In this document: positions 1-64,000 of the stretch, one piece after another
Layout of the letters: every line of letters starts with the position of its first letter
Position numbering within the stretch: position 1 is the stretch's first letter
DNA from: Rhizobium sp. Root274
GTDB lineage: Bacteria > Pseudomonadota > Alphaproteobacteria > Rhizobiales > Rhizobiaceae
Assembly (NCBI RefSeq): GCF_001429245.1
Contig: NZ_LMJE01000008.1
Location: 248,001-312,000, forward strand
Direction: 5' to 3'
DNA: 64,000 nucleotides
Translations under genes and position numbers: made by a program
Notes under the pieces: model-generated
What the model was told of the DNA's origin: nothing
Seen by the model: only the letters and a program-made list of their open reading frames with translations
The model's database searches: none

Positions 1-1
1 A

Positions 2-403
2 GCCGGTCTCTGGCCGCAGACGGCCTATTGCATGATTCTTTACCTGACGGGGCTCAACAACATTAATCCCGAACAGGTCGAGGCTGCCCGCATGGATGGG
101 GCAAAGGGCGCCAAGCTCTTGTGGTATGTGATCCTGCCGCAGCTCGCTCCTGCCACCTTCATCGCCATGGTCGTGACCGTCATCGGTTCGCTGCGCTCCT
201 TCGACCTCGTGTCGATCATGACCGCCGGCGGCCCGTACGGATCGAGCGAGGTTCTCTCCTACTTCATGTATGAGCAGGCGCTCTCGGAATATGGTTTCCG
301 CATGGGCTATGGCGCGGCAATCGCCGTCGTCCTGTTCCTCATCATGATGGTCTTCATCTCGCTGTTCATCGTTCGCATGCTGTCCCAGGAAAGGAACGCC
401 TGA
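2..403 (+). CDS. Sugar ABC transporter permease, MalF/LacF type (5' truncated by window)
   Basis: The gene enters from the left edge, so only its last 133 residues are visible. It is one of two inner-membrane permease subunits of a carbohydrate-uptake ABC transporter. The binding-protein-dependent permease EAA loop is plain (EAARMDGAKG followed by an ILPQLAPA stretch), which is the contact site for the ATPase. Hydrophobic segments follow it up to a short cytoplasmic tail. The stop codon TGA shares its last base with the ATG of the next permease, so the two are translationally coupled. The downstream galactosidases suggest the transporter carries galactosides; the periplasmic binding protein gene probably lies upstream of the window. 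Family is certain, substrate is inferred from neighbours. Confidence 0.93.
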   Translation, partial: AGLWPQTAYCMILYLTGLNNINPEQVEAARMDGAKGAKLLWYVILPQLAPATFIAMVVTVIGSLRSFDLVSIMTAGGPYGSSEVLSYFMYEQALSEYGFRMGYGAAIAVVLFLIMMVFISLFIVRMLSQERNA

Positions 404-1254
404 TGTTTCCTACTCCTATCCAGAAGGCTTCACCCTTCGTCCGCACCGGCTATCAAGTGCTGTTGCCAATTGCTCTCGTGCTGTGGCTCCTGCCGCTGAT
501 CGGCGTGGCGATCACCTCGGTTCGTCCTGCCAGCGATCTGGCTGCCGGCAACTATTTTGGCATCCCCTCGGGCTTTGCCGGATTTGAAAACTATTCGGCC
601 GTCTTCAACAACTCGCCGATCGGCTACTACATCCTCAACTCGTTCAAGGTGACTATCCCGACCGTGATTGGCGCCGTGGCGCTTTCCTGCCTGACGGGCT
701 TTGCGCTGGCGGTCTACAAGTTCAAGGGCAATCTCGTCCTGTTCTTCCTGTTTGTCGCCGGCAACTTCATTCCGTTCCAGATCCTGATGGTGCCGGTGCG
801 CGACCTGACGCTGCGCGCCGGCCTCTATGACACCACGCTTGGCCTCGTGCTCTTTCACGTCGCTTTCCAGACCGGGTTCTGCACGCTCTTCATGCGCAAT
901 TTCATCAAGGGCCTGCCCTTTGCGCTGATTGAGTCCGCCCGTGTCGAAGGCGTCTCGGAATGGCGGATTTTTCGCTACATCGTGCTCCCCTTGATGCGCC
1001 CGGCGATTGCTGCTCTCTCCGTCCTCGTCTTCACCTTCGTGTGGAACGACTACTTCTGGGCGACCGTGCTTGTGCAGGGGCAGCATGCCATGCCAGTGAC
1101 GGCCGGCCTTTATTCGCTGAACGGTCAGTGGGTCGCGGCCTGGCACCTGGTTTCCGCCGGTTCGATTGTCGCGGCGCTGCCGCCGGTCGCAATGTTTTTC
1201 CTGATGCAACGGCATTTTATTGCCGGCCTGACGCTTGGAGCGACCAAGGGATGA
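403..1254 (+). CDS. Sugar ABC transporter permease, MalG/LacG type
   Basis: A 283-residue inner-membrane permease, normal length for the MalG group, pairing with the permease just upstream. It shows an N-terminal membrane anchor, a periplasmic segment (roughly residues 45-75), then further hydrophobic helices. The EAA loop lies near residues 174-190 (IESARVEGVSEWRIF) ahead of VLPLMRPA. The start is fixed by the one-base TGATG overlap with the previous gene, and its own stop overlaps the next start in an ATGA. This tight packing indicates a single galactoside-uptake operon in which both permeases, both galactosidases and the ATPase are made together. Confidence 0.95.
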   Translation: MFPTPIQKASPFVRTGYQVLLPIALVLWLLPLIGVAITSVRPASDLAAGNYFGIPSGFAGFENYSAVFNNSPIGYYILNSFKVTIPTVIGAVALSCLTGFALAVYKFKGNLVLFFLFVAGNFIPFQILMVPVRDLTLRAGLYDTTLGLVLFHVAFQTGFCTLFMRNFIKGLPFALIESARVEGVSEWRIFRYIVLPLMRPAIAALSVLVFTFVWNDYFWATVLVQGQHAMPVTAGLYSLNGQWVAAWHLVSAGSIVAALPPVAMFFLMQRHFIAGLTLGATKG

Positions 1255-3356
1255 GCGAAGTTATCACCATCGATTCTGGCCAACTGGCGCTCAGCCTGCG
1301 TCTGCCGGAACTCGGCATGCCGGAAATCCTGACTTTCGGTGCCGAGCCTGCTTCTGCCGATCCGCTGTTCGAGATCGAGCGCTCCAGCCGCGTCAATGGA
1401 ATGGATATCGCTGTTCCATCGGCGGTTCTTCTGCCCACGGGCGGGATGGGCTTCTTCGGCTGGCCTGCGATATCTGGACATCGCGGCGGACGTGATTTCG
1501 TCGCGCAGTTCGGCGCATGGACTGCTAGCCGGGATGGTAACCGTACTGTTCTGACTGGCGTCGACGCCGTCGCCGGTCTGTCGCTTGCAATTACGCTGAC
1601 CGCCCACGCATCAGGCCTGATATCCATGGCCACCACGCTCACCAATACCGGGCAGGAAGACTACCAGCTCGACCGCTGCATGGCCGGAACCTTCCTGGCG
1701 CCCGCAGGTGACGTGCAGGTGATGAGCTTTACCGGCATCTGGGGCCGCGAATTCCAGACGCGGCGCGAGCTTCTGGGCAATGGCACGTGGATCCAGGAGA
1801 ACCGCCGCGGCCGCACATCGCATGATCGTTTCCCGATGCTGTTCATCGAAAGTGAAACCCAGATCTTCGGCGTCACGCTCGGCTTCAGCGGCAACCACCA
1901 GATGGTCATCGACCGCACCGACGACGGTCAGCGCCTCGTGCATCTCGGCGAGCTGTTCGAACCGGGTGAAATCATCCTCGGACCCGGAGCCAGCTATCAA
2001 AGCCCGATCGCTTATGCCGGTCCCGATAGCGAAGACTTCCATGCTTTTGTGCGCGAAGAACTGACGACATGGCCGGGCGGAACCATGAGTCCACGCCCGG
2101 TGACGCTCAACACCTGGGAAGGCAATTACTTCGACCATCAGATGGACTCTCTGAAGGCTCAGGCTACGGCTGCTGCCGAACTCGGCATCGAGCGCTTCGT
2201 GCTCGACGACGGCTGGTTTGGCAAGCGTGACAACGACACGACCAGCCTCGGCGACTGGGACATCGACCCGCGCAAATATCCCGACGGCTTGAAGCCCCTG
2301 GTTGATCACGTCACCGGTCTCGGCATGCAGTTCGGCATCTGGTTCGAGCCGGAAATGGTCAACCCTGTTTCCGAACTCTACAAGGCGCATCCGGACTGGG
2401 CGTTGACGATTGACGGCCGTCCCATTCTGGAATCACGCACCCAGCTGGTGCTAGACCTTTCGCGTCCCGAGGTATCCGACTACCTGTTCGGCAAGATCGA
2501 CGCCGTGCTCTCCAACCACGCGGTGTCCTACATCAAATGGGACATGAACCGCGATCTCACGCATGCGGCCGGTCGCGACGGAAAGGCCAAGATCGCGGCC
2601 CAGACGCGCGCTGTTTACGCGCTCATGGATCGCGTTCGCGCGGCTCATCCCGATGTCGAGATTGAAAGCTGCGCTTCCGGTGGTGGGCGTATCGACTACG
2701 GCGCTCTTGCCCGCACCCATCGCGTATGGACATCGGATTGCACTGACGCGCTGGAGCGGCTGGAAATCCAGCGCGGCGCGTCCGTTTTCGTGCCGCCGGA
2801 AATCCTTGGCAGCCATATTTCCGCATCCCCGAACCACCAGACGGGGCGGCGTCACAGCCTGTCCTTCCGTGCGATCGTTGCGCTCGCTTACCATCTCGGT
2901 GTCGAGCTCAATCCTCTGGAGCTGGCCGAGGAAGAGCGGGTCGAACTGAAGGTCTATATCGAGACCTACAAGCGCCTGCGTGGCCTCTTTCATGCTCCGG
3001 GCGCGAGCTTCCGCCTGGAGCCGCTCGAGGGGCGTTACGTCTGGGGTGCAGCCAGCGACGAGCGCATCGTGGTCATCGTGGCGCAGGGGCCGCAGATGAT
3101 CGGCGAACAGCCGGCGCCTCTGAAGTTGCCGGACAGCGTCACGCAGATTGGCGGCCAGTGGACGATCGCCAAGATCCTGCCCGTCGAACCCAACTTCATC
3201 CGAATCTCCGAGGGGCAGAAGAAGCTTCTGTCGGGCAATGTCAGTTTCGATCTGACCAATGCCGGGCTATCCGGCCTGCCGCTGCCGATGTTGCAGCCGG
3301 AAAGCGCCCTTCTCCTCGAACTCATTCCTTTAAAGGGAGACAAGACCCATGGCTGA
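1251..3356 (+). CDS. Alpha-galactosidase, GH36
   Basis: A 701-residue cytoplasmic glycosidase that removes terminal alpha-linked galactose from melibiose- or raffinose-type sugars. After an N-terminal beta domain (to about residue 280) the GH36 barrel carries the typical blocks: [13 protein letters not shown] near 317-329, [12 protein letters not shown] near 361-372, KWDMNRD with nucleophile Asp431, [12 protein letters not shown] near 473-484, and WTSDCTDA with likely acid/base Asp496. The frame stays open for 97 codons upstream of the chosen ATG, but this ATG forms the usual 4-base ATGA overlap with the permease stop and gives the normal family length. It overlaps the downstream ATPase gene by 8 bases. 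Functional call is strong; the exact natural substrate is not visible. Confidence 0.95.
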
Positions 3357-4443
3357 CGTGAGCCTTCGCGGCGTCAAGAAACAGTTCGGCTCCTTGAGCG
3401 TCATCAAGGGCGTTGACCTCGATGTCAAAGACGGCGAGTTCTGCGTGTTTGTCGGCCCGTCCGGCTGCGGCAAGTCCACGCTGCTTCGCATGATTGCGGG
3501 CCTTGAGGACATCACCTCGGGCGGACTTTCAATTGGTGGCAAGGACATGACCAGTGTCGGTCCGTCGGAGCGCGGGGTCGCCATGGTCTTCCAATCCTAT
3601 GCGCTTTACCCGCATATGACGGTCGAGGATAACATCGGTTTCGGTCTGAAGATGACCGGGCATCCGAAGGCGGAGATTGCCGAACGCACCGCCGTTGCCG
3701 CCAAGCTGCTGCAGCTAGAACCTCTTCTCCAACGCAAGCCAGGCCAGCTCTCCGGCGGCCAGCGCCAGCGTGTCGCCATCGGTCGCGCCATCGTGCGCAA
3801 TCCGGAAGTATTCCTGTTCGATGAACCGCTGTCCAACCTCGATGCGGCGCTTCGCGTCCAGATGCGCACGGAGCTTTCCAAGCTGCATCAGGACCTTAAG
3901 GCCACGATGATCTACGTCACCCATGACCAGGTCGAAGCCATGACCATGGCCGACAAAATCGTGGTCCTGTCGGCCGGCAAGATCGAGCAGGTGGGTTCGC
4001 CGCTCGAACTTTATCACCGGCCCAATAACCTGTTTGTCGCCGGCTTTATCGGCTCGCCGAAAATGAATTTCCTCAAGGTGAAGGTCTCTTCTATCGATGG
4101 TGGATCCGCCGTCGTTTCACTTCCGGGCGCGTCAATCAGCCTTCCGACCGGCGGACGGACTGTGACATCTGGAGAGATGACTTTTGGTCTGCGTCCGGAG
4201 CATGTGGACGCAACGGGCAAGGGTGATGTGGTGATTGAGGCCACGGTCCGATACGCCGAATATCTGGGCTCCGAAACCTTGTTCTTCGTCACCCTGGCGG
4301 ATGGTTCGGAACTCGCCGTCAAGGCTGATGGTCTCGCGACAGAGCGTCCCGGCGACACGCTGAAGCTCGGCATCAATGCCAAGGCCTGCCATCTGTTCGA
4401 TAAGGACGGCATGGCCGTCATCAACGGGGATCTCACACGATAA
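3349..4443 (+). CDS. Sugar ABC transporter ATP-binding protein, UgpC/MsmK/LacK family
   Basis: A 364-residue cytoplasmic ATPase that powers sugar import with the two permeases upstream. Walker A is GPSGCGKST at 36-44; the signature [14 protein letters not shown] and Walker [13 protein letters not shown] follow, then the H-loop VTHDQ. The C-terminal third is the regulatory TOBE-type domain of the MalK/UgpC group (GLRPEHVD near 281-288). It starts inside the last codons of the alpha-galactosidase gene with the purine-rich AAAGGGAGA about 8 bases upstream. Its TAA stop shares one base with the next ATG. Such ATPases can serve several transporters, so a role beyond galactosides is possible. Confidence 0.95.
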
Positions 4444-6374
4444 TGCTGGGCGTCTGCTACTATCCGGAACACTGGGATGAGTCCCGGTGGGAAACCGATG
4501 CGCGTCGTATGCGCGAACTGGGCATCTCCTTCGTGCGGATCGGCGAGTTCGCCTGGTCACGGCTTGAGCCGCGTCGCGGCGAGTTCGAATTCGCCTGGCT
4601 CGACCGCGCGATGGATATCCTTCACGCCGCTGGGTTGAAGATCGTGCTCGGCACGCCGACCGCCACGCCGCCGAAGTGGCTGGTGGACGAACACCCTGAC
4701 ATCATTCCCTATGATGAGCAGGGTCGCCCGCGCGGTTTTGGCTCACGGCGCCACTACACCTTTTCATCAGAAACCTGGTGGAAGGAAAGCGCCCGCATCG
4801 TCGAAATCGTCGCCGAACGCTACGGCCATCATCCGGGCCTCGTCGGCTGGCAGACCGATAACGAATATGGCTGCCATGATACGACCGTGTCCTGGGGGCC
4901 GGAGGACCTGAAGAGCTTCAAGCGCTGGCTGCGGCTTCGCTACCAGTCGACAGATCAGCTGAATGAAGCCTGGGGCTCGGTGTTCTGGTCGATGGAACTC
5001 AAGAGCTTCGATGAGGTGGCACTGCCGAACCTGACGGTGACGGAGCCCAATCCGGCGACGCGGCTCGATTTCTGGCGCTTCCATTCCGATCAGGTCGCGG
5101 CCTATGACAAGATGCAGTGCGAGATCATTCGGAAGCATTCGCCCGAGCGGTGGATCACACACAATTTCATGGGCTTTGTCTCCGACTTCGACCACTTCAA
5201 GGTCGGCGATAATCTCGATCTCGCTTCCTGGGATAGCTATCCGATCGGCTTCGTCGAAAAGTTTCCTTTCTCGGAGGTCGAGCGCAATCGCTGGGCTGAG
5301 ACTTCGCATCCCGATATCGCACCCTATCACCACGATCTCTACCGCGCCGTCGGCAAGGGGCGCTTCTGGGTGATGGAGCAGCAGCCGGGGCCGGTGAACT
5401 GGGCGCCGTGGAACCCGGTGCCGAAGCCGGGCATGGTGCGGCTTTGGACTTGGGAGGCGCTTGCGCATGGCGCAGACGTCGTCAGCTATTTCCGCTGGCG
5501 TCAGGCGACCTTTGCGCAGGAGCAGATGCATGCCGGCCTCAACATGGCTGGCCTCGATGAGCTTTCGCCGGGTGGTCTTGAGGCGCAGCGGGTCGCAGGC
5601 GAACTTGCCGCACTCGGGCCGCTGCCTGCGACGCAGCAAGCTTCAGTGGCGCTGGTTTTCGACTACCAGAGCTACTGGGCGACGATGATCCAGCCGCAGG
5701 GCAAGGACTTCCGTTACGAGGAATTGTGCTTCCGCTGGTATGAGGGTCTTCGCCGCCTCGGCTTGAATGTCGATTTCCTCCGTCCAGGTGCATCGCTTGA
5801 CGGTTACGCGCTTGTGGTCGTGCCCTGCATGACGGAAGTCACCGAAGAGGCTCGTGCTGCGCTCGAAGCTGCGACAGGAACAGTGCTGATCGGCGCGCGA
5901 ACGGGTTCGCGAGATCGGAATTTCGTCATTCCGTCCAACCTGCCGCCCGGGCCGCTCGGGCACGCAACCGGCAACCGGGTCATCCAGGTCTCGACATTGA
6001 GGCCGGGTCTATCAGACAAGGTTTCGGGAGCGATTGCCGGCTCTGGCGTCCGCTGGCGTGAAACCCTTGAGGCTTCCGGCGAGGTCCTCGCCCGATTCAA
6101 CAACAGGGATCCGGCGCTGACCCAGAAGGGTAACATGCTTTATCTCGCCTGCTGGGCGGACGAGGCCCTTCTTGGCAGTCTCCTGTCCCTCGCCGCTGAG
6201 AAAGCCAAACTGGAAACGCTTCCAGTGCCCGATTACATCCGCATCCGCCGACGTGGCGACCTGACCTTCGCCTTCAACTACGGCACGGAAAACTGGGCGT
6301 TGCCTGCAGGTTCAAAGCCGGTGCTGGGCGAGGCGCTGCTGGAGCCGCAAGCCGTGGCAGCATGGCGTAACTGA
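4443..6374 (+). CDS. Beta-galactosidase, GH42
   Basis: A 643-residue cytoplasmic enzyme that hydrolyses beta-galactosides such as lactose or plant galacto-oligosaccharides. It opens with the hallmark [11 protein letters not shown]. The acid/base is Glu141 in WQTDNEYG and the nucleophile is Glu312 in [13 protein letters not shown] Rossmann-like trimerisation domain follows (about 395-560) and a small beta domain closes the protein. The start overlaps the ATPase stop by one base (TAATG). It ends the operon and is followed by a strong terminator hairpin. Finding GH42 and GH36 with one transporter suggests a mixed alpha/beta-galactoside pathway; liberated galactose would be used by enzymes outside the window. 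Confidence 0.95.
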
Positions 6375-6391
6375 TCCCCAACTGAATCCTG

Positions 6392-6417
6392 AAGGCCGGC
6401 GTTAAGCCGGCCTTTTG
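6392..6417 (+). terminator. Rho-independent terminator of the galactoside operon
   Basis: Perfect 9-bp stem AAGGCCGGC / GCCGGCCTT around the loop GTTAA, followed by a short T run. It lies 18 bases after the beta-galactosidase stop. Confidence 0.85.
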
Positions 6418-6499
6418 CTGTTTGGCCATACCAGCCATCTTCGGAACCTCTGCTCTCCTGACCGGTTTGACCCCAGACCCCCGACCAAGGAGATGCATC

Positions 6500-7357
6500 A
6501 TGGCAGACTATCCAACCCCGCCGTTCGACCAGCCGAAAGTTCCGATGCCAGGCCAGACCGCCGACATGAACCCGAGGCCCGACCATGGTGAGAAGAGCTA
6601 CAAGGGTTCCGGCAAACTCACCGGGTTGAAAGCGATCATCACAGGCGGTGACAGCGGGATTGGACGCGCTGTTGCCATTGCCTATGCGCGCGAAGGTGCG
6701 GATGTGCTGATCTCCTATATCGATGAACAGACCGACGCCGAAGAGACCAAACGGCTGGTCGAGGAGGCGGGACGTAAGGCTGTTCTGGTTTCCGGTGATA
6801 TCCAGAACGCTGATCATTGCCGAAAGATCGTCGATACGGCTGTCCGCGAACTCGGCGGTCTGGACATTCTCGTCAACAATGCCGCGCACCAGGCGAGCTT
6901 CGATGACATTACCGAGATCCCGGACGAGGAATGGGAACTCACCTTCCGCGTCAATATCCACGCCATGTTCTACCTGACAAAGGCAGCCGTGCCTCATATG
7001 CAGAAGGGTGGAGCCATCATCAACACGGCGTCCATCAATTCGGATAGCCCGAGCCCGCATCTGCTGGCCTATGCAACGACCAAGGGTGCGATCCAGAACT
7101 TTACGGCTGGTCTTGCACAGATGCTGGCGGAAAAGGGCATTCGCGCCAACTGCGTTGCCCCGGGTCCGATCTGGACGCCCCTCATTCCCTCGACGATGCC
7201 TGAGGATTCGGTGAAGAACTTCGGCAAGCAGGTGCCGATGGGACGGCCTGGGCAGCCGGCAGAGTTGCAGACAGCCTATGTCATGCTTGCCGATCCGCTC
7301 TCCAGCTATGTCTCAGGCGCGACGATTGCCGTAACCGGCGGCAAGCCGATCCTCTGA
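6500..7357 (+). CDS. SDR family oxidoreductase (YghA / general stress protein 39 type)
   Basis: A 285-residue NAD(P)-dependent short-chain dehydrogenase of the group with a Pro-rich N-terminal extension (about 40 residues) ahead of the Rossmann fold. Visible elements are the cofactor loop TGGDSGIG at 48-55, NNAA at 126-129, catalytic Ser178, and Tyr191-x3-Lys195. The frame is open 26 codons further upstream, but the ATG used here has AAGGAG seven bases before it and gives the family's usual N-terminus. It stands alone between the galactoside operon and the next gene. The substrate is not deducible; relatives act on aldehydes or alcohols and are often stress-induced. Confidence 0.9.
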   Translation: MADYPTPPFDQPKVPMPGQTADMNPRPDHGEKSYKGSGKLTGLKAIITGGDSGIGRAVAIAYAREGADVLISYIDEQTDAEETKRLVEEAGRKAVLVSGDIQNADHCRKIVDTAVRELGGLDILVNNAAHQASFDDITEIPDEEWELTFRVNIHAMFYLTKAAVPHMQKGGAIINTASINSDSPSPHLLAYATTKGAIQNFTAGLAQMLAEKGIRANCVAPGPIWTPLIPSTMPEDSVKNFGKQVPMGRPGQPAELQTAYVMLADPLSSYVSGATIAVTGGKPIL

Positions 7358-7408
7358 CGTAGGCGTGAGGGGATTGCTTTTCGTCTGCCGCGTGGCAAGT
7401 TGCGCGCC

Positions 7409-8215
7409 ATGACAAAGGTTATTCTCATCGTTCTCGACGGGTTGCGTTACGACGCGGCCCGTGTCTGTCTCGGCTTTATGGAAGGCCTGGTAGAAGCTGG
7501 CCGTGCGGAGGTTCGCAAACTGCGGTGCGAACTGCCGGCCATGTCGCGGCCGCTTTACGAGACGCTTCTGACCGGGCGCAAACCTGTCGATCACGGCGTG
7601 GTCAGCAATGGCGTGGTTCGGCGCTCCGAGGGCGACAATCTCTTTGCCCGCTGTCGAGAAGCCGGAAAAGTGACAGCTGCGGCCGCCTATCATTGGGTCT
7701 CTGAGCTTTACGTCTCATGCCCATTCGATCGCCACCGTGACCGCATCCTGATCGATGGCAAAGGCGACATCACGTATGGGCTTTTCTACTGGGACGACCA
7801 TTATCCGGACAGCCACCTTTTTGCAGATGCCGAGTGGCTTATCCGCGCAAAGCAGCCGGATTTCCTGTTGCTGCACCCCATGAATGTCGATGATGCCGGC
7901 CACAAGCATGGTGGAGACAGCATAGGTTATCGCAATGCGGCTCGAGCCCAGGGTGATCTGCTCGCCCGCCATCTGCCCGGATGGCTGTCTGCGGGCTACC
8001 GCATTATTGTCACCGCCGATCACGGCATGGGCGACGACGGCAACCACGCAGGCCCGACGGCAGCGGAGACCGAGGTGCCCTTCTATAGCCTCGGGTTCCG
8101 GCTTGGCGCCGATGCGGCCTTGAGCCAGATCGGGATTGCAGGACTTGTCTGCCGGCTGCTTGGGATCGATCCCGGCACCATGCCCGTCTATGACGGACCG
8201 CTTTCGTTAGATTGA
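7409..8215 (+). CDS. Alkaline-phosphatase-superfamily protein, nucleotide pyrophosphatase/phosphodiesterase-like
   Basis: A 268-residue protein of the type I phosphodiesterase/nucleotide pyrophosphatase fold. Metal-site motifs are in the family order: VLDGLRYDA with Asp10, a candidate nucleophile Ser46 in PAMSRPLYETLLTG, the NVDDAGHKHG block near 159-168, ADHGMGDDGNH near 203-213. No signal peptide is seen, so a cytoplasmic site is likely. I start at the ATG giving MTKVILIVLDG; a TTG nine bases earlier is also in frame and neither has a strong Shine-Dalgarno. Substrate unknown; nucleotides or phosphodiesters are the family norm. Confidence 0.82.
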   Translation: MTKVILIVLDGLRYDAARVCLGFMEGLVEAGRAEVRKLRCELPAMSRPLYETLLTGRKPVDHGVVSNGVVRRSEGDNLFARCREAGKVTAAAAYHWVSELYVSCPFDRHRDRILIDGKGDITYGLFYWDDHYPDSHLFADAEWLIRAKQPDFLLLHPMNVDDAGHKHGGDSIGYRNAARAQGDLLARHLPGWLSAGYRIIVTADHGMGDDGNHAGPTAAETEVPFYSLGFRLGADAALSQIGIAGLVCRLLGIDPGTMPVYDGPLSLD

Positions 8216-8286
8216 GGCAATTTGCGCCTGATCCGGTTACCGCCTTCGCGACGTAGTCGTTGGAAAGCACCAGTCAGGAGCCGACC

Positions 8287-9003
8287 ATGCCAGACACCGC
8301 CGGAATGACATCGCTGGGTAGACACTACCGGGCGCTCGTTCTTGGATCGAGCGGAGGAATCGGACGAGCCTTTGTCGAGCACTTACGCTCAGATCCCGCC
8401 TGCGCCGAAGTCATTGGTCTTTCCCGCAGCGGCGATGGCTTCGATGTTACGGAGGACGAAAGTGTTGCAGCGGCAGCAGCCAAGTTTGCAGAGGCGGAGC
8501 GGCGTTTCGAGCTGGTGATTGTGGCCACCGGCGCATTGGTCATCGACGGCAACGGGCCTGAAAAGACGATCAAGGCGATCCAGGCCGATGTCATGGCGGC
8601 GCAATTCGCTCTCAATGCCATCGGACCGGCCCTCGCCATCAAGCATTTCGCGCCGCTTCTTTCGAACGAGGGTAAAAGTGTTTTCGCTGTACTGTCGGCG
8701 CGCGTCGGATCGATCGGCGACAACAGGCTTGGCGGATGGATATCCTATCGATCGTCCAAAGCGGCGCTCAACCAAATCATGCGGACTTCGGCGATTGAGA
8801 TCTCGCGTCTTCGGCCGAAATCTGTCGTGGTGAGCCTTCACCCTGGCTCGGTCGATACTGGTTTTTCAGGCGGCTTTTCCAAGGGCCATGACCGGGTTTC
8901 GACCGGCGAGAGCGTCGGAAATCTGCTGTCGGTGCTGGATCGGCTTGAACCCGCACAAACCGGTGGTTTCTTCGCCTATGACGGGCAGCCTGTCGAATGG
9001 TGA
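8287..9003 (+). CDS. SDR family NAD(P)-dependent oxidoreductase, C-factor-like
   Basis: A 238-residue short-chain dehydrogenase resembling the CsgA/C-factor branch. It carries the glycine loop LGSSGGIG near 19-26, ATGAL near 80-84, catalytic Ser137, and Tyr154-x3-Lys158. The ATG is preceded by TCAGGAG at a good distance, which decides against the in-frame TTG 27 bases upstream. Its last seven bases overlap the start of the photolyase gene, so the two are translationally coupled. The coupling to a light-dependent repair enzyme is notable, but no biochemical link can be read from the sequence. Confidence 0.88.
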   Translation: MPDTAGMTSLGRHYRALVLGSSGGIGRAFVEHLRSDPACAEVIGLSRSGDGFDVTEDESVAAAAAKFAEAERRFELVIVATGALVIDGNGPEKTIKAIQADVMAAQFALNAIGPALAIKHFAPLLSNEGKSVFAVLSARVGSIGDNRLGGWISYRSSKAALNQIMRTSAIEISRLRPKSVVVSLHPGSVDTGFSGGFSKGHDRVSTGESVGNLLSVLDRLEPAQTGGFFAYDGQPVEW

Positions 9004-10538
9004 ATTCGAAGATCCGCCTGCACCTGGTTCTCGGCGATCAGTTAAGCCATTCTCTTTCGGCACTTCGCGATGTGGACAGCGGGTCAGTCGTTCTCATGGC
9101 AGAAGTGATGTCGGAGGCGACCTATGTGCGGCATCACAAGAAGAAGATTGCCTTCCTCTTTTCCGCCATGCGGCACTTCTGCCACGAGCTGAAGGCGCGC
9201 GACGTCGCGGTTCGCTATGTTACGCTGGATGATCCGGACAATTGTCAGGATCTTGTTGGCGAGGTACGGCGGGCCATCTCGGCGACGGGTGCGGGTGGCG
9301 TCGTGACCACGGAGTGCGGCGAATGGCGTCTCGCTTCCGAAATTGCCTGCTGGTCTGAACTGCTTGGCGTTCCCGTCGAGGTGCGCGATGATGACCGTTT
9401 TCTCTGTTCGATTGCTGACTTTCGGGACTGGCGGCAGGATCGCAAGCAGTTGCGGATGGAATATTTCTACCGGGAGATGCGCAGAAGGCACCGGGTTCTG
9501 CTCGAAGAGGGGGATCTGCCGGTCGGGGGTCAGTGGAACTTCGACGCTGATAACCGCAAGCCACCTGTTGCCGGTTTAAAGGGCCCCAAACGCCTGAGCC
9601 ATCGCAAGGATGATACCACCAAGGCAGTCCTTGGTCTGGTTGGGGACCGTTTCTCAGCCCATCTTGGAAACTTGCTACCCTTCCATTTCGCGGTGACGGC
9701 GGATCAGGCTGAAGCAGAGCTTCAACAATTTTTCGATGAAATCCTGCCTAATTTCGGGGATTACCAGGATGCGATGGTCAAGGGTGAGCCCTATCTCTAC
9801 CATTCCATGATCTCGGCCTATCTCAATGCTGGTCTTCTTCTGCCGCTGGACGCCATCCGCCGGGCCGAGGCCGCCTGGTATGAGGGGCGTGCCCCCCTGA
9901 ATGCGGTCGAAGGGTTCATCCGCCAGATCCTTGGCTGGCGCGAATATGTTCGCGGCATCTACTGGACCGAGATGCCTGACTATGCAGAGCGTAATCATCT
10001 GGAGGCCAGGCGCACCTTGCCGCAAATGTACTGGACCGGCAAGACGGATATGGTCTGTATGGCTGCGGCGATCGGCGATACGATCGAGCACGCTTACTCG
10101 CATCACATCCAGCGCCTGATGGTAACCGGCAACTTCGCGATGCTCGCCGGCCTTGATCCCGCTGAAGTGTCGGAATGGTATCTTGCCGTCTATGCCGATG
10201 CCTATGAGTGGGTGGAACTACCCAACACGCTGGGCATGGCGCTTTATGGCGACGGCGGCATCATGGCGAGCAAGCCCTATGCCGCGAGCGGTAAATACAT
10301 CGACCGGATGAGCAATTTCTGTGGTGGCTGTCGTTACGACCCTAAGCTGACCACCGGGCCTAAGGCTTGTCCATTCAATGCGCTTTACTGGGATTTCCTC
10401 GACCGCAATTCGGAAAAGCTGGCACACAACCCGCGGCTTTCCAACATGTATGCGACCTGGCGGCGGATGGATCCTTTCAAGCAGGAAGCCATACGCAAGC
10501 ATGCAACCCAGGTCTTGGAAAGGCTGGAGACGATCTAA
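8997..10538 (+). CDS. phrB: Iron-sulfur (6-4) photolyase, PhrB/FeS-BCP family
   Basis: A 513-residue photolyase of the FeS-BCP (CryB/PhrB) family, which repairs UV-induced (6-4) photoproducts using FAD, a lumazine antenna and a [4Fe-4S] cluster. The four cluster cysteines are Cys354, Cys442, Cys445 and Cys458; they keep the spacing of Agrobacterium PhrB (350, 438, 441, 454). The N-terminal antenna-binding domain (about 1-170) is followed by the all-helical FAD domain, with GWREYVRGIYW near 313-323. The start codon lies inside the end of the SDR gene. Convergent ndvA ends only 14 bases downstream. Confidence 0.93.
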   Translation: MVNSKIRLHLVLGDQLSHSLSALRDVDSGSVVLMAEVMSEATYVRHHKKKIAFLFSAMRHFCHELKARDVAVRYVTLDDPDNCQDLVGEVRRAISATGAGGVVTTECGEWRLASEIACWSELLGVPVEVRDDDRFLCSIADFRDWRQDRKQLRMEYFYREMRRRHRVLLEEGDLPVGGQWNFDADNRKPPVAGLKGPKRLSHRKDDTTKAVLGLVGDRFSAHLGNLLPFHFAVTADQAEAELQQFFDEILPNFGDYQDAMVKGEPYLYHSMISAYLNAGLLLPLDAIRRAEAAWYEGRAPLNAVEGFIRQILGWREYVRGIYWTEMPDYAERNHLEARRTLPQMYWTGKTDMVCMAAAIGDTIEHAYSHHIQRLMVTGNFAMLAGLDPAEVSEWYLAVYADAYEWVELPNTLGMALYGDGGIMASKPYAASGKYIDRMSNFCGGCRYDPKLTTGPKACPFNALYWDFLDRNSEKLAHNPRLSNMYATWRRMDPFKQEAIRKHATQVLERLETI

Positions 10539-10552
10539 GTGAGGCCACTCGC

Positions 10553-12298
10553 TCAGATCGCCGGGCTCGGCTCTTCCTTCAGAAGACCGCTCGTGCGCAA
10601 GAGCGAGCTGAAGCGGCCACCGAGCGCGCTCAATTGGTCGTAATTGCCCATTTCAATGACCTGGCCGTGATCGAGGAAGACAACGAGATCGGCTTCGCGG
10701 ATGGTGGAAAGCCGGTGGGCAATGATGAAGGTCGTGCGGTTCTTGCGCAGCCGGTCGATCGCTTCCTTTACCCGGGCCTCGGTCTCCACGTCGAGTGCAC
10801 TGGTCGCCTCGTCGAGAACGAGGATCGGGGCATTTTTCAAGATTGCGCGCGCGATCGCGATGCGCTGACGCTCACCGCCGGAGAGGCGGTTGCCTCGCTC
10901 GCCGACATGGGTGTCGTAGCCGATCATGCGGCTTTCGATGAAGTCGGTCGCTGCTGCCGCTTCTGCTGCCTGGATGATTTCCTCCTCGGTCGCGTCCTCG
11001 CGTCCCAGGCGGATGTTGTCCTTGATCGAGCGATTGAGAAGGCCGGCATCCTGAAACACGGTGGCGATGGCGTGGCGCAGGGACTTTCGCGTTACCTTGG
11101 AAATGTCCTGGCCGTCCACCAGGATCTGGCCCGACTGTGGCTCGTGCACCCGCTGCAGGAGATTGATCAGCGTCGTTTTGCCAGCGCCTGTCGGGCCGAC
11201 GATGGCCACCGTCTGACCAGCCTTCACGGCAAACGACACGTCACGGACACCCTGGGTGGTCGAAGCGAAATCAAAGCAGACATCGCGGAATTCGACGTCA
11301 CCCTTCACATTTTGAAGCTCCGTCGCACCGGCGCGTTCTTCGCGCTCCTGAACGGCGTCTTCCAGCAGATAGAAGTCCTCCAGCTTCGAGCGCGCTTCGA
11401 AGATCTGGTTGACGAAGGTAATCATCTGGTCGAGACGCGCGATCAGCAGGCCGGCAAACCCGGTGAAGGCGATGATGTCTCCGACCTTCAGTTCGCCGCG
11501 CTGAACGAGAAGCGTACCAATGACCAGGATAACGAGCATCGAAAGCGTCGAGGCAATGCGGTTGAGCGCGCCTGCGAGCGCCCACCAGTCGAGGACCGGA
11601 TACTGGGCTGACAGCAGTTTTGTCGTGTAGTCCTTGAGCGCCCGCGTCTCGGCCTCAATGCGGTTGTAGCTATGAAGTACGGAGACGTTGCTGATCGAAT
11701 CGCTCACATGCGAGAAGACGGTATGGTAATGACCTTCAACGGAAGCCTGCCCTTCCTTGGTCTTCACCATGACCGTGCGACCGATGATCACATAAAGGAC
11801 CGCCAGGACGACGAGCACAGACGTCAGGCGGATATCCATCGAGAAGGCGGTCGGCAACAGCAACGTCAGGGCGACAGCCGTTGCCAGATGCGTGCGCATG
11901 AATTCCAGCCACAGGCCGAACAGCGTCTCGCCGGCGCGCAGCAGCGTATGAAGCGCGTTGGATGTGCCACGCTTGTGGTGCCAGCTCAGTGGCATGGAGA
12001 TGATCTTGGCGAAGGATTCCGTCAGCAGATCTGCGCGACGACCATGAGCCAGTCTGTCCGCCTGGCGCGCGACCAGAACATATGCCACCGTGTTGAAGAC
12101 GCCGAAGCAGCCCCAGAGGATCAGAATCTGGGTGGCATCCCGCTTCTCCGAGATCGCGTCGATGATGCGCCCGAACAATATGGGTTCGATGATGGTGATG
12201 GCCGCCAGTACCACATTGGCGACAACCACCAGCGACACCCGCAGGCGGTAGGTGGCGAGATATTTGAGGGCCTTCAGATAGACCTGGAGCAGTGACAC
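10553..12298 (-). CDS. ndvA: Cyclic beta-1,2-glucan exporter, ABC ATPase/permease NdvA (ChvA)
   Basis: A 581-residue fused permease-ATPase, one half of an inner-membrane homodimer that exports cyclic beta-1,2-glucan to the periplasm, needed for osmoadaptation and plant interaction in rhizobia and agrobacteria. The N-terminal six-helix ABC domain covers about residues 1-310. The nucleotide-binding domain has Walker A GPTGAGKTT near 370, signature LSGGERQRIAIARA near 470, and Walker B ILVLDEATSALD. It starts with GTG, preceded by GGAGGTAA at a good distance. It is divergent from expR, and the synthase gene ndvB lies 4.7 kb away on the same strand with expR and pyc between them. Confidence 0.95.
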   Translation of the reverse strand: MSLLQVYLKALKYLATYRLRVSLVVVANVVLAAITIIEPILFGRIIDAISEKRDATQILILWGCFGVFNTVAYVLVARQADRLAHGRRADLLTESFAKIISMPLSWHHKRGTSNALHTLLRAGETLFGLWLEFMRTHLATAVALTLLLPTAFSMDIRLTSVLVVLAVLYVIIGRTVMVKTKEGQASVEGHYHTVFSHVSDSISNVSVLHSYNRIEAETRALKDYTTKLLSAQYPVLDWWALAGALNRIASTLSMLVILVIGTLLVQRGELKVGDIIAFTGFAGLLIARLDQMITFVNQIFEARSKLEDFYLLEDAVQEREERAGATELQNVKGDVEFRDVCFDFASTTQGVRDVSFAVKAGQTVAIVGPTGAGKTTLINLLQRVHEPQSGQILVDGQDISKVTRKSLRHAIATVFQDAGLLNRSIKDNIRLGREDATEEEIIQAAEAAAATDFIESRMIGYDTHVGERGNRLSGGERQRIAIARAILKNAPILVLDEATSALDVETEARVKEAIDRLRKNRTTFIIAHRLSTIREADLVVFLDHGQVIEMGNYDQLSALGGRFSSLLRTSGLLKEEPSPAI

Positions 12299-12588
12299 GA
12301 GCGATTACCTCCGGCTGGCACGGCAGGCGCCAATGCTGGGATTTATCATGTTGCTACCGCATCGGGTAGTGAAGCCTGGACTGCCTAATGCCGACGCCGC
12401 TTATGCGCAAGATCCTGTCTGACAACGTCGAATTCGGCGCGCCGACCGTTGCAAGATTCCAGCGCCCAGTCTTAAACTTCCCCTAACGGCACTTAGCAAT
12501 AAGAGTTCATATTGCTTCCGGCATGGGACAAAGCATTTGGCTCGTGGCTTTTTAATGTTTTTTGAAATGCAGATCTTTGGGGGGATTG
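12299..12588. promoter_or_regulatory. Divergent ndvA/expR regulatory region with a 22-bp dyad
   Basis: This 290-base gap must hold promoters for both ndvA (-) and expR (+). It contains AGCAAT-N10-ATTGCT at 12495-12516; comparing 11-base half sites, 9 of 11 positions match. Immediately to its left, and sharing its first two bases, is CTAA-N6-TTAG at 12483-12496. The size and position fit a regulator-binding dyad, possibly for ExpR itself, but no consensus was tested. Confidence 0.4.
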
Positions 12589-13326
12589 GTGAATATAAAC
12601 CAGTTGCTACATTTTTTGGTCGTTATCGACGAGTGCCGTTCTGCTGCCGATGTGGTCTCGGAACTTGAAAAGCTCGTTCGGTCCTATGGCTTCGAATATT
12701 ATGGGCTTGTCCGGCAGCCCAAGCCGGATGAAAATCCGATGCAGTTGGTGCTGGCGGGACACTGGCCCGAGGGCTGGCCGCAGCTATACATTGCCAAAAA
12801 ATATGTGCTGATCGACCCGACGATTCGCTATCTCGGACAGGCACGGGCCGGCTTTCGCTGGCGCGATGCGTTGCATGCCTTTCGGGCAGACCCTCATCGC
12901 AAGCGGATGGAACGCATGCTGGGGGACAGCATGCGTTACGGACTGACGGATGGGTATATTTTCCCGGTCCATAGTCGGGCAGGGCTGATGGGCAACATGA
13001 CCGTGGGCGGCAAGCCGATCGATCTTTCGCCCATTGAGATCAGCCTGTTCGACGCGGTCGCCAAGAAGGCCTTCTGGAGGCTCGCCGAATACAAACACGG
13101 CGATCTGCTTGCCCCGTCAAAACCGATCGACACACGGATGACCCGGCGTGAAATGGAGGTGCTCAATTATTTGGCCGATGGTCTGACGTCGAACGAGATC
13201 AGCCGGATTCTGAAGATCTCCAATCATACCGTTGACTGGTACATGAACGGCATTCAAGACAAGCTGAACGCGAAAAACCGTCAGCACGTGGTGGCGCTTT
13301 CCTTCAGACTTGGGCTGGTGACCTGA
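12589..13326 (+). CDS. expR: LuxR-family quorum-sensing regulator, ExpR ortholog
   Basis: A 245-residue transcription factor with an N-terminal acyl-homoserine-lactone domain and a C-terminal LuxR helix-turn-helix. Trp63, Tyr67, Asp76 and Trp91 have exactly the spacing of the TraR signal pocket (57, 61, 70, 85). Glu188, Leu192 and Gly198 match the conserved HTH positions. I use GTG 12589 (VNINQLL); TTG 12586 directly before it is equally placed after a run of G residues, and the frame is open further upstream. The assignment to ExpR rests on placement between ndvA and pyc, as in Sinorhizobium meliloti, and on length. No luxI-type synthase is in the window, so it behaves as an orphan here. Confidence 0.85.
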   Translation: MNINQLLHFLVVIDECRSAADVVSELEKLVRSYGFEYYGLVRQPKPDENPMQLVLAGHWPEGWPQLYIAKKYVLIDPTIRYLGQARAGFRWRDALHAFRADPHRKRMERMLGDSMRYGLTDGYIFPVHSRAGLMGNMTVGGKPIDLSPIEISLFDAVAKKAFWRLAEYKHGDLLAPSKPIDTRMTRREMEVLNYLADGLTSNEISRILKISNHTVDWYMNGIQDKLNAKNRQHVVALSFRLGLVT

Positions 13327-13441
13327 CAGCAAGGGATTTTTCTTGGCTTCGATCAAGGCAAATTGAACTTCCTAAAACAACGCGCTATGACTTTTCTTCG
13401 CAGGTGCACAATGCCCTGGCATATCGTTTGGGGAGATCGAA

Positions 13442-16400
13442 TTGCCAATATCCAAGATCCTTGTCGCCAACCGTTCCGAAATCGCCATTCGAGTCTTTCG
13501 GGCTGCCAATGAACTGGGCCTGAAAACGGTCGCCATCTGGGCCGAAGAAGACAAACTCGCGCTTCATCGGTTCAAGGCGGACGAAAGCTATCAGGTCGGT
13601 CGGGGACCGCATCTGGCGCGGGATCTGGGGCCGATCGAGAGCTATCTGTCGATCGAGGAAATCATTCGGGTTGCCAAGCTCTCCGGAGCGGATGCCATTC
13701 ATCCTGGCTATGGTCTCCTGTCGGAAAGTCCGGAATTTGTAGAAGCCTGCAACGATGCAGGTATCATTTTCATCGGCCCGCGGGCCGAAACCATGCGGCA
13801 GCTCGGCAACAAGGTTGCGGCGCGTAACCTTGCCATTAGCGTTGGTGTTCCGGTCGTGCCTGCGACCAATCCCCTGCCCGATGACGAGGCCGAGACCCAT
13901 CGGCTGGCGGAAGAGATCGGCTACCCGGTCATGCTCAAGGCATCCTGGGGCGGTGGCGGGCGCGGCATGCGTGCCATTCGCGATCCCAAGGACTTGCTGC
14001 GTGAGGTGACGGAAGGCAAGCGTGAGGCGATGGCCGCCTTTGGCAAGGATGAAGTCTATCTGGAGAAGCTGGTCGAGCGCGCTCGACACGTTGAAAGTCA
14101 GATTCTGGGCGACACGCACGGCAATGCGGTGCACCTTTTCGAGCGTGACTGCTCGATCCAGCGGCGAAACCAGAAGGTGGTCGAGCGTGCACCGGCGCCG
14201 TATCTCTCCGAGGCGCAGCGCCAGGAATTGGCAGACTATTCGCTGAGGATTGCCAAGGCCACCAATTATGTCGGCGCCGGCACTGTCGAATACCTGATGG
14301 ACGCCGATACCGGCAAATTCTATTTCATCGAGGTCAATCCGCGCATCCAGGTTGAACACACGGTCACCGAAGTCGTTACCGGCATCGATATCGTCAAGGC
14401 GCAGATTCACATCCTTGATGGTTTTGCGATTGGGACGCCTGAATCGGGTGTGCCGAAGCAGGCGGATATCCGCCTCAACGGGCATGCACTTCAGTGCCGT
14501 ATCACGACCGAAGATCCCGAGCAGAACTTCATTCCGGACTACGGTCGCATCACTGCCTATCGTTCGGCCGCCGGTTTCGGCATCCGTCTCGATGGCGGCA
14601 CCGCCTATTCCGGCGCGATCATCACGCGCTATTACGATCCGCTTCTGGTCAAGGTCACAGCTTCCGGCAGCACGCCGCAGGAGGCGATCAGCCGCATGGA
14701 TCGCGCATTGCGCGAGTTTCGCATCCGTGGTGTCGCGACCAACCTGACCTTCCTCGAGGCGATCATCGGTCACCCGAGCTTCCGGGATAATTCCTACACG
14801 ACGCGCTTCATCGACACGACGCCGGAACTGTTCCAGCAGGTCAAGCGGCAGGACCGTGCGACCAAGCTTCTGACCTATCTCGCCGATGTGACCGTCAACG
14901 GCCATCCTGAGGTGAAGGGACGTCCGAAGCCGCCGGAGGATGCGGCAAAACCCGTCATTCCATTCATCGACAAGCAGATCCCGTCGGGCACCAAGCAGTT
15001 GCTGGATGAACTGGGTCCGAAGAAGTTTGGCGAGTGGATGCGCAGCCAGACGCGCGTGTTGATGACCGATACCACGATGCGTGACGGTCACCAGTCGCTG
15101 CTGGCGACCCGCATGCGCACCCACGACATCGCGCAGATTGCTGGCACCTATGCCCGCGCACTGCCGGAGCTGTTGTCGCTGGAATGCTGGGGCGGGGCCA
15201 CCTTCGACGTGTCCATGCGCTTCCTGACGGAAGATCCCTGGGAACGCCTGGCCCTGGTGCGTGAAAGCGCGCCGAACTTGCTTCTCCAGATGCTGCTGCG
15301 CGGTGCGAACGGCGTTGGTTACAAAAATTATCCCGACAATGTCGTGAAGTACTTCGTCCGCCAGGCGGCGAAGGGCGGCATCGACCTGTTCCGCGTCTTC
15401 GACTGCCTGAACTGGGTCGACAACATGCGCGTCTCGATGGATGCGGTCGCCGAAGAGAACAAGCTCTGCGAGGCGGCAATCTGCTATACGGGCGACCTAC
15501 TCAATTCGGCACGTCCGAAGTATGACCTGAAATACTACACCGCACTGGCCGCCGACCTGGAAAAGGCCGGCGCGCACATCATCGCCGTCAAGGATATGGC
15601 CGGTCTTTTGAAGCCCGCCGCTGCCAAGGTGCTGTTCAAGGCGTTGCGGGAAGCGACCAGCCTGCCGATCCACTTCCATACGCATGATACCTCCGGCATC
15701 GCGGCGGCCACCGTGCTTGCGGCTGTCGACGCCGGCGTCGATGCCGTCGATGCGGCCATGGACGCGTTCTCCGGAAACACGTCGCAGCCCTGCCTCGGCT
15801 CGATCGTGGAGGCCTTGCGCGGCTCTGAGCGCGATCCCGGCCTCGACCCGCACTGGATCCGTCGCCTGTCGTTCTACTGGGAAGCCGTTCGCACCCAGTA
15901 TGCGGCTTTCGAGAGCGATCTGAAGGGGCCGGCGTCCGAAGTCTACCTGCATGAAATGCCGGGTGGCCAGTTCACCAATCTCAAGGAACAGGCTCGTTCT
16001 CTTGGATTGGAAACCCGCTGGCATGAGGTGGCACAGGCCTATGCCGATGCCAACCAGATGTTCGGCGATATCGTCAAGGTAACGCCTTCGTCGAAGGTCG
16101 TTGGCGACATGGCCCTGATGATGGTCAGCCAGGACCTGTCCGTGGCCGATGTGGAAAATCCGTCCAAGGACATCGCATTCCCCGATTCCGTCGTGTCGAT
16201 GCTCAAGGGCGACCTTGGTCAGCCGCCGGGTGGCTGGCCCGAGGCACTGCAGAAGAAGGCGCTGAAAGGGGAGGCGCCCTATACCGCCGTGCCGGGTTCG
16301 CTTCTGCCGGATGCCGATCTCGATGCCGAGCGGAAGGCGATCGAGGAGAAGATCGGGCGTGAGGTCTCCGACTTCGAGTTCGCCTCCTATCTCATGTATC

Positions 16401-16903
16401 CGAAGGTCTTCACCGACTACGCCATCGCGGCCGACACCTATGGTCCGGTCTCGGTCATTCCGACGCCGCAGTATTTCTACGGACTGCCGGCTGGCGAGGA
16501 ACTGTTCCTCGATCTGGAAAAGGGCAAGACGCTCGTCATCGTGAACCAGGCGATCGGCCATACGGACGACAAGGGCATGGTCACCGTGTTCTTCGAATTG
16601 AACGGCCAGCCGCGCCGCATCAAGGTGCCGGATCGCATCCATGGAGCTTCGGGCAGTGCAGTGCGCCGAAAGGCCGATCTCGCCAATGCCGCCCATCTGG
16701 GTGCTCCGATGCCGGGCGTGATTTCGGCCGTTTCTGTTGCCGTAGGCCAGGCAGTGAAGTCCGGGGATGTCCTGGTGTCGATCGAAGCGATGAAGATGGA
16801 AACGGCGCTGCATGCCGATCGTGACGGGACCATTTCGGAAGTTCTGGTCAAGATCGGCGACCAGATCGACGCGAAGGATCTGCTGATCGTCTATTCGGCC
16901 TGA
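13442..16903 (+). CDS. pyc: Pyruvate carboxylase
   Basis: A 1153-residue single-chain, biotin-dependent enzyme that makes oxaloacetate from pyruvate, bicarbonate and ATP, refilling the TCA cycle. The order is biotin carboxylase (about 1-460, ATP-grasp GGGGRGMRA near 170-178), carboxyltransferase (about 540-810, starting at TDTTMRDGHQS), the allosteric/tetramerisation region, and a biotinyl domain with Lys1118 in EAMKMET. It starts with TTG, supported by GGGGAG at 13430-13435 and by the N-terminal PISKILVANRSEIA typical of the family. A bidirectional terminator separates it from convergent ndvB. Confidence 0.97.
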   Translation: MPISKILVANRSEIAIRVFRAANELGLKTVAIWAEEDKLALHRFKADESYQVGRGPHLARDLGPIESYLSIEEIIRVAKLSGADAIHPGYGLLSESPEFVEACNDAGIIFIGPRAETMRQLGNKVAARNLAISVGVPVVPATNPLPDDEAETHRLAEEIGYPVMLKASWGGGGRGMRAIRDPKDLLREVTEGKREAMAAFGKDEVYLEKLVERARHVESQILGDTHGNAVHLFERDCSIQRRNQKVVERAPAPYLSEAQRQELADYSLRIAKATNYVGAGTVEYLMDADTGKFYFIEVNPRIQVEHTVTEVVTGIDIVKAQIHILDGFAIGTPESGVPKQADIRLNGHALQCRITTEDPEQNFIPDYGRITAYRSAAGFGIRLDGGTAYSGAIITRYYDPLLVKVTASGSTPQEAISRMDRALREFRIRGVATNLTFLEAIIGHPSFRDNSYTTRFIDTTPELFQQVKRQDRATKLLTYLADVTVNGHPEVKGRPKPPEDAAKPVIPFIDKQIPSGTKQLLDELGPKKFGEWMRSQTRVLMTDTTMRDGHQSLLATRMRTHDIAQIAGTYARALPELLSLECWGGATFDVSMRFLTEDPWERLALVRESAPNLLLQMLLRGANGVGYKNYPDNVVKYFVRQAAKGGIDLFRVFDCLNWVDNMRVSMDAVAEENKLCEAAICYTGDLLNSARPKYDLKYYTALAADLEKAGAHIIAVKDMAGLLKPAAAKVLFKALREATSLPIHFHTHDTSGIAAATVLAAVDAGVDAVDAAMDAFSGNTSQPCLGSIVEALRGSERDPGLDPHWIRRLSFYWEAVRTQYAAFESDLKGPASEVYLHEMPGGQFTNLKEQARSLGLETRWHEVAQAYADANQMFGDIVKVTPSSKVVGDMALMMVSQDLSVADVENPSKDIAFPDSVVSMLKGDLGQPPGGWPEALQKKALKGEAPYTAVPGSLLPDADLDAERKAIEEKIGREVSDFEFASYLMYPKVFTDYAIAADTYGPVSVIPTPQYFYGLPAGEELFLDLEKGKTLVIVNQAIGHTDDKGMVTVFFELNGQPRRIKVPDRIHGASGSAVRRKADLANAAHLGAPMPGVISAVSVAVGQAVKSGDVLVSIEAMKMETALHADRDGTISEVLVKIGDQIDAKDLLIVYSA

Positions 16904-16934
16904 TAACACTGGGTCAGTGACCCACATCGAATAC

Positions 16935-16975
16935 AAAAAGGCCTCGCCGGATGATCCCGGCGAGGCCTTCTCTTT
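16935..16975. terminator. Bidirectional terminator between pyc and ndvB
   Basis: Perfect 11-bp GC-rich stem GGCCTCGCCGG / CCGGCGAGGCC around ATGATC, flanked by A residues on the left and a T-rich run on the right. It can end both convergent transcripts. Confidence 0.88.
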
Positions 16976-16993
16976 TCCGTCCCATGGTCGACT

Positions 16994-19900
16994 TTACGTC
17001 GCCTTTGGGCGACGCGTGGCCTTTTTGGGTTTTGCAGGCGTTGCGGCAACCGGTTCTGTCGGCTGCGGCTCACCATCAATGGTGATGTCGTAGCCACTCG
17101 CCGTCCGCTTGACGTCGACCTCTACCTGACGGCCATCGAAGGCGATCTTCGACCGATACCCCTGCCACTGGTCGGGCAGGGACGGCTGTACATGGATGGC
17201 ACCGCCCTTGCGGGTGATCCCAAGGATGCCTTCCACGGCGAAGCGGTAGAGCCAGCCGGCAGAGCCCGTATACCAGGTCCAGCCGCCGCGGCCGGCGTAA
17301 CCCTCGCCGCCGTAGATGTCAGCGGCAACGACATAGGGCTCGACCCGGTAACGTTCTGCCGCATCTGCATCCAGCGCGTGGTTGATCGGGTTCAGCAGGT
17401 TGAACACGCGCCAGGCATCGGCAATCCGTCCTGCCTTCAGCAGTGACAGGCCGAGCCAGATCGCAGCATGGGTATATTGGCCCCCGTTTTCGCGTACGGC
17501 CGGCGGATAAGCGCCGATGTAACCCGGATCGAGAGTGGACTTCTCAAAGGGCGGGGTGAAGAGGCGGACGATCCCATTTTCCTCATCCACCAGCCGAGCC
17601 ACGGCTTCGTCCAGGGCTTTCACGGCGTGTTCATGGTCGCCGAGACCTGACAAAACGCTCCAGGACTGCGCGAGCGAATCAATCTGGCACTGCAGCGATT
17701 CGTTCGAGCCGAGCGGGGCGCCGTTGTCGAAATAACCACGGCGGTAGTGCTTGCCGTCCCAGCCCGCACTTTCGAGCGCGCCCTTCAGGGCCTCAACATG
17801 AGTTGCCCAGCGCTGGCGACGGTCCTTGTCGCGACGTCTTTCGGCATAGGGCAGGAAGTTGGTGAGCGTGCTGGCGAGGAACCAGCCGAGCCACACGCTC
17901 TCGCCCTTCCCTTCAATGCCCACGCGGTTCATCCCATCGTTCCAGTCGCCGCCGAGGATCAGCGGCAAGTCATGTTGGCCCGTGCGTGCGATCGCAAGAT
18001 CGAGTGCCCTTGCGGCATGCTCGTAGAGGCTCGCCTTGGTCTCGGACGTGCCTGGCTGGAAGAAGGAATCATGCTGACCCGCTTCGAGAGTTGCTCCCTC
18101 AATGAAGGCCAGTTCCTCGTCGAGGATGGTCTCGTCGCCGGTCGCCGCGACATACTGGTCAATGGCATAGGCAAGCCACACCACGTCGTCGGAGATCATC
18201 GTGCGGACACCGGCGCCAGTGCGCGGCAGCCACCAATGCTGCACGTCGCCTTCCGGGAATTGCCGGGAGGCGGCGTTCAGGATCTGTCGGCGGGCAAGCT
18301 TCGGATCCGTGAGCAGGAAGGCCAGCGTATCCTGCAACTGGTCCCGGAAGCCATAGGCGCCGCTTGCCTGATAGAAGCCGGCACGGGCGAAGATGCGGCA
18401 GGCGAGTGCCTGATAGGGAAGCCAGCCGTTGACCAGATGGTCGAAGCTCTTGTCACCGGTCTTGACCTCCACTTGGCTGGCGACACCGCTCCAGAAGCTG
18501 CGGGTTTCGTCTAGGACGGTCTTGAAGCCCGTCGTGCGGATCGATTTGAGCAGTTCGACCGCGCCTTCCATCGTTTCGGTCTCGCCGAGGAAGAAGGTCA
18601 GTTCGCGGGACTGGCCGGGCGCCAGTTCGATGTCAAAGGCAAGCGCTGCACACGGGTCGCTTTCGCTGTCGATCGTGTCGGACAGTTTCGAGAGGCGCGC
18701 GACCGCCTGCGGCAGCTTGATCGAACCGTTGCGGCCGATGAACTCCCGGCGGCTGGTCGTGTAACCCATAGGCTGATCAGGGCCGGCGAGGAAGGCAAAG
18801 CGACCGGGATAGTTGATCTCATAAGGATTGGACGCAAGCAGCGCCCCGGTTTCCGCGTCATAGGACGAGAGCACAAAGGGCGCCGTTCGCGCTGCGTTGT
18901 TGCCGAGAACCCATTCGGCATAGCCATAGACCCGGAAGGTTCTGGCAGCGTCGCTGGCGTTCTTTAACCGGATCTTCGCAAGCTTGACCGGCCGGTTGCG
19001 ATCCACCGTCTGGGTCATCTCGATTTCGAGATCGTCGTGACTGCTGGCGAAGGTCGAATAACCCAGGCCATGGCGAGTTTCGAACCGTGCCGCCGGATCG
19101 GCGTTGAGGGCGCTCACGGTCGCGTAGGAGCGGCCGTTATCGAGATCGGTCACATAGAAGGCTTCGCCGGGACGATTGACCACAGGATCATTCGTCCAGG
19201 GGGTCAGCTGGTAGTCGCGCGAATTCTGGCTCCAGGTGAAACCTGCCCCTTCGGCAGAGACGTGGAAACCGAACTGTTCGTTGGTAATCACATTGATCCA
19301 GGGCTGCGGTGTTGCAGCCGTGCCGGACAGGCGAACGACATATTCGCTGCCGTCTTTCGAGAACCCCCCGATGCCGTTCCAGAAGTCGAGGTCGCTGCCG
19401 TCGATGACGGCAGGCTGTGCAGCTGGGGCGGGCAGGGCAGGCGGCAGGCCTGCCCAGTCGCCATCGCTATCAACGGCGCGCGGTGCCGCAAAGAGCGAGA
19501 CGGCGCGATTGATCTGATCGACGATCTTGCCGTTACGGGTATGCAGGACGACCCGTGCTGCGGCCAGCAGCGAGAGGGTTGCACCTTCGTCCATCAGGTC
19601 ATCGCGCACGGTGAAGACATGCGGGCGGCCTGGCGGCAGGCGATGCTTCAGGTTCTCGGCCAGATGATCGAGCGCATGCTGCATGTCCTGCGCATAGGAG
19701 GTGGCACGCTCGTTGATGATTGCGAGATCGGCGACCACGCCGCGACGGCGCAGATATTCGAGCGCGCTCATCGCTTCGCGGGCGATGTCCATGTCCATGT
19801 CATCGTTGATGCGCAGTGCAAAGATCGGGTGGTCGCCCGAAATCGCCATGGGCCACAGAGCCGACTGGGACTTCAGACCCTTGCGAACGGTTTCTGGATC

Positions 19901-22900
19901 GGCCCGCAGATGGGTATCCGGATAGACCAGATAACGGCCAAGATGCTGGAAGGCAGCAGCCTGCTGCGAAGTAATCCCGATGTGGCGCAGTTCGACCTGG
20001 GTGCGGGTCCAGGCATGAATGAGCTCATGACTGAAGGCATCCGGGTGACGGTAACGCTCGATCGCCTTGTCGATTTCCTCGCGATTCGGTGCTGCCATCG
20101 TCCAGAAAATGACCGAGACCTTCTTGCCTGCCGGTACACGCACGACGCGACGCAGACTGAGGATCGGGTCGAGGGTGAAGCCTTCCGATCCGGAGAGCGT
20201 GGCGCCCGGGTCGAAGGCAGCAGCCTCGCCGAGGGTGCGGCCACGGCCGAGGAAACGGCGGCGATCCGTTTCGAATTCGGTCGGCCGGCCCTGACCGGCA
20301 CTATCGACGACCAGATGGGCGACACACATGTCGGGGTCACCCGGGCTGCGCTTGTTGCGCTCGGCGCGGATGACATCGCGGCGACGACCGAATTCGGTCT
20401 TGACGAACATGCGCGAAAACAGCGGATGGGCACTATCCGTGTCGTCATAGGCCAGCACCGGCTCAAGATAGGAGGTCACTTCGATGAAGCGATCCTCGGT
20501 GCCGGTGTTCAGGATGGTAAGCCGTCGCCCTTCGGCATCATGTTCGGTACCGACGATGCATTCCAGGGTCGTTGCGATGTCGCCGACGGTCTTGAAAAAC
20601 TCGGCCTTGTCGTCACCGAAGATGACCTTGCTCTTCTCGTCCTCGGCACGGCGCGGGGCAGCCGTTGCCGACCACCACTGATTGCTCGCCATGTCGCGGA
20701 GGAAGAGGAAAGTGCCCCAACGATCTTCGGTCGGGTCGGGCTTCCAGCGGGAGACCGACTGGCCGTTCCAGCGGGAGAAACCGGAGCCCGTCGCCGTCAG
20801 CATGACCGAGTAGTGGCCGTTCGACAGGAAGACGAGTTCGCGGTCCTTGGTGGCCGGATCGGTAATGGTGCGGATTTCGGCGCGCAGCAGGTCGGCCTGG
20901 CCCTTGCCCGGCGTTTGCGGTTCGTATTTCGCGCTCATCACGGGGATCTCGCGCGGGGCCTTTTCCTGCAGCAGCAGTTCGGCAGCCTCAATCACCGGAT
21001 CGGCGTGGAAGAGAGCGCGCAGGCGTCCGTTAAAGGCGACGTTGGCAATGGCTGCGATCGACATGCCATGGTGGTGTGCATAGTAGTTGTAGACGACCGC
21101 ACATTTCTTGCCGTCAGGCAGGCGGGTCGGCGTGAAGTCGACGGCATCATGGAAGCCGTAGGCACCGAGCGCGCCGAGCTTGCGCAGACGCTGCAGGTTT
21201 TCGAGCGACGCTTCCGGATAATACTGGCTGGCCAGGATCGAGGCGTAGGGCGCGATGACGGCGTTCTGGCCAAGACCACGCTTGAGGCCCAGCGTCGGGA
21301 CCCCGAAGTTGGTGTACTGGTAGTTCATGTCATGGTCGCGGGCGTTGAACGCCGCTTCCGAGATGCCCCAGGGTATGTTCAGACGACGGCCGTGGTTCAT
21401 CTGCTCAATGACAACCAGATTATTGGTCTGGTTCAGAACGCCACCCTGGCGCTCCTGCATGACGAGCGGCGGCATGAGATATTCGAACATCGAGCCTGAC
21501 CACGAGATCAGGGCTGCGCGCGCGCCGATGGGAACCACCTGACGGCCGAGGCGATACCAGTGCTCGGTTGGGAGATCCCCCTTGGCGATGGCAAAGAGGC
21601 TGGTCAGACGGCATTCGGAGGCGAGAAGGTCGTAGCAGGCTTCGTCCAATTCGCGGCCGTCGACACGGTAGCCGATCGAAAGCAGGCGGCGTTCGGGGCG
21701 GAATAGGAAGGTGAAGTCCATCGAGAAGGCGATGCCGCGCGCCTTTTCCGAGAGCTGGCTTAGACGCTGACGCAGCGGGTCGATGTTCGACAGGTCGAAG
21801 GTGGTGTCTGCGATATGTGCTTCGCACACTGAGACGAGTGATTCCGTCCAGCGCACGACTTCTGCACTGGAATCGGCGCGAAGCTCGTGATGCAGGTTCG
21901 CTGCCAGCTTCTGAACATCGCGGGCAAGGACTGCGAGATTGATGATGCGGATCGACGCGAATTCGTGCTCGCGCTTGACGGCGGCCAGCGCCGTGTTGAA
22001 GCCGATGATGCGTTCTTCCAGGCGGCGACGCAGCGGACGCACGGTCTTGCGATCATCCGGCAGTTTTTCCAGCATTTCCAGGAGGATGCCGCCGACATCG
22101 CCGATGCCGTCGATATTGCCCTGGAGATGAGCGGAGGGGGCTTCTGCCCATTCGCGGCAAGCAGACGCAATTGCGATCAGATGGCCCGCGAGGTTGCCGC
22201 TGTCGACTGCCGAGATGTAGCGGGGGCCAAGCGGCTTAAGCGTATCCGTGTAGTACCAGTTGTATAGGTGCCCGCGATACTTCTCCATCCGGTCGATGGT
22301 GGAGATCGTCTGCTCCATGCGCTCGATGGTCTGCTCGAAGCTCAGCCAGCCGAAGTGACGGGCGGAGACAACGGAGAGCAGGTAGACGCCGATGTTGGTC
22401 GGCGAGGTGCGATGGGCGACGAGCGGTTCCGGCGTTTCCTGGAAATTGTCCGGCGGCAGGTAGTTGTCGCCGGCTGTGGTGAAGGTTTCGAAATAGCGCC
22501 AGGTGCGCCGCGCGATCTTGCGCAGCTCGGCAGAGACATGATCCGGAACCTCGAGGCTGTCTTCGGTTTCTGCCGACTGGCTGACATACCAGGCGACCAG
22601 GGGAGACAGGACCCAGAGAACCGCAAAGGGCAGGCCGATCAGATAACCGTATCCGCCGGGAAGGGCGGCAACCCCAACCGAGAGAATGGCAAGGATCGGG
22701 GCATGACGCATGTTCTGATAATAGGACGTGATCGAGCCCTGAGCTGCGGACTGGACGCTGGCGGCGGTGCGCCATTCCAGCAGGAGCTTGCGGCTGACCA
22801 GCATACGATACAGGGAGCGCGCGATCGCATCGGCCATCATGCAAGCATTGTCGGCTATGAAGACGATGCGCAGAGCCACCTGGGCGTTGATGGACCGGAC

Positions 22901-25489
22901 TTCCGACCACAGTGTCTGGAAATGGGCGGCCGGCACGATGTCGGTCTGTCGTGGCACGATGCCGGATAGAAGCGACAATGTTGGAGCGACAAAGAGGCTG
23001 AAGATCAGCAGCAATTGCCAGATGGTGGCACCGACGGGTTCCATGGTCGCCCAACCGAGGACGGAGGCCATGAACCAGGCGATCGGTGTCAGCGAACGGC
23101 GCAGGTTGTCGATCATTTTCCAGCGGCCGAGCGCTGTGATGCCGCGGTTCGGGTCGCCAATATAGGGAAGGAGCTGCCAGTCACCGCGCGCCCAGCGATG
23201 CTGGCGCGAGCTTTCGACTTCGTAGCGTGTCGGGAAGTCTTCGACCAGTTCGACGTCGGTTACCAGTGCGCAGCGGGCGAAGGAGCCTTCGAGAAGGTCG
23301 TGACTGAGAACCGAGTTCTCATCAATCCGGCCCTTGATGGCGGTCTCGAAGGCGTCGATGTCGTAGAGGCCCTTGCCCGTGAACGTCCCTTCGTCGGTGA
23401 TGTCCTGGTAGACGTCCGACACGGTGAAGACATACGGGTCCAGGCCGCGGTTCATCGAGAAGATGCGCTGGAAAACCGAAGCGTCCTTGCCGGTGGTCAA
23501 TGACGGTGTGACACGTGGCTGGAGAACGCCATAACCGCTTCCGACTCGTCCGCTCTTCGGATCGATGACCGGGCGGTTGATCGGATGATGCATCTTGCCG
23601 ACCAGCTTGGTCACGGCGTCGCGCATGAGGCGCGTGTCGGCGTCCAGCGTCATGACGTAGCGGACGTTTTCCGGCACCATGTTGGCACCGGTCAGATAAG
23701 AGGTATCGCGGTCGCCGCGCAGCAGGAGGTTCAGCTCGTGCAGTTTGCCGCGCTTGCGCTCCCAGCCCATCCAGCAGCCCTCGGCCGGATTGTAAAGGCG
23801 GCGGCGGTGAAGGAGGTAGAAACGGGTCTTGCCGTCCTGGTCATAGCGGCTGTTCAGCTGGGCGACTTCGCGTTTCGCGTAGTCGAGAACTTCGAGGTCC
23901 GCTGCCGTCTCTTCGACCTGGCTATCCTTCCAGTCGCTAAGCAGGGCGAAGTAGATCTCGCCATGCGGATTGGTCAGGTGGTGAACCTCGACATTGCGGA
24001 TCAGCTCGTCGACATCGTCACGCTTGGATATCATGCAGGGGACGACGACCAGCGTGCGTGCGTCCTCCGGAATGCCCTGCTTGAACTCGTAGCCCGTCAG
24101 CCGCGTCGGCTTCATGAAGAATGTGATCAGGGTGTTGAACAGTCCGGTCGCGCCCTCTGAGACGGGCAGCGACACCATCACTAGAAGCACAAAGACCAGC
24201 GGCGTCGATACTCCGGCCTGACCCAGGTAATGCCCGATGATTGCCAGTGCCGCGATGGTCAACCCGATGACGGGTGCGGCGATAGAGAGCCAGTTCAGCT
24301 TCTTGATCGCTCTCGTCAGGACGCGGGATAGCGGTTCGCTGTAGCCGATGGCCGCCTCAAGTTCGGTCCGGCGGGAACCAACAAGATAGCTTCCGACGTC
24401 GAGCCTGCCGCTTGGCTCTGCACTCGCTGTTGCCAGATCGATTGCTGTCTGGGCGATCTCGATCTCGCTCAGGTCCGAGCGGCGTGCCAGCTTCTCGATC
24501 GTGTTGCGATAGGCGTTGCGCGATCCGAAATCGAGTTCGCGGTAGTCGGTGTGCTGGCCGAGGATGTGGTCGACCTGGCTGACCTCCTCCACCCAGACCG
24601 ACCATTCCTTGTCATCGATCTCGCGCAGGCCGCGCACGATATTGCCCATCGTGACATTGCCCGAGGACAGTCGGTTGTGCTCCGCGTCCATCGCTTCCTG
24701 AGCGGTACGGCCAGCCGCTTCCAGGCGGCCCTCCAGCCACTCGACGGCAAAGCTGGTGTTCTGCGAGCCGTTGCGCAGACGGTAGAGGAACTGAGTTGCG
24801 AAGGTGTTATCGTCGGCCAGTGGCTCGATCTGGCGCAGATAGGCGGCCGCGGCCATGGGGTCATTCAGGCGAATGATCTCGTCGGCTACCTCATTGGCCT
24901 TGCCGCGCATGCGACGCGACCGATCAACGCGGGTCGCGATCCGCCGCAGATTTTCGACAAGCACGAAACGCACAATCGAGGGCAAGGCCCAGAGTTCGCC
25001 GATCTCCAGCGTCTGATGCCGCTGATAGCCGTTGACCAGCGCCGTCATGCTTTCCTGGCTGACGGTCGAATGCGTGTGGGCGACATAGAGCCAGGCCATG
25101 GCCATCGTGCGCGGAATTTCTCGAGAGCCGACCTTCATGGTCGGCAGCTGCCGGTAGAATTTCTTCGGGAAGTCGCGGCGGACTTCCTGAATGGCTTCTT
25201 CAATGACGTAGTGGTTGTCGAGCAGCCACTCGGCTGCTGGCGTGATAGTCGCGCCTGCCTCGACATCAGCCGCCGTTGCCCGGTAAACGCGCAGGATTTC
25301 CCGTTCGTTTTCCTTGTGGCGGGCGAAGAAGTCGAAATCGATCAGCCCCGGCAGCTCGTCAGCACCGTTCAGCGCGAGAGAGGCCGCGCTCTCCTGCAAT
25401 TCCTCGATGGTGAAATAGGCAGATCTGATCGAATCATTGTGGTCGATCTGCTTGGTTTCGAGGTCGCGCGATGGGACATGCAGCGTCAT
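16994..25489 (-). CDS. ndvB: Cyclic beta-1,2-glucan synthase NdvB (ChvB)
   Basis: A giant 2831-residue inner-membrane enzyme that initiates, elongates and cyclises beta-1,2-glucan from UDP-glucose; NdvA then exports the ring. Membrane segments lie near residues 400-465, 790-865 and 920-965. Between them is the GT84 glycosyltransferase with the LDADTRL motif near 615-620 and RQHRWARGDW near 760. A glycoamylase-like region follows (about 1000-1430), then two beta-sandwich modules (starting near 1560 and 2040) and a GH94 phosphorylase domain with RDQLQDTLAF near 2386 and GGDWNDGMN near 2513, which trims chain length. The C-terminus is Lys/Pro/Thr-rich. The single reading frame is intact at normal family length. 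The start ATG has only a weak Shine-Dalgarno. Confidence 0.96.
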   Translation of the reverse strand: MTLHVPSRDLETKQIDHNDSIRSAYFTIEELQESAASLALNGADELPGLIDFDFFARHKENEREILRVYRATAADVEAGATITPAAEWLLDNHYVIEEAIQEVRRDFPKKFYRQLPTMKVGSREIPRTMAMAWLYVAHTHSTVSQESMTALVNGYQRHQTLEIGELWALPSIVRFVLVENLRRIATRVDRSRRMRGKANEVADEIIRLNDPMAAAAYLRQIEPLADDNTFATQFLYRLRNGSQNTSFAVEWLEGRLEAAGRTAQEAMDAEHNRLSSGNVTMGNIVRGLREIDDKEWSVWVEEVSQVDHILGQHTDYRELDFGSRNAYRNTIEKLARRSDLSEIEIAQTAIDLATASAEPSGRLDVGSYLVGSRRTELEAAIGYSEPLSRVLTRAIKKLNWLSIAAPVIGLTIAALAIIGHYLGQAGVSTPLVFVLLVMVSLPVSEGATGLFNTLITFFMKPTRLTGYEFKQGIPEDARTLVVVPCMISKRDDVDELIRNVEVHHLTNPHGEIYFALLSDWKDSQVEETAADLEVLDYAKREVAQLNSRYDQDGKTRFYLLHRRRLYNPAEGCWMGWERKRGKLHELNLLLRGDRDTSYLTGANMVPENVRYVMTLDADTRLMRDAVTKLVGKMHHPINRPVIDPKSGRVGSGYGVLQPRVTPSLTTGKDASVFQRIFSMNRGLDPYVFTVSDVYQDITDEGTFTGKGLYDIDAFETAIKGRIDENSVLSHDLLEGSFARCALVTDVELVEDFPTRYEVESSRQHRWARGDWQLLPYIGDPNRGITALGRWKMIDNLRRSLTPIAWFMASVLGWATMEPVGATIWQLLLIFSLFVAPTLSLLSGIVPRQTDIVPAAHFQTLWSEVRSINAQVALRIVFIADNACMMADAIARSLYRMLVSRKLLLEWRTAASVQSAAQGSITSYYQNMRHAPILAILSVGVAALPGGYGYLIGLPFAVLWVLSPLVAWYVSQSAETEDSLEVPDHVSAELRKIARRTWRYFETFTTAGDNYLPPDNFQETPEPLVAHRTSPTNIGVYLLSVVSARHFGWLSFEQTIERMEQTISTIDRMEKYRGHLYNWYYTDTLKPLGPRYISAVDSGNLAGHLIAIASACREWAEAPSAHLQGNIDGIGDVGGILLEMLEKLPDDRKTVRPLRRRLEERIIGFNTALAAVKREHEFASIRIINLAVLARDVQKLAANLHHELRADSSAEVVRWTESLVSVCEAHIADTTFDLSNIDPLRQRLSQLSEKARGIAFSMDFTFLFRPERRLLSIGYRVDGRELDEACYDLLASECRLTSLFAIAKGDLPTEHWYRLGRQVVPIGARAALISWSGSMFEYLMPPLVMQERQGGVLNQTNNLVVIEQMNHGRRLNIPWGISEAAFNARDHDMNYQYTNFGVPTLGLKRGLGQNAVIAPYASILASQYYPEASLENLQRLRKLGALGAYGFHDAVDFTPTRLPDGKKCAVVYNYYAHHHGMSIAAIANVAFNGRLRALFHADPVIEAAELLLQEKAPREIPVMSAKYEPQTPGKGQADLLRAEIRTITDPATKDRELVFLSNGHYSVMLTATGSGFSRWNGQSVSRWKPDPTEDRWGTFLFLRDMASNQWWSATAAPRRAEDEKSKVIFGDDKAEFFKTVGDIATTLECIVGTEHDAEGRRLTILNTGTEDRFIEVTSYLEPVLAYDDTDSAHPLFSRMFVKTEFGRRRDVIRAERNKRSPGDPDMCVAHLVVDSAGQGRPTEFETDRRRFLGRGRTLGEAAAFDPGATLSGSEGFTLDPILSLRRVVRVPAGKKVSVIFWTMAAPNREEIDKAIERYRHPDAFSHELIHAWTRTQVELRHIGITSQQAAAFQHLGRYLVYPDTHLRADPETVRKGLKSQSALWPMAISGDHPIFALRINDDMDMDIAREAMSALEYLRRRGVVADLAIINERATSYAQDMQHALDHLAENLKHRLPPGRPHVFTVRDDLMDEGATLSLLAAARVVLHTRNGKIVDQINRAVSLFAAPRAVDSDGDWAGLPPALPAPAAQPAVIDGSDLDFWNGIGGFSKDGSEYVVRLSGTAATPQPWINVITNEQFGFHVSAEGAGFTWSQNSRDYQLTPWTNDPVVNRPGEAFYVTDLDNGRSYATVSALNADPAARFETRHGLGYSTFASSHDDLEIEMTQTVDRNRPVKLAKIRLKNASDAARTFRVYGYAEWVLGNNAARTAPFVLSSYDAETGALLASNPYEINYPGRFAFLAGPDQPMGYTTSRREFIGRNGSIKLPQAVARLSKLSDTIDSESDPCAALAFDIELAPGQSRELTFFLGETETMEGAVELLKSIRTTGFKTVLDETRSFWSGVASQVEVKTGDKSFDHLVNGWLPYQALACRIFARAGFYQASGAYGFRDQLQDTLAFLLTDPKLARRQILNAASRQFPEGDVQHWWLPRTGAGVRTMISDDVVWLAYAIDQYVAATGDETILDEELAFIEGATLEAGQHDSFFQPGTSETKASLYEHAARALDLAIARTGQHDLPLILGGDWNDGMNRVGIEGKGESVWLGWFLASTLTNFLPYAERRRDKDRRQRWATHVEALKGALESAGWDGKHYRRGYFDNGAPLGSNESLQCQIDSLAQSWSVLSGLGDHEHAVKALDEAVARLVDEENGIVRLFTPPFEKSTLDPGYIGAYPPAVRENGGQYTHAAIWLGLSLLKAGRIADAWRVFNLLNPINHALDADAAERYRVEPYVVAADIYGGEGYAGRGGWTWYTGSAGWLYRFAVEGILGITRKGGAIHVQPSLPDQWQGYRSKIAFDGRQVEVDVKRTASGYDITIDGEPQPTEPVAATPAKPKKATRRPKAT

Positions 25490-25776
25490 GAAGGATTGAA
25501 TCTCGGTTCATAGATGGTTGATGGATCGCCCGGGCAGACCGCAGTCGTCGGAACAGTTCACGAAGCCCGGCTTTTTGGAGGACAATCGAGGCAGAAAAAC
25601 GCCACAATGCGCCTGAAACCTTTGGCGGTTCAACTCTATCGACTTGCTTTGGGTTCCCGGACGTTGGATCGGGCTTTTTATGCCTTATTTCAATCGGGTG
25701 GCCAAGCCCCCCACGGCCGGCTCCCTCTCAACGCAACAAGGATGCCTCCCCCATCCAAGTCTGCTGTGAAAAAGGT
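25490..25776. other. Intergenic region upstream of ndvB
   Basis: This 287-base gap lies between the end of the aminotransferase gene and the start of ndvB, both on the minus strand, so it should hold the ndvB promoter. I see no strong hairpin terminator and no convincing gene. The plus-strand frame open here runs into the antisense of the aminotransferase. Confidence 0.5.
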
Positions 25777-26949
25777 TTACTCAGCCAGTCTCTTCGCCAA
25801 GCATATCATTCTTCGCGCTGCCTCCTCCAGGCGTATTTCCGGTACGGTCAACGAGATGCGAACGAGATCGCGGGCGCCTTCGCCAAAGGACGAACCCGGC
25901 ATCACGGAGACGTTTTCTTCCTCCAGGAGACGCGTTGCGAAGTCTTGACCGCTCAAACCGGTCCCTGAGACGTCGAGTACGATGAACATGCCGCCCTCTG
26001 GACGATGGGGACGAAGGGCCGGATGGGTCGAAAGGCGATCTACCATGAGATCAGCGCGGGACTGATAGTTGCTGCGCATGATCCGCGAAGTCTCAATCGG
26101 CTGAGTCAGCGCCATGGCCGTCATGTCGGCGATGAAGGGCTGGACGCCGAAAAGCATGGTTTCAGACACCGGCAGCAGGTGGTCGAAAAAGTCCGCAGGG
26201 CCTGCAGCCCAGCCGCTCCGGAAGCCGGGCGCGGCATGAGACTTGGAAATCGACGACACGACGATGGTCCGATCGGCAAGATCCGGATTGTCGAAGGGCG
26301 AGGCGAAGCGGTCACCGAAGGTCAATTCCTCGTAGACTTCATCGCAGACGATCCAGAGATCGTGGCGTCGACAGACGTCGCCGATGTCAGCAATCTCCGC
26401 CGCTGACAGCACGGCGCCTGTCGGATTGTGCGGCGTGTTGAGGAGAACTACGCGGCTGTTCGGTGTGATGGCTGCCTCGAGATCGGCAGCCTGCATGTGA
26501 AAGCCCTTGTCCGCTCGCAACGGGACGGGCATGAGACGCGCTCCGGTCGCGGCTGCGACGCCTTCATAGCTCGCATAGGCGGGGTCGCCTGCCAGCACCT
26601 CGTCGCCGGCGTCGAGCAGCCCCATCATCACCACGAAGAGCGCGCTTTGCGTGCCGGGAAAGCACAGAATATTGCTCGCCGTGATGCCCTGCCTGCGCTT
26701 TGCGTATTTCTCGACAAGTGCTTCCACCACCGAAGGTTCGCCACGACCGTTGGAATAGCGGGTGCGGCCGGCATGCATGGCGCGCGCGCATTCCGCCAGA
26801 AGCGCCGGGTCCGGCGGAAGATCAGGCTCGCCGATGGTCAGTTCGATGACCGGAATCCCCGCTGCCGCCTTGCGTCGACCCTCGATATGCAAAGCCCACT
26901 TACCGGAGCCGAGCCCGGCCAGGCGTTTGGTTATGGCTGCGTATTTCAT
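25777..26949 (-). CDS. PLP-dependent aminotransferase, class I/II
   Basis: A 390-residue cytoplasmic aminotransferase of fold type I. PLP-site residues are visible: Asn175 in NTPHNPTG, Asp203 and Tyr206 in CDEVYEE, and Schiff-base Lys236 in SISKSHA, followed by the Arg-containing GFRSGW. The closest groups by pattern are AspC/AatA-like and ArAT-like enzymes; the amino donor cannot be fixed. It lies 11 bases downstream of a TetR-type regulator on the same strand, so they probably form one operon. An M20 amidohydrolase diverges from that regulator, which could supply an amino acid released from an amide conjugate. Confidence 0.9.
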   Translation of the reverse strand: MKYAAITKRLAGLGSGKWALHIEGRRKAAAGIPVIELTIGEPDLPPDPALLAECARAMHAGRTRYSNGRGEPSVVEALVEKYAKRRQGITASNILCFPGTQSALFVVMMGLLDAGDEVLAGDPAYASYEGVAAATGARLMPVPLRADKGFHMQAADLEAAITPNSRVVLLNTPHNPTGAVLSAAEIADIGDVCRRHDLWIVCDEVYEELTFGDRFASPFDNPDLADRTIVVSSISKSHAAPGFRSGWAAGPADFFDHLLPVSETMLFGVQPFIADMTAMALTQPIETSRIMRSNYQSRADLMVDRLSTHPALRPHRPEGGMFIVLDVSGTGLSGQDFATRLLEEENVSVMPGSSFGEGARDLVRISLTVPEIRLEEAARRMICLAKRLAE

Positions 26950-26960
26950 GGAATTTCCGT

Positions 26961-27605
26961 TCAGTGCGTGTCTGCAGCAGGTCTGAGAGCAATACCGCCC
27001 AATAGTGCCTCTACTGCATCAAGTGCGATCTGTGGCAGGCGGCCTTCGTCGAACAGGTCGCTCGCCAGCGAGTTTTCCAGCCATAGACCATCGATCAGGC
27101 CGTTGATGGCGATGGCAAGGTGCCGGCATTCTGAGGGAGATGCCGTGCGGCTGTGGCTGGCGAGAAGGGAGGCAACGAGACCCTCCAGGATCTTCAGGAA
27201 GAGCAGGTAATTTTCCCGATGAATGCGCGCCAGTTCCTCGTCCGACCTCACCCGCCCGATGAAGGCGGCCCAGAGCGAGAGTGCCTTTGGGTCGGCGACC
27301 GGGGGGCTGACATTGGCAACGATGAACCGGTGCAGGCGTTGGTGCGCATCCTCGCCCGCCGAGGTCATCGCATCGACTGCCGTCTGCGTCATGTTTGCCA
27401 GCATTTCGCGATACGCCGCCTGAACCATCTGGTCCTTGCCGGCAAAATAGTGGCGGATCAGGCCGCCGGTCACTCCGGCTCGCGCGGCGATATCGCGCAC
27501 GGTCGCGCCCTCCAGGCCATGGTCGGAAATGCTGTCGAGCGTCGCGGAGATCAGGTCCTGTCTGCGTTCAGCCTCTCCGGCCCGCTGGAATGTGCGTCGT
27601 GTCAT
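26961..27605 (-). CDS. TetR-family regulator, BetI-like
   Basis: A 214-residue repressor-type protein. The N-terminal helix-turn-helix is clear (residues about 15-60: DLISATLDSISDHG, then TVRDIAARAGVTGGLIRHYF and KDQM). The C-terminal domain resembles the BetI group. The ATG used has GGGAG seven bases upstream; an ATG two codons earlier is also in frame but sits directly on the GGGAG, and the frame is open for 52 further codons with no homologous look. It is divergent from the M20 amidohydrolase and precedes the aminotransferase, so it likely controls both. Ligand unknown; choline is not implied by context. Confidence 0.85.
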   Translation of the reverse strand: MTRRTFQRAGEAERRQDLISATLDSISDHGLEGATVRDIAARAGVTGGLIRHYFAGKDQMVQAAYREMLANMTQTAVDAMTSAGEDAHQRLHRFIVANVSPPVADPKALSLWAAFIGRVRSDEELARIHRENYLLFLKILEGLVASLLASHSRTASPSECRHLAIAINGLIDGLWLENSLASDLFDEGRLPQIALDAVEALLGGIALRPAADTH

Positions 27606-27747
27606 CGGCATCTCCCAACGGCGGAAATTGAGGGCAAATTGTCGTCCTATGACCAGGTGTCTTTTTATACGGTTGAACAACAAGGTCGCAAGTGCGAAAG
27701 TCCTGCGCGTTTGATTGCCGTCGTCGCGGCCGTTCCAGGAGTGCTTC

Positions 27748-28911
27748 ATGTCGATCCAGTTTCCCAATGTGATGGCGGATGTTCTGGCAACGCGGCGCCA
27801 CCTTCACCAGTTTCCCGAGATCGGCCTGTCGGAATTCAAGACCTCCGACTATATCGCCGAACGTCTCCAGTCGCTCGGCTATGACGTTACACGAGGGCTT
27901 GCCGGAACGGGTGTTGTCGCAACACTGCGCAATGGGAAGAGCCTGCGCAGCGTGGGGATTCGCGCCGATTTCGATGCGCTACCGATTCTCGAGGAAACCG
28001 GGCTCGACTATGCCAGCAAGGTGCCCGGCGTGATGCATGCCTGCGGCCATGACGGGCATACCGCCATGTTGCTGGGTGCCGCGCAGATTCTGGCCGAGCG
28101 CCGGAATTTCGACGGCACCATCCATCTCATCTTCCAACCGGCCGAGGAAAATTTTGGCGGGGCGCGGATCATGATCGAGGACGGGCTGTTCGACAGGTTT
28201 CCCTGCGATGCGGTGTTCGGCCTTCACAACGATCCGGATATCGCATTCGGTCATATTGCCGTGCGCGAGGGGCCGATCATGGCGGCCGTCGATGAGTGCA
28301 AGATCACCGTCAACGGGCGTGGCGGTCATGGCGCCGAGCCACAGGCGACGGCGGATCCGATCGTCTGCGGCGCATCGATCATCATGGCCCTGCAGACCAT
28401 CGTATCGCGCAACATCCATCCCCTTGATCCGACAGTGATCACAGTCGGCGGGTTCCATGCCGGCGCCGCCAGCAATGTCATTCCCGAGCGCGCCGAGATG
28501 GTTCTGTCCATCCGCTCTTTTGATGCCGCAGTGAGAGATCAGCTCGAACAGCGCATCCGGGCGGTGGCAGAAGGTCAGGCGGCAAGTTACGGCATGGGAG
28601 TCACGATCGATTACCAGCGCGGCTATAACGCGACGATCAATCACAAGACGGAGACCGATTTCGTTCGGGATCTGGCGAAAAGCTTTGCCGGCGCCGAGAA
28701 GGTGTTCGACTTGCCGCGCCCGATGATGGGGAGCGAGGATTTCGGTTACATGCTCGCCGAGCGGCCGGGCAGCTATTTCTTCCTCGGCACAAAGCGGACG
28801 GAGAACGACCCGCCGCTTCACCATCCGCGTTACGATTTCAACGACGATGTGCTGCCCATCGGGACGACGTTCTGGGTGGAACTGGCGGAGCGTTATCTGC
28901 GCTCCGCCTGA
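27748..28911 (+). CDS. M20 family metal-dependent amidohydrolase (hippurate hydrolase-like)
   Basis: A 387-residue M20D peptidase/amidohydrolase that typically cleaves N-acyl amino acids such as hippurate or IAA-amino acid conjugates. Metal-binding elements are MHACGHDGH (Cys99, His101, Asp102, His104) and PAEE with Glu133 and Glu134, followed by the dimerisation domain (GRGGHGAEPQ near 192-201) and GSEDFGYM near the C-terminus. CAGGAG lies six bases before the ATG; a TTG 33 bases upstream is less likely. Divergent from a TetR regulator with a 142-base shared promoter region. The physiological substrate is unknown. Confidence 0.9.
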   Translation: MSIQFPNVMADVLATRRHLHQFPEIGLSEFKTSDYIAERLQSLGYDVTRGLAGTGVVATLRNGKSLRSVGIRADFDALPILEETGLDYASKVPGVMHACGHDGHTAMLLGAAQILAERRNFDGTIHLIFQPAEENFGGARIMIEDGLFDRFPCDAVFGLHNDPDIAFGHIAVREGPIMAAVDECKITVNGRGGHGAEPQATADPIVCGASIIMALQTIVSRNIHPLDPTVITVGGFHAGAASNVIPERAEMVLSIRSFDAAVRDQLEQRIRAVAEGQAASYGMGVTIDYQRGYNATINHKTETDFVRDLAKSFAGAEKVFDLPRPMMGSEDFGYMLAERPGSYFFLGTKRTENDPPLHHPRYDFNDDVLPIGTTFWVELAERYLRSA

Positions 28912-28918
28912 TGCCTCA

Positions 28919-29782
28919 TTAGGCGATTGCCCGCCGCCTTTCGGCAACCAGGATGATGACGCCGGCACTGGCAATCAGAACGGCGCCAGCCACCACGTTG
29001 CGGCCGGGAATGTCACCCCAGATCGCGTAACCGAGGGCGAAAGCCCAGATCAGCGCTGTATATTCGAAGGGCGCGATGATCGAGATCGGCGCCCGGCGCA
29101 TGCTTTCAAAATAGGCGAGCTGGCCTACCCCGCCGATCACGCCGACCGCGATCAGGAGGATCTGCGCTCCTCCGGCCGGCATGGTCCAGGTGGAGAGCGC
29201 AACCGGTGCCGTGAGCGCAAGGAAGAAGACGTTGGTCATCGCCATCTGCACCATGCTGCTTGCGTCCTGCGATGTCCGGCGCAGCAGAATGGTGGCAATC
29301 GCCCAGCAACAGGCGGCAAGTATGGCCAGGTAAACCGGCCAGCCGTCGGCGATGCCGGTCGGGTCACTCGCGACGATGACGCCGACGAAGCCGGTGACCA
29401 CGGCGGCCCAACTCGCAAATGATACCTGCTCGCCGAGCATCGGGATTGACAGGACGACCGCGACGATCGGTGCGGCGAAGTAGAGGGTGGTGAGGTCGGC
29501 CAATGGCAGAAATTTTGCGGCATGAAAGTAGCACAGCCAGGCTGAGAGCAGGAACAGGCTACGGATCATCATCGGCCGCCGGACGGGCGATGTCATGGTT
29601 TCGCGAACAAGGCCGCGACCGCCCATGATCAGGCATCCGGTCAGGATGGCAATGCTGCGGCAGAACAGAATCTGCCAGACGGTCGTGCTTTCCACGAGCA
29701 GCTTGATCATGCTGTCATGTACGGCAAACAGGAAATAGGCCAGGCTGGATAGGACGATGCCAGCGCCGATGGTGGTCTTCAC
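28919..29782 (-). CDS. EamA/DMT-superfamily permease
   Basis: A 287-residue inner-membrane protein with about ten hydrophobic helices in two EamA repeats, the drug/metabolite transporter fold. Typical phrases are SSLAYFLFAVHDSMIKLL at the start, TTLYFAAPIVAVVLSIPMLGE ending the first repeat, and EYTALIWAFALGYAIWGD in the second. It starts with GTG. It runs convergent with the amidohydrolase (7-base gap), so it could export a product of that pathway, but that is only positional. Family is sure, substrate is not. Confidence 0.9.
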   Translation of the reverse strand: MKTTIGAGIVLSSLAYFLFAVHDSMIKLLVESTTVWQILFCRSIAILTGCLIMGGRGLVRETMTSPVRRPMMIRSLFLLSAWLCYFHAAKFLPLADLTTLYFAAPIVAVVLSIPMLGEQVSFASWAAVVTGFVGVIVASDPTGIADGWPVYLAILAACCWAIATILLRRTSQDASSMVQMAMTNVFFLALTAPVALSTWTMPAGGAQILLIAVGVIGGVGQLAYFESMRRAPISIIAPFEYTALIWAFALGYAIWGDIPGRNVVAGAVLIASAGVIILVAERRRAIA

Positions 29783-29999
29783 GGCTAAGAACTTTCAGGA
29801 GTGGGCTGTGGGCCACCATGTCTGGTTGCCGACGCAGGCGGGTGCATATCTCTCGCGGCTCTCTTGGTTGCTGTCAATTGCCGATACTGCATCAAACGTT
29901 CCTCATCGATGGAAACAAAATGTTATGGTGGGAGAGCCGCTGAATTATTGTCCTTTAAATCGATTTAAGTAGAGTGCCGCCGGTTGCATGGAGGAAGAC

Positions 30000-31193
30000 A
30001 TGAACGACACGGCATCCGTCACAGCGGCGTCCCAGAGGCCTGCTCCGATCGTCACGCGGGAGAGGGCGGCGGTTGCGCTGCTATTCTTCCTCAACGGTAT
30101 GGTGATGGGTGCCTGGGCACCGAAAATTCCGTTCTTCTCGCAAGCGCTCGGCCTGACAGAATCGATGCTGGGACTCATGCTGTTCGTTTTCGGCGTCGGA
30201 TCGCTGGTGATGATGCCGATCGCCGGCATGCAGATTGCCCGCTTCGGATCGCGTCAGGTCGTCCAGATCACGACGTTGCTTTACATTCCGACAATCGTGT
30301 TTATCACACTGGTCGACAGCGTCTGGAGCGGCGCGATCGCCATCTTCCTATTCGGCGGCCTGACCGGCGCCATGGATGTGGCGATGAACGTCAATGCAGT
30401 TGAAGTCGAGAGGCAAATGCGACGCTCGATCATGTCCTCCTGTCATGCGTTCTGGAGCCTTGGCGGGCTCTTCGGTGCCGCGACGGGCGGAACGCTGATC
30501 GCGACCGTCGGGGTGATGGGCCATGTTCTTCTGCTGGCTGGGCTTGCCGTTCTGCTGTTCCTGGTGGCGCGGCCGATGATCCTCGCCGACGCGCCGCATC
30601 CGAGCGAAGAGCCGGTGCGGGCCAGGCTTCCGCTGACCCCTTTGCCATGGCTGATCGGCCTCATAGCGCTGTTCTGCATGGTTCCCGAGGGTACCGTGCT
30701 CGACTGGAGCGCGCTCTACCTGCGCAATGAGCTCAATGCGCCAACGGAAATTTCCGGTTTTGCCTTCGCCGCGTTCTCGCTCACCATGGCTGCCTGCCGT
30801 TTCGCCGGCGACTTCGTGCGTGACCGCTTCGGTGGAGTGAAGACGCTGCGGGTCTGCGGCGTGCTTGCGACTATTGGGCTCTTGATTGCCGGCCGCTCGG
30901 ACAGCGTCGCGCTTGCCCTGGTAGGCTTCGCGATCGCCGGGATCGGCATTTCCAACATGGTGCCGATCGCCTTCTCCGCCGCCGGCAATATCCCGGGTCT
31001 GGTACCGGGCGTCGGCCTCTCCGTCGTTACCACGATGGGCTATTCCGGCATTCTGTTTGCCCCGTCGTTGATCGGCTTCGTGGCCGAGCACACGACGCTT
31101 TCGACGGTCTACACGGCGATTCCCGCTTTGTTGCTGGTGGTGCTCGCTCTGTCGCACCTCGCCCGCTACGCAGACCGGGTCGCTGCGACTTAA
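30000..31193 (+). CDS. MFS transporter, YbjJ/fucose-permease-like
   Basis: A 397-residue inner-membrane major facilitator with about twelve hydrophobic helices. The first helix has FFLNGMVMGAWAPKIPFF, which is typical of the YbjJ-like branch. An ATG 12 bases earlier is also in frame, but GGAGGA sits between the two and favours the later one. Its TAA stop overlaps the stop of the convergent molybdenum hydroxylase gene (31190-31193), so the two transcripts must run into each other. Substrate unknown. Confidence 0.88.
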   Translation: MNDTASVTAASQRPAPIVTRERAAVALLFFLNGMVMGAWAPKIPFFSQALGLTESMLGLMLFVFGVGSLVMMPIAGMQIARFGSRQVVQITTLLYIPTIVFITLVDSVWSGAIAIFLFGGLTGAMDVAMNVNAVEVERQMRRSIMSSCHAFWSLGGLFGAATGGTLIATVGVMGHVLLLAGLAVLLFLVARPMILADAPHPSEEPVRARLPLTPLPWLIGLIALFCMVPEGTVLDWSALYLRNELNAPTEISGFAFAAFSLTMAACRFAGDFVRDRFGGVKTLRVCGVLATIGLLIAGRSDSVALALVGFAIAGIGISNMVPIAFSAAGNIPGLVPGVGLSVVTTMGYSGILFAPSLIGFVAEHTTLSTVYTAIPALLLVVLALSHLARYADRVAAT

Positions 31194-33466
31194 GCGAAAG
31201 TTATCTCCGTCGACAGTGGCAGGCGCCGGTGGCGCTTGCCGGTCAAAGCGAAGATCGCGTTCGCGAGTGCAGGGGCAACGGGCGGAGTTCCGGGCTCTCC
31301 TGCACCACCCAGGAAAGACGAGTTTTCCAGAAGGGCGATTTCGATTGCCGGGCACTCGACCATGCGCAGCGCGTCGTGGTCGTGATAGTTCGACTGCTCG
31401 ACCACGTGATCGGCAAAGCTGATCTGCTGTTTGATGGCTGCCGACAGACCATAGACGATGCCGGACATCATCTGAGCTTCGAAGTTGCGGGGATCGAGCA
31501 CGATGCCCGGATCTGCGGCGCAGACGACGCGGGCGACACGAATGGCGCCTTCATGCTCTTCGACTTCGACGACCTGCGCGACCCATGTTCCGAAGGAAAG
31601 CGCAAAGGCAACGCCGCGGGCGCGGCCTTTCGGCAAGGGTGTGTTCCAGTTCGAAAGAGCCTCGACCTTTTCCAGCACAGCCAAAGCTGCCGGCTGCTTG
31701 GACAAAAGCGTCTTGCGCAGCTGCAACGGGTCCTTGCCGCCAGCATGGGCCAGTTCATCGATGAAGCTTTCATGCATGAAGGTGTTGTAGGAAAAGCCGA
31801 CGGAGCGCCAGAAACCGACAGGCACGGCAAGCCCGACCTTGCGCCCGTCCACGCGATAGTTGGAGATGTCATAAGGTTGGTTATAGGCACCATCGATCAG
31901 CGTGTTGTCCGGACCGCCGATCGGCAGATCCGGATAGTAGCGACCGAGCGCACTCGCGACCACAGAGGGCGATGCGATCGAGCCGACCAGTGCCTTTGGC
32001 ATGCCGTCCTTGTCCACCAGACCCCTGTAGCGGGACTTGGCCATGGGCCGATAGGGTCCGTGGCCCATGTCCTCCTCGCGTGTCCAGGTTAGTTTAACCG
32101 GTCTCCCCTTCACGTGTGCAGCAACGCGGAGGGCATAATCTGCGTAGTCCGGTTCGATACGGCGGCCGAAGCCGCCCCCGAGAAAGGTGGTGTGCACGGC
32201 GATCTTCTCAGGCGGCAGGCCGGTGATCCTTTGCGCCACGGTCTGGATGAGGGTAGGCCCCTGGTTCGGTGCCCAAATCTCGACCTTCTCTGCCGTCACC
32301 AATGCCGTTGCATTCATTGGTTCCATCGCTGCGTGCGACAGGAAGGGCACGTCATACTCCGCCTCGATGACCGAGGCCTGATCGGCATCTGCGAAGGCTA
32401 GGTCGGGGTCCCCGAGCGTGCGCAATGTGAAGCCCTGCTCCCCGTCGAGCGCTGCTGTATGCAGGCTTTCCATCTCTGCTGAAGTCGCAGGAATGGATGC
32501 CGTCTCCCACTCAATTTCCAGCGCGCCCATTGCCTGAAAGGCACGCCAGGTGTTGTCGGCGATGACGGCGACGCCGTGGCCGTAAGGACTGTCTATGGCA
32601 ATGACATCCTGCACGCCGACCATGGCTTTGACCGCTTCCGCGTCGAAGCGCTTCACGCCGCCGCCGGGGCTGGGGTTCATTCGGACCGTGGCGTAGAGCA
32701 TATCCGGCAGATCGACATCAACGCCGAAGATTGGCGCGCCGGTGACCTTGGCCATCATATCCGTGCGTGGCTGAGCCTTGCCTAGGAGTTTCCAGTCTGC
32801 CTTCGGCTTCAGGCTCGGGGTAGCGGAGGGGGCGAGGGCGATTGCGTCACCGGCGAGTTCGCCATAGGTCAGGCTCCGATCGGAGGCGGGATCGACGACA
32901 CGCCCGCTTTCCGTGCGCAGGGTATCGGCTTTTACGTTCCAGCGCGCGGCCGCTGCAAGCTTCACGCTTTCGCGGGCCTGCGCACCCGCATGCCGAAGCT
33001 TCTCGAAGTGATCGATCATCGAACTGGAGCCGCCGGTGAACTGGATCGCGACCAGTTTCGCGACGACACCGATTGTGCCGCGCAGGGTTTCGGCAATGGC
33101 GCCCTCATCGAATTTCGGAACCGGCGCCCCATCGGTCATCGCTGCGGCATTGAAATAGGCGGCGGCGGCCGGCCCGTGTTCTGTCGTCACCTGATCCAGT
33201 GACACATCGAGTTCTTCGGCGAGCAATGTAGCGAGCGTCGTCTGCACACCCTGACCCATCTCAGCGCGCGGCGTGATGATCGTGATCCGGTTGTCTGGCG
33301 AGATCTTGAGGTAGGGGTTGAAGGTGACTTCCCCATCGGCGAGCCCGTCCTGCAACGGATTGGGAAGCGGTGAGGCATAGCGATAATAACCGAAGGCGAC
33401 GCCGCCGGTGAGGGCGACGGCGCCGAACAGGAAGCCGCGGCGTGTCAGAGTTCCTAGCTTGCCCAT
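31190..33466 (-). CDS. Molybdopterin-binding large subunit of a xanthine dehydrogenase-family enzyme (IorB-like), Tat-exported
   Basis: A 758-residue molybdenum hydroxylase large subunit of the aldehyde dehydrogenase/isoquinoline 1-oxidoreductase beta type. The N-terminus has a twin-arginine signal (TRRGFLFGAVALTGG, residues 7-21), so the folded enzyme should be exported to the periplasm with its partner. Cofactor-site patterns include FLGGGFGRRIEPDYAD in the middle and GGAGEPGTPPVAPALANA near the end with the likely catalytic Glu. A GTG six bases earlier overlaps the stop of the small-subunit gene (GTGA) and could also serve as start. No FAD subunit or cytochrome gene is adjacent, so the electron acceptor is unknown. 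Substrate is probably an aldehyde or N-heterocycle. Confidence 0.9.
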   Translation of the reverse strand: MGKLGTLTRRGFLFGAVALTGGVAFGYYRYASPLPNPLQDGLADGEVTFNPYLKISPDNRITIITPRAEMGQGVQTTLATLLAEELDVSLDQVTTEHGPAAAAYFNAAAMTDGAPVPKFDEGAIAETLRGTIGVVAKLVAIQFTGGSSSMIDHFEKLRHAGAQARESVKLAAAARWNVKADTLRTESGRVVDPASDRSLTYGELAGDAIALAPSATPSLKPKADWKLLGKAQPRTDMMAKVTGAPIFGVDVDLPDMLYATVRMNPSPGGGVKRFDAEAVKAMVGVQDVIAIDSPYGHGVAVIADNTWRAFQAMGALEIEWETASIPATSAEMESLHTAALDGEQGFTLRTLGDPDLAFADADQASVIEAEYDVPFLSHAAMEPMNATALVTAEKVEIWAPNQGPTLIQTVAQRITGLPPEKIAVHTTFLGGGFGRRIEPDYADYALRVAAHVKGRPVKLTWTREEDMGHGPYRPMAKSRYRGLVDKDGMPKALVGSIASPSVVASALGRYYPDLPIGGPDNTLIDGAYNQPYDISNYRVDGRKVGLAVPVGFWRSVGFSYNTFMHESFIDELAHAGGKDPLQLRKTLLSKQPAALAVLEKVEALSNWNTPLPKGRARGVAFALSFGTWVAQVVEVEEHEGAIRVARVVCAADPGIVLDPRNFEAQMMSGIVYGLSAAIKQQISFADHVVEQSNYHDHDALRMVECPAIEIALLENSSFLGGAGEPGTPPVAPALANAIFALTGKRHRRLPLSTEITFA

Positions 33467-33468
33467 GA

Positions 33469-33927
33469 TCACGCTCCAGCCCGTTCGCCAGCGGCGCGAT
33501 GAATGGCGGCGCGGATGCGGGGATAGGTGCCGCAGCGACAGAGATTGCCGGACATGGCCTCGTCGATATCGGCATCCGTGGGCTTTGGATTGTTTTCGAG
33601 CAAGGCAACGGCGTTCATGATCTGGCCGGCCTGGCAATAGCCACACTGGGCAACCTGCTCATCCATCCAGGCCTGCTGCACAGGGTGAAGGCTGCCGGCA
33701 GAAGCGAGACCATCTATTGTCCTGACGGGGCTTGCCACGTCGCCCACTGCCGTCTGACAAGACCGCACAGCTTGTCCTTCGATGATCACAGTGCAGGCAC
33801 CGCAAAGGCCTGCGCCACAGCCGAACTTGGGACCGAGAATCTTGAGCTCGTCCCGCAGAGCCCAGAGCAAGGGCATGTCGGCTTCTGCCTCCAGCAGGTG
33901 GTCCACTCCATTCACCGTGATGTGCAC
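33469..33927 (-). CDS. (2Fe-2S) small subunit of the same molybdenum hydroxylase (IorA-like)
   Basis: A 152-residue iron-sulfur subunit that passes electrons from the molybdenum site. The plant-ferredoxin-like cluster has [12 protein letters not shown] (Cys residues near 37, 42, 45) with a later Cys near 57. The helical domain has CGYCQAGQ and CRCGTY for the second cluster. It has no signal peptide, as expected for a partner carried through Tat by the large subunit. It is the first gene of the operon, divergent from a TetR regulator, with a palindromic operator in the short intergenic region. The two-subunit form with 2Fe-2S protein and large subunit only is typical of the isoquinoline-oxidoreductase-like group. 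Confidence 0.92.
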
Positions 33928-33955
33928 AGCCCAATCCTCCCTAGCTCTGACGATG

Positions 33956-33988
33956 TTGACAGAATGACAAAAATCGTCAATTTGTCAA
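33956..33988. promoter_or_regulatory. Nested palindromic operator, likely for the adjacent TetR regulator
   Basis: The 33-base site reads TTGACA-N3-TGAC-N7-GTCA-N3-TGTCAA, symmetric in both nested arms about position 33972. On the minus strand TTGACA is 17 bases from ATTCTG, a plausible -35/-10 pair for the hydroxylase operon, so a bound repressor would cover the promoter. It ends two bases before ATG 33991 of the TetR gene. Confidence 0.7.
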
Positions 33989-33990
33989 TC

Positions 33991-34578
33991 ATGACAGACG
34001 GGAACGCAGACGAGCGGCGGGCGCTCATTCTTCAGGCGGCTTACGGCACCTTCGTCAGCTATGGGTTCAAACGTACGACCATGGACGACATTGCCCAGGC
34101 TGTGGGTCTCTCGCGGCCCGCGCTTTACATCCATTTTCGCAACAAGCAGGACATCTTCCGCGGGCTGATGCTGGCGATGATGGAGGATACGCGCCTGAAG
34201 GTCAGTGCTTGTCTGAGGCAAGCCCTGCCGCTCAGCGAAGCGATTGCGCTTGCCTTGCATGAAGGCATCATCGTGCCGCATCAGAAGATTCTGGAGACAG
34301 CGCATGGGGCCGAACTGTTCGACACCAGCCACGAATTTGCAGCTGACCTCTTTCTCGCCTGGATGAAAGCTGTGGAGGCGGAGATAGCGCTTGCGCTCAC
34401 GCATGCCGCCGACACGAAGGCCATCACAATTCCGTCAGGACTTTCCGCCGTGGTTATTGCCTCGCTGATGATCGATGCCATCCAGGGCATGAAATCCCGC
34501 CGGCAGAGCATTGAGGAGGTGGCGGAAGCCATTCCGCAGCTTCTGACACTCACGCTTGGTCCGATCCTCGCCCGCTGA
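33991..34578 (+). CDS. TetR/AcrR-family regulator divergent from the molybdenum hydroxylase
   Basis: A 195-residue regulator. The N-terminal TetR helix-turn-helix is standard (AAYGTFVSYGFKRTTMDDIA then VGLSRPALYIHFRNKQDIF, residues about 17-56). The C-terminal domain is a helical ligand-binding bundle with no recognisable specificity. An ATG at 33964 is in frame, but it lies inside the palindromic operator, so I prefer 33991; this start lacks a Shine-Dalgarno and the transcript may be leaderless. By position and the operator it likely represses the divergent hydroxylase operon and itself, responding to the enzyme's substrate. Confidence 0.88.
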   Translation: MTDGNADERRALILQAAYGTFVSYGFKRTTMDDIAQAVGLSRPALYIHFRNKQDIFRGLMLAMMEDTRLKVSACLRQALPLSEAIALALHEGIIVPHQKILETAHGAELFDTSHEFAADLFLAWMKAVEAEIALALTHAADTKAITIPSGLSAVVIASLMIDAIQGMKSRRQSIEEVAEAIPQLLTLTLGPILAR

Positions 34579-34669
34579 GGCGAGGCAATCGGGACGCAGG
34601 TCCGGTTGACAAGCGACGAGCTTTGATCCACCTCCAGAGCAACGTTCGAAGGTGCGCAGAGATTGAGCC

Positions 34670-35935
34670 ATGTTCGCAGGAACCATTCCATCCGCCGATG
34701 CCTATGATCCGAAGCCACGTCGTGCCTCCGTTGCCGTCGACGTCGGCGGGGTAATCATCGGGGGTGGCGCTCCGGTTGTCGTTCAGTCGATGACCAACAC
34801 CGATACAGCTGATGTGGATTCGACCGTCGCCCAGGTGGCCGCGCTATTTAAGGCTGGCTCGGAAGTCGTTCGCATCACCGTCGACCGGGACGAAAGTGCT
34901 GCGGCCGTCCCGAAAATCCGCGAGCGCCTTTTGCGTCTCGGCATGGATGTGCCGCTGATCGGCGACTTCCACTATATCGGGCACCGGCTGCTCGCCGATC
35001 ATCCCGCCTGTGCGGAAGCTCTCGCCAAGTATCGGATCAATCCGGGCAATGTCGGTTTCAAGGACAAGAAGGACAAGCAATTCGCCGAGATCGTCGAAAT
35101 GGCGATCCGCTATGACAAGCCGGTGCGCATTGGCGTCAACTGGGGCTCGCTCGATCAGGAACTGCTGACCCGGCTGATGGACGCCAATGCCGAGAACGGA
35201 TCGCCGCTGTCAGCCCGCCAAGTGACGCGCGAGGCGATCGTGCAGTCGGCGCTGCTGTCGGCTGAACTGGCCGAAGAAATCGGTCTGCCGCGCAACCGCA
35301 TCATTCTGTCCGCCAAGGTCAGCCAGGTGCAGGATTTGATCGCCGTCTATCAAATGCTCGCCGATCGCTCGGACCATGCCTTGCATCTCGGTCTGACCGA
35401 AGCCGGCATGGGCACCAAGGGTATTGTCGCCTCGTCTGCCGCCATGGGTTACGTCCTGCAGCACGGGATCGGCGACACGGTTCGTGTGTCACTGACGCCG
35501 GAACCGAACGGGGATCGCACCCGCGAAGTGCAGGTTGCGCAGGAACTCCTGCAGGTCATGGGGTTCCGTCAGTTTGTGCCAGTGGTTGCGGCATGTCCCG
35601 GCTGCGGACGCACGACGTCGACCGTTTTCCAGGAGCTCGCCCAGAAGATCCAGGACGATCTGCGCAAGAACATGCCGGTCTGGCGCGAGAAGTATCCCGG
35701 CGTCGAGGGCCTTAACGTGGCGGTCATGGGCTGCATCGTCAACGGTCCCGGCGAAAGCAAACATGCCGATATCGGCATTTCGCTGCCGGGTACTGGCGAA
35801 AATCCGGCAGCACCCGTGTTCATCGATGGGGAGAAGGCGATGACCCTGCGGGGTCCCAACATCGCGGCCGATTTCGAAGCACTGGTCGGCGACTACATCG
35901 AGAAACGATACGGCCGACGCTCGGCAGCAGAATGA
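34670..35935 (+). CDS. ispG: 4-hydroxy-3-methylbut-2-en-1-yl diphosphate synthase (flavodoxin)
   Basis: A 421-residue iron-sulfur enzyme of the MEP pathway that converts methylerythritol cyclodiphosphate to HMBPP, feeding isoprenoid synthesis. The N-terminal TIM-barrel has [12 protein letters not shown] near 38-50 and GDFHY near 98-102. The [4Fe-4S] ligands are Cys309 and Cys312 in CPGCGR and Cys355 in GCIVNGPGE. Length and motifs are normal for bacteria. It is followed by a gene for an OmpA-type lipoprotein. The isoprenoid chain enzyme FPP synthase is 2.5 kb downstream on the other strand. Confidence 0.97.
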
Positions 35936-35942
35936 GGCTGTG

Positions 35943-35961
35943 CGGCAACTTTTTGTTGCCG
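35943..35961 (+). terminator. Possible terminator hairpin after ispG
   Basis: Perfect 7-bp stem CGGCAAC / GTTGCCG with a TTTTT loop, 8 bases after the ispG stop. There is no clear T run after the stem, so it may instead be a leader hairpin of the next gene. Confidence 0.4.
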
Positions 35962-36011
35962 TAATTTCCCTGTTCAGGAATCATCAGCCTGTTCTTGGAG
36001 GGACATCGAGC

Positions 36012-36677
36012 ATGATCAAGAAGATCGCCATCGTCGCGCTGTGCGCGACCTATCTGAGTGCCTGCACGACGACGGACCCGTATACGGGACAGCAGAAGGT
36101 TTCGAACACGGCCGGCGGCGCTGCCATTGGTGCAGCGGTCGGGGCGCTGGGCGGTCTGGCTGTCGGTGGTTCGCCCGTCGGGCGGCGCAATGCCGCGCTC
36201 ATCGGTGCCGGTATCGGCGCATTGGCCGGTGGCGCCATCGGCAACTACATGGATCAGCAGGAATCGGAGCTTCGTGCGCAGTTGCAGGGCACTGGCATCT
36301 CGGTCACGCGCGTTGGCGACCGAATCATCCTGAACATGCCGTCCAACATCACCTTCGCCACCGATCAGGATGCGGTCATGCCGCAGTTCTATCCGACCTT
36401 GAACTCCGTCGCGATCGTTCTGCGCAAGTTCGACAAGACCCTGATCGACATCAACGGCCACACCGATTCGACCGGCAGCCTTGCGCATAACCAGGCGCTG
36501 TCGGAGCGTCGCGCCATGTCGGTGGCCAGCTACCTCAACGGCCAGGGCGTCGATCCGCGTCGCGTCTCGTCGCTCGGGTTCGGTCCGAGCCAGCCGATCG
36601 CGTCCAATGCCACGCCGGAGGGCCGCGCCCAGAACCGTCGCGTCGAAATCCAGATCTCGCCGCTCAAGCAGGGCTGA
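36012..36677 (+). CDS. OmpA-family outer-membrane lipoprotein, YiaD-like
   Basis: A 221-residue envelope protein. It starts with a lipoprotein signal ending in LSAC, which makes Cys18 the lipidated residue. A Gly-rich hydrophobic zipper (about 33-75) follows, then the C-terminal OmpA peptidoglycan-binding domain with NGHTDSTGS and the ALSERRAMSVASYL and GFGPSQPIASNATPEGRAQNRRV blocks. It probably tethers the outer membrane to the peptidoglycan. GGAGGGA lies nine bases upstream of the ATG; the frame is open for 24 more codons upstream but without signal-peptide character. A strong terminator follows. Confidence 0.93.
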   Translation: MIKKIAIVALCATYLSACTTTDPYTGQQKVSNTAGGAAIGAAVGALGGLAVGGSPVGRRNAALIGAGIGALAGGAIGNYMDQQESELRAQLQGTGISVTRVGDRIILNMPSNITFATDQDAVMPQFYPTLNSVAIVLRKFDKTLIDINGHTDSTGSLAHNQALSERRAMSVASYLNGQGVDPRRVSSLGFGPSQPIASNATPEGRAQNRRVEIQISPLKQG

Positions 36678-36703
36678 ACCAATAGTCTTGTTCGAAGTCT
36701 TAA

Positions 36704-36731
36704 GGGCGCCGCCACAAGCGGCGCCCTTTTT
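36704..36731 (+). terminator. Rho-independent terminator after the OmpA-family lipoprotein
   Basis: Perfect 9-bp stem GGGCGCCGC / GCGGCGCCC around CACAA, followed by TTTTT. Confidence 0.9.
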
Positions 36732-36735
36732 CATT

Positions 36736-37368
36736 TCAGTGCTGGAGAAGCAATCGCGTACCCGCAGCCGTGAAGAGGACGGCAAGAGTGCCCTCGATAT
36801 AGCGGCGCGCGGATCGATAAGCTCGGAGTGCACCGGGTAAAGAGAAGAGCCAGGCATATCCCATGAACACGGTGAAACCGGTCGTCAGGCATCCCGCGAC
36901 AATCACGGCCACCGTTCCACCGGTGGCACCGACCGGCAGTCCGAGAGAGAGGATCGCAAGCCAGGCGAAGATCGCTTTCGGGTTGGTCAGGTGAATGGCA
37001 TAGCCGCGCAGGAAGGTATGTCCGAAGCTTGTCGCGATGGCGCCTTTTGCCATCGGGTCCGTCGCACTCGCCGCCGAGCGGAAGGCGCGGAAAGCCAGGT
37101 AAAGCAGATAAAGGCCGCCGATGATCCGCAACGCGGTCACGGCATGGGCATACTGGGTGAGCACGGTCGCGAGACCAGCCGAGGCGGCCAGAGCCCAGGT
37201 CATCGAGCCGCAGAAGATACCCGCGGCCATGGTAAATCCGTGCCGCCGTCCCTGACCGAGAGAGGCGGATGCGATCGCCATGGTCGCTGGACCTGGGCTG
37301 AGCACTGCCACCAGATAGACCAGATAGGCGCTGAAGACCTGCGGCAGGTTTTCGAGGATGACTTGCAT
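36736..37368 (-). CDS. LysE/RhtB-family amino-acid exporter
   Basis: A 210-residue inner-membrane protein with about six hydrophobic segments and the family marker SPGPATM near 24-30. LysE/RhtB proteins export amino acids or derivatives such as homoserine, threonine or lysine. The segment HLTNPKAIFAWLAI near 125-138 is also typical. It lies just upstream of hisC but is transcribed separately on the same strand with a 61-base gap. The transported compound cannot be told from sequence. Confidence 0.9.
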   Translation of the reverse strand: MQVILENLPQVFSAYLVYLVAVLSPGPATMAIASASLGQGRRHGFTMAAGIFCGSMTWALAASAGLATVLTQYAHAVTALRIIGGLYLLYLAFRAFRSAASATDPMAKGAIATSFGHTFLRGYAIHLTNPKAIFAWLAILSLGLPVGATGGTVAVIVAGCLTTGFTVFMGYAWLFSLPGALRAYRSARRYIEGTLAVLFTAAGTRLLLQH

Positions 37369-37429
37369 GGGACGCTCCGATCGTGGGGGAAGGTCTTACA
37401 ACCTAGCCCGCGCACGTCCCATGTACACG

Positions 37430-38485
37430 TCAGATGATTTGATCGATCGCGGTCAAAAACTGATGGCATTCCTCGGCAGTGCCGATGGTCACGCGCAGAT
37501 AATCCCCGATCCGCGGCTTGGCGAAGTGGCGAACCAGGACTGCGCGTTCGCGTAAGCCACGGGCGAGTTCGGCACCTTGATGAGCCGGATGACGGGCGAA
37601 GACGAAGTTGGCCGAAGATGGCAGCACTTCGAAACCACGCGTCTTCAGCGCGTCCGTTACCATGTCGCGATTGGCGATGATCTGATCCCGGGTTTGCTGG
37701 AACCAGGCCTTATCCTCGACAGCCGCAGTCGCAGCGGCCTGGGCAAGTGTGTCCAAGGGATAGGAATTGAAGCTGTCCTTCATCCGCTCCAGCGCCTCGA
37801 TGAGCGGACGTTGCCCAAGGGCAAAGCCGATGCGGAGCCCGGCGAGCGACCTGGACTTGGAGAAGGTGTGAACCACCAGCAGGTTTTCATAGTGCGGGAT
37901 GAGGCTTGCGGCAGTCTCGGCGCCGAAATCGACATAGGCTTCGTCGATAACCACCACCTGATCCGGATGAGATGCGACAAGTGCCTCGATCTCAGACAGG
38001 GGCAAGGCAATGCCTGTCGGGGCATTCGGGTTTGCAAGGATGATCGCGCCGCAGGGGCGGTTGTAATCGCCGATGTGGATAAGCATCGCATCATCCACCG
38101 GCACTTCCTCGACAGCGATTTCGAAGAGCCGGGCATAGGTTTTGTAAAAGCTGTAGGTGATATCAGAGCAGAGCAGTGGCTTGTCGTGCTTGAGAAGGGC
38201 TGCAAAGGTGAAGGCGAGAACCTCATCCGAGCCGTTGCCAACGAAGACCTGATCGGCTTCGAGACCGAAGTTCCGGGCGAGTGTCTCGCGCAGGCGGGAC
38301 GACGAAGGGTCCGGATAGAGCCGCAGGCGATCACCCGAAGCGGCCGAGATCGCCTCCAGCACCCGCGGCGACGGGCCGAAGGGATTTTCGTTGGTGTTCA
38401 GCTTTACCAGCCCCGGGATCTTCGGCTGTTCACCGGCCACATAGGGTTCCAGATTGTGGACGGCAGGGGACCAGAAACGGCTCAT
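37430..38485 (-). CDS. hisC: Histidinol-phosphate aminotransferase
   Basis: A 351-residue PLP enzyme that makes histidinol phosphate in histidine synthesis; relatives also act on aromatic amino acids. Motifs are KLNTNENPFGPSP near 28-40, ANPNAPTG near 151-158, DEAYVDFG near 181-188, and Schiff-base Lys210 in HTFSKSRSLAGLRIGF. The ATG lies one base after the stop of the prenyltransferase gene, so the two are coupled. The frame extends 21 codons further upstream but that part overlaps the prenyltransferase and looks non-coding. Standard length for HisC. Confidence 0.92.
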   Translation of the reverse strand: MSRFWSPAVHNLEPYVAGEQPKIPGLVKLNTNENPFGPSPRVLEAISAASGDRLRLYPDPSSSRLRETLARNFGLEADQVFVGNGSDEVLAFTFAALLKHDKPLLCSDITYSFYKTYARLFEIAVEEVPVDDAMLIHIGDYNRPCGAIILANPNAPTGIALPLSEIEALVASHPDQVVVIDEAYVDFGAETAASLIPHYENLLVVHTFSKSRSLAGLRIGFALGQRPLIEALERMKDSFNSYPLDTLAQAAATAAVEDKAWFQQTRDQIIANRDMVTDALKTRGFEVLPSSANFVFARHPAHQGAELARGLRERAVLVRHFAKPRIGDYLRVTIGTAEECHQFLTAIDQII

Positions 38486-38486
38486 G

Positions 38487-39401
38487 TCAGTTCTTCCTGT
38501 ATGCGATGAAGCGGGCTGCTTCGATGAGGGCCGTGGCCGCGTCTCCATAGGTGGCGAGTTCGTCGCTGGCAGCGGTTACCAGACGCTTTAGTTCGGCTTC
38601 TGCCCAGGCCTGACCTTTGAGGGCCACCAGCGTGCCTTTGCCCTTTGCCGCGTCCTTTCCGGTTGCCTTGCCCATGGTGGCCGCGTCTGCCGTCAGATCG
38701 AGCAGATCGTCCGCCAATTGAAACGCGCGCCCGATCACTTCTCCAAACCGGCGCAGTTTGGCCCGGTCTTCGGCGTCCCGGCCAGCGATGACGGCGCCGG
38801 CTTCGCAGGCAAACCGCAGGAGCGCGCCGGTTTTCATCGATTGCAGCAGGACGATGCCGGCTTCGTCGGGCGTTTGTGTTTCGGCTGCAAGATCAAGCGC
38901 CTGACCGCCTGCCATGCCGCCTATTCCGGCTGCACGGGCGAGTTCAAGGACGAGCGTTGCCTTCGCGCTATCCTGCAGCGGCGTTTCCGGTGACGTGATG
39001 ATGTCAAAAGCGTAAGTCAGCAGGCCGTCGCCTGCGAGAATTGCGGTGGCATAGTCATAAGCGATGTGAACGGTCGGCTTGCCGCGACGCAGGTCGTCGT
39101 CGTCCATGGCCGGAAGGTCGTCATGGACGAGCGAATAGCTGTGCAGACATTCCAGCGCGCAACCGACCTGAAGGGCGGCTTCTTCATTGCCGCCGAACAG
39201 TCGTGTCGCGGCGAGCAACAGATAGGGCCGCAGGCGCTTGCCGCCGTTCAATGCACCGTAATGCATGGCCTCGATCAGTCTCTGTGGACGTGCGATCTCT
39301 CCAGCGCGAGGCCGCGCATCAAGGAGCAAGCCCAGGCGGGCTTCCACCGAAGCTGCGTGGCGTGCGAGATTCTGTTCGAAAGTAGTCGAAGACGGGCCCA
39401 T
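38487..39401 (-). CDS. ispA: Farnesyl diphosphate synthase-type polyprenyl synthetase
   Basis: A 304-residue all-helical prenyltransferase that builds C15 (possibly C20) diphosphates from IPP and DMAPP. The first Asp-rich motif is HDDLPAMDDDD near 93-103 and the second is DDLLD. Substrate-binding GGKRLRPY lies near 53-60. The ATG chosen gives the usual bacterial IspA length. A GTG 51 bases upstream, preceded by AGGGGAC, would add 17 residues and cannot be excluded. It is cotranscribed with hisC. Chain length (FPP versus GGPP) is not certain from sequence alone. Confidence 0.88.
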   Translation of the reverse strand: MGPSSTTFEQNLARHAASVEARLGLLLDARPRAGEIARPQRLIEAMHYGALNGGKRLRPYLLLAATRLFGGNEEAALQVGCALECLHSYSLVHDDLPAMDDDDLRRGKPTVHIAYDYATAILAGDGLLTYAFDIITSPETPLQDSAKATLVLELARAAGIGGMAGGQALDLAAETQTPDEAGIVLLQSMKTGALLRFACEAGAVIAGRDAEDRAKLRRFGEVIGRAFQLADDLLDLTADAATMGKATGKDAAKGKGTLVALKGQAWAEAELKRLVTAASDELATYGDAATALIEAARFIAYRKN

Positions 39402-39527
39402 GCGGGCTATTTCGCACGGCACCCCAGGAGTGGCAACGGGAAATTCCGTCACAGTCCCCTGAGTTTGGCCCTGCTCTACTGGTCAATCGTCAAGAGGATG
39501 CGTATGACAGGCGAGCCCCCGAGATGA

Positions 39528-40283
39528 GTGGATCGATCTTCTTTGACAGCGGACGTGCAGGTTTTGGAGCAGGAGACGGAGGAAGCCCCGGTTGAGGAAG
39601 GCCAGGAGCGCTCGAGACTATGGCGTCGGATCGCCATCGGTGTCGTCGCCTTCCTTTGCGCACCCTATTTTCTGATCCTCGTCTACCGGCTCGATTTCAT
39701 CCACCCCGTCTCCACCCTGATGCTGGCAGATCTCCTGACATTCCAGGGTTATGATCGCCGCTGGGTGGATTTCGAGGATATCTCGCCGAATGTCGTGCGC
39801 GCCGTGATGATGTCCGAAGACGGGCAGTTCTGCATCCATAACGGCGTCGATTGGGGGCAGCTGAAGGGCGTCGTCGATGATGCGCTCGCTGGCGAGGCGA
39901 CCCGGGGTGCCAGCACGATACCCATGCAGACGGCCAAAAACCTGTTTCTCTGGAACAGTCGCTCATTTGTCCGCAAGGGCCTCGAATTGCCGCTGGCGCT
40001 TGCAGCTGACGCTGTCTGGCCCAAGGAGCGGATCATGGAGATCTATCTCAACATCGCCGAGTGGGGGCCAGGCATTTATGGTATCGAGGCTGCGGCTCGG
40101 TACCATTTCAAAACCTCCGCCGCCAAGCTCAGCGCCCGCCAGGCTGCACTGCTCGCCGTCGCGCTCCCCAACCCGATTGATCGGGTGGCCAGCAAGCCGG
40201 GCAAGGGCATGCAACGGCTGGCCAATGTCGTCGACCGCCGGGCAAAGCGATCGGGCGAATACATCACCTGTCTCTATGATTGA
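39528..40283 (+). CDS. mtgA: Monofunctional biosynthetic peptidoglycan transglycosylase
   Basis: A 251-residue GT51 glycosyltransferase that polymerises lipid II into glycan strands. An acidic cytoplasmic head (about 1-30) precedes one membrane anchor (about 34-54) and the periplasmic GT51 domain. Catalytic Glu97 is in [24 protein letters not shown] (the usual Q-x-x-K-N-L motif) and [18 protein letters not shown] follow. The GTG start is weakly supported; TTG 39543 and GTG 39555 are alternatives that would only shorten the cytoplasmic head. Confidence 0.92.
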
Positions 40284-40354
40284 GATCAGCAAGTCTCGTT
40301 GGTCGTTTGCCTCAGATGCGGCTAACGTCGCTTTCATCTGAAGGGAAGGTGCCC

Positions 40355-41002
40355 ATGTCCGATCTCGTCCTCTATATCGCCAACAAGAACTACTCGTCCT
40401 GGTCCTTCCGTCCGTGGATCGCCCTGACGGCTGCCGGTATTCCCTTTCGTGAAGAGTTGATCCCGTTCGGCCCCGGTGCGACGAGCCCACAGTTTCGCGA
40501 CCTGTCTCCCACTGGACGGGTTCCGGTCTTGCACCATGGCCCTGTCAGGGTGTGGGAATCGCTCGCTATCATCGAATATGTTGCCGAGCTTTTTCCCGAC
40601 GCCGGGCTTTGGCCGGATAATCCCGCCCGGCGGAGCATGGCGCGGTCGATTTCCATGGAGATGCTCTCCGGTTTTCGCGCTCTGCGGGGCGCTTGCCCGA
40701 TGAACATACGTCGGCCGGTCAGGGCGATCGACCTACCGGAGGGCGTTCAGGCTGACGTGCAGCGGATCGAGGAGATTTGGCGCGACATGCGACAGCTGTC
40801 CGGTGGTCCCTTCCTGTTCGGCGCCTTCAGCGCGGCCGACGCGATGTTTGCTCCGGTGGTCAATCGGTTTTCTGCCTATGATCTCGTCAGTGCTCCAGAG
40901 ACGCTTGATTACATGGCGGCGGTGAAAGCCCATCCCGCCTGGCGAGCCTGGGAGATGGCAGCACTTGCAGAAACCTGGATCGTGCCCGAAGACGAAGCCT
41001 GA
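40355..41002 (+). CDS. Glutathione S-transferase family protein
   Basis: A 215-residue cytosolic GST. The thioredoxin-like N-domain opens with LYIANKNYSSWSFRPWIAL (potential active-site Ser near 15) and carries GRVPVLHHG with the cis-Pro and WESLAIIEYVAELFP with the Glu-Ser glutathione contact. The helical C-domain covers about residues 85-215 and has FSAADAMFAPVVNRF. AAGGGAAGG a few bases before the ATG fixes the start; the frame is open 25 codons further upstream without support. No substrate can be assigned. Confidence 0.9.
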   Translation: MSDLVLYIANKNYSSWSFRPWIALTAAGIPFREELIPFGPGATSPQFRDLSPTGRVPVLHHGPVRVWESLAIIEYVAELFPDAGLWPDNPARRSMARSISMEMLSGFRALRGACPMNIRRPVRAIDLPEGVQADVQRIEEIWRDMRQLSGGPFLFGAFSAADAMFAPVVNRFSAYDLVSAPETLDYMAAVKAHPAWRAWEMAALAETWIVPEDEA

Positions 41003-41011
41003 ACCGTCATT

Positions 41012-41071
41012 CGGGAGGGGCCGAAAAAATCGAGCCGGGGACTGGTCAAACCCCTCCCGGACATGTATAAG
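41012..41071 (+). promoter_or_regulatory. Likely rpmF promoter with an upstream inverted repeat
   Basis: TGGTCA at 41043-41048 and TATAAG at 41066-41071 are 17 bases apart, a reasonable -35/-10 pair 89 bases before rpmF. CGGGAGGGG (41012-41020) and CCCCTCCCG (41051-41059) form a perfect 9-base inverted repeat with its right arm between the -35 and -10. Confidence 0.45.
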
Positions 41072-41159
41072 CCCGCCAAAATCCGAGTTCGCGACAGGTT
41101 CTGTCCGGCCTCATCGAGGCCGCTAAACCTGTTTTGCACCGTCACGTGGAGTAACGAAA

Positions 41160-41345
41160 ATGGCTGTACCGAAGAGAAAAACAAGCCCGTCGAAGCGCGG
41201 TATGCGCCGTTCTGCGGACGCCCTGAAGGCCGCGACCTATGTCGAGGACAAGAATTCCGGCGAACTGCGTCGCCCGCACCATATCGATCTGAAGACCGGT
41301 ATGTATCGCGGCCGTCAGGTTCTGACGCCGAAGGAAAGCGCATAA
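41160..41345 (+). CDS. rpmF: 50S ribosomal protein L32
   Basis: A 61-residue basic ribosomal protein of the large subunit. It begins [18 protein letters not shown], the alphaproteobacterial L32 signature, and ends in [15 protein letters not shown]. It lacks the zinc cysteines seen in some other bacterial L32 proteins. GGAG lies eight bases before the ATG. A strong terminator follows, so it is probably a single-gene transcript. Confidence 0.97.
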
Positions 41346-41370
41346 TTTCTGCGTGACATCCTGTTTGTTG

Positions 41371-41403
41371 AAGGCCGGCCTTAGCGCCGGCCTTTACTTT
41401 TTT
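41371..41403 (+). terminator. Rho-independent terminator of rpmF
   Basis: Perfect 9-bp stem AAGGCCGGC / GCCGGCCTT around CTTAG, followed by a T-rich run. The stem is identical to that of the galactoside operon terminator at 6392. Confidence 0.88.
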
Positions 41404-41477
41404 AGTCAAGACATTGTTAACTCACGCAGGAGAAGGCCGCCGGACGGGCGTGAACTCCAGGTGAGGAAGGATGTCTG

Positions 41478-41873
41478 ATGTTTGTCGCCATACCCTTGAT
41501 GATCGTGCCGTTCGTCTTTTACAACGCCGTCATGCTGGGAAGTGGTCTACCTTCTTTCGCCGCCACGCTTGTCACGGTGCCGATGCTCTCGGGCGCCCTC
41601 TGGACAATCACCTTGGGTGATGTCGTCGTGCTGACGGCGCTGGCCGCGCTGTTCTTCGAAGTCTTGAAGGCGACGATGAGCAATCGCGGTTCGCTCATTA
41701 ATCATATGCTCTCCATGCTGGTCTTCGTCGTGTTTCTCGTCGAGTTCCTGCTGGTCAGGGATGCAGCCACGCAGCTTTTCTTCACGCTGATGGTGATCGC
41801 CTTCATCGACGTCGTCGCTGGTTTCACGATTTCCAACCGGGCCGCCGGACGAGACGTGTCGATCGGGCTCTGA
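41478..41873 (+). CDS. Conserved small inner-membrane protein of unknown function
   Basis: A 131-residue protein with four likely membrane helices (about 2-22, 25-45, 48-68 and 80-115, the last region probably two segments). It ends in a short polar tail. No known catalytic or binding motif is seen. GAGGAAGG seven bases upstream supports the ATG. It lies alone between the rpmF terminator and a bidirectional terminator shared with phaR. I know no function for it. Confidence 0.75.
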   Translation: MFVAIPLMIVPFVFYNAVMLGSGLPSFAATLVTVPMLSGALWTITLGDVVVLTALAALFFEVLKATMSNRGSLINHMLSMLVFVVFLVEFLLVRDAATQLFFTLMVIAFIDVVAGFTISNRAAGRDVSIGL

Positions 41874-41887
41874 TCTGATCGAAGAAT

Positions 41888-41913
41888 AAAAAAGGCCCCG
41901 GAGCGGGGCCTTT
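41888..41913. terminator. Bidirectional terminator between the membrane protein and phaR
   Basis: Stem AAAGGCCCCG / CGGGGCCTTT around GAG, preceded by A residues and followed by T residues, fits both convergent genes. Confidence 0.88.
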
Positions 41914-41917
41914 CGTC

Positions 41918-42496
41918 TCAGAGATTGTCGAGCTTGCTTTGCAGGGAGCGCAGCTGCTCCTTCAATTCATCAATGTCTTTGGCTTCGGCCTTGCGGGTCT
42001 CCTTGGCAGGTTGCTGACCGCCGAGGAAGGGCGAGAACATCTGCATCGCCTGCTGGAACATCTCGGTATTGCGCTTGACCTGTTCTTCCAACAACTGGAT
42101 CGGCATCTGCAGATTCTTCGACAGTGGATGATCGCCAAAGGCCTTGGTCATCTGCTCGCGCATCTGGGTCTGCTGCTCGGTGAAGGCCTTCATCGAGTGC
42201 TCCAGGAAGCTCGGCACCACCATCTGCATCTGATCGCCGTAGTAGCTGATCAGCTGGCGCAGGAAAGAGATCGGGAGTAGCGTATTGCCCGTCTTTGACT
42301 CCTGTTCGAAGATGATCTGGGTCAGGACAGAGTGCGTGATGTCTTCGCCGGACTTGGCGTCCTGCACCAGAAAATCCTCGCCCTTCTTGACCATCTTGGC
42401 CAAGTCCTCAAGCGTCACGTAAGTGCTCGTGCCGGTATTATAGAGGCGTCGATTGGCGTATTTCTTGATAACGATTTCGCCATCGGCTTTGGCCAT
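41918..42496 (-). CDS. phaR: Polyhydroxyalkanoate synthesis repressor PhaR (AniA)
   Basis: A 192-residue regulator of PHB granule formation and carbon flow, acting by binding PHB and DNA. The N-terminal PHB-accumulation regulator domain is clear (IVIKKYANRRLYNT followed by YVTLEDLAKMVKKGEDF, residues about 6-40). The middle region contacts granules, and a coiled coil ends the protein (about 165-192). AGGAG precedes the ATG. It is divergent from phaA, the usual rhizobial arrangement. Confidence 0.95.
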   Translation of the reverse strand: MAKADGEIVIKKYANRRLYNTGTSTYVTLEDLAKMVKKGEDFLVQDAKSGEDITHSVLTQIIFEQESKTGNTLLPISFLRQLISYYGDQMQMVVPSFLEHSMKAFTEQQTQMREQMTKAFGDHPLSKNLQMPIQLLEEQVKRNTEMFQQAMQMFSPFLGGQQPAKETRKAEAKDIDELKEQLRSLQSKLDNL

Positions 42497-42722
42497 TGCG
42501 GTCTCCTAACCCGTCGTTTTTCGGTTATTTTTGCTCTTCCCAGTGATGAATGTAAGCGCAAATGAGAGCTGGTGACAATCTCTTTGTGCAATGCACGAAA
42601 GCGAATTGACGAAAGACAGGACCTTGCAACCAAAGAACGATCCGGCGGGGTTTATCCTGTTTGACACCGGCGGCAGTCTTTGACAGTTTCTTTCGAAACA
42701 CAACATTTCGGAGGAGACGTCC
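42497..42722. promoter_or_regulatory. phaR/phaA divergent regulatory region with a short palindrome
   Basis: The 226-base gap carries promoters for both genes. GTGCA-A-TGCAC at 42586-42596 is a perfect 5-base-arm palindrome built of TGC units; PhaR proteins are known to bind TGC-rich sites. The role is inferred, not tested. Confidence 0.4.
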
Positions 42723-43904
42723 ATGACCAGTCCGTCCATCGTCATCGCCAGCGCCGCCAGAACGCCGGTCGGTTCGTTCAATGGTGCCCTGTCATCCGTT
42801 GCCGCACATGATCTCGGGGCCGTGGCCATCAAGGCCGTGCTTGAGCGTGCGGGCGTGGAGGCCGGCGAGGTCGACGAAGTCATCCTCGGACAGATCCTGA
42901 CGGCAGGCCAGGGGCAGAACCCCGCTCGACAGGCTGCGATGAAGGCCGGCATTCCGCAGGAAGCAACGGCCTGGGGCCTCAATCAGCTGTGCGGTTCGGG
43001 CCTGCGCGCCGTTGCCATCGGCATGCAGCAGATCCTGACTGGCGACGCCAAGATCATCATCGCCGGAGGGCAGGAATCCATGTCCATGGCGCCGCATTGC
43101 GCGCATCTGCGCAATGGCACCAAGATGGGCGACCTGAAGATGGTCGACACGATGATCAAGGATGGCCTGACGGATGCCTTTTACGGCTATCATATGGGCA
43201 CGACCGCAGAAAACGTGGCGCGCCAGTGGCAGCTGACCCGTGAGGAGCAGGACGCGTTTGCGGTCGCCTCCCAGAACAAGGCGGAAGCGGCTCAGGTTGC
43301 CGGCCGCTTCAAGGACGAAATCGTGCCGGTCATCGTGCCCGGCCGCAAGGGTGATGTCACTGTCGATCAGGACGAATACATTCGGATCGGTGCGACGCTC
43401 GAAAGCATGCAGAAGCTGAAGCCCGCCTTCGACAAGGAAGGCAGCGTGACTGCCGGCAACGCGTCCGGCATCAATGATGGCGCCGCCGCTGCCCTGCTGA
43501 TGACCGAGGCTGAAGCCTCGCGTCGCGGCATCGCGCCGCTTGCACGCATTGTCTCTTGGGCAACGGCGGGTGTCGATCCGAAGATCATGGGCACCGGCCC
43601 GATCCCGGCATCGCGCAAAGCTCTTGAAAAGGCCGGGTGGAAGATCTCCGACCTTGATCTGGTCGAAGCCAACGAAGCCTTCGCTGCCCAGGCCTGCGCA
43701 GTCAACAAGGACCTCGGCTGGGATACCTCGATCGTCAACGTGAACGGCGGTGCCATTGCGATTGGCCATCCGGTCGGTGCGTCGGGTGCGCGCATCCTCA
43801 ACACGCTTGTATTCGAGATGAAACGCCGCGGCGCCAAGAAGGGTCTCGCCACGCTCTGCATCGGCGGTGGCATGGGCGTCGCCATGTGCCTCGAAGCTCT
43901 CTGA
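42723..43904 (+). CDS. phaA: Acetyl-CoA acetyltransferase (beta-ketothiolase)
   Basis: A 393-residue tetrameric biosynthetic thiolase that condenses two acetyl-CoA to acetoacetyl-CoA, the first step to PHB. Catalytic Cys90 is in [11 protein letters not shown], His349 in [13 protein letters not shown], and Cys379 in [18 protein letters not shown] precedes the ATG. phaB follows 158 bases later, so the two PHB precursor enzymes are clustered and face the repressor gene phaR. The PHB synthase gene phaC is not in the window. Confidence 0.96.
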
Positions 43905-44062
43905 GATTGAAGGCGTGGCGTTTTCGCCAGCAGTTCATCCATTGATATTGTCTTTCCCGGTCGCGAACCGGGGACGACATTCTTGTGCCAAGGCGGAAGA
44001 TATCGCCTGACACACACACCACGGAACGGGAACGCGAAGAACCGATAAGGGGAGGACTGACG

Positions 44063-44788
44063 ATGAGCAGAGTAGCTTTGGTGACCGGCGGCACGCGCGG
44101 GATCGGAGCGGCGATTTCAATCGCATTGAAGGCGGCCGGGTACAAGGTCGCAGCCAACTTCGCGGGTAATGAGGAAAAGGCCAAGGCCTTCGAAGCCGAA
44201 ACCGGCATACCCGTGTTCAAGTGGGACGTGTCCAGCTATCAGGCTTGCGCCGAGGGCATTGCTGCCGTCGAGGCGGCGCTCGGCCCGGTTGAAGTCCTGG
44301 TCAACAATGCGGGCATTACGCGCGACGCCATGTTCCACAAGATGACCCCGGAGCAGTGGGGGGAGGTTATCGGCACAAACCTCACCGGTCTGTTCAACAT
44401 GACCCATCCGCTGTGGAGCGGCATGCGCGATCGCAATTTCGGTCGCGTCATCAACATCTCCTCGATCAACGGGCAGAAGGGCCAGATGGGGCAGGCCAAT
44501 TATTCCGCCGCAAAAGCGGGTGATCTGGGTTTCACCAAGGCGCTAGCCCAGGAGGGTGCCGCCAAGGGAATTACAGTCAACGCCATCTGCCCCGGATATA
44601 TTGGCACCGAGATGGTGCGTGCGATCCCGGAAAAGGTCCTGAACGAGCGCATCATCCCGCAGATCCCCGTTGGTCGCCTCGGAGAGCCTGAGGAAATTGC
44701 GCGCTGCGTGGTATTTCTTGCGTCCGATGATGCCGGTTTCATCACGGGATCGACGATCTCTGCGAATGGTGGTCAGTTCTTCGTCTGA
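44063..44788 (+). CDS. phaB: Acetoacetyl-CoA reductase
   Basis: A 241-residue NADPH-dependent SDR that reduces acetoacetyl-CoA to (R)-3-hydroxybutyryl-CoA, the PHB monomer. The cofactor loop TGGTRGIG lies at 8-15, NNAG at 81-84, catalytic Ser134, Tyr147 and Lys151. AAGGGGAGGA lies six bases before the ATG. The frame is open 26 codons upstream without support. Placement after phaA and the SINGQKGQMGQANYSAAKAG-type active-site region assign it to PhaB rather than FabG. Confidence 0.95.
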   Translation: MSRVALVTGGTRGIGAAISIALKAAGYKVAANFAGNEEKAKAFEAETGIPVFKWDVSSYQACAEGIAAVEAALGPVEVLVNNAGITRDAMFHKMTPEQWGEVIGTNLTGLFNMTHPLWSGMRDRNFGRVINISSINGQKGQMGQANYSAAKAGDLGFTKALAQEGAAKGITVNAICPGYIGTEMVRAIPEKVLNERIIPQIPVGRLGEPEEIARCVVFLASDDAGFITGSTISANGGQFFV

Positions 44789-44880
44789 TCGCAATCGACC
44801 GTAAGCTGTTAAGGAACAGCGCGGAGGAGCACGGCCAGAACTCTTAATATCCACCGCTTCCTATGGTTAAGCAGTTGTAA

Positions 44881-44950
44881 TTCCACATCATCTAGCGGTG
44901 AACGAAACGAGAAAACACCTGCGTCTGCGATTCGTCGCTGATTCGTTCCG
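44881..44950. repeat. Intergenic element related to the one at 46600
   Basis: TTCCACATC, then TAGCGGTGAAC, then GATTCGTCGCTGATTCGTTC match, with small gaps, the same order of blocks at 46600-46665 (TTCCACATC, TAGCCGTGAAC, GATTCGTCTCCGATTCGTTC). Both copies are intergenic and contain paired GANTC sites. Confidence 0.5.
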
Positions 44951-44976
44951 GCTTTGATCGAGAGGTTAACGCCGAA

Positions 44977-45018
44977 ACAGAAAAGGCCGCCGAACATGGG
45001 TTCGGCGGCCTTTTCTGT
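44977..45018. terminator. Long bidirectional terminator hairpin between phaB and a small lipoprotein gene
   Basis: A perfect 19-bp stem (44977-44995 with 45000-45018) around ATGG; GC-rich core GGCCGCCGAAC flanked by AAAA on one side and TTTT on the other, so it works on both strands. Confidence 0.9.
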
Positions 45019-45031
45019 GACGTCAATACTG

Positions 45032-45286
45032 TTAGCGGCAGCGAGCTTCGTAGGTGCGGCCGTAGCGATCGCGATAGACGCAGTAACCGGCACGTTCCTG
45101 CGAGTTGCCGATCAGAGCGCCAGCGACACCGCCGACAGCTGCGCCGACTGCTGCACCACGGACATTGCCGGTTGCAACGCCACCGATGATGGCGCCGGAA
45201 GCAGCACCAATGCCGGCACCGCGTTCGGTTTGCGTGCAAGAAGCGAGAGGGGCGATCAATGCCAATGCCAGAAGGGTCTTTTTCAT
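45032..45286 (-). CDS. Small glycine-zipper lipoprotein
   Basis: An 84-residue envelope protein. It has a lipoprotein signal ending in LASC (Cys17), then a Gly/Ala-rich zipper in two membrane-like segments (about 24-62), and a short C-terminus with two cysteines and YRDRYGRTYEARCR. It resembles the SlyB/OsmB-type glycine-zipper lipoproteins found widely in rhizobia. The role is probably structural in the outer membrane. GGAAA-rich sequence precedes the ATG. Confidence 0.85.
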   Translation of the reverse strand: MKKTLLALALIAPLASCTQTERGAGIGAASGAIIGGVATGNVRGAAVGAAVGGVAGALIGNSQERAGYCVYRDRYGRTYEARCR

Positions 45287-45309
45287 CGTCGTTTCCTTTT
45301 CCCTAGAGT

Positions 45310-45462
45310 TTAAATTCGACCCATCAACATCAGGATGATGAGGATGAGCAGTACCAGTCCAAGACCCCCCGACGGGCCGTAACCCCAGCCGCGGCTATAG
45401 CCCCAGCTCGGCAATGCGCCGATCAGCAGCAGAATCAAAATGACGATGAGAATTGTACTCAT
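45310..45462 (-). CDS. DUF3309-like tiny membrane protein
   Basis: A 50-residue protein with the layout MSTILIVILILLLIGALPSW, a Gly/Tyr/Ser-rich middle (GYSRGWGYGPSGG), and a second hydrophobic segment ending LMLMGRI. This matches the small DUF3309 proteins common in Rhizobiales, whose function is unknown. AGGAGAGG lies upstream of the ATG. Its first 68 bases lie inside the annotated 3' end of the alpha/beta hydrolase gene in another frame, which is unusual. Confidence 0.78.
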   Translation of the reverse strand: MSTILIVILILLLIGALPSWGYSRGWGYGPSGGLGLVLLILIILMLMGRI

Positions 45463-46480
45463 GGGGGGCCTCTCCTAAGCCTATGTGGAACATTGCGTCT
45501 TGTGCGGAGTGAACGCGACCGGCAGAACTTTGTTCCCGCCGGCGCGCTGCCCCCGCAAGCAGCCGTAGCGTTTCACTCGCGGCCGCGCGGGCGAACGACC
45601 GGTTGTTCTCTTGAGGTGCCTGCGGGGAAAGAACCTCCAGCCCGTCGACGAAGGCGCCGATCACCTGGTCTGTCCGCTCCTGATGCTCCACCATCGGCAG
45701 GTGTCCGCAGCGACTGAAGACAACGGTTTGAACACGTTGCATCAAGCGCGAAACCCGCAACTGATGCTCCGGTGGGACAATCGCGTCATTGGCGCCGACG
45801 ATGTTCAGAACCGGCACCCGGATGCCACCCAGATCCCTCAGGAGCGTGGTATCCGACATAAAACGGATGCAGGCGGCAATGTCTTCAGGCCGCGCCTGCG
45901 CCAATTGCCGGCGGACCTCCTCCATCGCATTGACCGCTTCCTCGTCCTGCCAGGGGCAATTGCGGTCAAAAACGCATTCGATCGAGCCCCAGCGAAACTG
46001 CTCCGGTGTCGAAATCCAGCGCTTGAAAAATTGGCGAAACAGGAAGGGCCCTATGTGGGGTGCGCGCAGCAGGCGTGCGGCGAGCCGCTCCTGCCCCTCG
46101 AAGCGGCCGCAGGCAAAGCCGCCGATCATGACGACTGAGCGCACCAGTTCCGGATAGTCGCGGGCGATCAGCAGTGCCACGAAGCCGCCGGTCGAATGGC
46201 CGATGAGATTGACCGGGGCACCTGCGAAATCGCGCCTGATGGCTTTGGCATAGGCTCGCGCGACCTGACGGGCTTCAGGCGGCTGACCGGGTTCATCGAG
46301 ATGCCATGGATGATGACCGGGCAACGGATAGCCGAGTGAATGTCCCCGTCGCACGACCTCGGGCGCATAGGCCTCCCAGAAAGAAGGAGCCATGACCATT
46401 CCATGGATCAGCACGAAGTTCTGATCGGTTTCATTTGATCCGATCCAATGGGCGGGCGGGGGCGTTAGCGTCATCATCAT
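45395..46480 (-). CDS. Alpha/beta-fold hydrolase
   Basis: A 361-residue hydrolase with the triad Ser96 (GHSTGG), Asp232 (GANDAI) and His260 (RCGHLPM), and the oxyanion region LIHGMVM near 24-30. The fold should end near residue 285. A further 75-residue low-complexity, Arg/Ala/Ser-rich tail continues into the DUF3309-like gene. Three consecutive ATGs follow GAGGTG, so the start may be one or two codons later. No signal peptide. The substrate is unknown; it lies near the PHB genes but on the other strand and beyond two small genes. Confidence 0.85.
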   Translation of the reverse strand: MMMTLTPPPAHWIGSNETDQNFVLIHGMVMAPSFWEAYAPEVVRRGHSLGYPLPGHHPWHLDEPGQPPEARQVARAYAKAIRRDFAGAPVNLIGHSTGGFVALLIARDYPELVRSVVMIGGFACGRFEGQERLAARLLRAPHIGPFLFRQFFKRWISTPEQFRWGSIECVFDRNCPWQDEEAVNAMEEVRRQLAQARPEDIAACIRFMSDTTLLRDLGGIRVPVLNIVGANDAIVPPEHQLRVSRLMQRVQTVVFSRCGHLPMVEHQERTDQVIGAFVDGLEVLSPQAPQENNRSFARAAASETLRLLAGAARRREQSSAGRVHSAQDAMFHIGLGEAPHEYNSHRHFDSAADRRIAELGL

Positions 46481-46825
46481 CACCTCAACCCCGCAACGTG
46501 CGGAACAAGATCGAGGTTCCCTTGGCGGAACGCCGTGCCGATCGACCTGCCTTGGCGGACATGCAGATTCAGCATCTGGTGGTGCGAAGACGGGTGTGTT
46601 TCCACATCTAGCCGTGAACAAAATCGGATTCAGACGAGTCAGCGATTCGTCTCCGATTCGTTCGCCGGTTGTTCCTTAACGAAAATACCGAGTCAGATCA
46701 GAGGTTTGAGATCAATTGCCCCGCCCATGGGACAAGCGGCTTGCCTTTGCCGGTGATCATCGCCATGTGTTGGCCAAGGTCTGCCGGTGTCGAGGAGACA
46801 GGCGTCCGACAAGTTGGAGCGGTCA
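46481..46825. other. Divergent intergenic region rich in GANTC sites
   Basis: This 345-base gap separates the hydrolase (-) from the helicase gene (+). I see no gene in it. It holds six GANTC sites between 46566 and 46694 and the repeat element at 46600-46665. It should carry promoters for both neighbours; no clear -35/-10 stands out. Confidence 0.55.
46600..46665. repeat. Intergenic element related to the one at 44881
   Basis: Same ordered blocks as 44881-44950: TTCCACATC, TAGCCGTGAAC, then two GATTCGT units. It adds GATTC and GAGTC sites in the middle that the other copy lacks. Confidence 0.5.
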
Positions 46826-49800
46826 TTGAATACCCACCCCATGATTTTGAGCGGTCGCGGCGTCTCTGCCGTTCTGGGGCCGACCAATACGGGCAAGACC
46901 CATTTTGCGATCGAACGCATGGTTGCGCACGGCTCGGGCATGATCGGCCTGCCGCTGCGCCTGTTGGCGCGTGAGGTCTATACCCGTGTGGTCGAGCGCG
47001 TCGGTGTCAAGAACGTCGCCTTGGTGACCGGCGAGGAAAAGATCAGCCCGCCGAATGCCCGTTTCTCGGTGTGTACTGTCGAGGCCATGCCCCGCGAGAC
47101 CAAAGTCGCCTTTGTCGCAATCGACGAGGTGCAGCTTGCCGGCGATCTGGAGCGCGGACACATTTTTACCGACCGGCTGCTGCATCTGCGTGGCCGCGAG
47201 GAAACGCTGCTGCTTGGCTCGGCGACGATGAAGTCAATCCTGCTGCAACTCCTGCCGGGGATCACGATTGTCGAGCGACCACGCCTTTCACAGCTGTTTT
47301 ATGCCGGTCAAAAGAAGATTACCCGCCTGCCCCAGAGAACGGCCATCGTCGCGTTCTCGGCCGACGAAGTCTACGCGATCGCCGAACTGATCCGCCGCCA
47401 GCGTGGCGGGGCGGCCGTTGTGCTCGGCGCGCTCAGCCCGCGCACCCGCAATGCCCAGGTCGGTCTCTATCAGGAAGGCGATGTCGAATATCTGGTTGCC
47501 ACCGACGCGATCGGCATGGGCCTCAATCTTGATGTCGACCACGTTGCTTTCGCCCAGGATCGCAAGTTCGATGGCTATCAGTTCCGCAATTTGAACTCCG
47601 CTGAGCTTGGTCAGATTGCCGGTCGCGCCGGGCGGCACATCAAGGATGGCACTTTCGGGGTCACGGGACGCGTCAATCCCTTCGATGATGAGCTGGTCGA
47701 GCGTCTGGAAACGCATGTCTTCGACCCGGTCAAAGTTTTACAGTGGCGGACGGCACAATTCGACTACTCCTCGGTTACTGCTCTGCAGCGCAGTCTTGAT
47801 GCCGTGCCGAGGATCGAGGGGCTGACCAGGGCCCTGCCGGCGACGGACCAGCAAGCCTTGGAGTTTCTCTCCCGCTATCCGGAGATTGCGGATATCGCAG
47901 ATCGGCCTGATCGCGTGGAAAAGCTGTGGGAGGCCTGCGCTCTGCCCGACTATCGGCGCATTACGCCGGCACAGCATGCGGATCTGATTCAGAGCCTTTA
48001 TTTCGATCTGGTTCGGCGCGGCACGGTGAATGAAGATTTTCTCGCTGATCAGGTCCGTCGAGCGGATCGCACAGACGGCGAAATCGATACGTTATCTGCA
48101 CGAATTGCGCAGATAAGAACTTGGACTTACGTGTCGAATCGCCCCGGCTGGCTTGCCGATCCGACACACTGGCAAGAAAAGACGCGGGAAATCGAAGACC
48201 GATTGTCCGATGCGTTACATGAACGGTTGACGAAACGCTTTGTTGATCGCAGGACATCTGTGCTCATGAAGCGCTTGAGAGAGAATGCAATGTTGGAAGC
48301 TGAAATCAGTGTGAACGGCGATGTCTTCGTGGAAGGCCATGCCATGGGACAACTCTCCGGTTTCCGGTTCACGCCGATTTCCGGCATGGATGGTCCGGAT
48401 GCGAAAGCCGTAGAGGCTGCGGCCCATCGTGCGCTGGCGCTGGAATTCGAAGCACGTGCTGCGCGCCTGCATGCGTCCGGCAATGGCGATCTCGCGATCG
48501 GCTCCGATGGCCTCGTGCGCTGGGTCGGTGATCCGGTTGCTCGCCTCGTTGGCACCGACCATATTCTCCACCCGCGTGTGATCGTTCTCGCTGATGAACA
48601 GCTGACCGGTGCTGCCCGTGATCACGTGGCCGCCCGCATCGAGCGCTTTGTCAATCATCACATCTCGACCGTGCTCAAGCCGCTCGACGATTTGTCGCGT
48701 GCAGAAGACCTGCAGGGTCTTGCCAAGGGTCTGGCCTTCCAGCTCGTCGAGAACCTCGGCGTCCTCTTCCGCCGCGATGTTGCCGACGACGTCAAGTCGC
48801 TGGATCAGGATGGGCGTGCGTCCATGCGCCGCTACGGCGTTCGCTTCGGCGCCTACCACATCTTCATGCCGGCGCTGCTGAAGCCGGCGCCTGCCGAGCT
48901 GATCACACTGCTCTGGGCTTTGAAGAATGACGGCCTCGACAAGGCGGGCTATGGGGATCTGATCCCGGTTCTGGCCGCTGGTCGCACCTCCGTCGTGACC
49001 GATGCGAGCTATGAGCGCATGTTCTACAAGCTCGCCGGCTTCCGCTTCCTCGGAAAGCGCGCGGTGCGTATCGACATCTTGGAACGTCTGGCAGACCTTA
49101 TCCGTCCGCTGCTGCAGTGGAAGCCGGGCACGACGGCCCGTCCGGAAGGGGCCTATGACGGTCGTCGTTTCGTCACTACCACGGCGATGCTCTCGATCCT
49201 GGGCGCCACTCCCGACGATATGGAAGAGATCCTGAAGGGTCTCGGCTATCGCGCCGATAGCGTGAGTGCCGAAGAGGCAGCAGCCTTCCTCGCGGCCCAG
49301 AAGCCGAGCAGCACGGAGCCGGCAGAGGTTGCTAAGCCGGAGACTGATAGCGTCGATGATGCCGATCAGTCGACTGCTGACGGCGAGACGGAAGCGGTCA
49401 CGCCCGAAGCTGTTGCCGAGACATCTGCGCCGACGGAAGCTCCTGTGGCCGACGTCGCTGCTGCGGAAGATGCCGCTGCCGCTGAGCAGACCGAGCCTAA
49501 GCCGGTTCTCTTGTGGCGCCCCGGTGGTCGTAACGACAACCAGCGTCCCGCTGGACGCCCTGCGGGTGACCGTCGTGGCGCAGGCCAGGGCCAGCGGGCT
49601 GCGGGTGGCGAACGCACTTCCTCCGCCGAGCCGCGTGGTGACCAGCGTCGCGATGACCGACGTTCTGACAACCGTGGCGAACGCGGTGACGACAATCGCG
49701 GCAAGTTTGCCGGCAAGGGTGAACGGCAGGACCGGGGCGACCGCAAGGATCGCGGCCCGCGTCCGGAGCGTGACAACAACAAGTCGCAGCCGGCTCGCTT

Positions 49801-49891
49801 CGAGGCGAAACCGCCCCGCAAGGAGAAGCCTGTCGATCCGGATTCACCCTTTGCCAAGCTGGCAGCACTCAAGGAACAGATGAAGAAGTGA
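46826..49891 (+). CDS. SUV3-like superfamily 2 RNA/DNA helicase with long charged tail
   Basis: A 1021-residue ATP-dependent helicase of the SUV3/DExH-type group common in alphaproteobacteria. Walker A is GPTNTGKT at 18-25, Walker B is DEVQ at 100-103, motif VI QIAGRAGR lies near 268. After the helicase core and a winged/helical region, the last 200 residues are a disordered tail: first Ala/Glu/Pro-rich acidic, then Arg/Gly/Asp-rich (many RGD and DRR repeats), ending in a basic SPFAKLAALKEQMKK. The TTG start is chosen for GGAG eight bases upstream; GTG 46787 and ATG 46841 are in frame alternatives. The S4-protein gene follows by one base, suggesting a shared role in RNA metabolism. Confidence 0.87.
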   Translation: MNTHPMILSGRGVSAVLGPTNTGKTHFAIERMVAHGSGMIGLPLRLLAREVYTRVVERVGVKNVALVTGEEKISPPNARFSVCTVEAMPRETKVAFVAIDEVQLAGDLERGHIFTDRLLHLRGREETLLLGSATMKSILLQLLPGITIVERPRLSQLFYAGQKKITRLPQRTAIVAFSADEVYAIAELIRRQRGGAAVVLGALSPRTRNAQVGLYQEGDVEYLVATDAIGMGLNLDVDHVAFAQDRKFDGYQFRNLNSAELGQIAGRAGRHIKDGTFGVTGRVNPFDDELVERLETHVFDPVKVLQWRTAQFDYSSVTALQRSLDAVPRIEGLTRALPATDQQALEFLSRYPEIADIADRPDRVEKLWEACALPDYRRITPAQHADLIQSLYFDLVRRGTVNEDFLADQVRRADRTDGEIDTLSARIAQIRTWTYVSNRPGWLADPTHWQEKTREIEDRLSDALHERLTKRFVDRRTSVLMKRLRENAMLEAEISVNGDVFVEGHAMGQLSGFRFTPISGMDGPDAKAVEAAAHRALALEFEARAARLHASGNGDLAIGSDGLVRWVGDPVARLVGTDHILHPRVIVLADEQLTGAARDHVAARIERFVNHHISTVLKPLDDLSRAEDLQGLAKGLAFQLVENLGVLFRRDVADDVKSLDQDGRASMRRYGVRFGAYHIFMPALLKPAPAELITLLWALKNDGLDKAGYGDLIPVLAAGRTSVVTDASYERMFYKLAGFRFLGKRAVRIDILERLADLIRPLLQWKPGTTARPEGAYDGRRFVTTTAMLSILGATPDDMEEILKGLGYRADSVSAEEAAAFLAAQKPSSTEPAEVAKPETDSVDDADQSTADGETEAVTPEAVAETSAPTEAPVADVAAAEDAAAAEQTEPKPVLLWRPGGRNDNQRPAGRPAGDRRGAGQGQRAAGGERTSSAEPRGDQRRDDRRSDNRGERGDDNRGKFAGKGERQDRGDRKDRGPRPERDNNKSQPARFEAKPPRKEKPVDPDSPFAKLAALKEQMKK

Positions 49892-49892
49892 C

Positions 49893-50303
49893 ATGGGTGA
49901 CAAACAGCCACAAAGCGGTTCGCGTCAGCGCATCGACAAGTGGCTGTTCTTCGCCCGTGTGGCAAAATCACGCAGCCTTGCTCAGGAGCGTGTCTCCGCC
50001 GGTCATGTGAAGGTCAACGGTGCGACTGTTCGCCAGCCGAGCCATGGCCTCAAGATTGGTGATCGGCTCGAGATCGCCATGCCGGACCGGGATCTCGTGC
50101 TGGTCGTCAAGCTTCCTGGCGAAAGGCGCGGTCCTTACGAAGAAGCGCGCCTTCTCTACGAGGATCTGAGCCCGCCCAGGGAGAAGAAGCCCTTCACGGC
50201 ACTCGAGCAGGCGGTCCGAGCTCCGGGGTCAGGTCGCCCTACCAAAAAGGAGGGCCGAGCCTTGCGGGATCTGCGTCCAGGGCTGGATTGGTCGGACGAT
50301 TAG
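49893..50303 (+). CDS. S4-domain RNA-binding protein, Hsp15-like
   Basis: A 136-residue protein with an N-terminal S4 RNA-binding domain (RQRIDKWLFFARVAKSRSLAQE, then GHVKVNGATVRQPSHGLKIGDRLEI, residues about 9-60). The basic C-terminal tail is typical of the HslR/Hsp15 group, which rescues stalled 50S-peptidyl-tRNA complexes. It begins one base after the helicase stop, so it is coupled to it. HslR identity is family-level only. Confidence 0.9.
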   Translation: MGDKQPQSGSRQRIDKWLFFARVAKSRSLAQERVSAGHVKVNGATVRQPSHGLKIGDRLEIAMPDRDLVLVVKLPGERRGPYEEARLLYEDLSPPREKKPFTALEQAVRAPGSGRPTKKEGRALRDLRPGLDWSDD

Positions 50304-50493
50304 AAAATTTGTCCACCTGCGGCGGAATTGCGGATTGTTTATCCTTGCCTTGATTCCGATAACACAGTAGCTCACAACGCTGTCCGACAGACATCCGGTG
50401 GGGCGCAAGCTCCCGTTCCGGCTTTCCCAGCCTCGACGGAACACCGTGTTCGTTCTCTTCCTGTCGTTTGCGAACGTCATTCTGGAGTGCCGC

Positions 50494-50832
50494 ATGACCT
50501 ATATCGTCACTGACAACTGCATACGCTGCAAATACACCGATTGTGTCGAGGTCTGCCCGGTCGATTGCTTCTACGAAGGCGAGAACTTCCTCGTCATTCA
50601 TCCGGACGAATGCATCGATTGTGGCGTTTGCGAGCCGGAATGTCCTGCTGAGGCCATCAAGCCGGATACCGAACCGGGCCTCGACAAGTGGCTCAAGATC
50701 AACGCGGACTATGCGAAGATTTGGCCAAACATCACGGTGAAGAAAGAACCGATGGCGGAAGCCAAGGAAATGGACGGCGTTGACGGCAAATTCGAAAAGT
50801 ACTTCTCCGAACAGCCGGGTTCCGGCGACTGA
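50494..50832 (+). CDS. fdxA: 7Fe ferredoxin ([3Fe-4S][4Fe-4S])
   Basis: A 112-residue electron carrier. Cluster cysteines keep the spacing of Azotobacter ferredoxin I: Cys9, Cys17 and Cys50 for the 3Fe cluster, and Cys21, Cys40, Cys43 and Cys46 for the 4Fe cluster. Extra cysteines Cys12 and Cys25 are also at the known positions. The Lys/Glu-rich C-terminal extension (about 60-112) is usual in the alphaproteobacterial FdxA. TGGAG lies seven bases before the ATG. The frame is open 32 codons upstream but that stretch looks non-coding. Confidence 0.95.
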
Positions 50833-51214
50833 ACCTCTCGATGTCGCCAGTGTCGCCCGGCTAAGCTGCCTTAATTTTCATCTCTCTGGACAGAATCTGG
50901 CGCCGAGTGCGCCAGCTTTATGGCGCGTTGCACTAAAATATTGATTTCCTCGTCTTTTTGTGATAGCGTCTTGGAACTGTTCCACTTTGTGGCACTTCTG
51001 TGCCCTAAGCCATCACGAAAGCAACTTCACCACCGACGCGGTTCACGTGACATAGACGACACTTCGTGTCGTGTCGCCGTCGCGACGAGGGTGATGTTTT
51101 TCTGTGACGGACAGGATCAGGATGGCAGACCTTGCGGCTTCTCCATCTCATCCGGGCCTGACCGACCCGGCGCCGGCATCATGCCGGGAGCAAAACAGGG
51201 AGTGTTTGAATAGA
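50833..51214 (+). other. Long fdxA-carD intergenic region and probable carD leader
   Basis: 382 bases without a convincing gene. The only open stretch here reads through to carD in part and has no homologous look. It contains a perfect 6-bp hairpin CGACAC-TTC-GTGTCG at 51057-51071 followed by repeated GTCG motifs. AT-rich sequence near 50935-50970 is the best place for a promoter. Confidence 0.45.
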
Positions 51215-51787
51215 ATGACGACCCAGCAGAAGAAAAATTCCTCGGCGCGCCATGGCTTCAAAACCGGTGAGTCGATCGTATACCCGGCCCACGGCGTCGG
51301 TACCATCACCGCAATCGATGAGCAAGAAGTCGCGGGCATGAAGCTCGAACTTTTCGTCATCGATTTCGAAAAGGACAAGATGCGCCTGAAAGTTCCGGTC
51401 GCGAAGGCTGTGAGCATCGGGATGCGCAAGCTTTCCGAGACCGACTTCGTCGAGCGCGCGCTGAAGGTCGTGCAGGGCAAGGCCCGCGTCAAGCGCACCA
51501 TGTGGTCGCGCCGCGCCCAGGAATATGATGCCAAGATCAATTCCGGTGACCTGATCTCCATCGCAGAAGTCGTGCGCGATCTCTATCGTGCCGAGAACCA
51601 GCCGGAGCAGTCCTACTCTGAGCGCCAGCTGTATGAAGCTGCTCTCGACCGTATGGCTCGTGAAATCGCTGCCGTGAACAAGATGTCCGAGACGGAAGCC
51701 GTTCGCCTGGTCGAGGTCAACCTCGCCAAGGGCCCGAAGCGCGGCAAGACCATCGAGGAAGACGATACGCAGGAAGAAGCCGCTTAA
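51215..51787 (+). CDS. carD: CarD-family RNA polymerase-binding regulator (CdnL-like)
   Basis: A 190-residue transcription regulator that binds the RNA polymerase beta subunit and stabilises open complexes, important for rRNA and housekeeping promoters. The N-terminal RNAP-interaction Tudor-like domain has VYPAHGVGTITAIDEQEVAG (about 22-41). The helical DNA-binding domain holds MWSRRAQEYDAKINSGD (the key Trp and basic residues, about 96-112). An acidic tail ends the protein. The ATG follows CAGGGAG at a rather long distance of about 12 bases; in-frame starts upstream exist but lack the family N-terminus. A terminator follows. Confidence 0.94.
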   Translation: MTTQQKKNSSARHGFKTGESIVYPAHGVGTITAIDEQEVAGMKLELFVIDFEKDKMRLKVPVAKAVSIGMRKLSETDFVERALKVVQGKARVKRTMWSRRAQEYDAKINSGDLISIAEVVRDLYRAENQPEQSYSERQLYEAALDRMAREIAAVNKMSETEAVRLVEVNLAKGPKRGKTIEEDDTQEEAA

Positions 51788-51814
51788 GCCTCTCTTCATT
51801 CAACTGCATTCCTG

Positions 51815-51846
51815 AAAAACCTTCGGTGTGAGCCGGAGGTTTTTTT
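51815..51846 (+). terminator. Rho-independent terminator of carD
   Basis: Stem AAAAACCTTCGG / CCGGAGGTTTTT with one G-T wobble, followed by further T residues. Confidence 0.88.
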
Positions 51847-51887
51847 GTGCCTTGCTTTGTGGATGATCGCTCTGAATACCAGGCAAA

Positions 51888-51912
51888 GAAAAACCCCGCC
51901 GAAGCGGGGTTT
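51888..51912 (-). terminator. Rho-independent terminator of the Bax-inhibitor-like gene
   Basis: Perfect 9-bp stem AAACCCCGC / GCGGGGTTT around CGAA; on the minus strand it ends in a T run (rc of AAAGAAAAA). Confidence 0.88.
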
Positions 51913-51937
51913 GACTGACTGCTCAAACCGTCCGTAA

Positions 51938-52675
51938 TCAGTTCCGGTTTCCAAGGAAGCGGAGCATGAAGAGGAAGAGGTTGATGAAATCGAGGTACAG
52001 ACGAAGGGCGCCCATAATGGCCAGGCGGCCGGCGGCGTCGCTCGAATGCGACTCGCGATAGGATTCCTTGATCGACTGGGTGTCGTAGGCGGTCAGGCCT
52101 GCGAAGATCAGTACGCCGATCACCGAGATGGCAAAATCCAGAGCGGACGAGGCCATGAACAGGTTGACCAGCGACGCGATGATCAGACCGAACAGACCCA
52201 TCATCAGGAACGAACCCACGGCCGAGAGGCTACGCTTGGTGGTGTAGCCATAGAGCGACAGGGCGCCGAACGAAGCGGCCGTTACGAAGAAGGTCTGAAC
52301 GATGCTTGCGCCCGTGTAGATCAGGAAGATCGACGACAGCGACAGACCCATCAGGGCCGCGTAAACCCAGAAGGTCGTCTGTGCAGCCGAAACGCTCATC
52401 TTCTCGATGCGGAAGCTCAGGAAGAAGACCATGGCGACCGGCGCCAGGATAACCAGCCACTTGAGCGGGCTCAGGAAAATGGCCTGACCGAAGCCGGTCA
52501 ACTGACCGTTCGAAACGGCCATCTGAAAGGTTGCGAAGGCTGCGATACCGGTGATGGCAAGGCCGAGCGCCATCAGGTTATACACCTTCAGCATATAGGC
52601 GCGCAGACCTTCGTCGATCATCGTGGCCGACTGGGCTTGGCCCGTGCGGCTCTGATAGTTGCGAAGTTCGGACAT
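51938..52675 (-). CDS. Bax inhibitor-1/YccA-family membrane protein
   Basis: A 245-residue inner-membrane protein with seven hydrophobic helices after a 25-residue polar N-terminus. It carries the BI-1 hallmark region GLTAYDTQSIKE (about 200-211), which holds the Asp of the pH-sensitive gate. Bacterial homologues are calcium-leak or FtsH-linked proteins (YccA, YbhL). GAGAGG lies seven bases upstream of the ATG, and a strong terminator follows the gene. Confidence 0.92.
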   Translation of the reverse strand: MSELRNYQSRTGQAQSATMIDEGLRAYMLKVYNLMALGLAITGIAAFATFQMAVSNGQLTGFGQAIFLSPLKWLVILAPVAMVFFLSFRIEKMSVSAAQTTFWVYAALMGLSLSSIFLIYTGASIVQTFFVTAASFGALSLYGYTTKRSLSAVGSFLMMGLFGLIIASLVNLFMASSALDFAISVIGVLIFAGLTAYDTQSIKESYRESHSSDAAGRLAIMGALRLYLDFINLFLFMLRFLGNRN

Positions 52676-52843
52676 GATTTCCTCTCTCAAAGCTCCGATG
52701 TTTGACGGTGGGGCCGGAATGACCCCCGCGCCGCTGCGAAGCCCAGCATGCGTAGCATCAATATGAGATGGAAAGGCCCGGGGAACAAGACCCGTAGCCT
52801 TAAATCGCGGTAATCATTGGCAAGCGCCGGCCTGCCGCTCTCG

Positions 52844-55390
52844 CTAGAGTTCCCGCAGGACGGGGGCTGCTTTCTGGCCAAGGATCCGCCAGGTGCCGGC
52901 CAGTCCGATCCCGATGGTGATAACCAGCGAGATCACGATCGTCATGACCGCTACGTCTGGAAGGAAATTCGATGGCAGTTTCATGATCTGGCTCAGCACA
53001 TACCAGGCGATGCCGCCGCCGGAGACGAGGGCGAAGACGGCCGTTGCGGCGCCGAGCAGCATGTACTCGTAAGTGAACGCCCGGATGAGCATGGCGCGCG
53101 TCGCCCCGAGCGTCTTCAGGATGACGGCGTCGTGGGTACGCGCGCGATTGCCGGCGGCCAGCGCCCCGGAGAGAACCAACACCGAGGCGATGAGGGCAAC
53201 GGCTGCTGCCGCACGAATGGCCGTTGCTAGCTGCCCGACCAGCTTGTCGACCATGTCGAGAGCATCCTTGACGCGTACCGTGGTAATGGTGGGAAAACGC
53301 TGCGTCACTGAGCGCAATACGGCGGCCTCGTCGGTGGCCGATGCGTTCGGTTCGATCAGCGTGGCCAGCCAGGCATGCGGAGCGCCAGCGAAAGTGTTGG
53401 GCGAAAACACCATGACGAAGTTCATCGACAGGCTTTCCCATTGCACGGCCCGGAAGTTCGAGATCTTCGCCGTGATATTCCGACCAAGTACATTCACCGT
53501 GATCGTATCGCCGATCTTCAGCCCGAGTTCCCTAGCTTCCCGCTCGGAAAATGACACAAGGGGCTCTCCGGCATAGTCCTTCGGCCACCATTCGCCTTCG
53601 GTCACGGAGCTGTTCTCAGGGATGTTGGTCGCGTAGGTCAGGCCGCGATCGCCGCGGAGGACCCAGCGGCCGCCCGGAGGCACGTCCATCTTGGCGATGT
53701 CGGTGCCATTCAGCTCAAGAATGCGCCCCCGCAGCATTGGTACTTCGACGAGCTTGCCTTCTGGAGCGAGCCCTTCGACCAGCGTGCGGAAGTCGTCGAC
53801 TTCGCTGCCCTGGATGTCGACGAAGAAGAAGTTCGGGGCCCGTTCCGGCAGGCTGCCGGTCAGTTCGCGGCGCAGATTGCCGTCAATCAGGGCGAGCGCG
53901 ACGAGCAGGCTGAGGCCGAGGCCTAGCGAGAGGGTGACGGAGGCCGTCAACGAGCCGGGGCGGTGAATATTGCCGATGGCAAGTCTGAGCGCTGCCGAAT
54001 GGCTTCGCGGGCTGTGGCGGGCGAGCCAGGCGACCACATAGGCAACGAGGCGCAGCAGGACGAAGCCTGCGGCCATGGCGGCGAGGAAGATCGCGGCGAT
54101 GCGGCGTTGATCCGAGGTGAAGATGGCCAGGGCTGCCAGCGCGCTGAGGGAGAGCGCCATCGCTAGCAGGTAAGGCCAGGACGGAAGGCCGGAGGCTTCG
54201 AAACCCTGTTCGCGGAAGAGGGCCGTGGCCGGAACTTTACGGGCATGACCGAGGGGCAGAATGGCGAAGGCGAAGGTCACCAGGATGCCGAAGATCGCTG
54301 CCAGTGCCAGGGCCTGGGGATATAGTTTTGCCTCGGCTGAGATCGGCAGGATCCCGGCAAGATAGCTTGCGGTGATCGGTGGGGCGGCGGCGCCGAGCAC
54401 CAGGCCAGCGGCGATCCCGACAAGGGCGACCAGAGTGATTTGGATAAGATAAACCAGCACGACGACGGAGGCAGGAGCGCCCAGGCATTTCAGGGTCGCG
54501 ATGACTGTGCGCTTTGAGTCGAGGAAGGCGCGTACCGCATTGGCGACACCGACACCGCCGACGACCAGAGCCGTCAGGCCGACCAGCGTCAAGAACTGTG
54601 AGAACCGCTCGACATTCTCGGTGAGGGCCGGGGCTGCACGATCGCTGCTGCGGATCGACCAGCCGGCGGACGGGAACTCCGCCTGGGCTCGGCTGCGGAC
54701 CGTGTCCGGATTGGTCGTCGGGTCATTGTAGCGGATCTTGTAGGCATGTTCGACCAGACTGCCGGTCGCGACGAGGCCGCTTGCAAAGAGCGCCTTTCGG
54801 CTGGTGAGAAAACGCGGCGCAAAGCCAAAACCATCGGAAACCGCGTCGGGCTCGGTCACGATGGTGCCCGTGATGCGGAAACGGGCATTGCCGAGAAGAA
54901 ATTCATCGCCGACCCTGCTGTTCATCCGCTCCAAAAGGAGCGGCGCGACGATGGCGCCGTAGACATCGCCGTCAGCCGCGAGCAGTTCTGCCAGAGGACG
55001 GTCGGGCGCGGCAACGAGGCGGCCGTAGAGCGGGTAGGAGTCGTCGACGGCCTTGACCTCGACCAGCGACTGGTCCGAACCATCCGCCAGCCGCGCCATG
55101 GAACGCAGCCCGGTCGTGACCGAAACGGTGCCGAAACCCTTCATGAAGGCGAGTTCTTCAGGCGTTGCCTCCCGATTGTCGAGTTCCAGCCTGATATCAC
55201 CAGCCAGAAGCGATTGGCCCTCCGACGAGATGGCATCGGTGATAGCTGTCGATACAGAGTTGACCGCCGCGATTGCGCCGGTGCCGAGCGCAATGCAGGC
55301 GAGAAAAATGTAGAAGCCTCTCAGTCCGCCACGCAATTCGCGAAGCGCAATGCGAGAGGCGATTGATAGCCGCGTGGCGAAACCCGTCAT
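52844..55390 (-). CDS. ybbP: ABC transporter permease, YbbP family (double FtsX)
   Basis: An 848-residue inner-membrane permease of the MacB/LolC-like type. The N-terminal helix (about 20-45) is followed by a large periplasmic domain, then a block of FtsX helices (about 260-500), a second periplasmic domain (about 500-710), and a last set of helices (about 725-848). Its ATG overlaps the stop of the ATPase gene in an ATGA. With YbbA it forms a mechanotransmission-type transporter for envelope lipids or lipoproteins. The divergent tesA neighbour is the arrangement known from Escherichia coli. Confidence 0.92.
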   Translation of the reverse strand: MTGFATRLSIASRIALRELRGGLRGFYIFLACIALGTGAIAAVNSVSTAITDAISSEGQSLLAGDIRLELDNREATPEELAFMKGFGTVSVTTGLRSMARLADGSDQSLVEVKAVDDSYPLYGRLVAAPDRPLAELLAADGDVYGAIVAPLLLERMNSRVGDEFLLGNARFRITGTIVTEPDAVSDGFGFAPRFLTSRKALFASGLVATGSLVEHAYKIRYNDPTTNPDTVRSRAQAEFPSAGWSIRSSDRAAPALTENVERFSQFLTLVGLTALVVGGVGVANAVRAFLDSKRTVIATLKCLGAPASVVVLVYLIQITLVALVGIAAGLVLGAAAPPITASYLAGILPISAEAKLYPQALALAAIFGILVTFAFAILPLGHARKVPATALFREQGFEASGLPSWPYLLAMALSLSALAALAIFTSDQRRIAAIFLAAMAAGFVLLRLVAYVVAWLARHSPRSHSAALRLAIGNIHRPGSLTASVTLSLGLGLSLLVALALIDGNLRRELTGSLPERAPNFFFVDIQGSEVDDFRTLVEGLAPEGKLVEVPMLRGRILELNGTDIAKMDVPPGGRWVLRGDRGLTYATNIPENSSVTEGEWWPKDYAGEPLVSFSEREARELGLKIGDTITVNVLGRNITAKISNFRAVQWESLSMNFVMVFSPNTFAGAPHAWLATLIEPNASATDEAAVLRSVTQRFPTITTVRVKDALDMVDKLVGQLATAIRAAAAVALIASVLVLSGALAAGNRARTHDAVILKTLGATRAMLIRAFTYEYMLLGAATAVFALVSGGGIAWYVLSQIMKLPSNFLPDVAVMTIVISLVITIGIGLAGTWRILGQKAAPVLREL

Positions 55391-56100
55391 GCAGACACCG
55401 TCGTCAGCCGCGCCTGTCCGGCATGGCTGTCACCGGCAATCTGGCCCGAGGCAACCCGGATCTGACGCGAGCAGCGGGCAGCCAGCGCCGTATCATGGGT
55501 GACCAGCACCAGAGTCATGCCGCGCTCCTGCTGCTTGGCAAACAGAAGATCCGCAATCTGTCGTCCGGTCTCGGTGTCGAGGTTGCCCGTCGGTTCGTCG
55601 GCAATCAGAACGGCGGGCGAGGGCGCAAGCGCGCGGGCAATGGCGACACGCTGCTGCTCGCCGCCGGACAGTTGTCCCGGGTAGTGGCTCAGTCTCTCGC
55701 CAAGGCCGACGGCTTGCAGCTCCTTGCGGGCGATGTCGAACGCGTTCCTGACGTTGGCGAGTTCGAGCGGGATGGCGACATTCTCCAGCGCCGTCATGTT
55801 GGCGATCAGATGAAAGGACTGGAAGACGATGCCGATATTGCGGCCGCGGAAATCTGCCAGCCGGTCTTCGCTGAGCGTATGGATCGGGGTGTCGCGCACG
55901 ATAATTTCGCCGCTGTCCAAACGTTCAAGCCCGGCCAGCACCATCAAGAGCGTCGATTTGCCTGAGCCGGACGGGCCGACGATGCCCACCGCTTCGCCTT
56001 CGTTGATCGCGAGATCGATGCTCCGCAAAACGTGAACGGAGGCGGCGGCATTGCCAAGGGTGAGATCAGCGCTTTTCAGTTCGATGATGGTGTTTCTCAC
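55387..56100 (-). CDS. ybbA: ABC transporter ATP-binding protein, YbbA family
   Basis: A 237-residue cytoplasmic ATPase of the LolD/MacB group. Walker A is GPSGSGKST near 41-49, the signature is LSGGEQQRVAIARAL, Walker B ends in IADEPTGNLD, and the H-loop is VTHD. It starts with GTG and the Shine-Dalgarno is weak. Translationally coupled to the permease gene by a 4-base overlap. It is divergent from the arylesterase gene with a 74-base spacer. Confidence 0.93.
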   Translation of the reverse strand: MRNTIIELKSADLTLGNAAASVHVLRSIDLAINEGEAVGIVGPSGSGKSTLLMVLAGLERLDSGEIIVRDTPIHTLSEDRLADFRGRNIGIVFQSFHLIANMTALENVAIPLELANVRNAFDIARKELQAVGLGERLSHYPGQLSGGEQQRVAIARALAPSPAVLIADEPTGNLDTETGRQIADLLFAKQQERGMTLVLVTHDTALAARCSRQIRVASGQIAGDSHAGQARLTTVSA

Positions 56101-56174
56101 ACTCGGCCATCCTATATCGTTGAGATCAAAGGTTTGCCGGTGATCGGCACTTCGGGCAATCTAGGAAGGTCGGC

Positions 56175-56822
56175 ATGACATTTAAAGCTGCGCTGCTTCA
56201 TTTCGCCGTGATGGTCTCGGCTACGCTCGTGGGGGCAACGGCGTCGCTTGCGGAGCCGCTGAAGCTGGTCGGCTTCGGCGACAGCCTCATGGCCGGTTAC
56301 CAGCTGCCGCAGGAAGATGCTCTGCCGGCGCAATTGCAGCGCAATCTTGTCGCCAAAGGTCACGATGTGGTCATCACCAATGCCGGGGTTTCCGGGGACA
56401 CCACGGCAGGCGGCCTGTCGCGCGTCGACTGGTCGGTGCCCGATGGGACCGACGGGGTCATCCTGGAACTTGGCGCCAATGATGCCCTGCGCGGCATTCC
56501 GCCGGAGCAGACAGCTCGCAATCTCGACCAGATCATCGCCCGCCTCAAGGCGCGCAATATTCCGGTCCTGCTCATCGGGATGCTGACGCCTCCGAACATG
56601 GGTGGCGATTACGGCAAGCGGTTCAATGCTATCTATCCCGATCTCGCAAAGAAATATGACCTGCCGCTTTATCCTTTCGTACTCGATGGCGTGATTACCG
56701 ATCGTAGCCTTCTGCTTGAGGACGGCATGCATCCCAATACCAAAGGCCTTGCTGTCATGGCTGAACGCATGTTGCCCCTCGCTCAATCTTGGGTATCGAG
56801 CATCGAGGGTAAGTCGAATTAA
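56175..56822 (+). CDS. tesA: Arylesterase / TesA-like GDSL lipase
   Basis: A 215-residue SGNH hydrolase exported to the periplasm. A signal peptide (about 1-26, cleaved after ATASLA) precedes GDSL with nucleophile Ser37, then the Gly of block II, Asn102 in GANDAL, and the Asp183-x2-His186 pair. TesA proteins are thioesterases/lysophospholipases with arylesterase activity. AGGAAGG sits six bases before the ATG. Divergent from ybbAP, an arrangement also known from Escherichia coli, which suggests a common role in envelope lipid handling. Confidence 0.93.
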   Translation: MTFKAALLHFAVMVSATLVGATASLAEPLKLVGFGDSLMAGYQLPQEDALPAQLQRNLVAKGHDVVITNAGVSGDTTAGGLSRVDWSVPDGTDGVILELGANDALRGIPPEQTARNLDQIIARLKARNIPVLLIGMLTPPNMGGDYGKRFNAIYPDLAKKYDLPLYPFVLDGVITDRSLLLEDGMHPNTKGLAVMAERMLPLAQSWVSSIEGKSN

Positions 56823-56888
56823 TCGCTTGCGCCTCATGCCATTGCGTGATTCGCTGTGAGCACCTGCAAAAGATTCGGGGAGCGCTCC

Positions 56889-57482
56889 ATGCCGAGATTG
56901 TTCACTGCCCTCGAAATTCCGCGCAACGCTGCCATGAGCCTCTCATTGCTGCGCGGTGGCCTCCCCGGGGCCCGCTGGATCGATGTCGAAAACTATCACA
57001 TCACCCTGCGCTTTATCGGTGACGTCGATGGTCGTACCGCAGACGAGATCGTGGACCGTCTCGATCGCATCGACCGCCCCGAATTTTCGCTTACACTCAA
57101 TGGCATCGGTTCTTTCGGCTCTAAGAAGCCGCATTCGATCTGGGCCGGTGTCTCGGCGGCACCAGAACTCTACGCCCTCCAGGGGGAGATCGAGCGCATC
57201 TGCCAGCGGCTGGGCCTCGCGCCCGATCCTCGCAAGTTCACACCGCATGTGACGCTGGCTCGGCTCAAGGCCTCACGCCTTGATGACGTTGTGCACTATC
57301 TGAGCGGTCGAGGGGATTTCCAGACGTCGCCCTTCAACGTCTCTCGGTTTGTCCTGCTATCCTCGAAGGAATCGGTCGGTGGCGGCCCTTACCTCACGGA
57401 GGAAGTCTTCCCGCTCAGAGAGACGGCTGGCGCCTCGAGCTACGGCGCCAGGGGATTGCAGCCGGAAAAGAGCCTGCTGTAG
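56889..57482 (+). CDS. thpR: RNA 2',3'-cyclic phosphodiesterase
   Basis: A 197-residue member of the 2H phosphoesterase family (LigT/ThpR), which hydrolyses 2',3'-cyclic phosphate ends of RNA. The two HxT motifs are His37-Ile-Thr39 (HITL) and His120-Val-Thr122 (HVTL). GGGGAG lies six bases upstream of the ATG; the frame is open 11 codons further without support. Normal length for the family. It is followed by phhB on the same strand. Confidence 0.92.
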   Translation: MPRLFTALEIPRNAAMSLSLLRGGLPGARWIDVENYHITLRFIGDVDGRTADEIVDRLDRIDRPEFSLTLNGIGSFGSKKPHSIWAGVSAAPELYALQGEIERICQRLGLAPDPRKFTPHVTLARLKASRLDDVVHYLSGRGDFQTSPFNVSRFVLLSSKESVGGGPYLTEEVFPLRETAGASSYGARGLQPEKSLL

Positions 57483-57559
57483 TCAGCCCGTAGTTTCCTG
57501 AGCATCTGTGCAACTGCTGAACCTTGTCGGTGAGCACGAAGGTCTGAGGAGAGCGATTC

Positions 57560-57862
57560 ATGATCCGTCAAAAACTGGATGCGGCAGCCATCTCCGCCCG
57601 CCTTTCCGAGTTGCAGGGATGGACCCTTGCGGATAATGGAACTTCCATCGAGAAGCACTTTGTTTTCAGAAATTTTTCTGAAGCTTTCGGCTTCATGACC
57701 CAGTGTGCGCTCGCTGCCGAAAAGCTCGACCACCATCCGGAATGGTCCAATGTCTACCGCAAGGTGCATGTGAAGCTGACAACGCATTCCGCTGATGGCG
57801 TCACGGAACTCGATTTCCAACTGGCCGTTCTGATGGACAGGGCGGGCCGGGACGCCGCTTGA
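57560..57862 (+). CDS. phhB: Pterin-4-alpha-carbinolamine dehydratase
   Basis: A 100-residue enzyme that recycles the pterin cofactor after aromatic amino acid hydroxylation. The active-site motif EKLDHHPEWSNVY continues with the Val-His-Val segment and the closing Asp of TELD, matching the family pattern. TGAGGAGAG precedes the ATG. No phenylalanine hydroxylase gene is in the window. Confidence 0.94.
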   Translation: MIRQKLDAAAISARLSELQGWTLADNGTSIEKHFVFRNFSEAFGFMTQCALAAEKLDHHPEWSNVYRKVHVKLTTHSADGVTELDFQLAVLMDRAGRDAA

Positions 57863-57941
57863 GCGTGAACTCGAGCAATTGAATTCTCCCGTCATGGATC
57901 ACATATGATTGATAGGGTCCGCACGAAAGGATCGTTGGCTC

Positions 57942-58322
57942 ATGGATGACGTGAAGATCGGTGAAATTCTGCTTCCGGGTGACGAAGGAACCCAGGAAAA
58001 GCAGGAGGCGAAAGTTCGGCGCCGGTTCTGGCCGACCTTCAAGAAGGCGGCGCGCCAGATCCCGTTCTCACGTGATCTCGCAGCAGCCTATTATTGTGCG
58101 ATAGATCGCGAGACACCACTGCGGGTTCGGGGCATCCTGCTGGCTGCGCTCGGCTATTTCGTGCTTCCCATCGATGCTGTGCCGGATGTTCTGGCCGTGA
58201 TCGGTTTCACGGATGACATTGCAGTCCTGACCACGGCCTTCGCGCTTATCAACCGGCATATCAAGGAGCGGCACTACGAGGCTGCCGACCGGGTGCTTAC
58301 CGATGACGCAACGCAGGCGTGA
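57942..58322 (+). CDS. YkvA/DUF1232 family membrane protein
   Basis: A 126-residue protein with the DUF1232 core (RDLAAAYYCAIDRETPLRVRG, then LAALGYFVLPIDAVPDVL and GFTDDIAVLTTAFA, residues about 45-105). It has an acidic N-terminus and a polar C-terminus. Function is not known. The ATG follows GAAAGG; an upstream TTG in frame would add 11 residues. Confidence 0.85.
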   Translation: MDDVKIGEILLPGDEGTQEKQEAKVRRRFWPTFKKAARQIPFSRDLAAAYYCAIDRETPLRVRGILLAALGYFVLPIDAVPDVLAVIGFTDDIAVLTTAFALINRHIKERHYEAADRVLTDDATQA

Positions 58323-58588
58323 TCCTGGCGCCGTGTTTGGCAAAACAAATGTCAGCCCAACTCTTGCCCGATTCTTTGCCTCTACATCCGAACGAGGACG
58401 ACGCGGTGCAAAGCCGCGTTTCGCCGTATCTTGCGACGGCTGATCATGGCGACGATGCAGATTGGGACAAGAAACTGCGTCTCGTTCATGGTTTGGTAAG
58501 GTAAATTAAGTCAAACTGAACACAGGTTTTGACGATGAGCGCCCGGCCGTTCGGCTGGGCGATGGATGGAAACAACCGGCAGGAAGAC
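58323..58588 (+). other. Intergenic region upstream of the IalB-like gene
   Basis: 266 bases with no convincing gene. A 61-codon open stretch at 58319-58504 has no Shine-Dalgarno or protein-like pattern. The AT-rich run near 58490-58520 is the likely promoter. Confidence 0.4.
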
Positions 58589-59092
58589 ATGTTCGTAAGA
58601 AGTAGCGTAGCCGCACTGGCAATCATCCTGGCGAGCAGCGGTCTCGCCTTTGCTCAATCTCCAACACGGATTGAGCAGTTCAAGGCTTGGGGTGCCTATT
58701 CCTACAAGTCCAATGGCGGCACCGTTTGCTATGTGCTGTCCGTTCCGACAACCAAGGAACCAGCCAGCGTCAATCACGGCGATATCTTCTTCGTGATCTC
58801 CCAGCGTCCGGGCCAGAACATCTCCTACGAGCCGCAGGCGATGATGGGCTACCCGATGAAGGGCGACTCCAAGGTCAATGTGACGATCGACAACAAGAAC
58901 TTCGTCATGTTCGTCAAGGATACCTCGGCCTGGGTCGAAAACGCTGCTGAAGAGCCGGCCTTGGTCGCGGCCATGAAGGGCGGTTCGTCCATGACGGTCA
59001 AGGCCACCTCGGCCCGTGGGACGCCGACCAGCTACACCTATTCGCTGTCCGGTATCTCTGCCGCCCTGCAGAAGATTCAGGGCTGCAAGTAA
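58589..59092 (+). CDS. Invasion-associated locus B (IalB)-family exported protein
   Basis: A 167-residue secreted protein. A signal peptide (about 1-22, ending GLAFAQ) is followed by the IalB beta domain: FKAWGAYSYKSNGGTVCYVL near the start, MGYPMKGDSKVNVTID in the middle, and SLSGISAALQKIQGCK at the end, with two Cys that probably form a disulfide. IalB proteins occur across Rhizobiales; the name comes from Bartonella. The chosen ATG gives a clean signal peptide and has AGGAAG close by; in-frame ATGs 20 and 9 codons upstream are less likely. A strong terminator follows. Confidence 0.87.
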   Translation: MFVRSSVAALAIILASSGLAFAQSPTRIEQFKAWGAYSYKSNGGTVCYVLSVPTTKEPASVNHGDIFFVISQRPGQNISYEPQAMMGYPMKGDSKVNVTIDNKNFVMFVKDTSAWVENAAEEPALVAAMKGGSSMTVKATSARGTPTSYTYSLSGISAALQKIQGCK

Positions 59093-59112
59093 ACTTATCG
59101 ATCTGATGTTTC

Positions 59113-59142
59113 AAAGGGCCGGCAGTCGACTGCCGGCCCTTT
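59113..59142 (+). terminator. Terminator after the IalB-like gene
   Basis: A perfect 30-base palindrome with AAAGGGCCGGCAG as the left arm start and TTT at the right end, centred on a GTCGAC. Confidence 0.82.
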
Positions 59143-59327
59143 GTCGTTTGTCTCCCGTCCGCAGTTCGCCGACCTTGGGGTGACGGACAGCAAAAAAGCT
59201 GCTATTGGCCGCTGCAAATTAGGACATCGGGCTTTCCCCTGTCCCACATGATCCATGAATTCATACCTGCCAGCCGGGAAGCGCTCGATCGGAGCCTGCT
59301 TGCCGCTATGGCCCTGAGGTCCAGACG

Positions 59328-60566
59328 ATGACTGTCACCGTGACGCTTCCCGAGCGGAGCCAGACTGCCACTCCGGTTCGCCCTGCTGCATTCGTCGAGA
59401 AGCCGAGCCTGATCGGCCTTGATCGCGAAGCCCTCGGTGCTGCCCTGCGGGAAAAGGGTGTGCCGGACAAGCAGATCAAGATGCGCGTCGCGCAGATCTG
59501 GAACTGGATCTATGTGCGCGGCGTCTCCGACTTCGATCATATGGCCAATGTCTCCAAGGACATGCGCGAAATGCTGAAGACGCAGTTCACCATCGCGCGT
59601 CCGGAGATCGTCGAGGAGCAGGTCTCCAATGACGGTACCCGCAAATGGCTGCTGCGCTTCCCGCCGCGCGGTGCCGGCCGTCCGGTCGAGGTCGAAAGCG
59701 TCTATATCCCGGAAGAGGGGCGCGGCACGCTGTGCATTTCCAGCCAGGTCGGCTGCACGCTGACCTGTTCCTTCTGCCACACCGGCACGCAGAAGCTGGT
59801 GCGCAATCTGACGTCAGAAGAAATCCTGTCCCAGCTGCTGCTCGCACGTGATCGGCTGGGCGATTTCCCTGACCGGGAGACACCGGTTGGCACGATGATG
59901 CCGTCGAGCGATCGCAAGGTCACCAACATTGTCATGATGGGCATGGGTGAGCCGCTCTACAATTTCGAGGAAGTAAAGAAGGCCCTGCTGATCGCAACCG
60001 ATGGCGATGGCCTGTCGCTCTCCAAGCGTCGTGTCACGCTTTCCACCTCGGGCGTGGTGCCGGAAATCTACCGGACCGGCGAAGAGATCGGCGTGATGCT
60101 TGCCATTTCGCTGCATGCGGTGCGCGACGAGCTGCGCGACATGCTGGTGCCGATCAACAAGAAGTATCCGCTCAAGGAGCTGATCGAGGCCTGTCGAAAC
60201 TATCCGGGCCTGTCGAATGCCCGCCGCATTACCTTCGAATATGTGATGCTGAAGGACGTCAATGACAGCCTGGAAGATGCCAAGGGCCTGATCCAACTCT
60301 TGAAGGGCGTGCCGGCGAAGATCAACCTGATCCCGTTTAATCCGTGGCCGGGCACCAACTATCAGTGTTCCGACTGGGCGACGATCGAGAAGTTTGCCGA
60401 TTTCATCAATCAGGCCGGTTATGCCTCGCCGATCCGCACCCCGCGCGGCCGCGACATTCTTGCCGCCTGCGGCCAGCTGAAGTCGGAATCCGAGCGCATG
60501 CGCAAGACCGAACGCATGGCCTTCGAGGCGATGATGATCGCCGGCCACGGCGAAGACGAAGATTGA
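59328..60566 (+). CDS. rlmN: Dual-specificity 23S rRNA (A2503)/tRNA (A37) methyltransferase
   Basis: A 412-residue radical-SAM methyltransferase that methylates C2 of A2503 in 23S rRNA and A37 of some tRNAs. The SAM cluster motif is Cys143-x3-Cys147-x2-Cys150 (CTLTCSFC), followed by GMGEPLYNF and the C-terminal catalytic Cys381 in ILAACGQL. The second catalytic Cys lies in LCISSQ near 136. Length is normal for alphaproteobacteria. No obvious Shine-Dalgarno at this ATG, but the family alignment supports it. Confidence 0.97.
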
Positions 60567-60600
60567 AGCCTTTCGGCGGCCTGCTCGCCAGGCGCCTTCG

Positions 60601-61242
60601 TCACTTCGCCTGGGTCATTAGGATCTTCACCGCGAAGATCGAGAAGACCCCGGCGAAGGTGTAGTCGATGCTGCGCAGAACCTTGCGGTTGGCCTGTAGC
60701 CAGTTCGACATGAAATCCGCCCCATAGACGATGCCGATCCCAATTGGCAGCGACAGGATGATCGACCACAGACCGAGGAAGATCAGCTTGCCCGTGACAT
60801 GCGGGTCGGTAGCCGTCACGAATTGCGGTAGGAAGGTCATGAAGAAGATGATGACCTTCGGGTTCAGGAGATTGACCCAGAGCCCATTCAGGAAGGCGCC
60901 TTTCTTGGAGACGACTGCCTCACCCTCTGCCTTGATGACAAAATTCGAACCATGACGGACGGCCTGCAGCGCCAACCAGAGCAGATAGGCAGCGCCGCCC
61001 GTCTTCAGTAGCAAGAAGGCCGTCGGTGAAGCGACGATGAGCGCCGAGATGCCAAAGGCCACCAGCATGGTGTGGATCGAGATGCCAAAGCTCGTGCCAG
61101 CCAGCGTCATGAGACCGATCGCGCGGCCGTCGCGCAGGGATCGGCTGATCCAAAGCGTCATATCCGGACCAGGCGTGATGGCCAGCAGAAGGAGAGCGAG
61201 ACTGAAGGCGAGAAAGACGGGAAGGCTCGGAACGAAATCCAT
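60601..61242 (-). CDS. LysE/RhtB-family amino-acid exporter
   Basis: A 213-residue inner-membrane protein with about six helices and the ITPGPDM marker near 22-28. The NLLNPKVIIFFMTFLPQF region near 125-142 is typical. The ATG gives the natural N-terminus; a start 24 bases earlier is in frame but less likely. A long perfect hairpin lies in its leader. It runs convergent with rlmN. Substrate unknown. Confidence 0.9.
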   Translation of the reverse strand: MDFVPSLPVFLAFSLALLLLAITPGPDMTLWISRSLRDGRAIGLMTLAGTSFGISIHTMLVAFGISALIVASPTAFLLLKTGGAAYLLWLALQAVRHGSNFVIKAEGEAVVSKKGAFLNGLWVNLLNPKVIIFFMTFLPQFVTATDPHVTGKLIFLGLWSIILSLPIGIGIVYGADFMSNWLQANRKVLRSIDYTFAGVFSIFAVKILMTQAK

Positions 61243-61256
61243 TGATAACACCGCAT

Positions 61257-61289
61257 GATGAAGCATCCGCGATCTGCGGATGCTTCATC
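61257..61289 (-). other. Perfect 14-bp hairpin between the SDR gene and the LysE exporter
   Basis: Stem GATGAAGCATCCGC / GCGGATGCTTCATC around GATCT. On the minus strand it lies 27 bases after the SDR stop and 14 bases upstream of the LysE ATG. There is no T run after it, so it may be a weak terminator or a leader hairpin that affects translation of the exporter. Confidence 0.55.
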
Positions 61290-61316
61290 CTTAGCGGCGT
61301 TCACTTGCCTTGCCAA

Positions 61317-62180
61317 TCAGCCTTGCGGGACAGAGAGATAGGTCTTGAAGGCGTCGGCATAGTCCGGATGCCAGCGCGAGAGCGGTGGCCGGTTTTCGAT
61401 GATGTCGCCAGCGGCCCAGGCGATACGCTTCTCGTCGAGCGCGCGTGGCACCTCATTGTCGGGACACAGGATGTAAAAGTCGCCACGCTCCAGGCTTTCG
61501 AGCATGAAGGCGACCGTTTCTTCCGGGGTCCAGGCGCCTGCCGGTTTCTCGGTGCGACCGTTGGCCGTCAGCGAGGTGAAGACGAAGCCCGGGATCAACA
61601 AATGGGCCGTGACGTTGCTGTCCGCCGTGTTGCGCAGTTCGTGTTGCAGGGCTTCGGTGAAGGCCTTCACGCCGGCCTTGGAGACGTTGTAGGCGGGATC
61701 ACCCGGTGGCGTCGTGATGCCCTGCTTGGATCCGGTGTTGATGATGAGCGCTGCGTCCTTGTGCGCAATCATGCCGGGACCGAAGGTTCGCGTTCCGTTG
61801 ATCACACCCATGAGGTTGACGCCGAGCACGTTTTCCCAATTGGATTGCGGGCCGAAGAGCGCGCTGCCCGGCTGGATGCCGGCATTGTTCATGAGGACGT
61901 GGACGCGGCCGAAGCGCTGGATGACGGCGCGCTCCAATGCCTCAAGCTCATCCAGCTTGGACACATCCGTGCCGATGGCGACCACATCGGCTTCTCCGCC
62001 AGCAGCAAGAGCCGTGACTTGTAAGGCCGCATCAGCGAGGCGATCTCCTTCGAGGTCGACAAGGACGACGCAGAGGCCCATGCTGGCAAAGGCTTTGGCC
62101 GCAGCTAATCCGATGCCGGATGCCGCGCCGGTGACCACGGCGACATGGCCCTTGGCAAGCGCTGGATGCTGGATCGTCAT
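61317..62180 (-). CDS. SDR family NAD(P)-dependent oxidoreductase
   Basis: A 287-residue classical short-chain dehydrogenase. Cofactor loop TGAASGIG at 17-24, MNNAG near 97-101, catalytic Ser151 (INTGSKQG), Tyr164-x3-Lys168. AAGGAG before the ATG decides the start; a TTG two codons earlier is less likely. It shares its upstream region with the parD antitoxin gene, transcribed divergently. Substrate unknown. Confidence 0.9.
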   Translation of the reverse strand: MTIQHPALAKGHVAVVTGAASGIGLAAAKAFASMGLCVVLVDLEGDRLADAALQVTALAAGGEADVVAIGTDVSKLDELEALERAVIQRFGRVHVLMNNAGIQPGSALFGPQSNWENVLGVNLMGVINGTRTFGPGMIAHKDAALIINTGSKQGITTPPGDPAYNVSKAGVKAFTEALQHELRNTADSNVTAHLLIPGFVFTSLTANGRTEKPAGAWTPEETVAFMLESLERGDFYILCPDNEVPRALDEKRIAWAAGDIIENRPPLSRWHPDYADAFKTYLSVPQG

Positions 62181-62202
62181 GGGCAAACTCCTTTAGAACC
62201 TG

Positions 62203-62231
62203 TGGTATTGTCTCTGGTGGCGATATGGTAT
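62203..62231 (+). promoter_or_regulatory. Two TGGTAT repeats upstream of parD
   Basis: TGGTAT occurs at 62203-62208 and 62226-62231, 23 bases apart (about two helical turns), in the 101-base gap between the SDR gene and parD. Ribbon-helix-helix antitoxins often bind such spaced repeats to autoregulate. Confidence 0.35.
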
Positions 62232-62281
62232 CCTAGCGGAGCATCGTCAACGTGACGGCCGTCGATGGAGGATTGCTGCCG

Positions 62282-62530
62282 ATGAACAAGATGACCACCG
62301 TGACCGTTTCCGGAGAGTTGGCGCAGTTCATCGAGGCCAGGATCGCAGCCGGAGATTACGCGTCGGAAGCAGAGGTCATTGAGGCAGCCCTTGCCCTCCT
62401 GCGCGATGAGGTGGATGGCCTTGCTGCCATCAAGTCCGCCATTGAAGAGGGCGAGGCATCCGGCGAGCCGCAGCCTTTCGACTTCGACGACTTCATTGAT
62501 AGCAAACGCCGCCAGTCGGCTGCTGAATGA
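62282..62530 (+). CDS. parD: ParD-family type II antitoxin
   Basis: An 82-residue ribbon-helix-helix antitoxin. The N-terminal beta strand TTVTVSGEL and the helix pair (LAQFIEARIAAGDYASEAEVIEAAL, broken here only by description) form the DNA-binding dimer at residues about 5-40. The C-terminal tail (about 48-82, acidic with FDFDDF) would wrap the ParE toxin. GGAGGA lies ten bases before the ATG. Its stop overlaps the ATG of the toxin gene in ATGA, the standard parDE layout. The antitoxin reading frame is intact even though the toxin gene is broken. Confidence 0.88.
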   Translation: MNKMTTVTVSGELAQFIEARIAAGDYASEAEVIEAALALLRDEVDGLAAIKSAIEEGEASGEPQPFDFDDFIDSKRRQSAAE

Positions 62531-62817
62531 AGCGCCTGATCGTTTCACCCCATGCAGCGCGGGATATCGATGGGATCTTCGATTAAACGGAAGAGCGATG
62601 GGGGCTGGAACAGGCAGTAGCCTATGCGCTCGGGATAAAGATCAGCTTGCGGGCAATCTGCGAAGGTGAACGAAGCGGCCGAAAAATTCCGCAACTCTCC
62701 AAAGCCTATTTGAGCTTGGCTTACCGATCCCACTACCTCGTGTATCGTGAAACCCGACAAACGATCGTTCTCATCCGTATCCTCCATCAGCGCATGAATA
62801 TTGGCCGTCATCTCTGA
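62527..62817 (+). pseudogene. parE: ParE-family toxin gene interrupted by an in-frame stop
   Basis: The 97-codon frame starting at the ATGA overlap reads as a ParE toxin, a RelE-fold inhibitor of DNA gyrase: it begins MKRLIVSPHAARDIDGIFD and continues after the stop with TEERWGLEQA, then GRKIPQLSKAYLSL and YRSHYLVYRE. Codon 20 is TAA (62584-62586) exactly where ParE relatives have the Tyr of the D-Y-T segment, so a single base change TAT or TAC to TAA explains it. No suitable restart codon lies close downstream. The remainder of the frame is open to its natural TGA, so the lesion is recent or the sequence has one error. Confidence 0.87.
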
Positions 62818-62926
62818 CGCTCTCGGCCCCTCTTGCCCTTGCACACCAGCGGAATCTCGCTAAAAGTGCCGCCATTCTTGATCCAGGCGGGGTTTGAGCC
62901 TCGCTCCTTCCAGACGGAACATCGAC

Positions 62927-64000
62927 ATGGCACTCCCCAAAGACGTGAAGAAAGTCGTCCTCGCCTATTCCGGCGGTCTCGACACCTCGATCATCCTGAA
63001 ATGGCTGCAGACCGAACTCGGTGCTGAGGTCGTAACCTTCACCGCCGATCTCGGCCAGGGCGAAGAGCTCGAGCCGGCGCGCAAGAAGGCCGAGATGCTG
63101 GGCATCAAGGAGATCTTCATCGAGGACGTGCGCGAAGAATTCGTGCGCGATTTCGTCTTCCCGATGTTCCGCGCCAACGCCGTTTATGAAGGCGTCTATC
63201 TGCTCGGCACCTCGATTGCTCGTCCGCTGATCTCCAAGCACCTGATCGACATCGCCAAGAAGACCGGTGCAGACGCGATTGCCCATGGCGCGACCGGCAA
63301 GGGTAATGACCAGGTTCGTTTCGAGCTTTCAGCCTATGCACTGAACCCGGACATCAAGATCATCGCCCCGTGGCGCGACTGGGCTTTCAAGAGCCGTACC
63401 GATTTGCTCGCTTTCGCTGAGCAGAACCAGATCCCGGTTGCGAAGGACAAGAAGGGCGAGGCGCCTTTCTCCGTCGACGCAAACCTGTTGCACTCCTCTT
63501 CGGAGGGCAAGGTTCTAGAAGATCCGTCGGTCGAGGCACCGGAATACGTGCACATGCGCACGATCTCGCCGGAAGCCGCTCCCGACAAGGCCACCATCAT
63601 CAAGGTCGGCTTCGAGAAGGGTGATGCCGTCTCGATCAATGGCGTTCGCATGAGCCCGGCTACGCTGCTCGCCGAACTCAACACCTATGGTCGCGACAAC
63701 GGCATCGGCCGCCTCGATCTCGTCGAAAACCGCTTCGTCGGCATGAAGTCCCGCGGTGTCTACGAGACCCCCGGTGGCACCATCCTCCTTTCGGCACACC
63801 GTGCAATCGAATCGATTACGCTCGACCGGGGTGCAGCCCATCTCAAGGACGAGCTGATGCCTCGTTACGCCGAGCTCATCTATTACGGCTTCTGGTTCTC
63901 GCCGGAGCGCGAAATGCTGCAGGCGCTGATCGATAAGAGCCAGGAGCATGTGGAAGGCGAAGTGACGCTCAAGCTCTACAAGGGCAATGTCATGGTCATC
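62927..64000 (+). CDS. argG: Argininosuccinate synthase (3' end outside window)
   Basis: The first 358 residues of the enzyme that joins citrulline and aspartate in arginine synthesis; the C-terminus lies beyond the window. The ATP pyrophosphatase loop AYSGGLDTS is at 13-21. Further blocks are [39 protein letters not shown] and the tetramer-contact region [17 protein letters not shown]. The first complete ATG with GACGGAACATCGAC upstream gives the usual N-terminus [17 protein letters not shown]. It is transcribed away from the broken parDE pair. Confidence 0.96.

Follow-up and report, generated by a model that had tools for sequence, protein, structure and literature searches.

The persistence of toxin-antitoxin systems on chromosomes is a long-standing question. 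In Escherichia coli, chromosomal systems decay by deletion or nonsense mutations, as described in two reviews (PMC7167474, PMC2654758). E. coli ccdO157 is a small chromosomal toxin-antitoxin islet that occupies a fixed place and is degenerating, and the islet described here is like it in each of these respects. Unlike ccdO157, however, it encodes ParDE, is found in two genus groups of the Rhizobiaceae and has two toxin types that are exchanged within it. Its proteins share the ParE fold and the ParD family with the solved complexes of Caulobacter ParDE1 (3kxe), M. tuberculosis ParDE1 (8c24) and Pseudoalteromonas PrpAT (7ycs), but these are intact pairs, whereas the ParE examined here cannot be made whole.

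The locus of interest lies in a 64,000-nucleotide stretch of the Rhizobium sp. Root274 genome (contig NZ_LMJE01000008.1, positions 248,001 to 312,000), hereafter called the window, to which all coordinates refer. An open antitoxin gene without a working toxin beside it is a feature that this locus has in common with orphan antitoxins and anti-addiction modules (PMC7354431). In contrast to orphan antitoxins, a toxin remnant is still in place in the window, and no close ParE was found elsewhere in the Root274 genome. The ParDE2 and ParDE3 pairs of Mesorhizobium opportunistum, like the islet pair, are alphaproteobacterial, and their specificity has been mapped to residues within helices 2 and 3 of ParD (PMC7669267). 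These pairs are insulated paralogues within one genome, whereas at the islet unlike types replace each other at one site.

We consider it about 80% probable that the parDE pair of the window is an ordinary type II system in which a single nonsense codon has disabled the toxin gene, and that it is an allele of a horizontally exchanged chromosomal islet. The stop itself is ordinary: systems of this kind are known to decay, and this is one more broken toxin. Of greater interest is the islet, because a single site sees turnover of toxin type, of toxin death and of absence. We place it, as a variant, with the chromosomal toxin-antitoxin islets already known to decay and to be exchanged, and part of the picture is the textbook view of decaying islets. 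In two genus groups, one fixed place holds working pairs of two types, toxin-dead pairs with their antitoxin, deletions and empty sites. The site is a natural experiment on whether toxin-antitoxin pairs are useful or selfish, and the window stop codon is one of 12-13 replicate events rather than a curiosity.

The parDE locus of the window

The parD gene (62282-62530, plus strand) is open, starts with ATG at 62282 (MNKMTT...), encodes 82 amino acids and ends at the TGA at 62528-62530. The parE frame on the same strand begins at the ATG at 62527, within an ATGA overlap with the parD stop, and comprises 19 codons (62527-62583), a TAA at codon 20 (62584-62586), and 76 further residues in a frame (62587-62817) that is open up to the normal TGA ending at 62817. 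Translation confirmed this TAA as the sole in-frame stop within 62527-62817, as the initial annotation had stated together with the intact parD and its overlap with the toxin start. With TAA at codon 20, a complete ParE toxin cannot be made from this frame.

Both genes have recognizable family membership. The ParD protein matches PF03693 (E 3.8e-20) and TIGR02606 (62.3 bits; cut-off 46.2) and has the ribbon-helix-helix N-terminus of its family, whose profile matches solved ParD chains. When X is placed at the stop, the window ParE matches the Pfam family ParE_toxin, PF05016, with E 3.2e-12 and 47.3 bits (cut-off 23); no NCBIfam model matched it. Taken alone, the sequence beyond the stop still matches PF05016 (E 1.9e-7), and this is therefore a real gene rather than a chance frame. 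By sequence descent only, a ParE-family gene lies directly downstream of parD. Given the TAA at codon 20, the window locus is a broken relative of a ParDE type II system rather than a working member.

To place the stop within the protein fold, we used the predicted structure of the intact ParE from Rhizobium wuzhouense W44 (mean pLDDT 93.5), for which Foldseek returned the ParDE-type complexes 8c24, 7ycs and 3kxe at E 7.2e-8 to 1.3e-7. Codon 20 falls within predicted helix 1 (H8-25), and thus the 19-residue product corresponds to strand 1 and part of helix 1. The claim that the stop replaces a conserved Tyr was nearly right: of the 19 intact relatives aligned, 16 have Tyr here, 2 have Phe and 1 has His, which makes this an aromatic (or His) position.

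The pair is flanked on the left by a divergent open reading frame on the minus strand (61317-62186), which from sequence resemblance we take to encode a short-chain dehydrogenase/reductase (SDR). On the right is argG (62927-64000, plus strand), presumably the gene for argininosuccinate synthase, which lies within an open reading frame (62894-64000) that continues past the window end. The intergenic region between SDR and parD (62187-62281) contains the pattern GATATGGTA...GTCAAC(A/G)TGAC (within 62200-62260), which is present in islet-bearing genomes and, slightly changed, at most empty sites. This pattern may be the SDR promoter. A promoter and terminator scan returned nothing, including no sigma-70-like promoter in the SDR-parD intergenic region. 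The argG leader and argG start (62832-63000), of which about half is non-coding, show 95-100% identity in 22 of the 63 genomes from the window's genus group, the window included. An RNA element in this leader was considered and dropped, as Rfam yielded no match up to E 1 for the stretch.

Distribution of the SDR-argG islet

We surveyed 63 genomes of the genus group to which the window belongs and 57 genomes of a second Rhizobiaceae genus group, with one genome per species, by ParD and ParE searches combined with argG positions. A parDE islet between SDR and argG was found in 40 genomes: 12 of 63 in the first group and at least 28 of 57 in the second, where ParD matches were listed down to E 7.8e-8 and weaker remnants may lie beside argG in the other 29 genomes. 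The best ParD match is unlisted for G460, G452, G201, G455 and G498, and G471 has no argG match. Thirty-nine of the 40 loci come from genomes with a strong ParD match (11 of 63 and 28 of 57), all situated between SDR and argG. The remaining locus, in G041, was added by matching weaker ParD hits to argG coordinates by eye and stands outside the tree and the selection tests. SDR and argG adjoin the islet in 40 of 40 loci. Named carriers of the closest ParD at this site are R. wuzhouense W44, R. rosettiformans W3, Peteryoungia aggregata, R. rhizophilum and Agrobacterium albertimagni AOL15. In a family-wide sample of 394 genomes, 47 have a ParD match at E <= 1e-19, and scores of at least 132 bits are confined to G000 (the window genome), G062, G363 and G401, the next being 98.6; the lower-scoring matches of this sample were counted by score only.

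The fixed place is accompanied by empty sites. In the first genus group, the SDR-argG gap was inspected in the 12 empty genomes of the tree, out of the 51 other genomes of that group. On a tree built from the SDR and argG flanks, these empty sites are patchy yet clustered, requiring 7 changes, a number that was as low in 3 of 500 shuffles. Ten of the 12 empty gaps (L072, L074, L077, L079, L081-L085 and L088) contain a stretch that resembles the last parE codons at 14-16 of 21 positions, a resemblance matched in at most 2 of 500 shuffles, and the other two gaps are without it. This shared stretch suggests one old deletion, of which the ten gaps would be copies, and so they are not independent support for ancient deletions.

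The islets carry two cassette types, designated A (18 loci, including the window) and B (15 loci), and the other 6 of the 39 loci are deletions.

Recurrent loss of ParE

At the SDR-argG site, parE is broken in 13 of the 40 loci by 12-13 distinct lesions. Nonsense alleles are found in G000, G024 and G486, the latter two at about codon 59, and frameshift alleles in G001, G453 and G457. Deletions affect G030, G478, G491, G463, G496 and G499, and in G041 parE is reduced to its tail. The G491 and G463 loci have the sequence after parD in common, and their deletions may be one event. On the flank tree, the label "dead" needs 12 changes for the 12 dead loci that it contains. Comparison with close relatives, a check that the initial annotation had recommended, shows that its suggestion of a "strain-specific" loss was too narrow, because the toxin has been lost repeatedly at this site in both genus groups.

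The antitoxin gene fares differently. All 27 loci with intact ParE have an open ParD, as do 10 of the 13 toxin-dead loci (9 of 12 plus G041); ParD is broken in G030, G453 and G499. ParE alone is broken in 9 of 39 loci versus none for ParD alone (sign test, two-sided p 0.004); with G041 included, the counts are 10 of 40 and 0 (two-sided p 0.002). These independent inactivations are consistent with loss of toxin before antitoxin and include no case of the reverse, with G453 and G499 as a possible exception. The parD genes of these two (L211 and L226, respectively) are the only ones of 39 with small lesions. Both have a stop at the same codon, which leaves an N-terminal, DNA-binding-like portion of about 41 residues, and the failure of ParD in this lineage may predate the parE lesions seen today. 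The main survey was seeded with ParD. ParE-seeded searches in both genus groups (E <= 1e-20) found no ParE without ParD beside argG, at a threshold that strongly decayed remnants would escape. The data support reading the window locus as a decayed module whose antitoxin gene is intact, with parD open and parE cut at codon 20.

The initial annotation had offered a sequencing error as the alternative, in which case parE would be intact in the living strain. The window stop is a single substitution known from one genome and from its assembly only, and a one-codon difference would be enough to produce it. Nevertheless, we consider an assembly or sequencing error very improbable, because parE is broken repeatedly while its neighbours, which errors should strike equally, are nearly clean. 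Specifically, the SDR and argG flanks (39 loci each) contain 1 stop in 65.5 kb, versus 6 small lesions in 33 parE genes (~9.5 kb), an excess with a one-sided p of 2.6e-5 by length and a Fisher p of 0.003 by gene, although this control tests the lesion pattern and not the window base itself. Sequencing error as a general cause of the parE lesions is ruled out by this flank control. Moreover, the Root274 genome (4.56 Mb in 14 contigs, 99.55% complete) has 19 ParE-family matches, of which 17 are above the cut-off, and an in-frame stop is present in the window copy only. The one flank stop belongs to A. albertimagni AOL15 (L049, G002), whose SDR gene is interrupted in frame near codon 153.

A second alternative is programmed recoding, wherein the TAA is read through or translation re-initiates beyond it to give regulated ParE. 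The well-preserved frame past the stop would be expected from such a mechanism, yet we find it scarcely credible. Uninterrupted frames occur in 27 of the 40 loci, and the possible restart sites in the window come late: among the ATG, GTG and TTG starts listed beyond the stop, the earliest is the TTG of codon 41, which lies past helix 1, and the first in-frame ATG is codon 90. Recoding at codon 20 was rejected on the grounds that all 32 remaining parE genes of types A and B lack a stop there, the other two nonsense alleles being distant from it.

Inactivation of an ordinary toxin gene by a nonsense codon remains our preferred reading. The TAA would give an inert 19-residue peptide. Toxin-first loss would be the viable order of decay, because a cell that lost ParD and still had active ParE would be poisoned.

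Exchange of cassette types

The exchangeable segment is a cassette of ~293 bp (62483-62775, plus strand; type A in the window) that includes ParD residues 68-82 and ParE codons 1-83, its borders having been placed from the PQPFD and RILH motifs used in a regional identity comparison. It is followed by the parE 3' tail (RILHQRMNIGRHL) and the argG leader (62776-62926, plus strand), which are well kept across cassette types and form a candidate right homology arm. Between types, this ~290-bp segment, comprising the ParD C-terminus and most of ParE, is 43-49% identical.

We compared identities by region for 16 hand-chosen pairs, eight of unlike type and eight of the same type. In seven of the eight unlike-type pairs, the 5' half of parD is 83-99% identical and the tail and leader 88-97% identical, but the cassette only 43-47%. 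For G485/G486, G363/G469, G401/G458 and G483/G457, the upstream region and first 67 ParD codons are 89-100% identical and the tail and leader 91-97%, with cassettes again at 43-47%. The border is less sharp in the eighth pair, G467/G464 (parD 5' half 65%, cassette 49%, tail 77%). Cassettes of the eight same-type pairs are 74-99% identical. In G479/G482 and G002/G025, the whole islet is 96-100% identical, versus 88-91% for SDR and 94-96% for argG. Because the islet is more alike than its flanks, these two pairs point to recent islet transfer.

Cassette types are hardly better clustered on the flank tree than shuffled labels. Type A requires 13 changes, and 142 of 500 shuffles (mean 14.3) needed no more; type B requires 12, and 206 of 500 shuffles (mean 12.7) needed no more; A versus B alone likewise requires 12. 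Inclusion of the empty sites gives three labels that do cluster, with 16 changes where shuffles average 21.2 and 1 of 200 is as low, and therefore turnover is not free of ancestry.

Under the preferred reading, the islet would move between Rhizobiaceae species by recombination in shared flanks, with one arm formed by the SDR-parD side together with the DNA-binding half of ParD and the other by the parE tail with the argG leader. Toxin-dead alleles would later be deleted or overwritten by an incoming cassette. A further proposal, which we advance tentatively and with less than even confidence, is that the islet is a toxin-type switching site. In this scheme, the ~290-bp segment that encodes the toxin-binding end of ParD together with most of ParE would pass between species and genera as one replaceable block, the constant ParD half and the tail and leader would serve as homology arms, and toxin-dead alleles would be short-lived intermediates. 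The toxin would die, ParD would linger, and the site would then be deleted or refilled by a new cassette. If switching is true, every incoming cassette would come under immediate regulation, because the ParD half and the operator stay constant. By rough position without alignment, the cassette border seems to fall between the two ParD specificity helices. The islet supplies antitoxin pairs with nearly the same DNA-binding half and different toxin-binding ends. Literature searches on the exchange of cassettes at toxin-antitoxin loci, on parDE in connection with Rhizobium and argG, and on Peteryoungia toxin-antitoxin systems found nothing on point by title or start of abstract; most subscription journals were outside their scope, and this is no proof of novelty.

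Role of the remaining ParD

The ParD of the window would be without a toxin of its own to neutralise. It is probably still made and probably still represses its own promoter; we regard it as probably a leftover that may still autoregulate. The initial annotation had raised the possibility that the free antitoxin neutralises other ParE copies and had advised a search of the genome for other parDE loci. Beyond the 19 ParE-family matches noted above, this search yielded 9 ParD-family matches, all above the cut-off. No close second ParE for the window ParD to serve was found in the Root274 genome. Neutralisation of its other ParE copies is unlikely, because the closest of these is 28% identical to the window ParE, the closest ParD paralogue is 38% identical, and ParD-ParE pairs are described as highly specific to their cognates (PMC7669267).

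A different possibility is that the solo ParD has been retained for a job of its own, either as a repressor of the divergent SDR gene or of the parDE/argG transcript, or as an anti-addiction factor that neutralises incoming same-type ParE. This proposal has the core of the preferred reading in common and differs only on the present role of ParD. It is in keeping with the open ParD in most toxin-dead loci, and anti-addiction by orphan antitoxins has been proposed (PMC7354431). The portion left in the broken ParD of G453 and G499 is, moreover, the DNA-binding-like one. We nonetheless judge such a role unlikely. The 12 empty-site relatives in the tree indicate that ParD is dispensable, and the scan between SDR and parD revealed no promoter-like site.

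Selection tests were carried out on trees that ignore recombination, which is evident in the islet. For ParD, 36 of the 39 loci were used, with G030, G453 and G499 left out as broken; the toxin-deleted G478, G491, G463 and G496 keep an open ParD and were part of this test. The codon-likelihood estimate of omega is 0.086 on the branches of nine toxin-dead loci versus 0.083 elsewhere (2dlnL 0.01). This lack of ParD relaxation on toxin-dead branches could mean continued use rather than a passive leftover. However, the low ParD omega is not informative on function after toxin loss, because parE is equally unrelaxed on several dead branches, and for this reason we do not claim that solo ParD is under selection after toxin loss.

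The parE tests were based on 33 of the 39 loci, the six deletions being left out. Omega is 0.21 on dead type A branches versus 0.14 (2dlnL 0.75), and on dead type B branches 0.064 versus 0.14 (2dlnL 4.3), a difference opposite to relaxation. Counting omega = 1 as rejected at dlnL beyond 1.92, we found rejection for the parE genes of G024, G001, G457 and G486, and not for those of G000 or G453. The losses in the former four are therefore probably late on their branches. For the window parE branch, omega is 0.41, and neither 0.15 nor 1 is rejected; the intact relative G062 has about the same parE omega, and omega = 1 is likewise not rejected for it. Intact parE branches vary as widely, as for G469 (omega 0.40, 2dlnL 4.7) and the near-zero branch of G482 (omega 12.2, 2dlnL 6.6). 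Consequently, the description "recently decayed" suits those four other copies, and for the window copy it is no more than a possibility.

A second ParDE locus, found in G471 (L227:1600-1881; G471:C1:598599-598880), lies in a 3.5 kb stretch without SDR or argG. Its ParE has two in-frame stops and its ParD is open, and it reads as another toxin-first loss.
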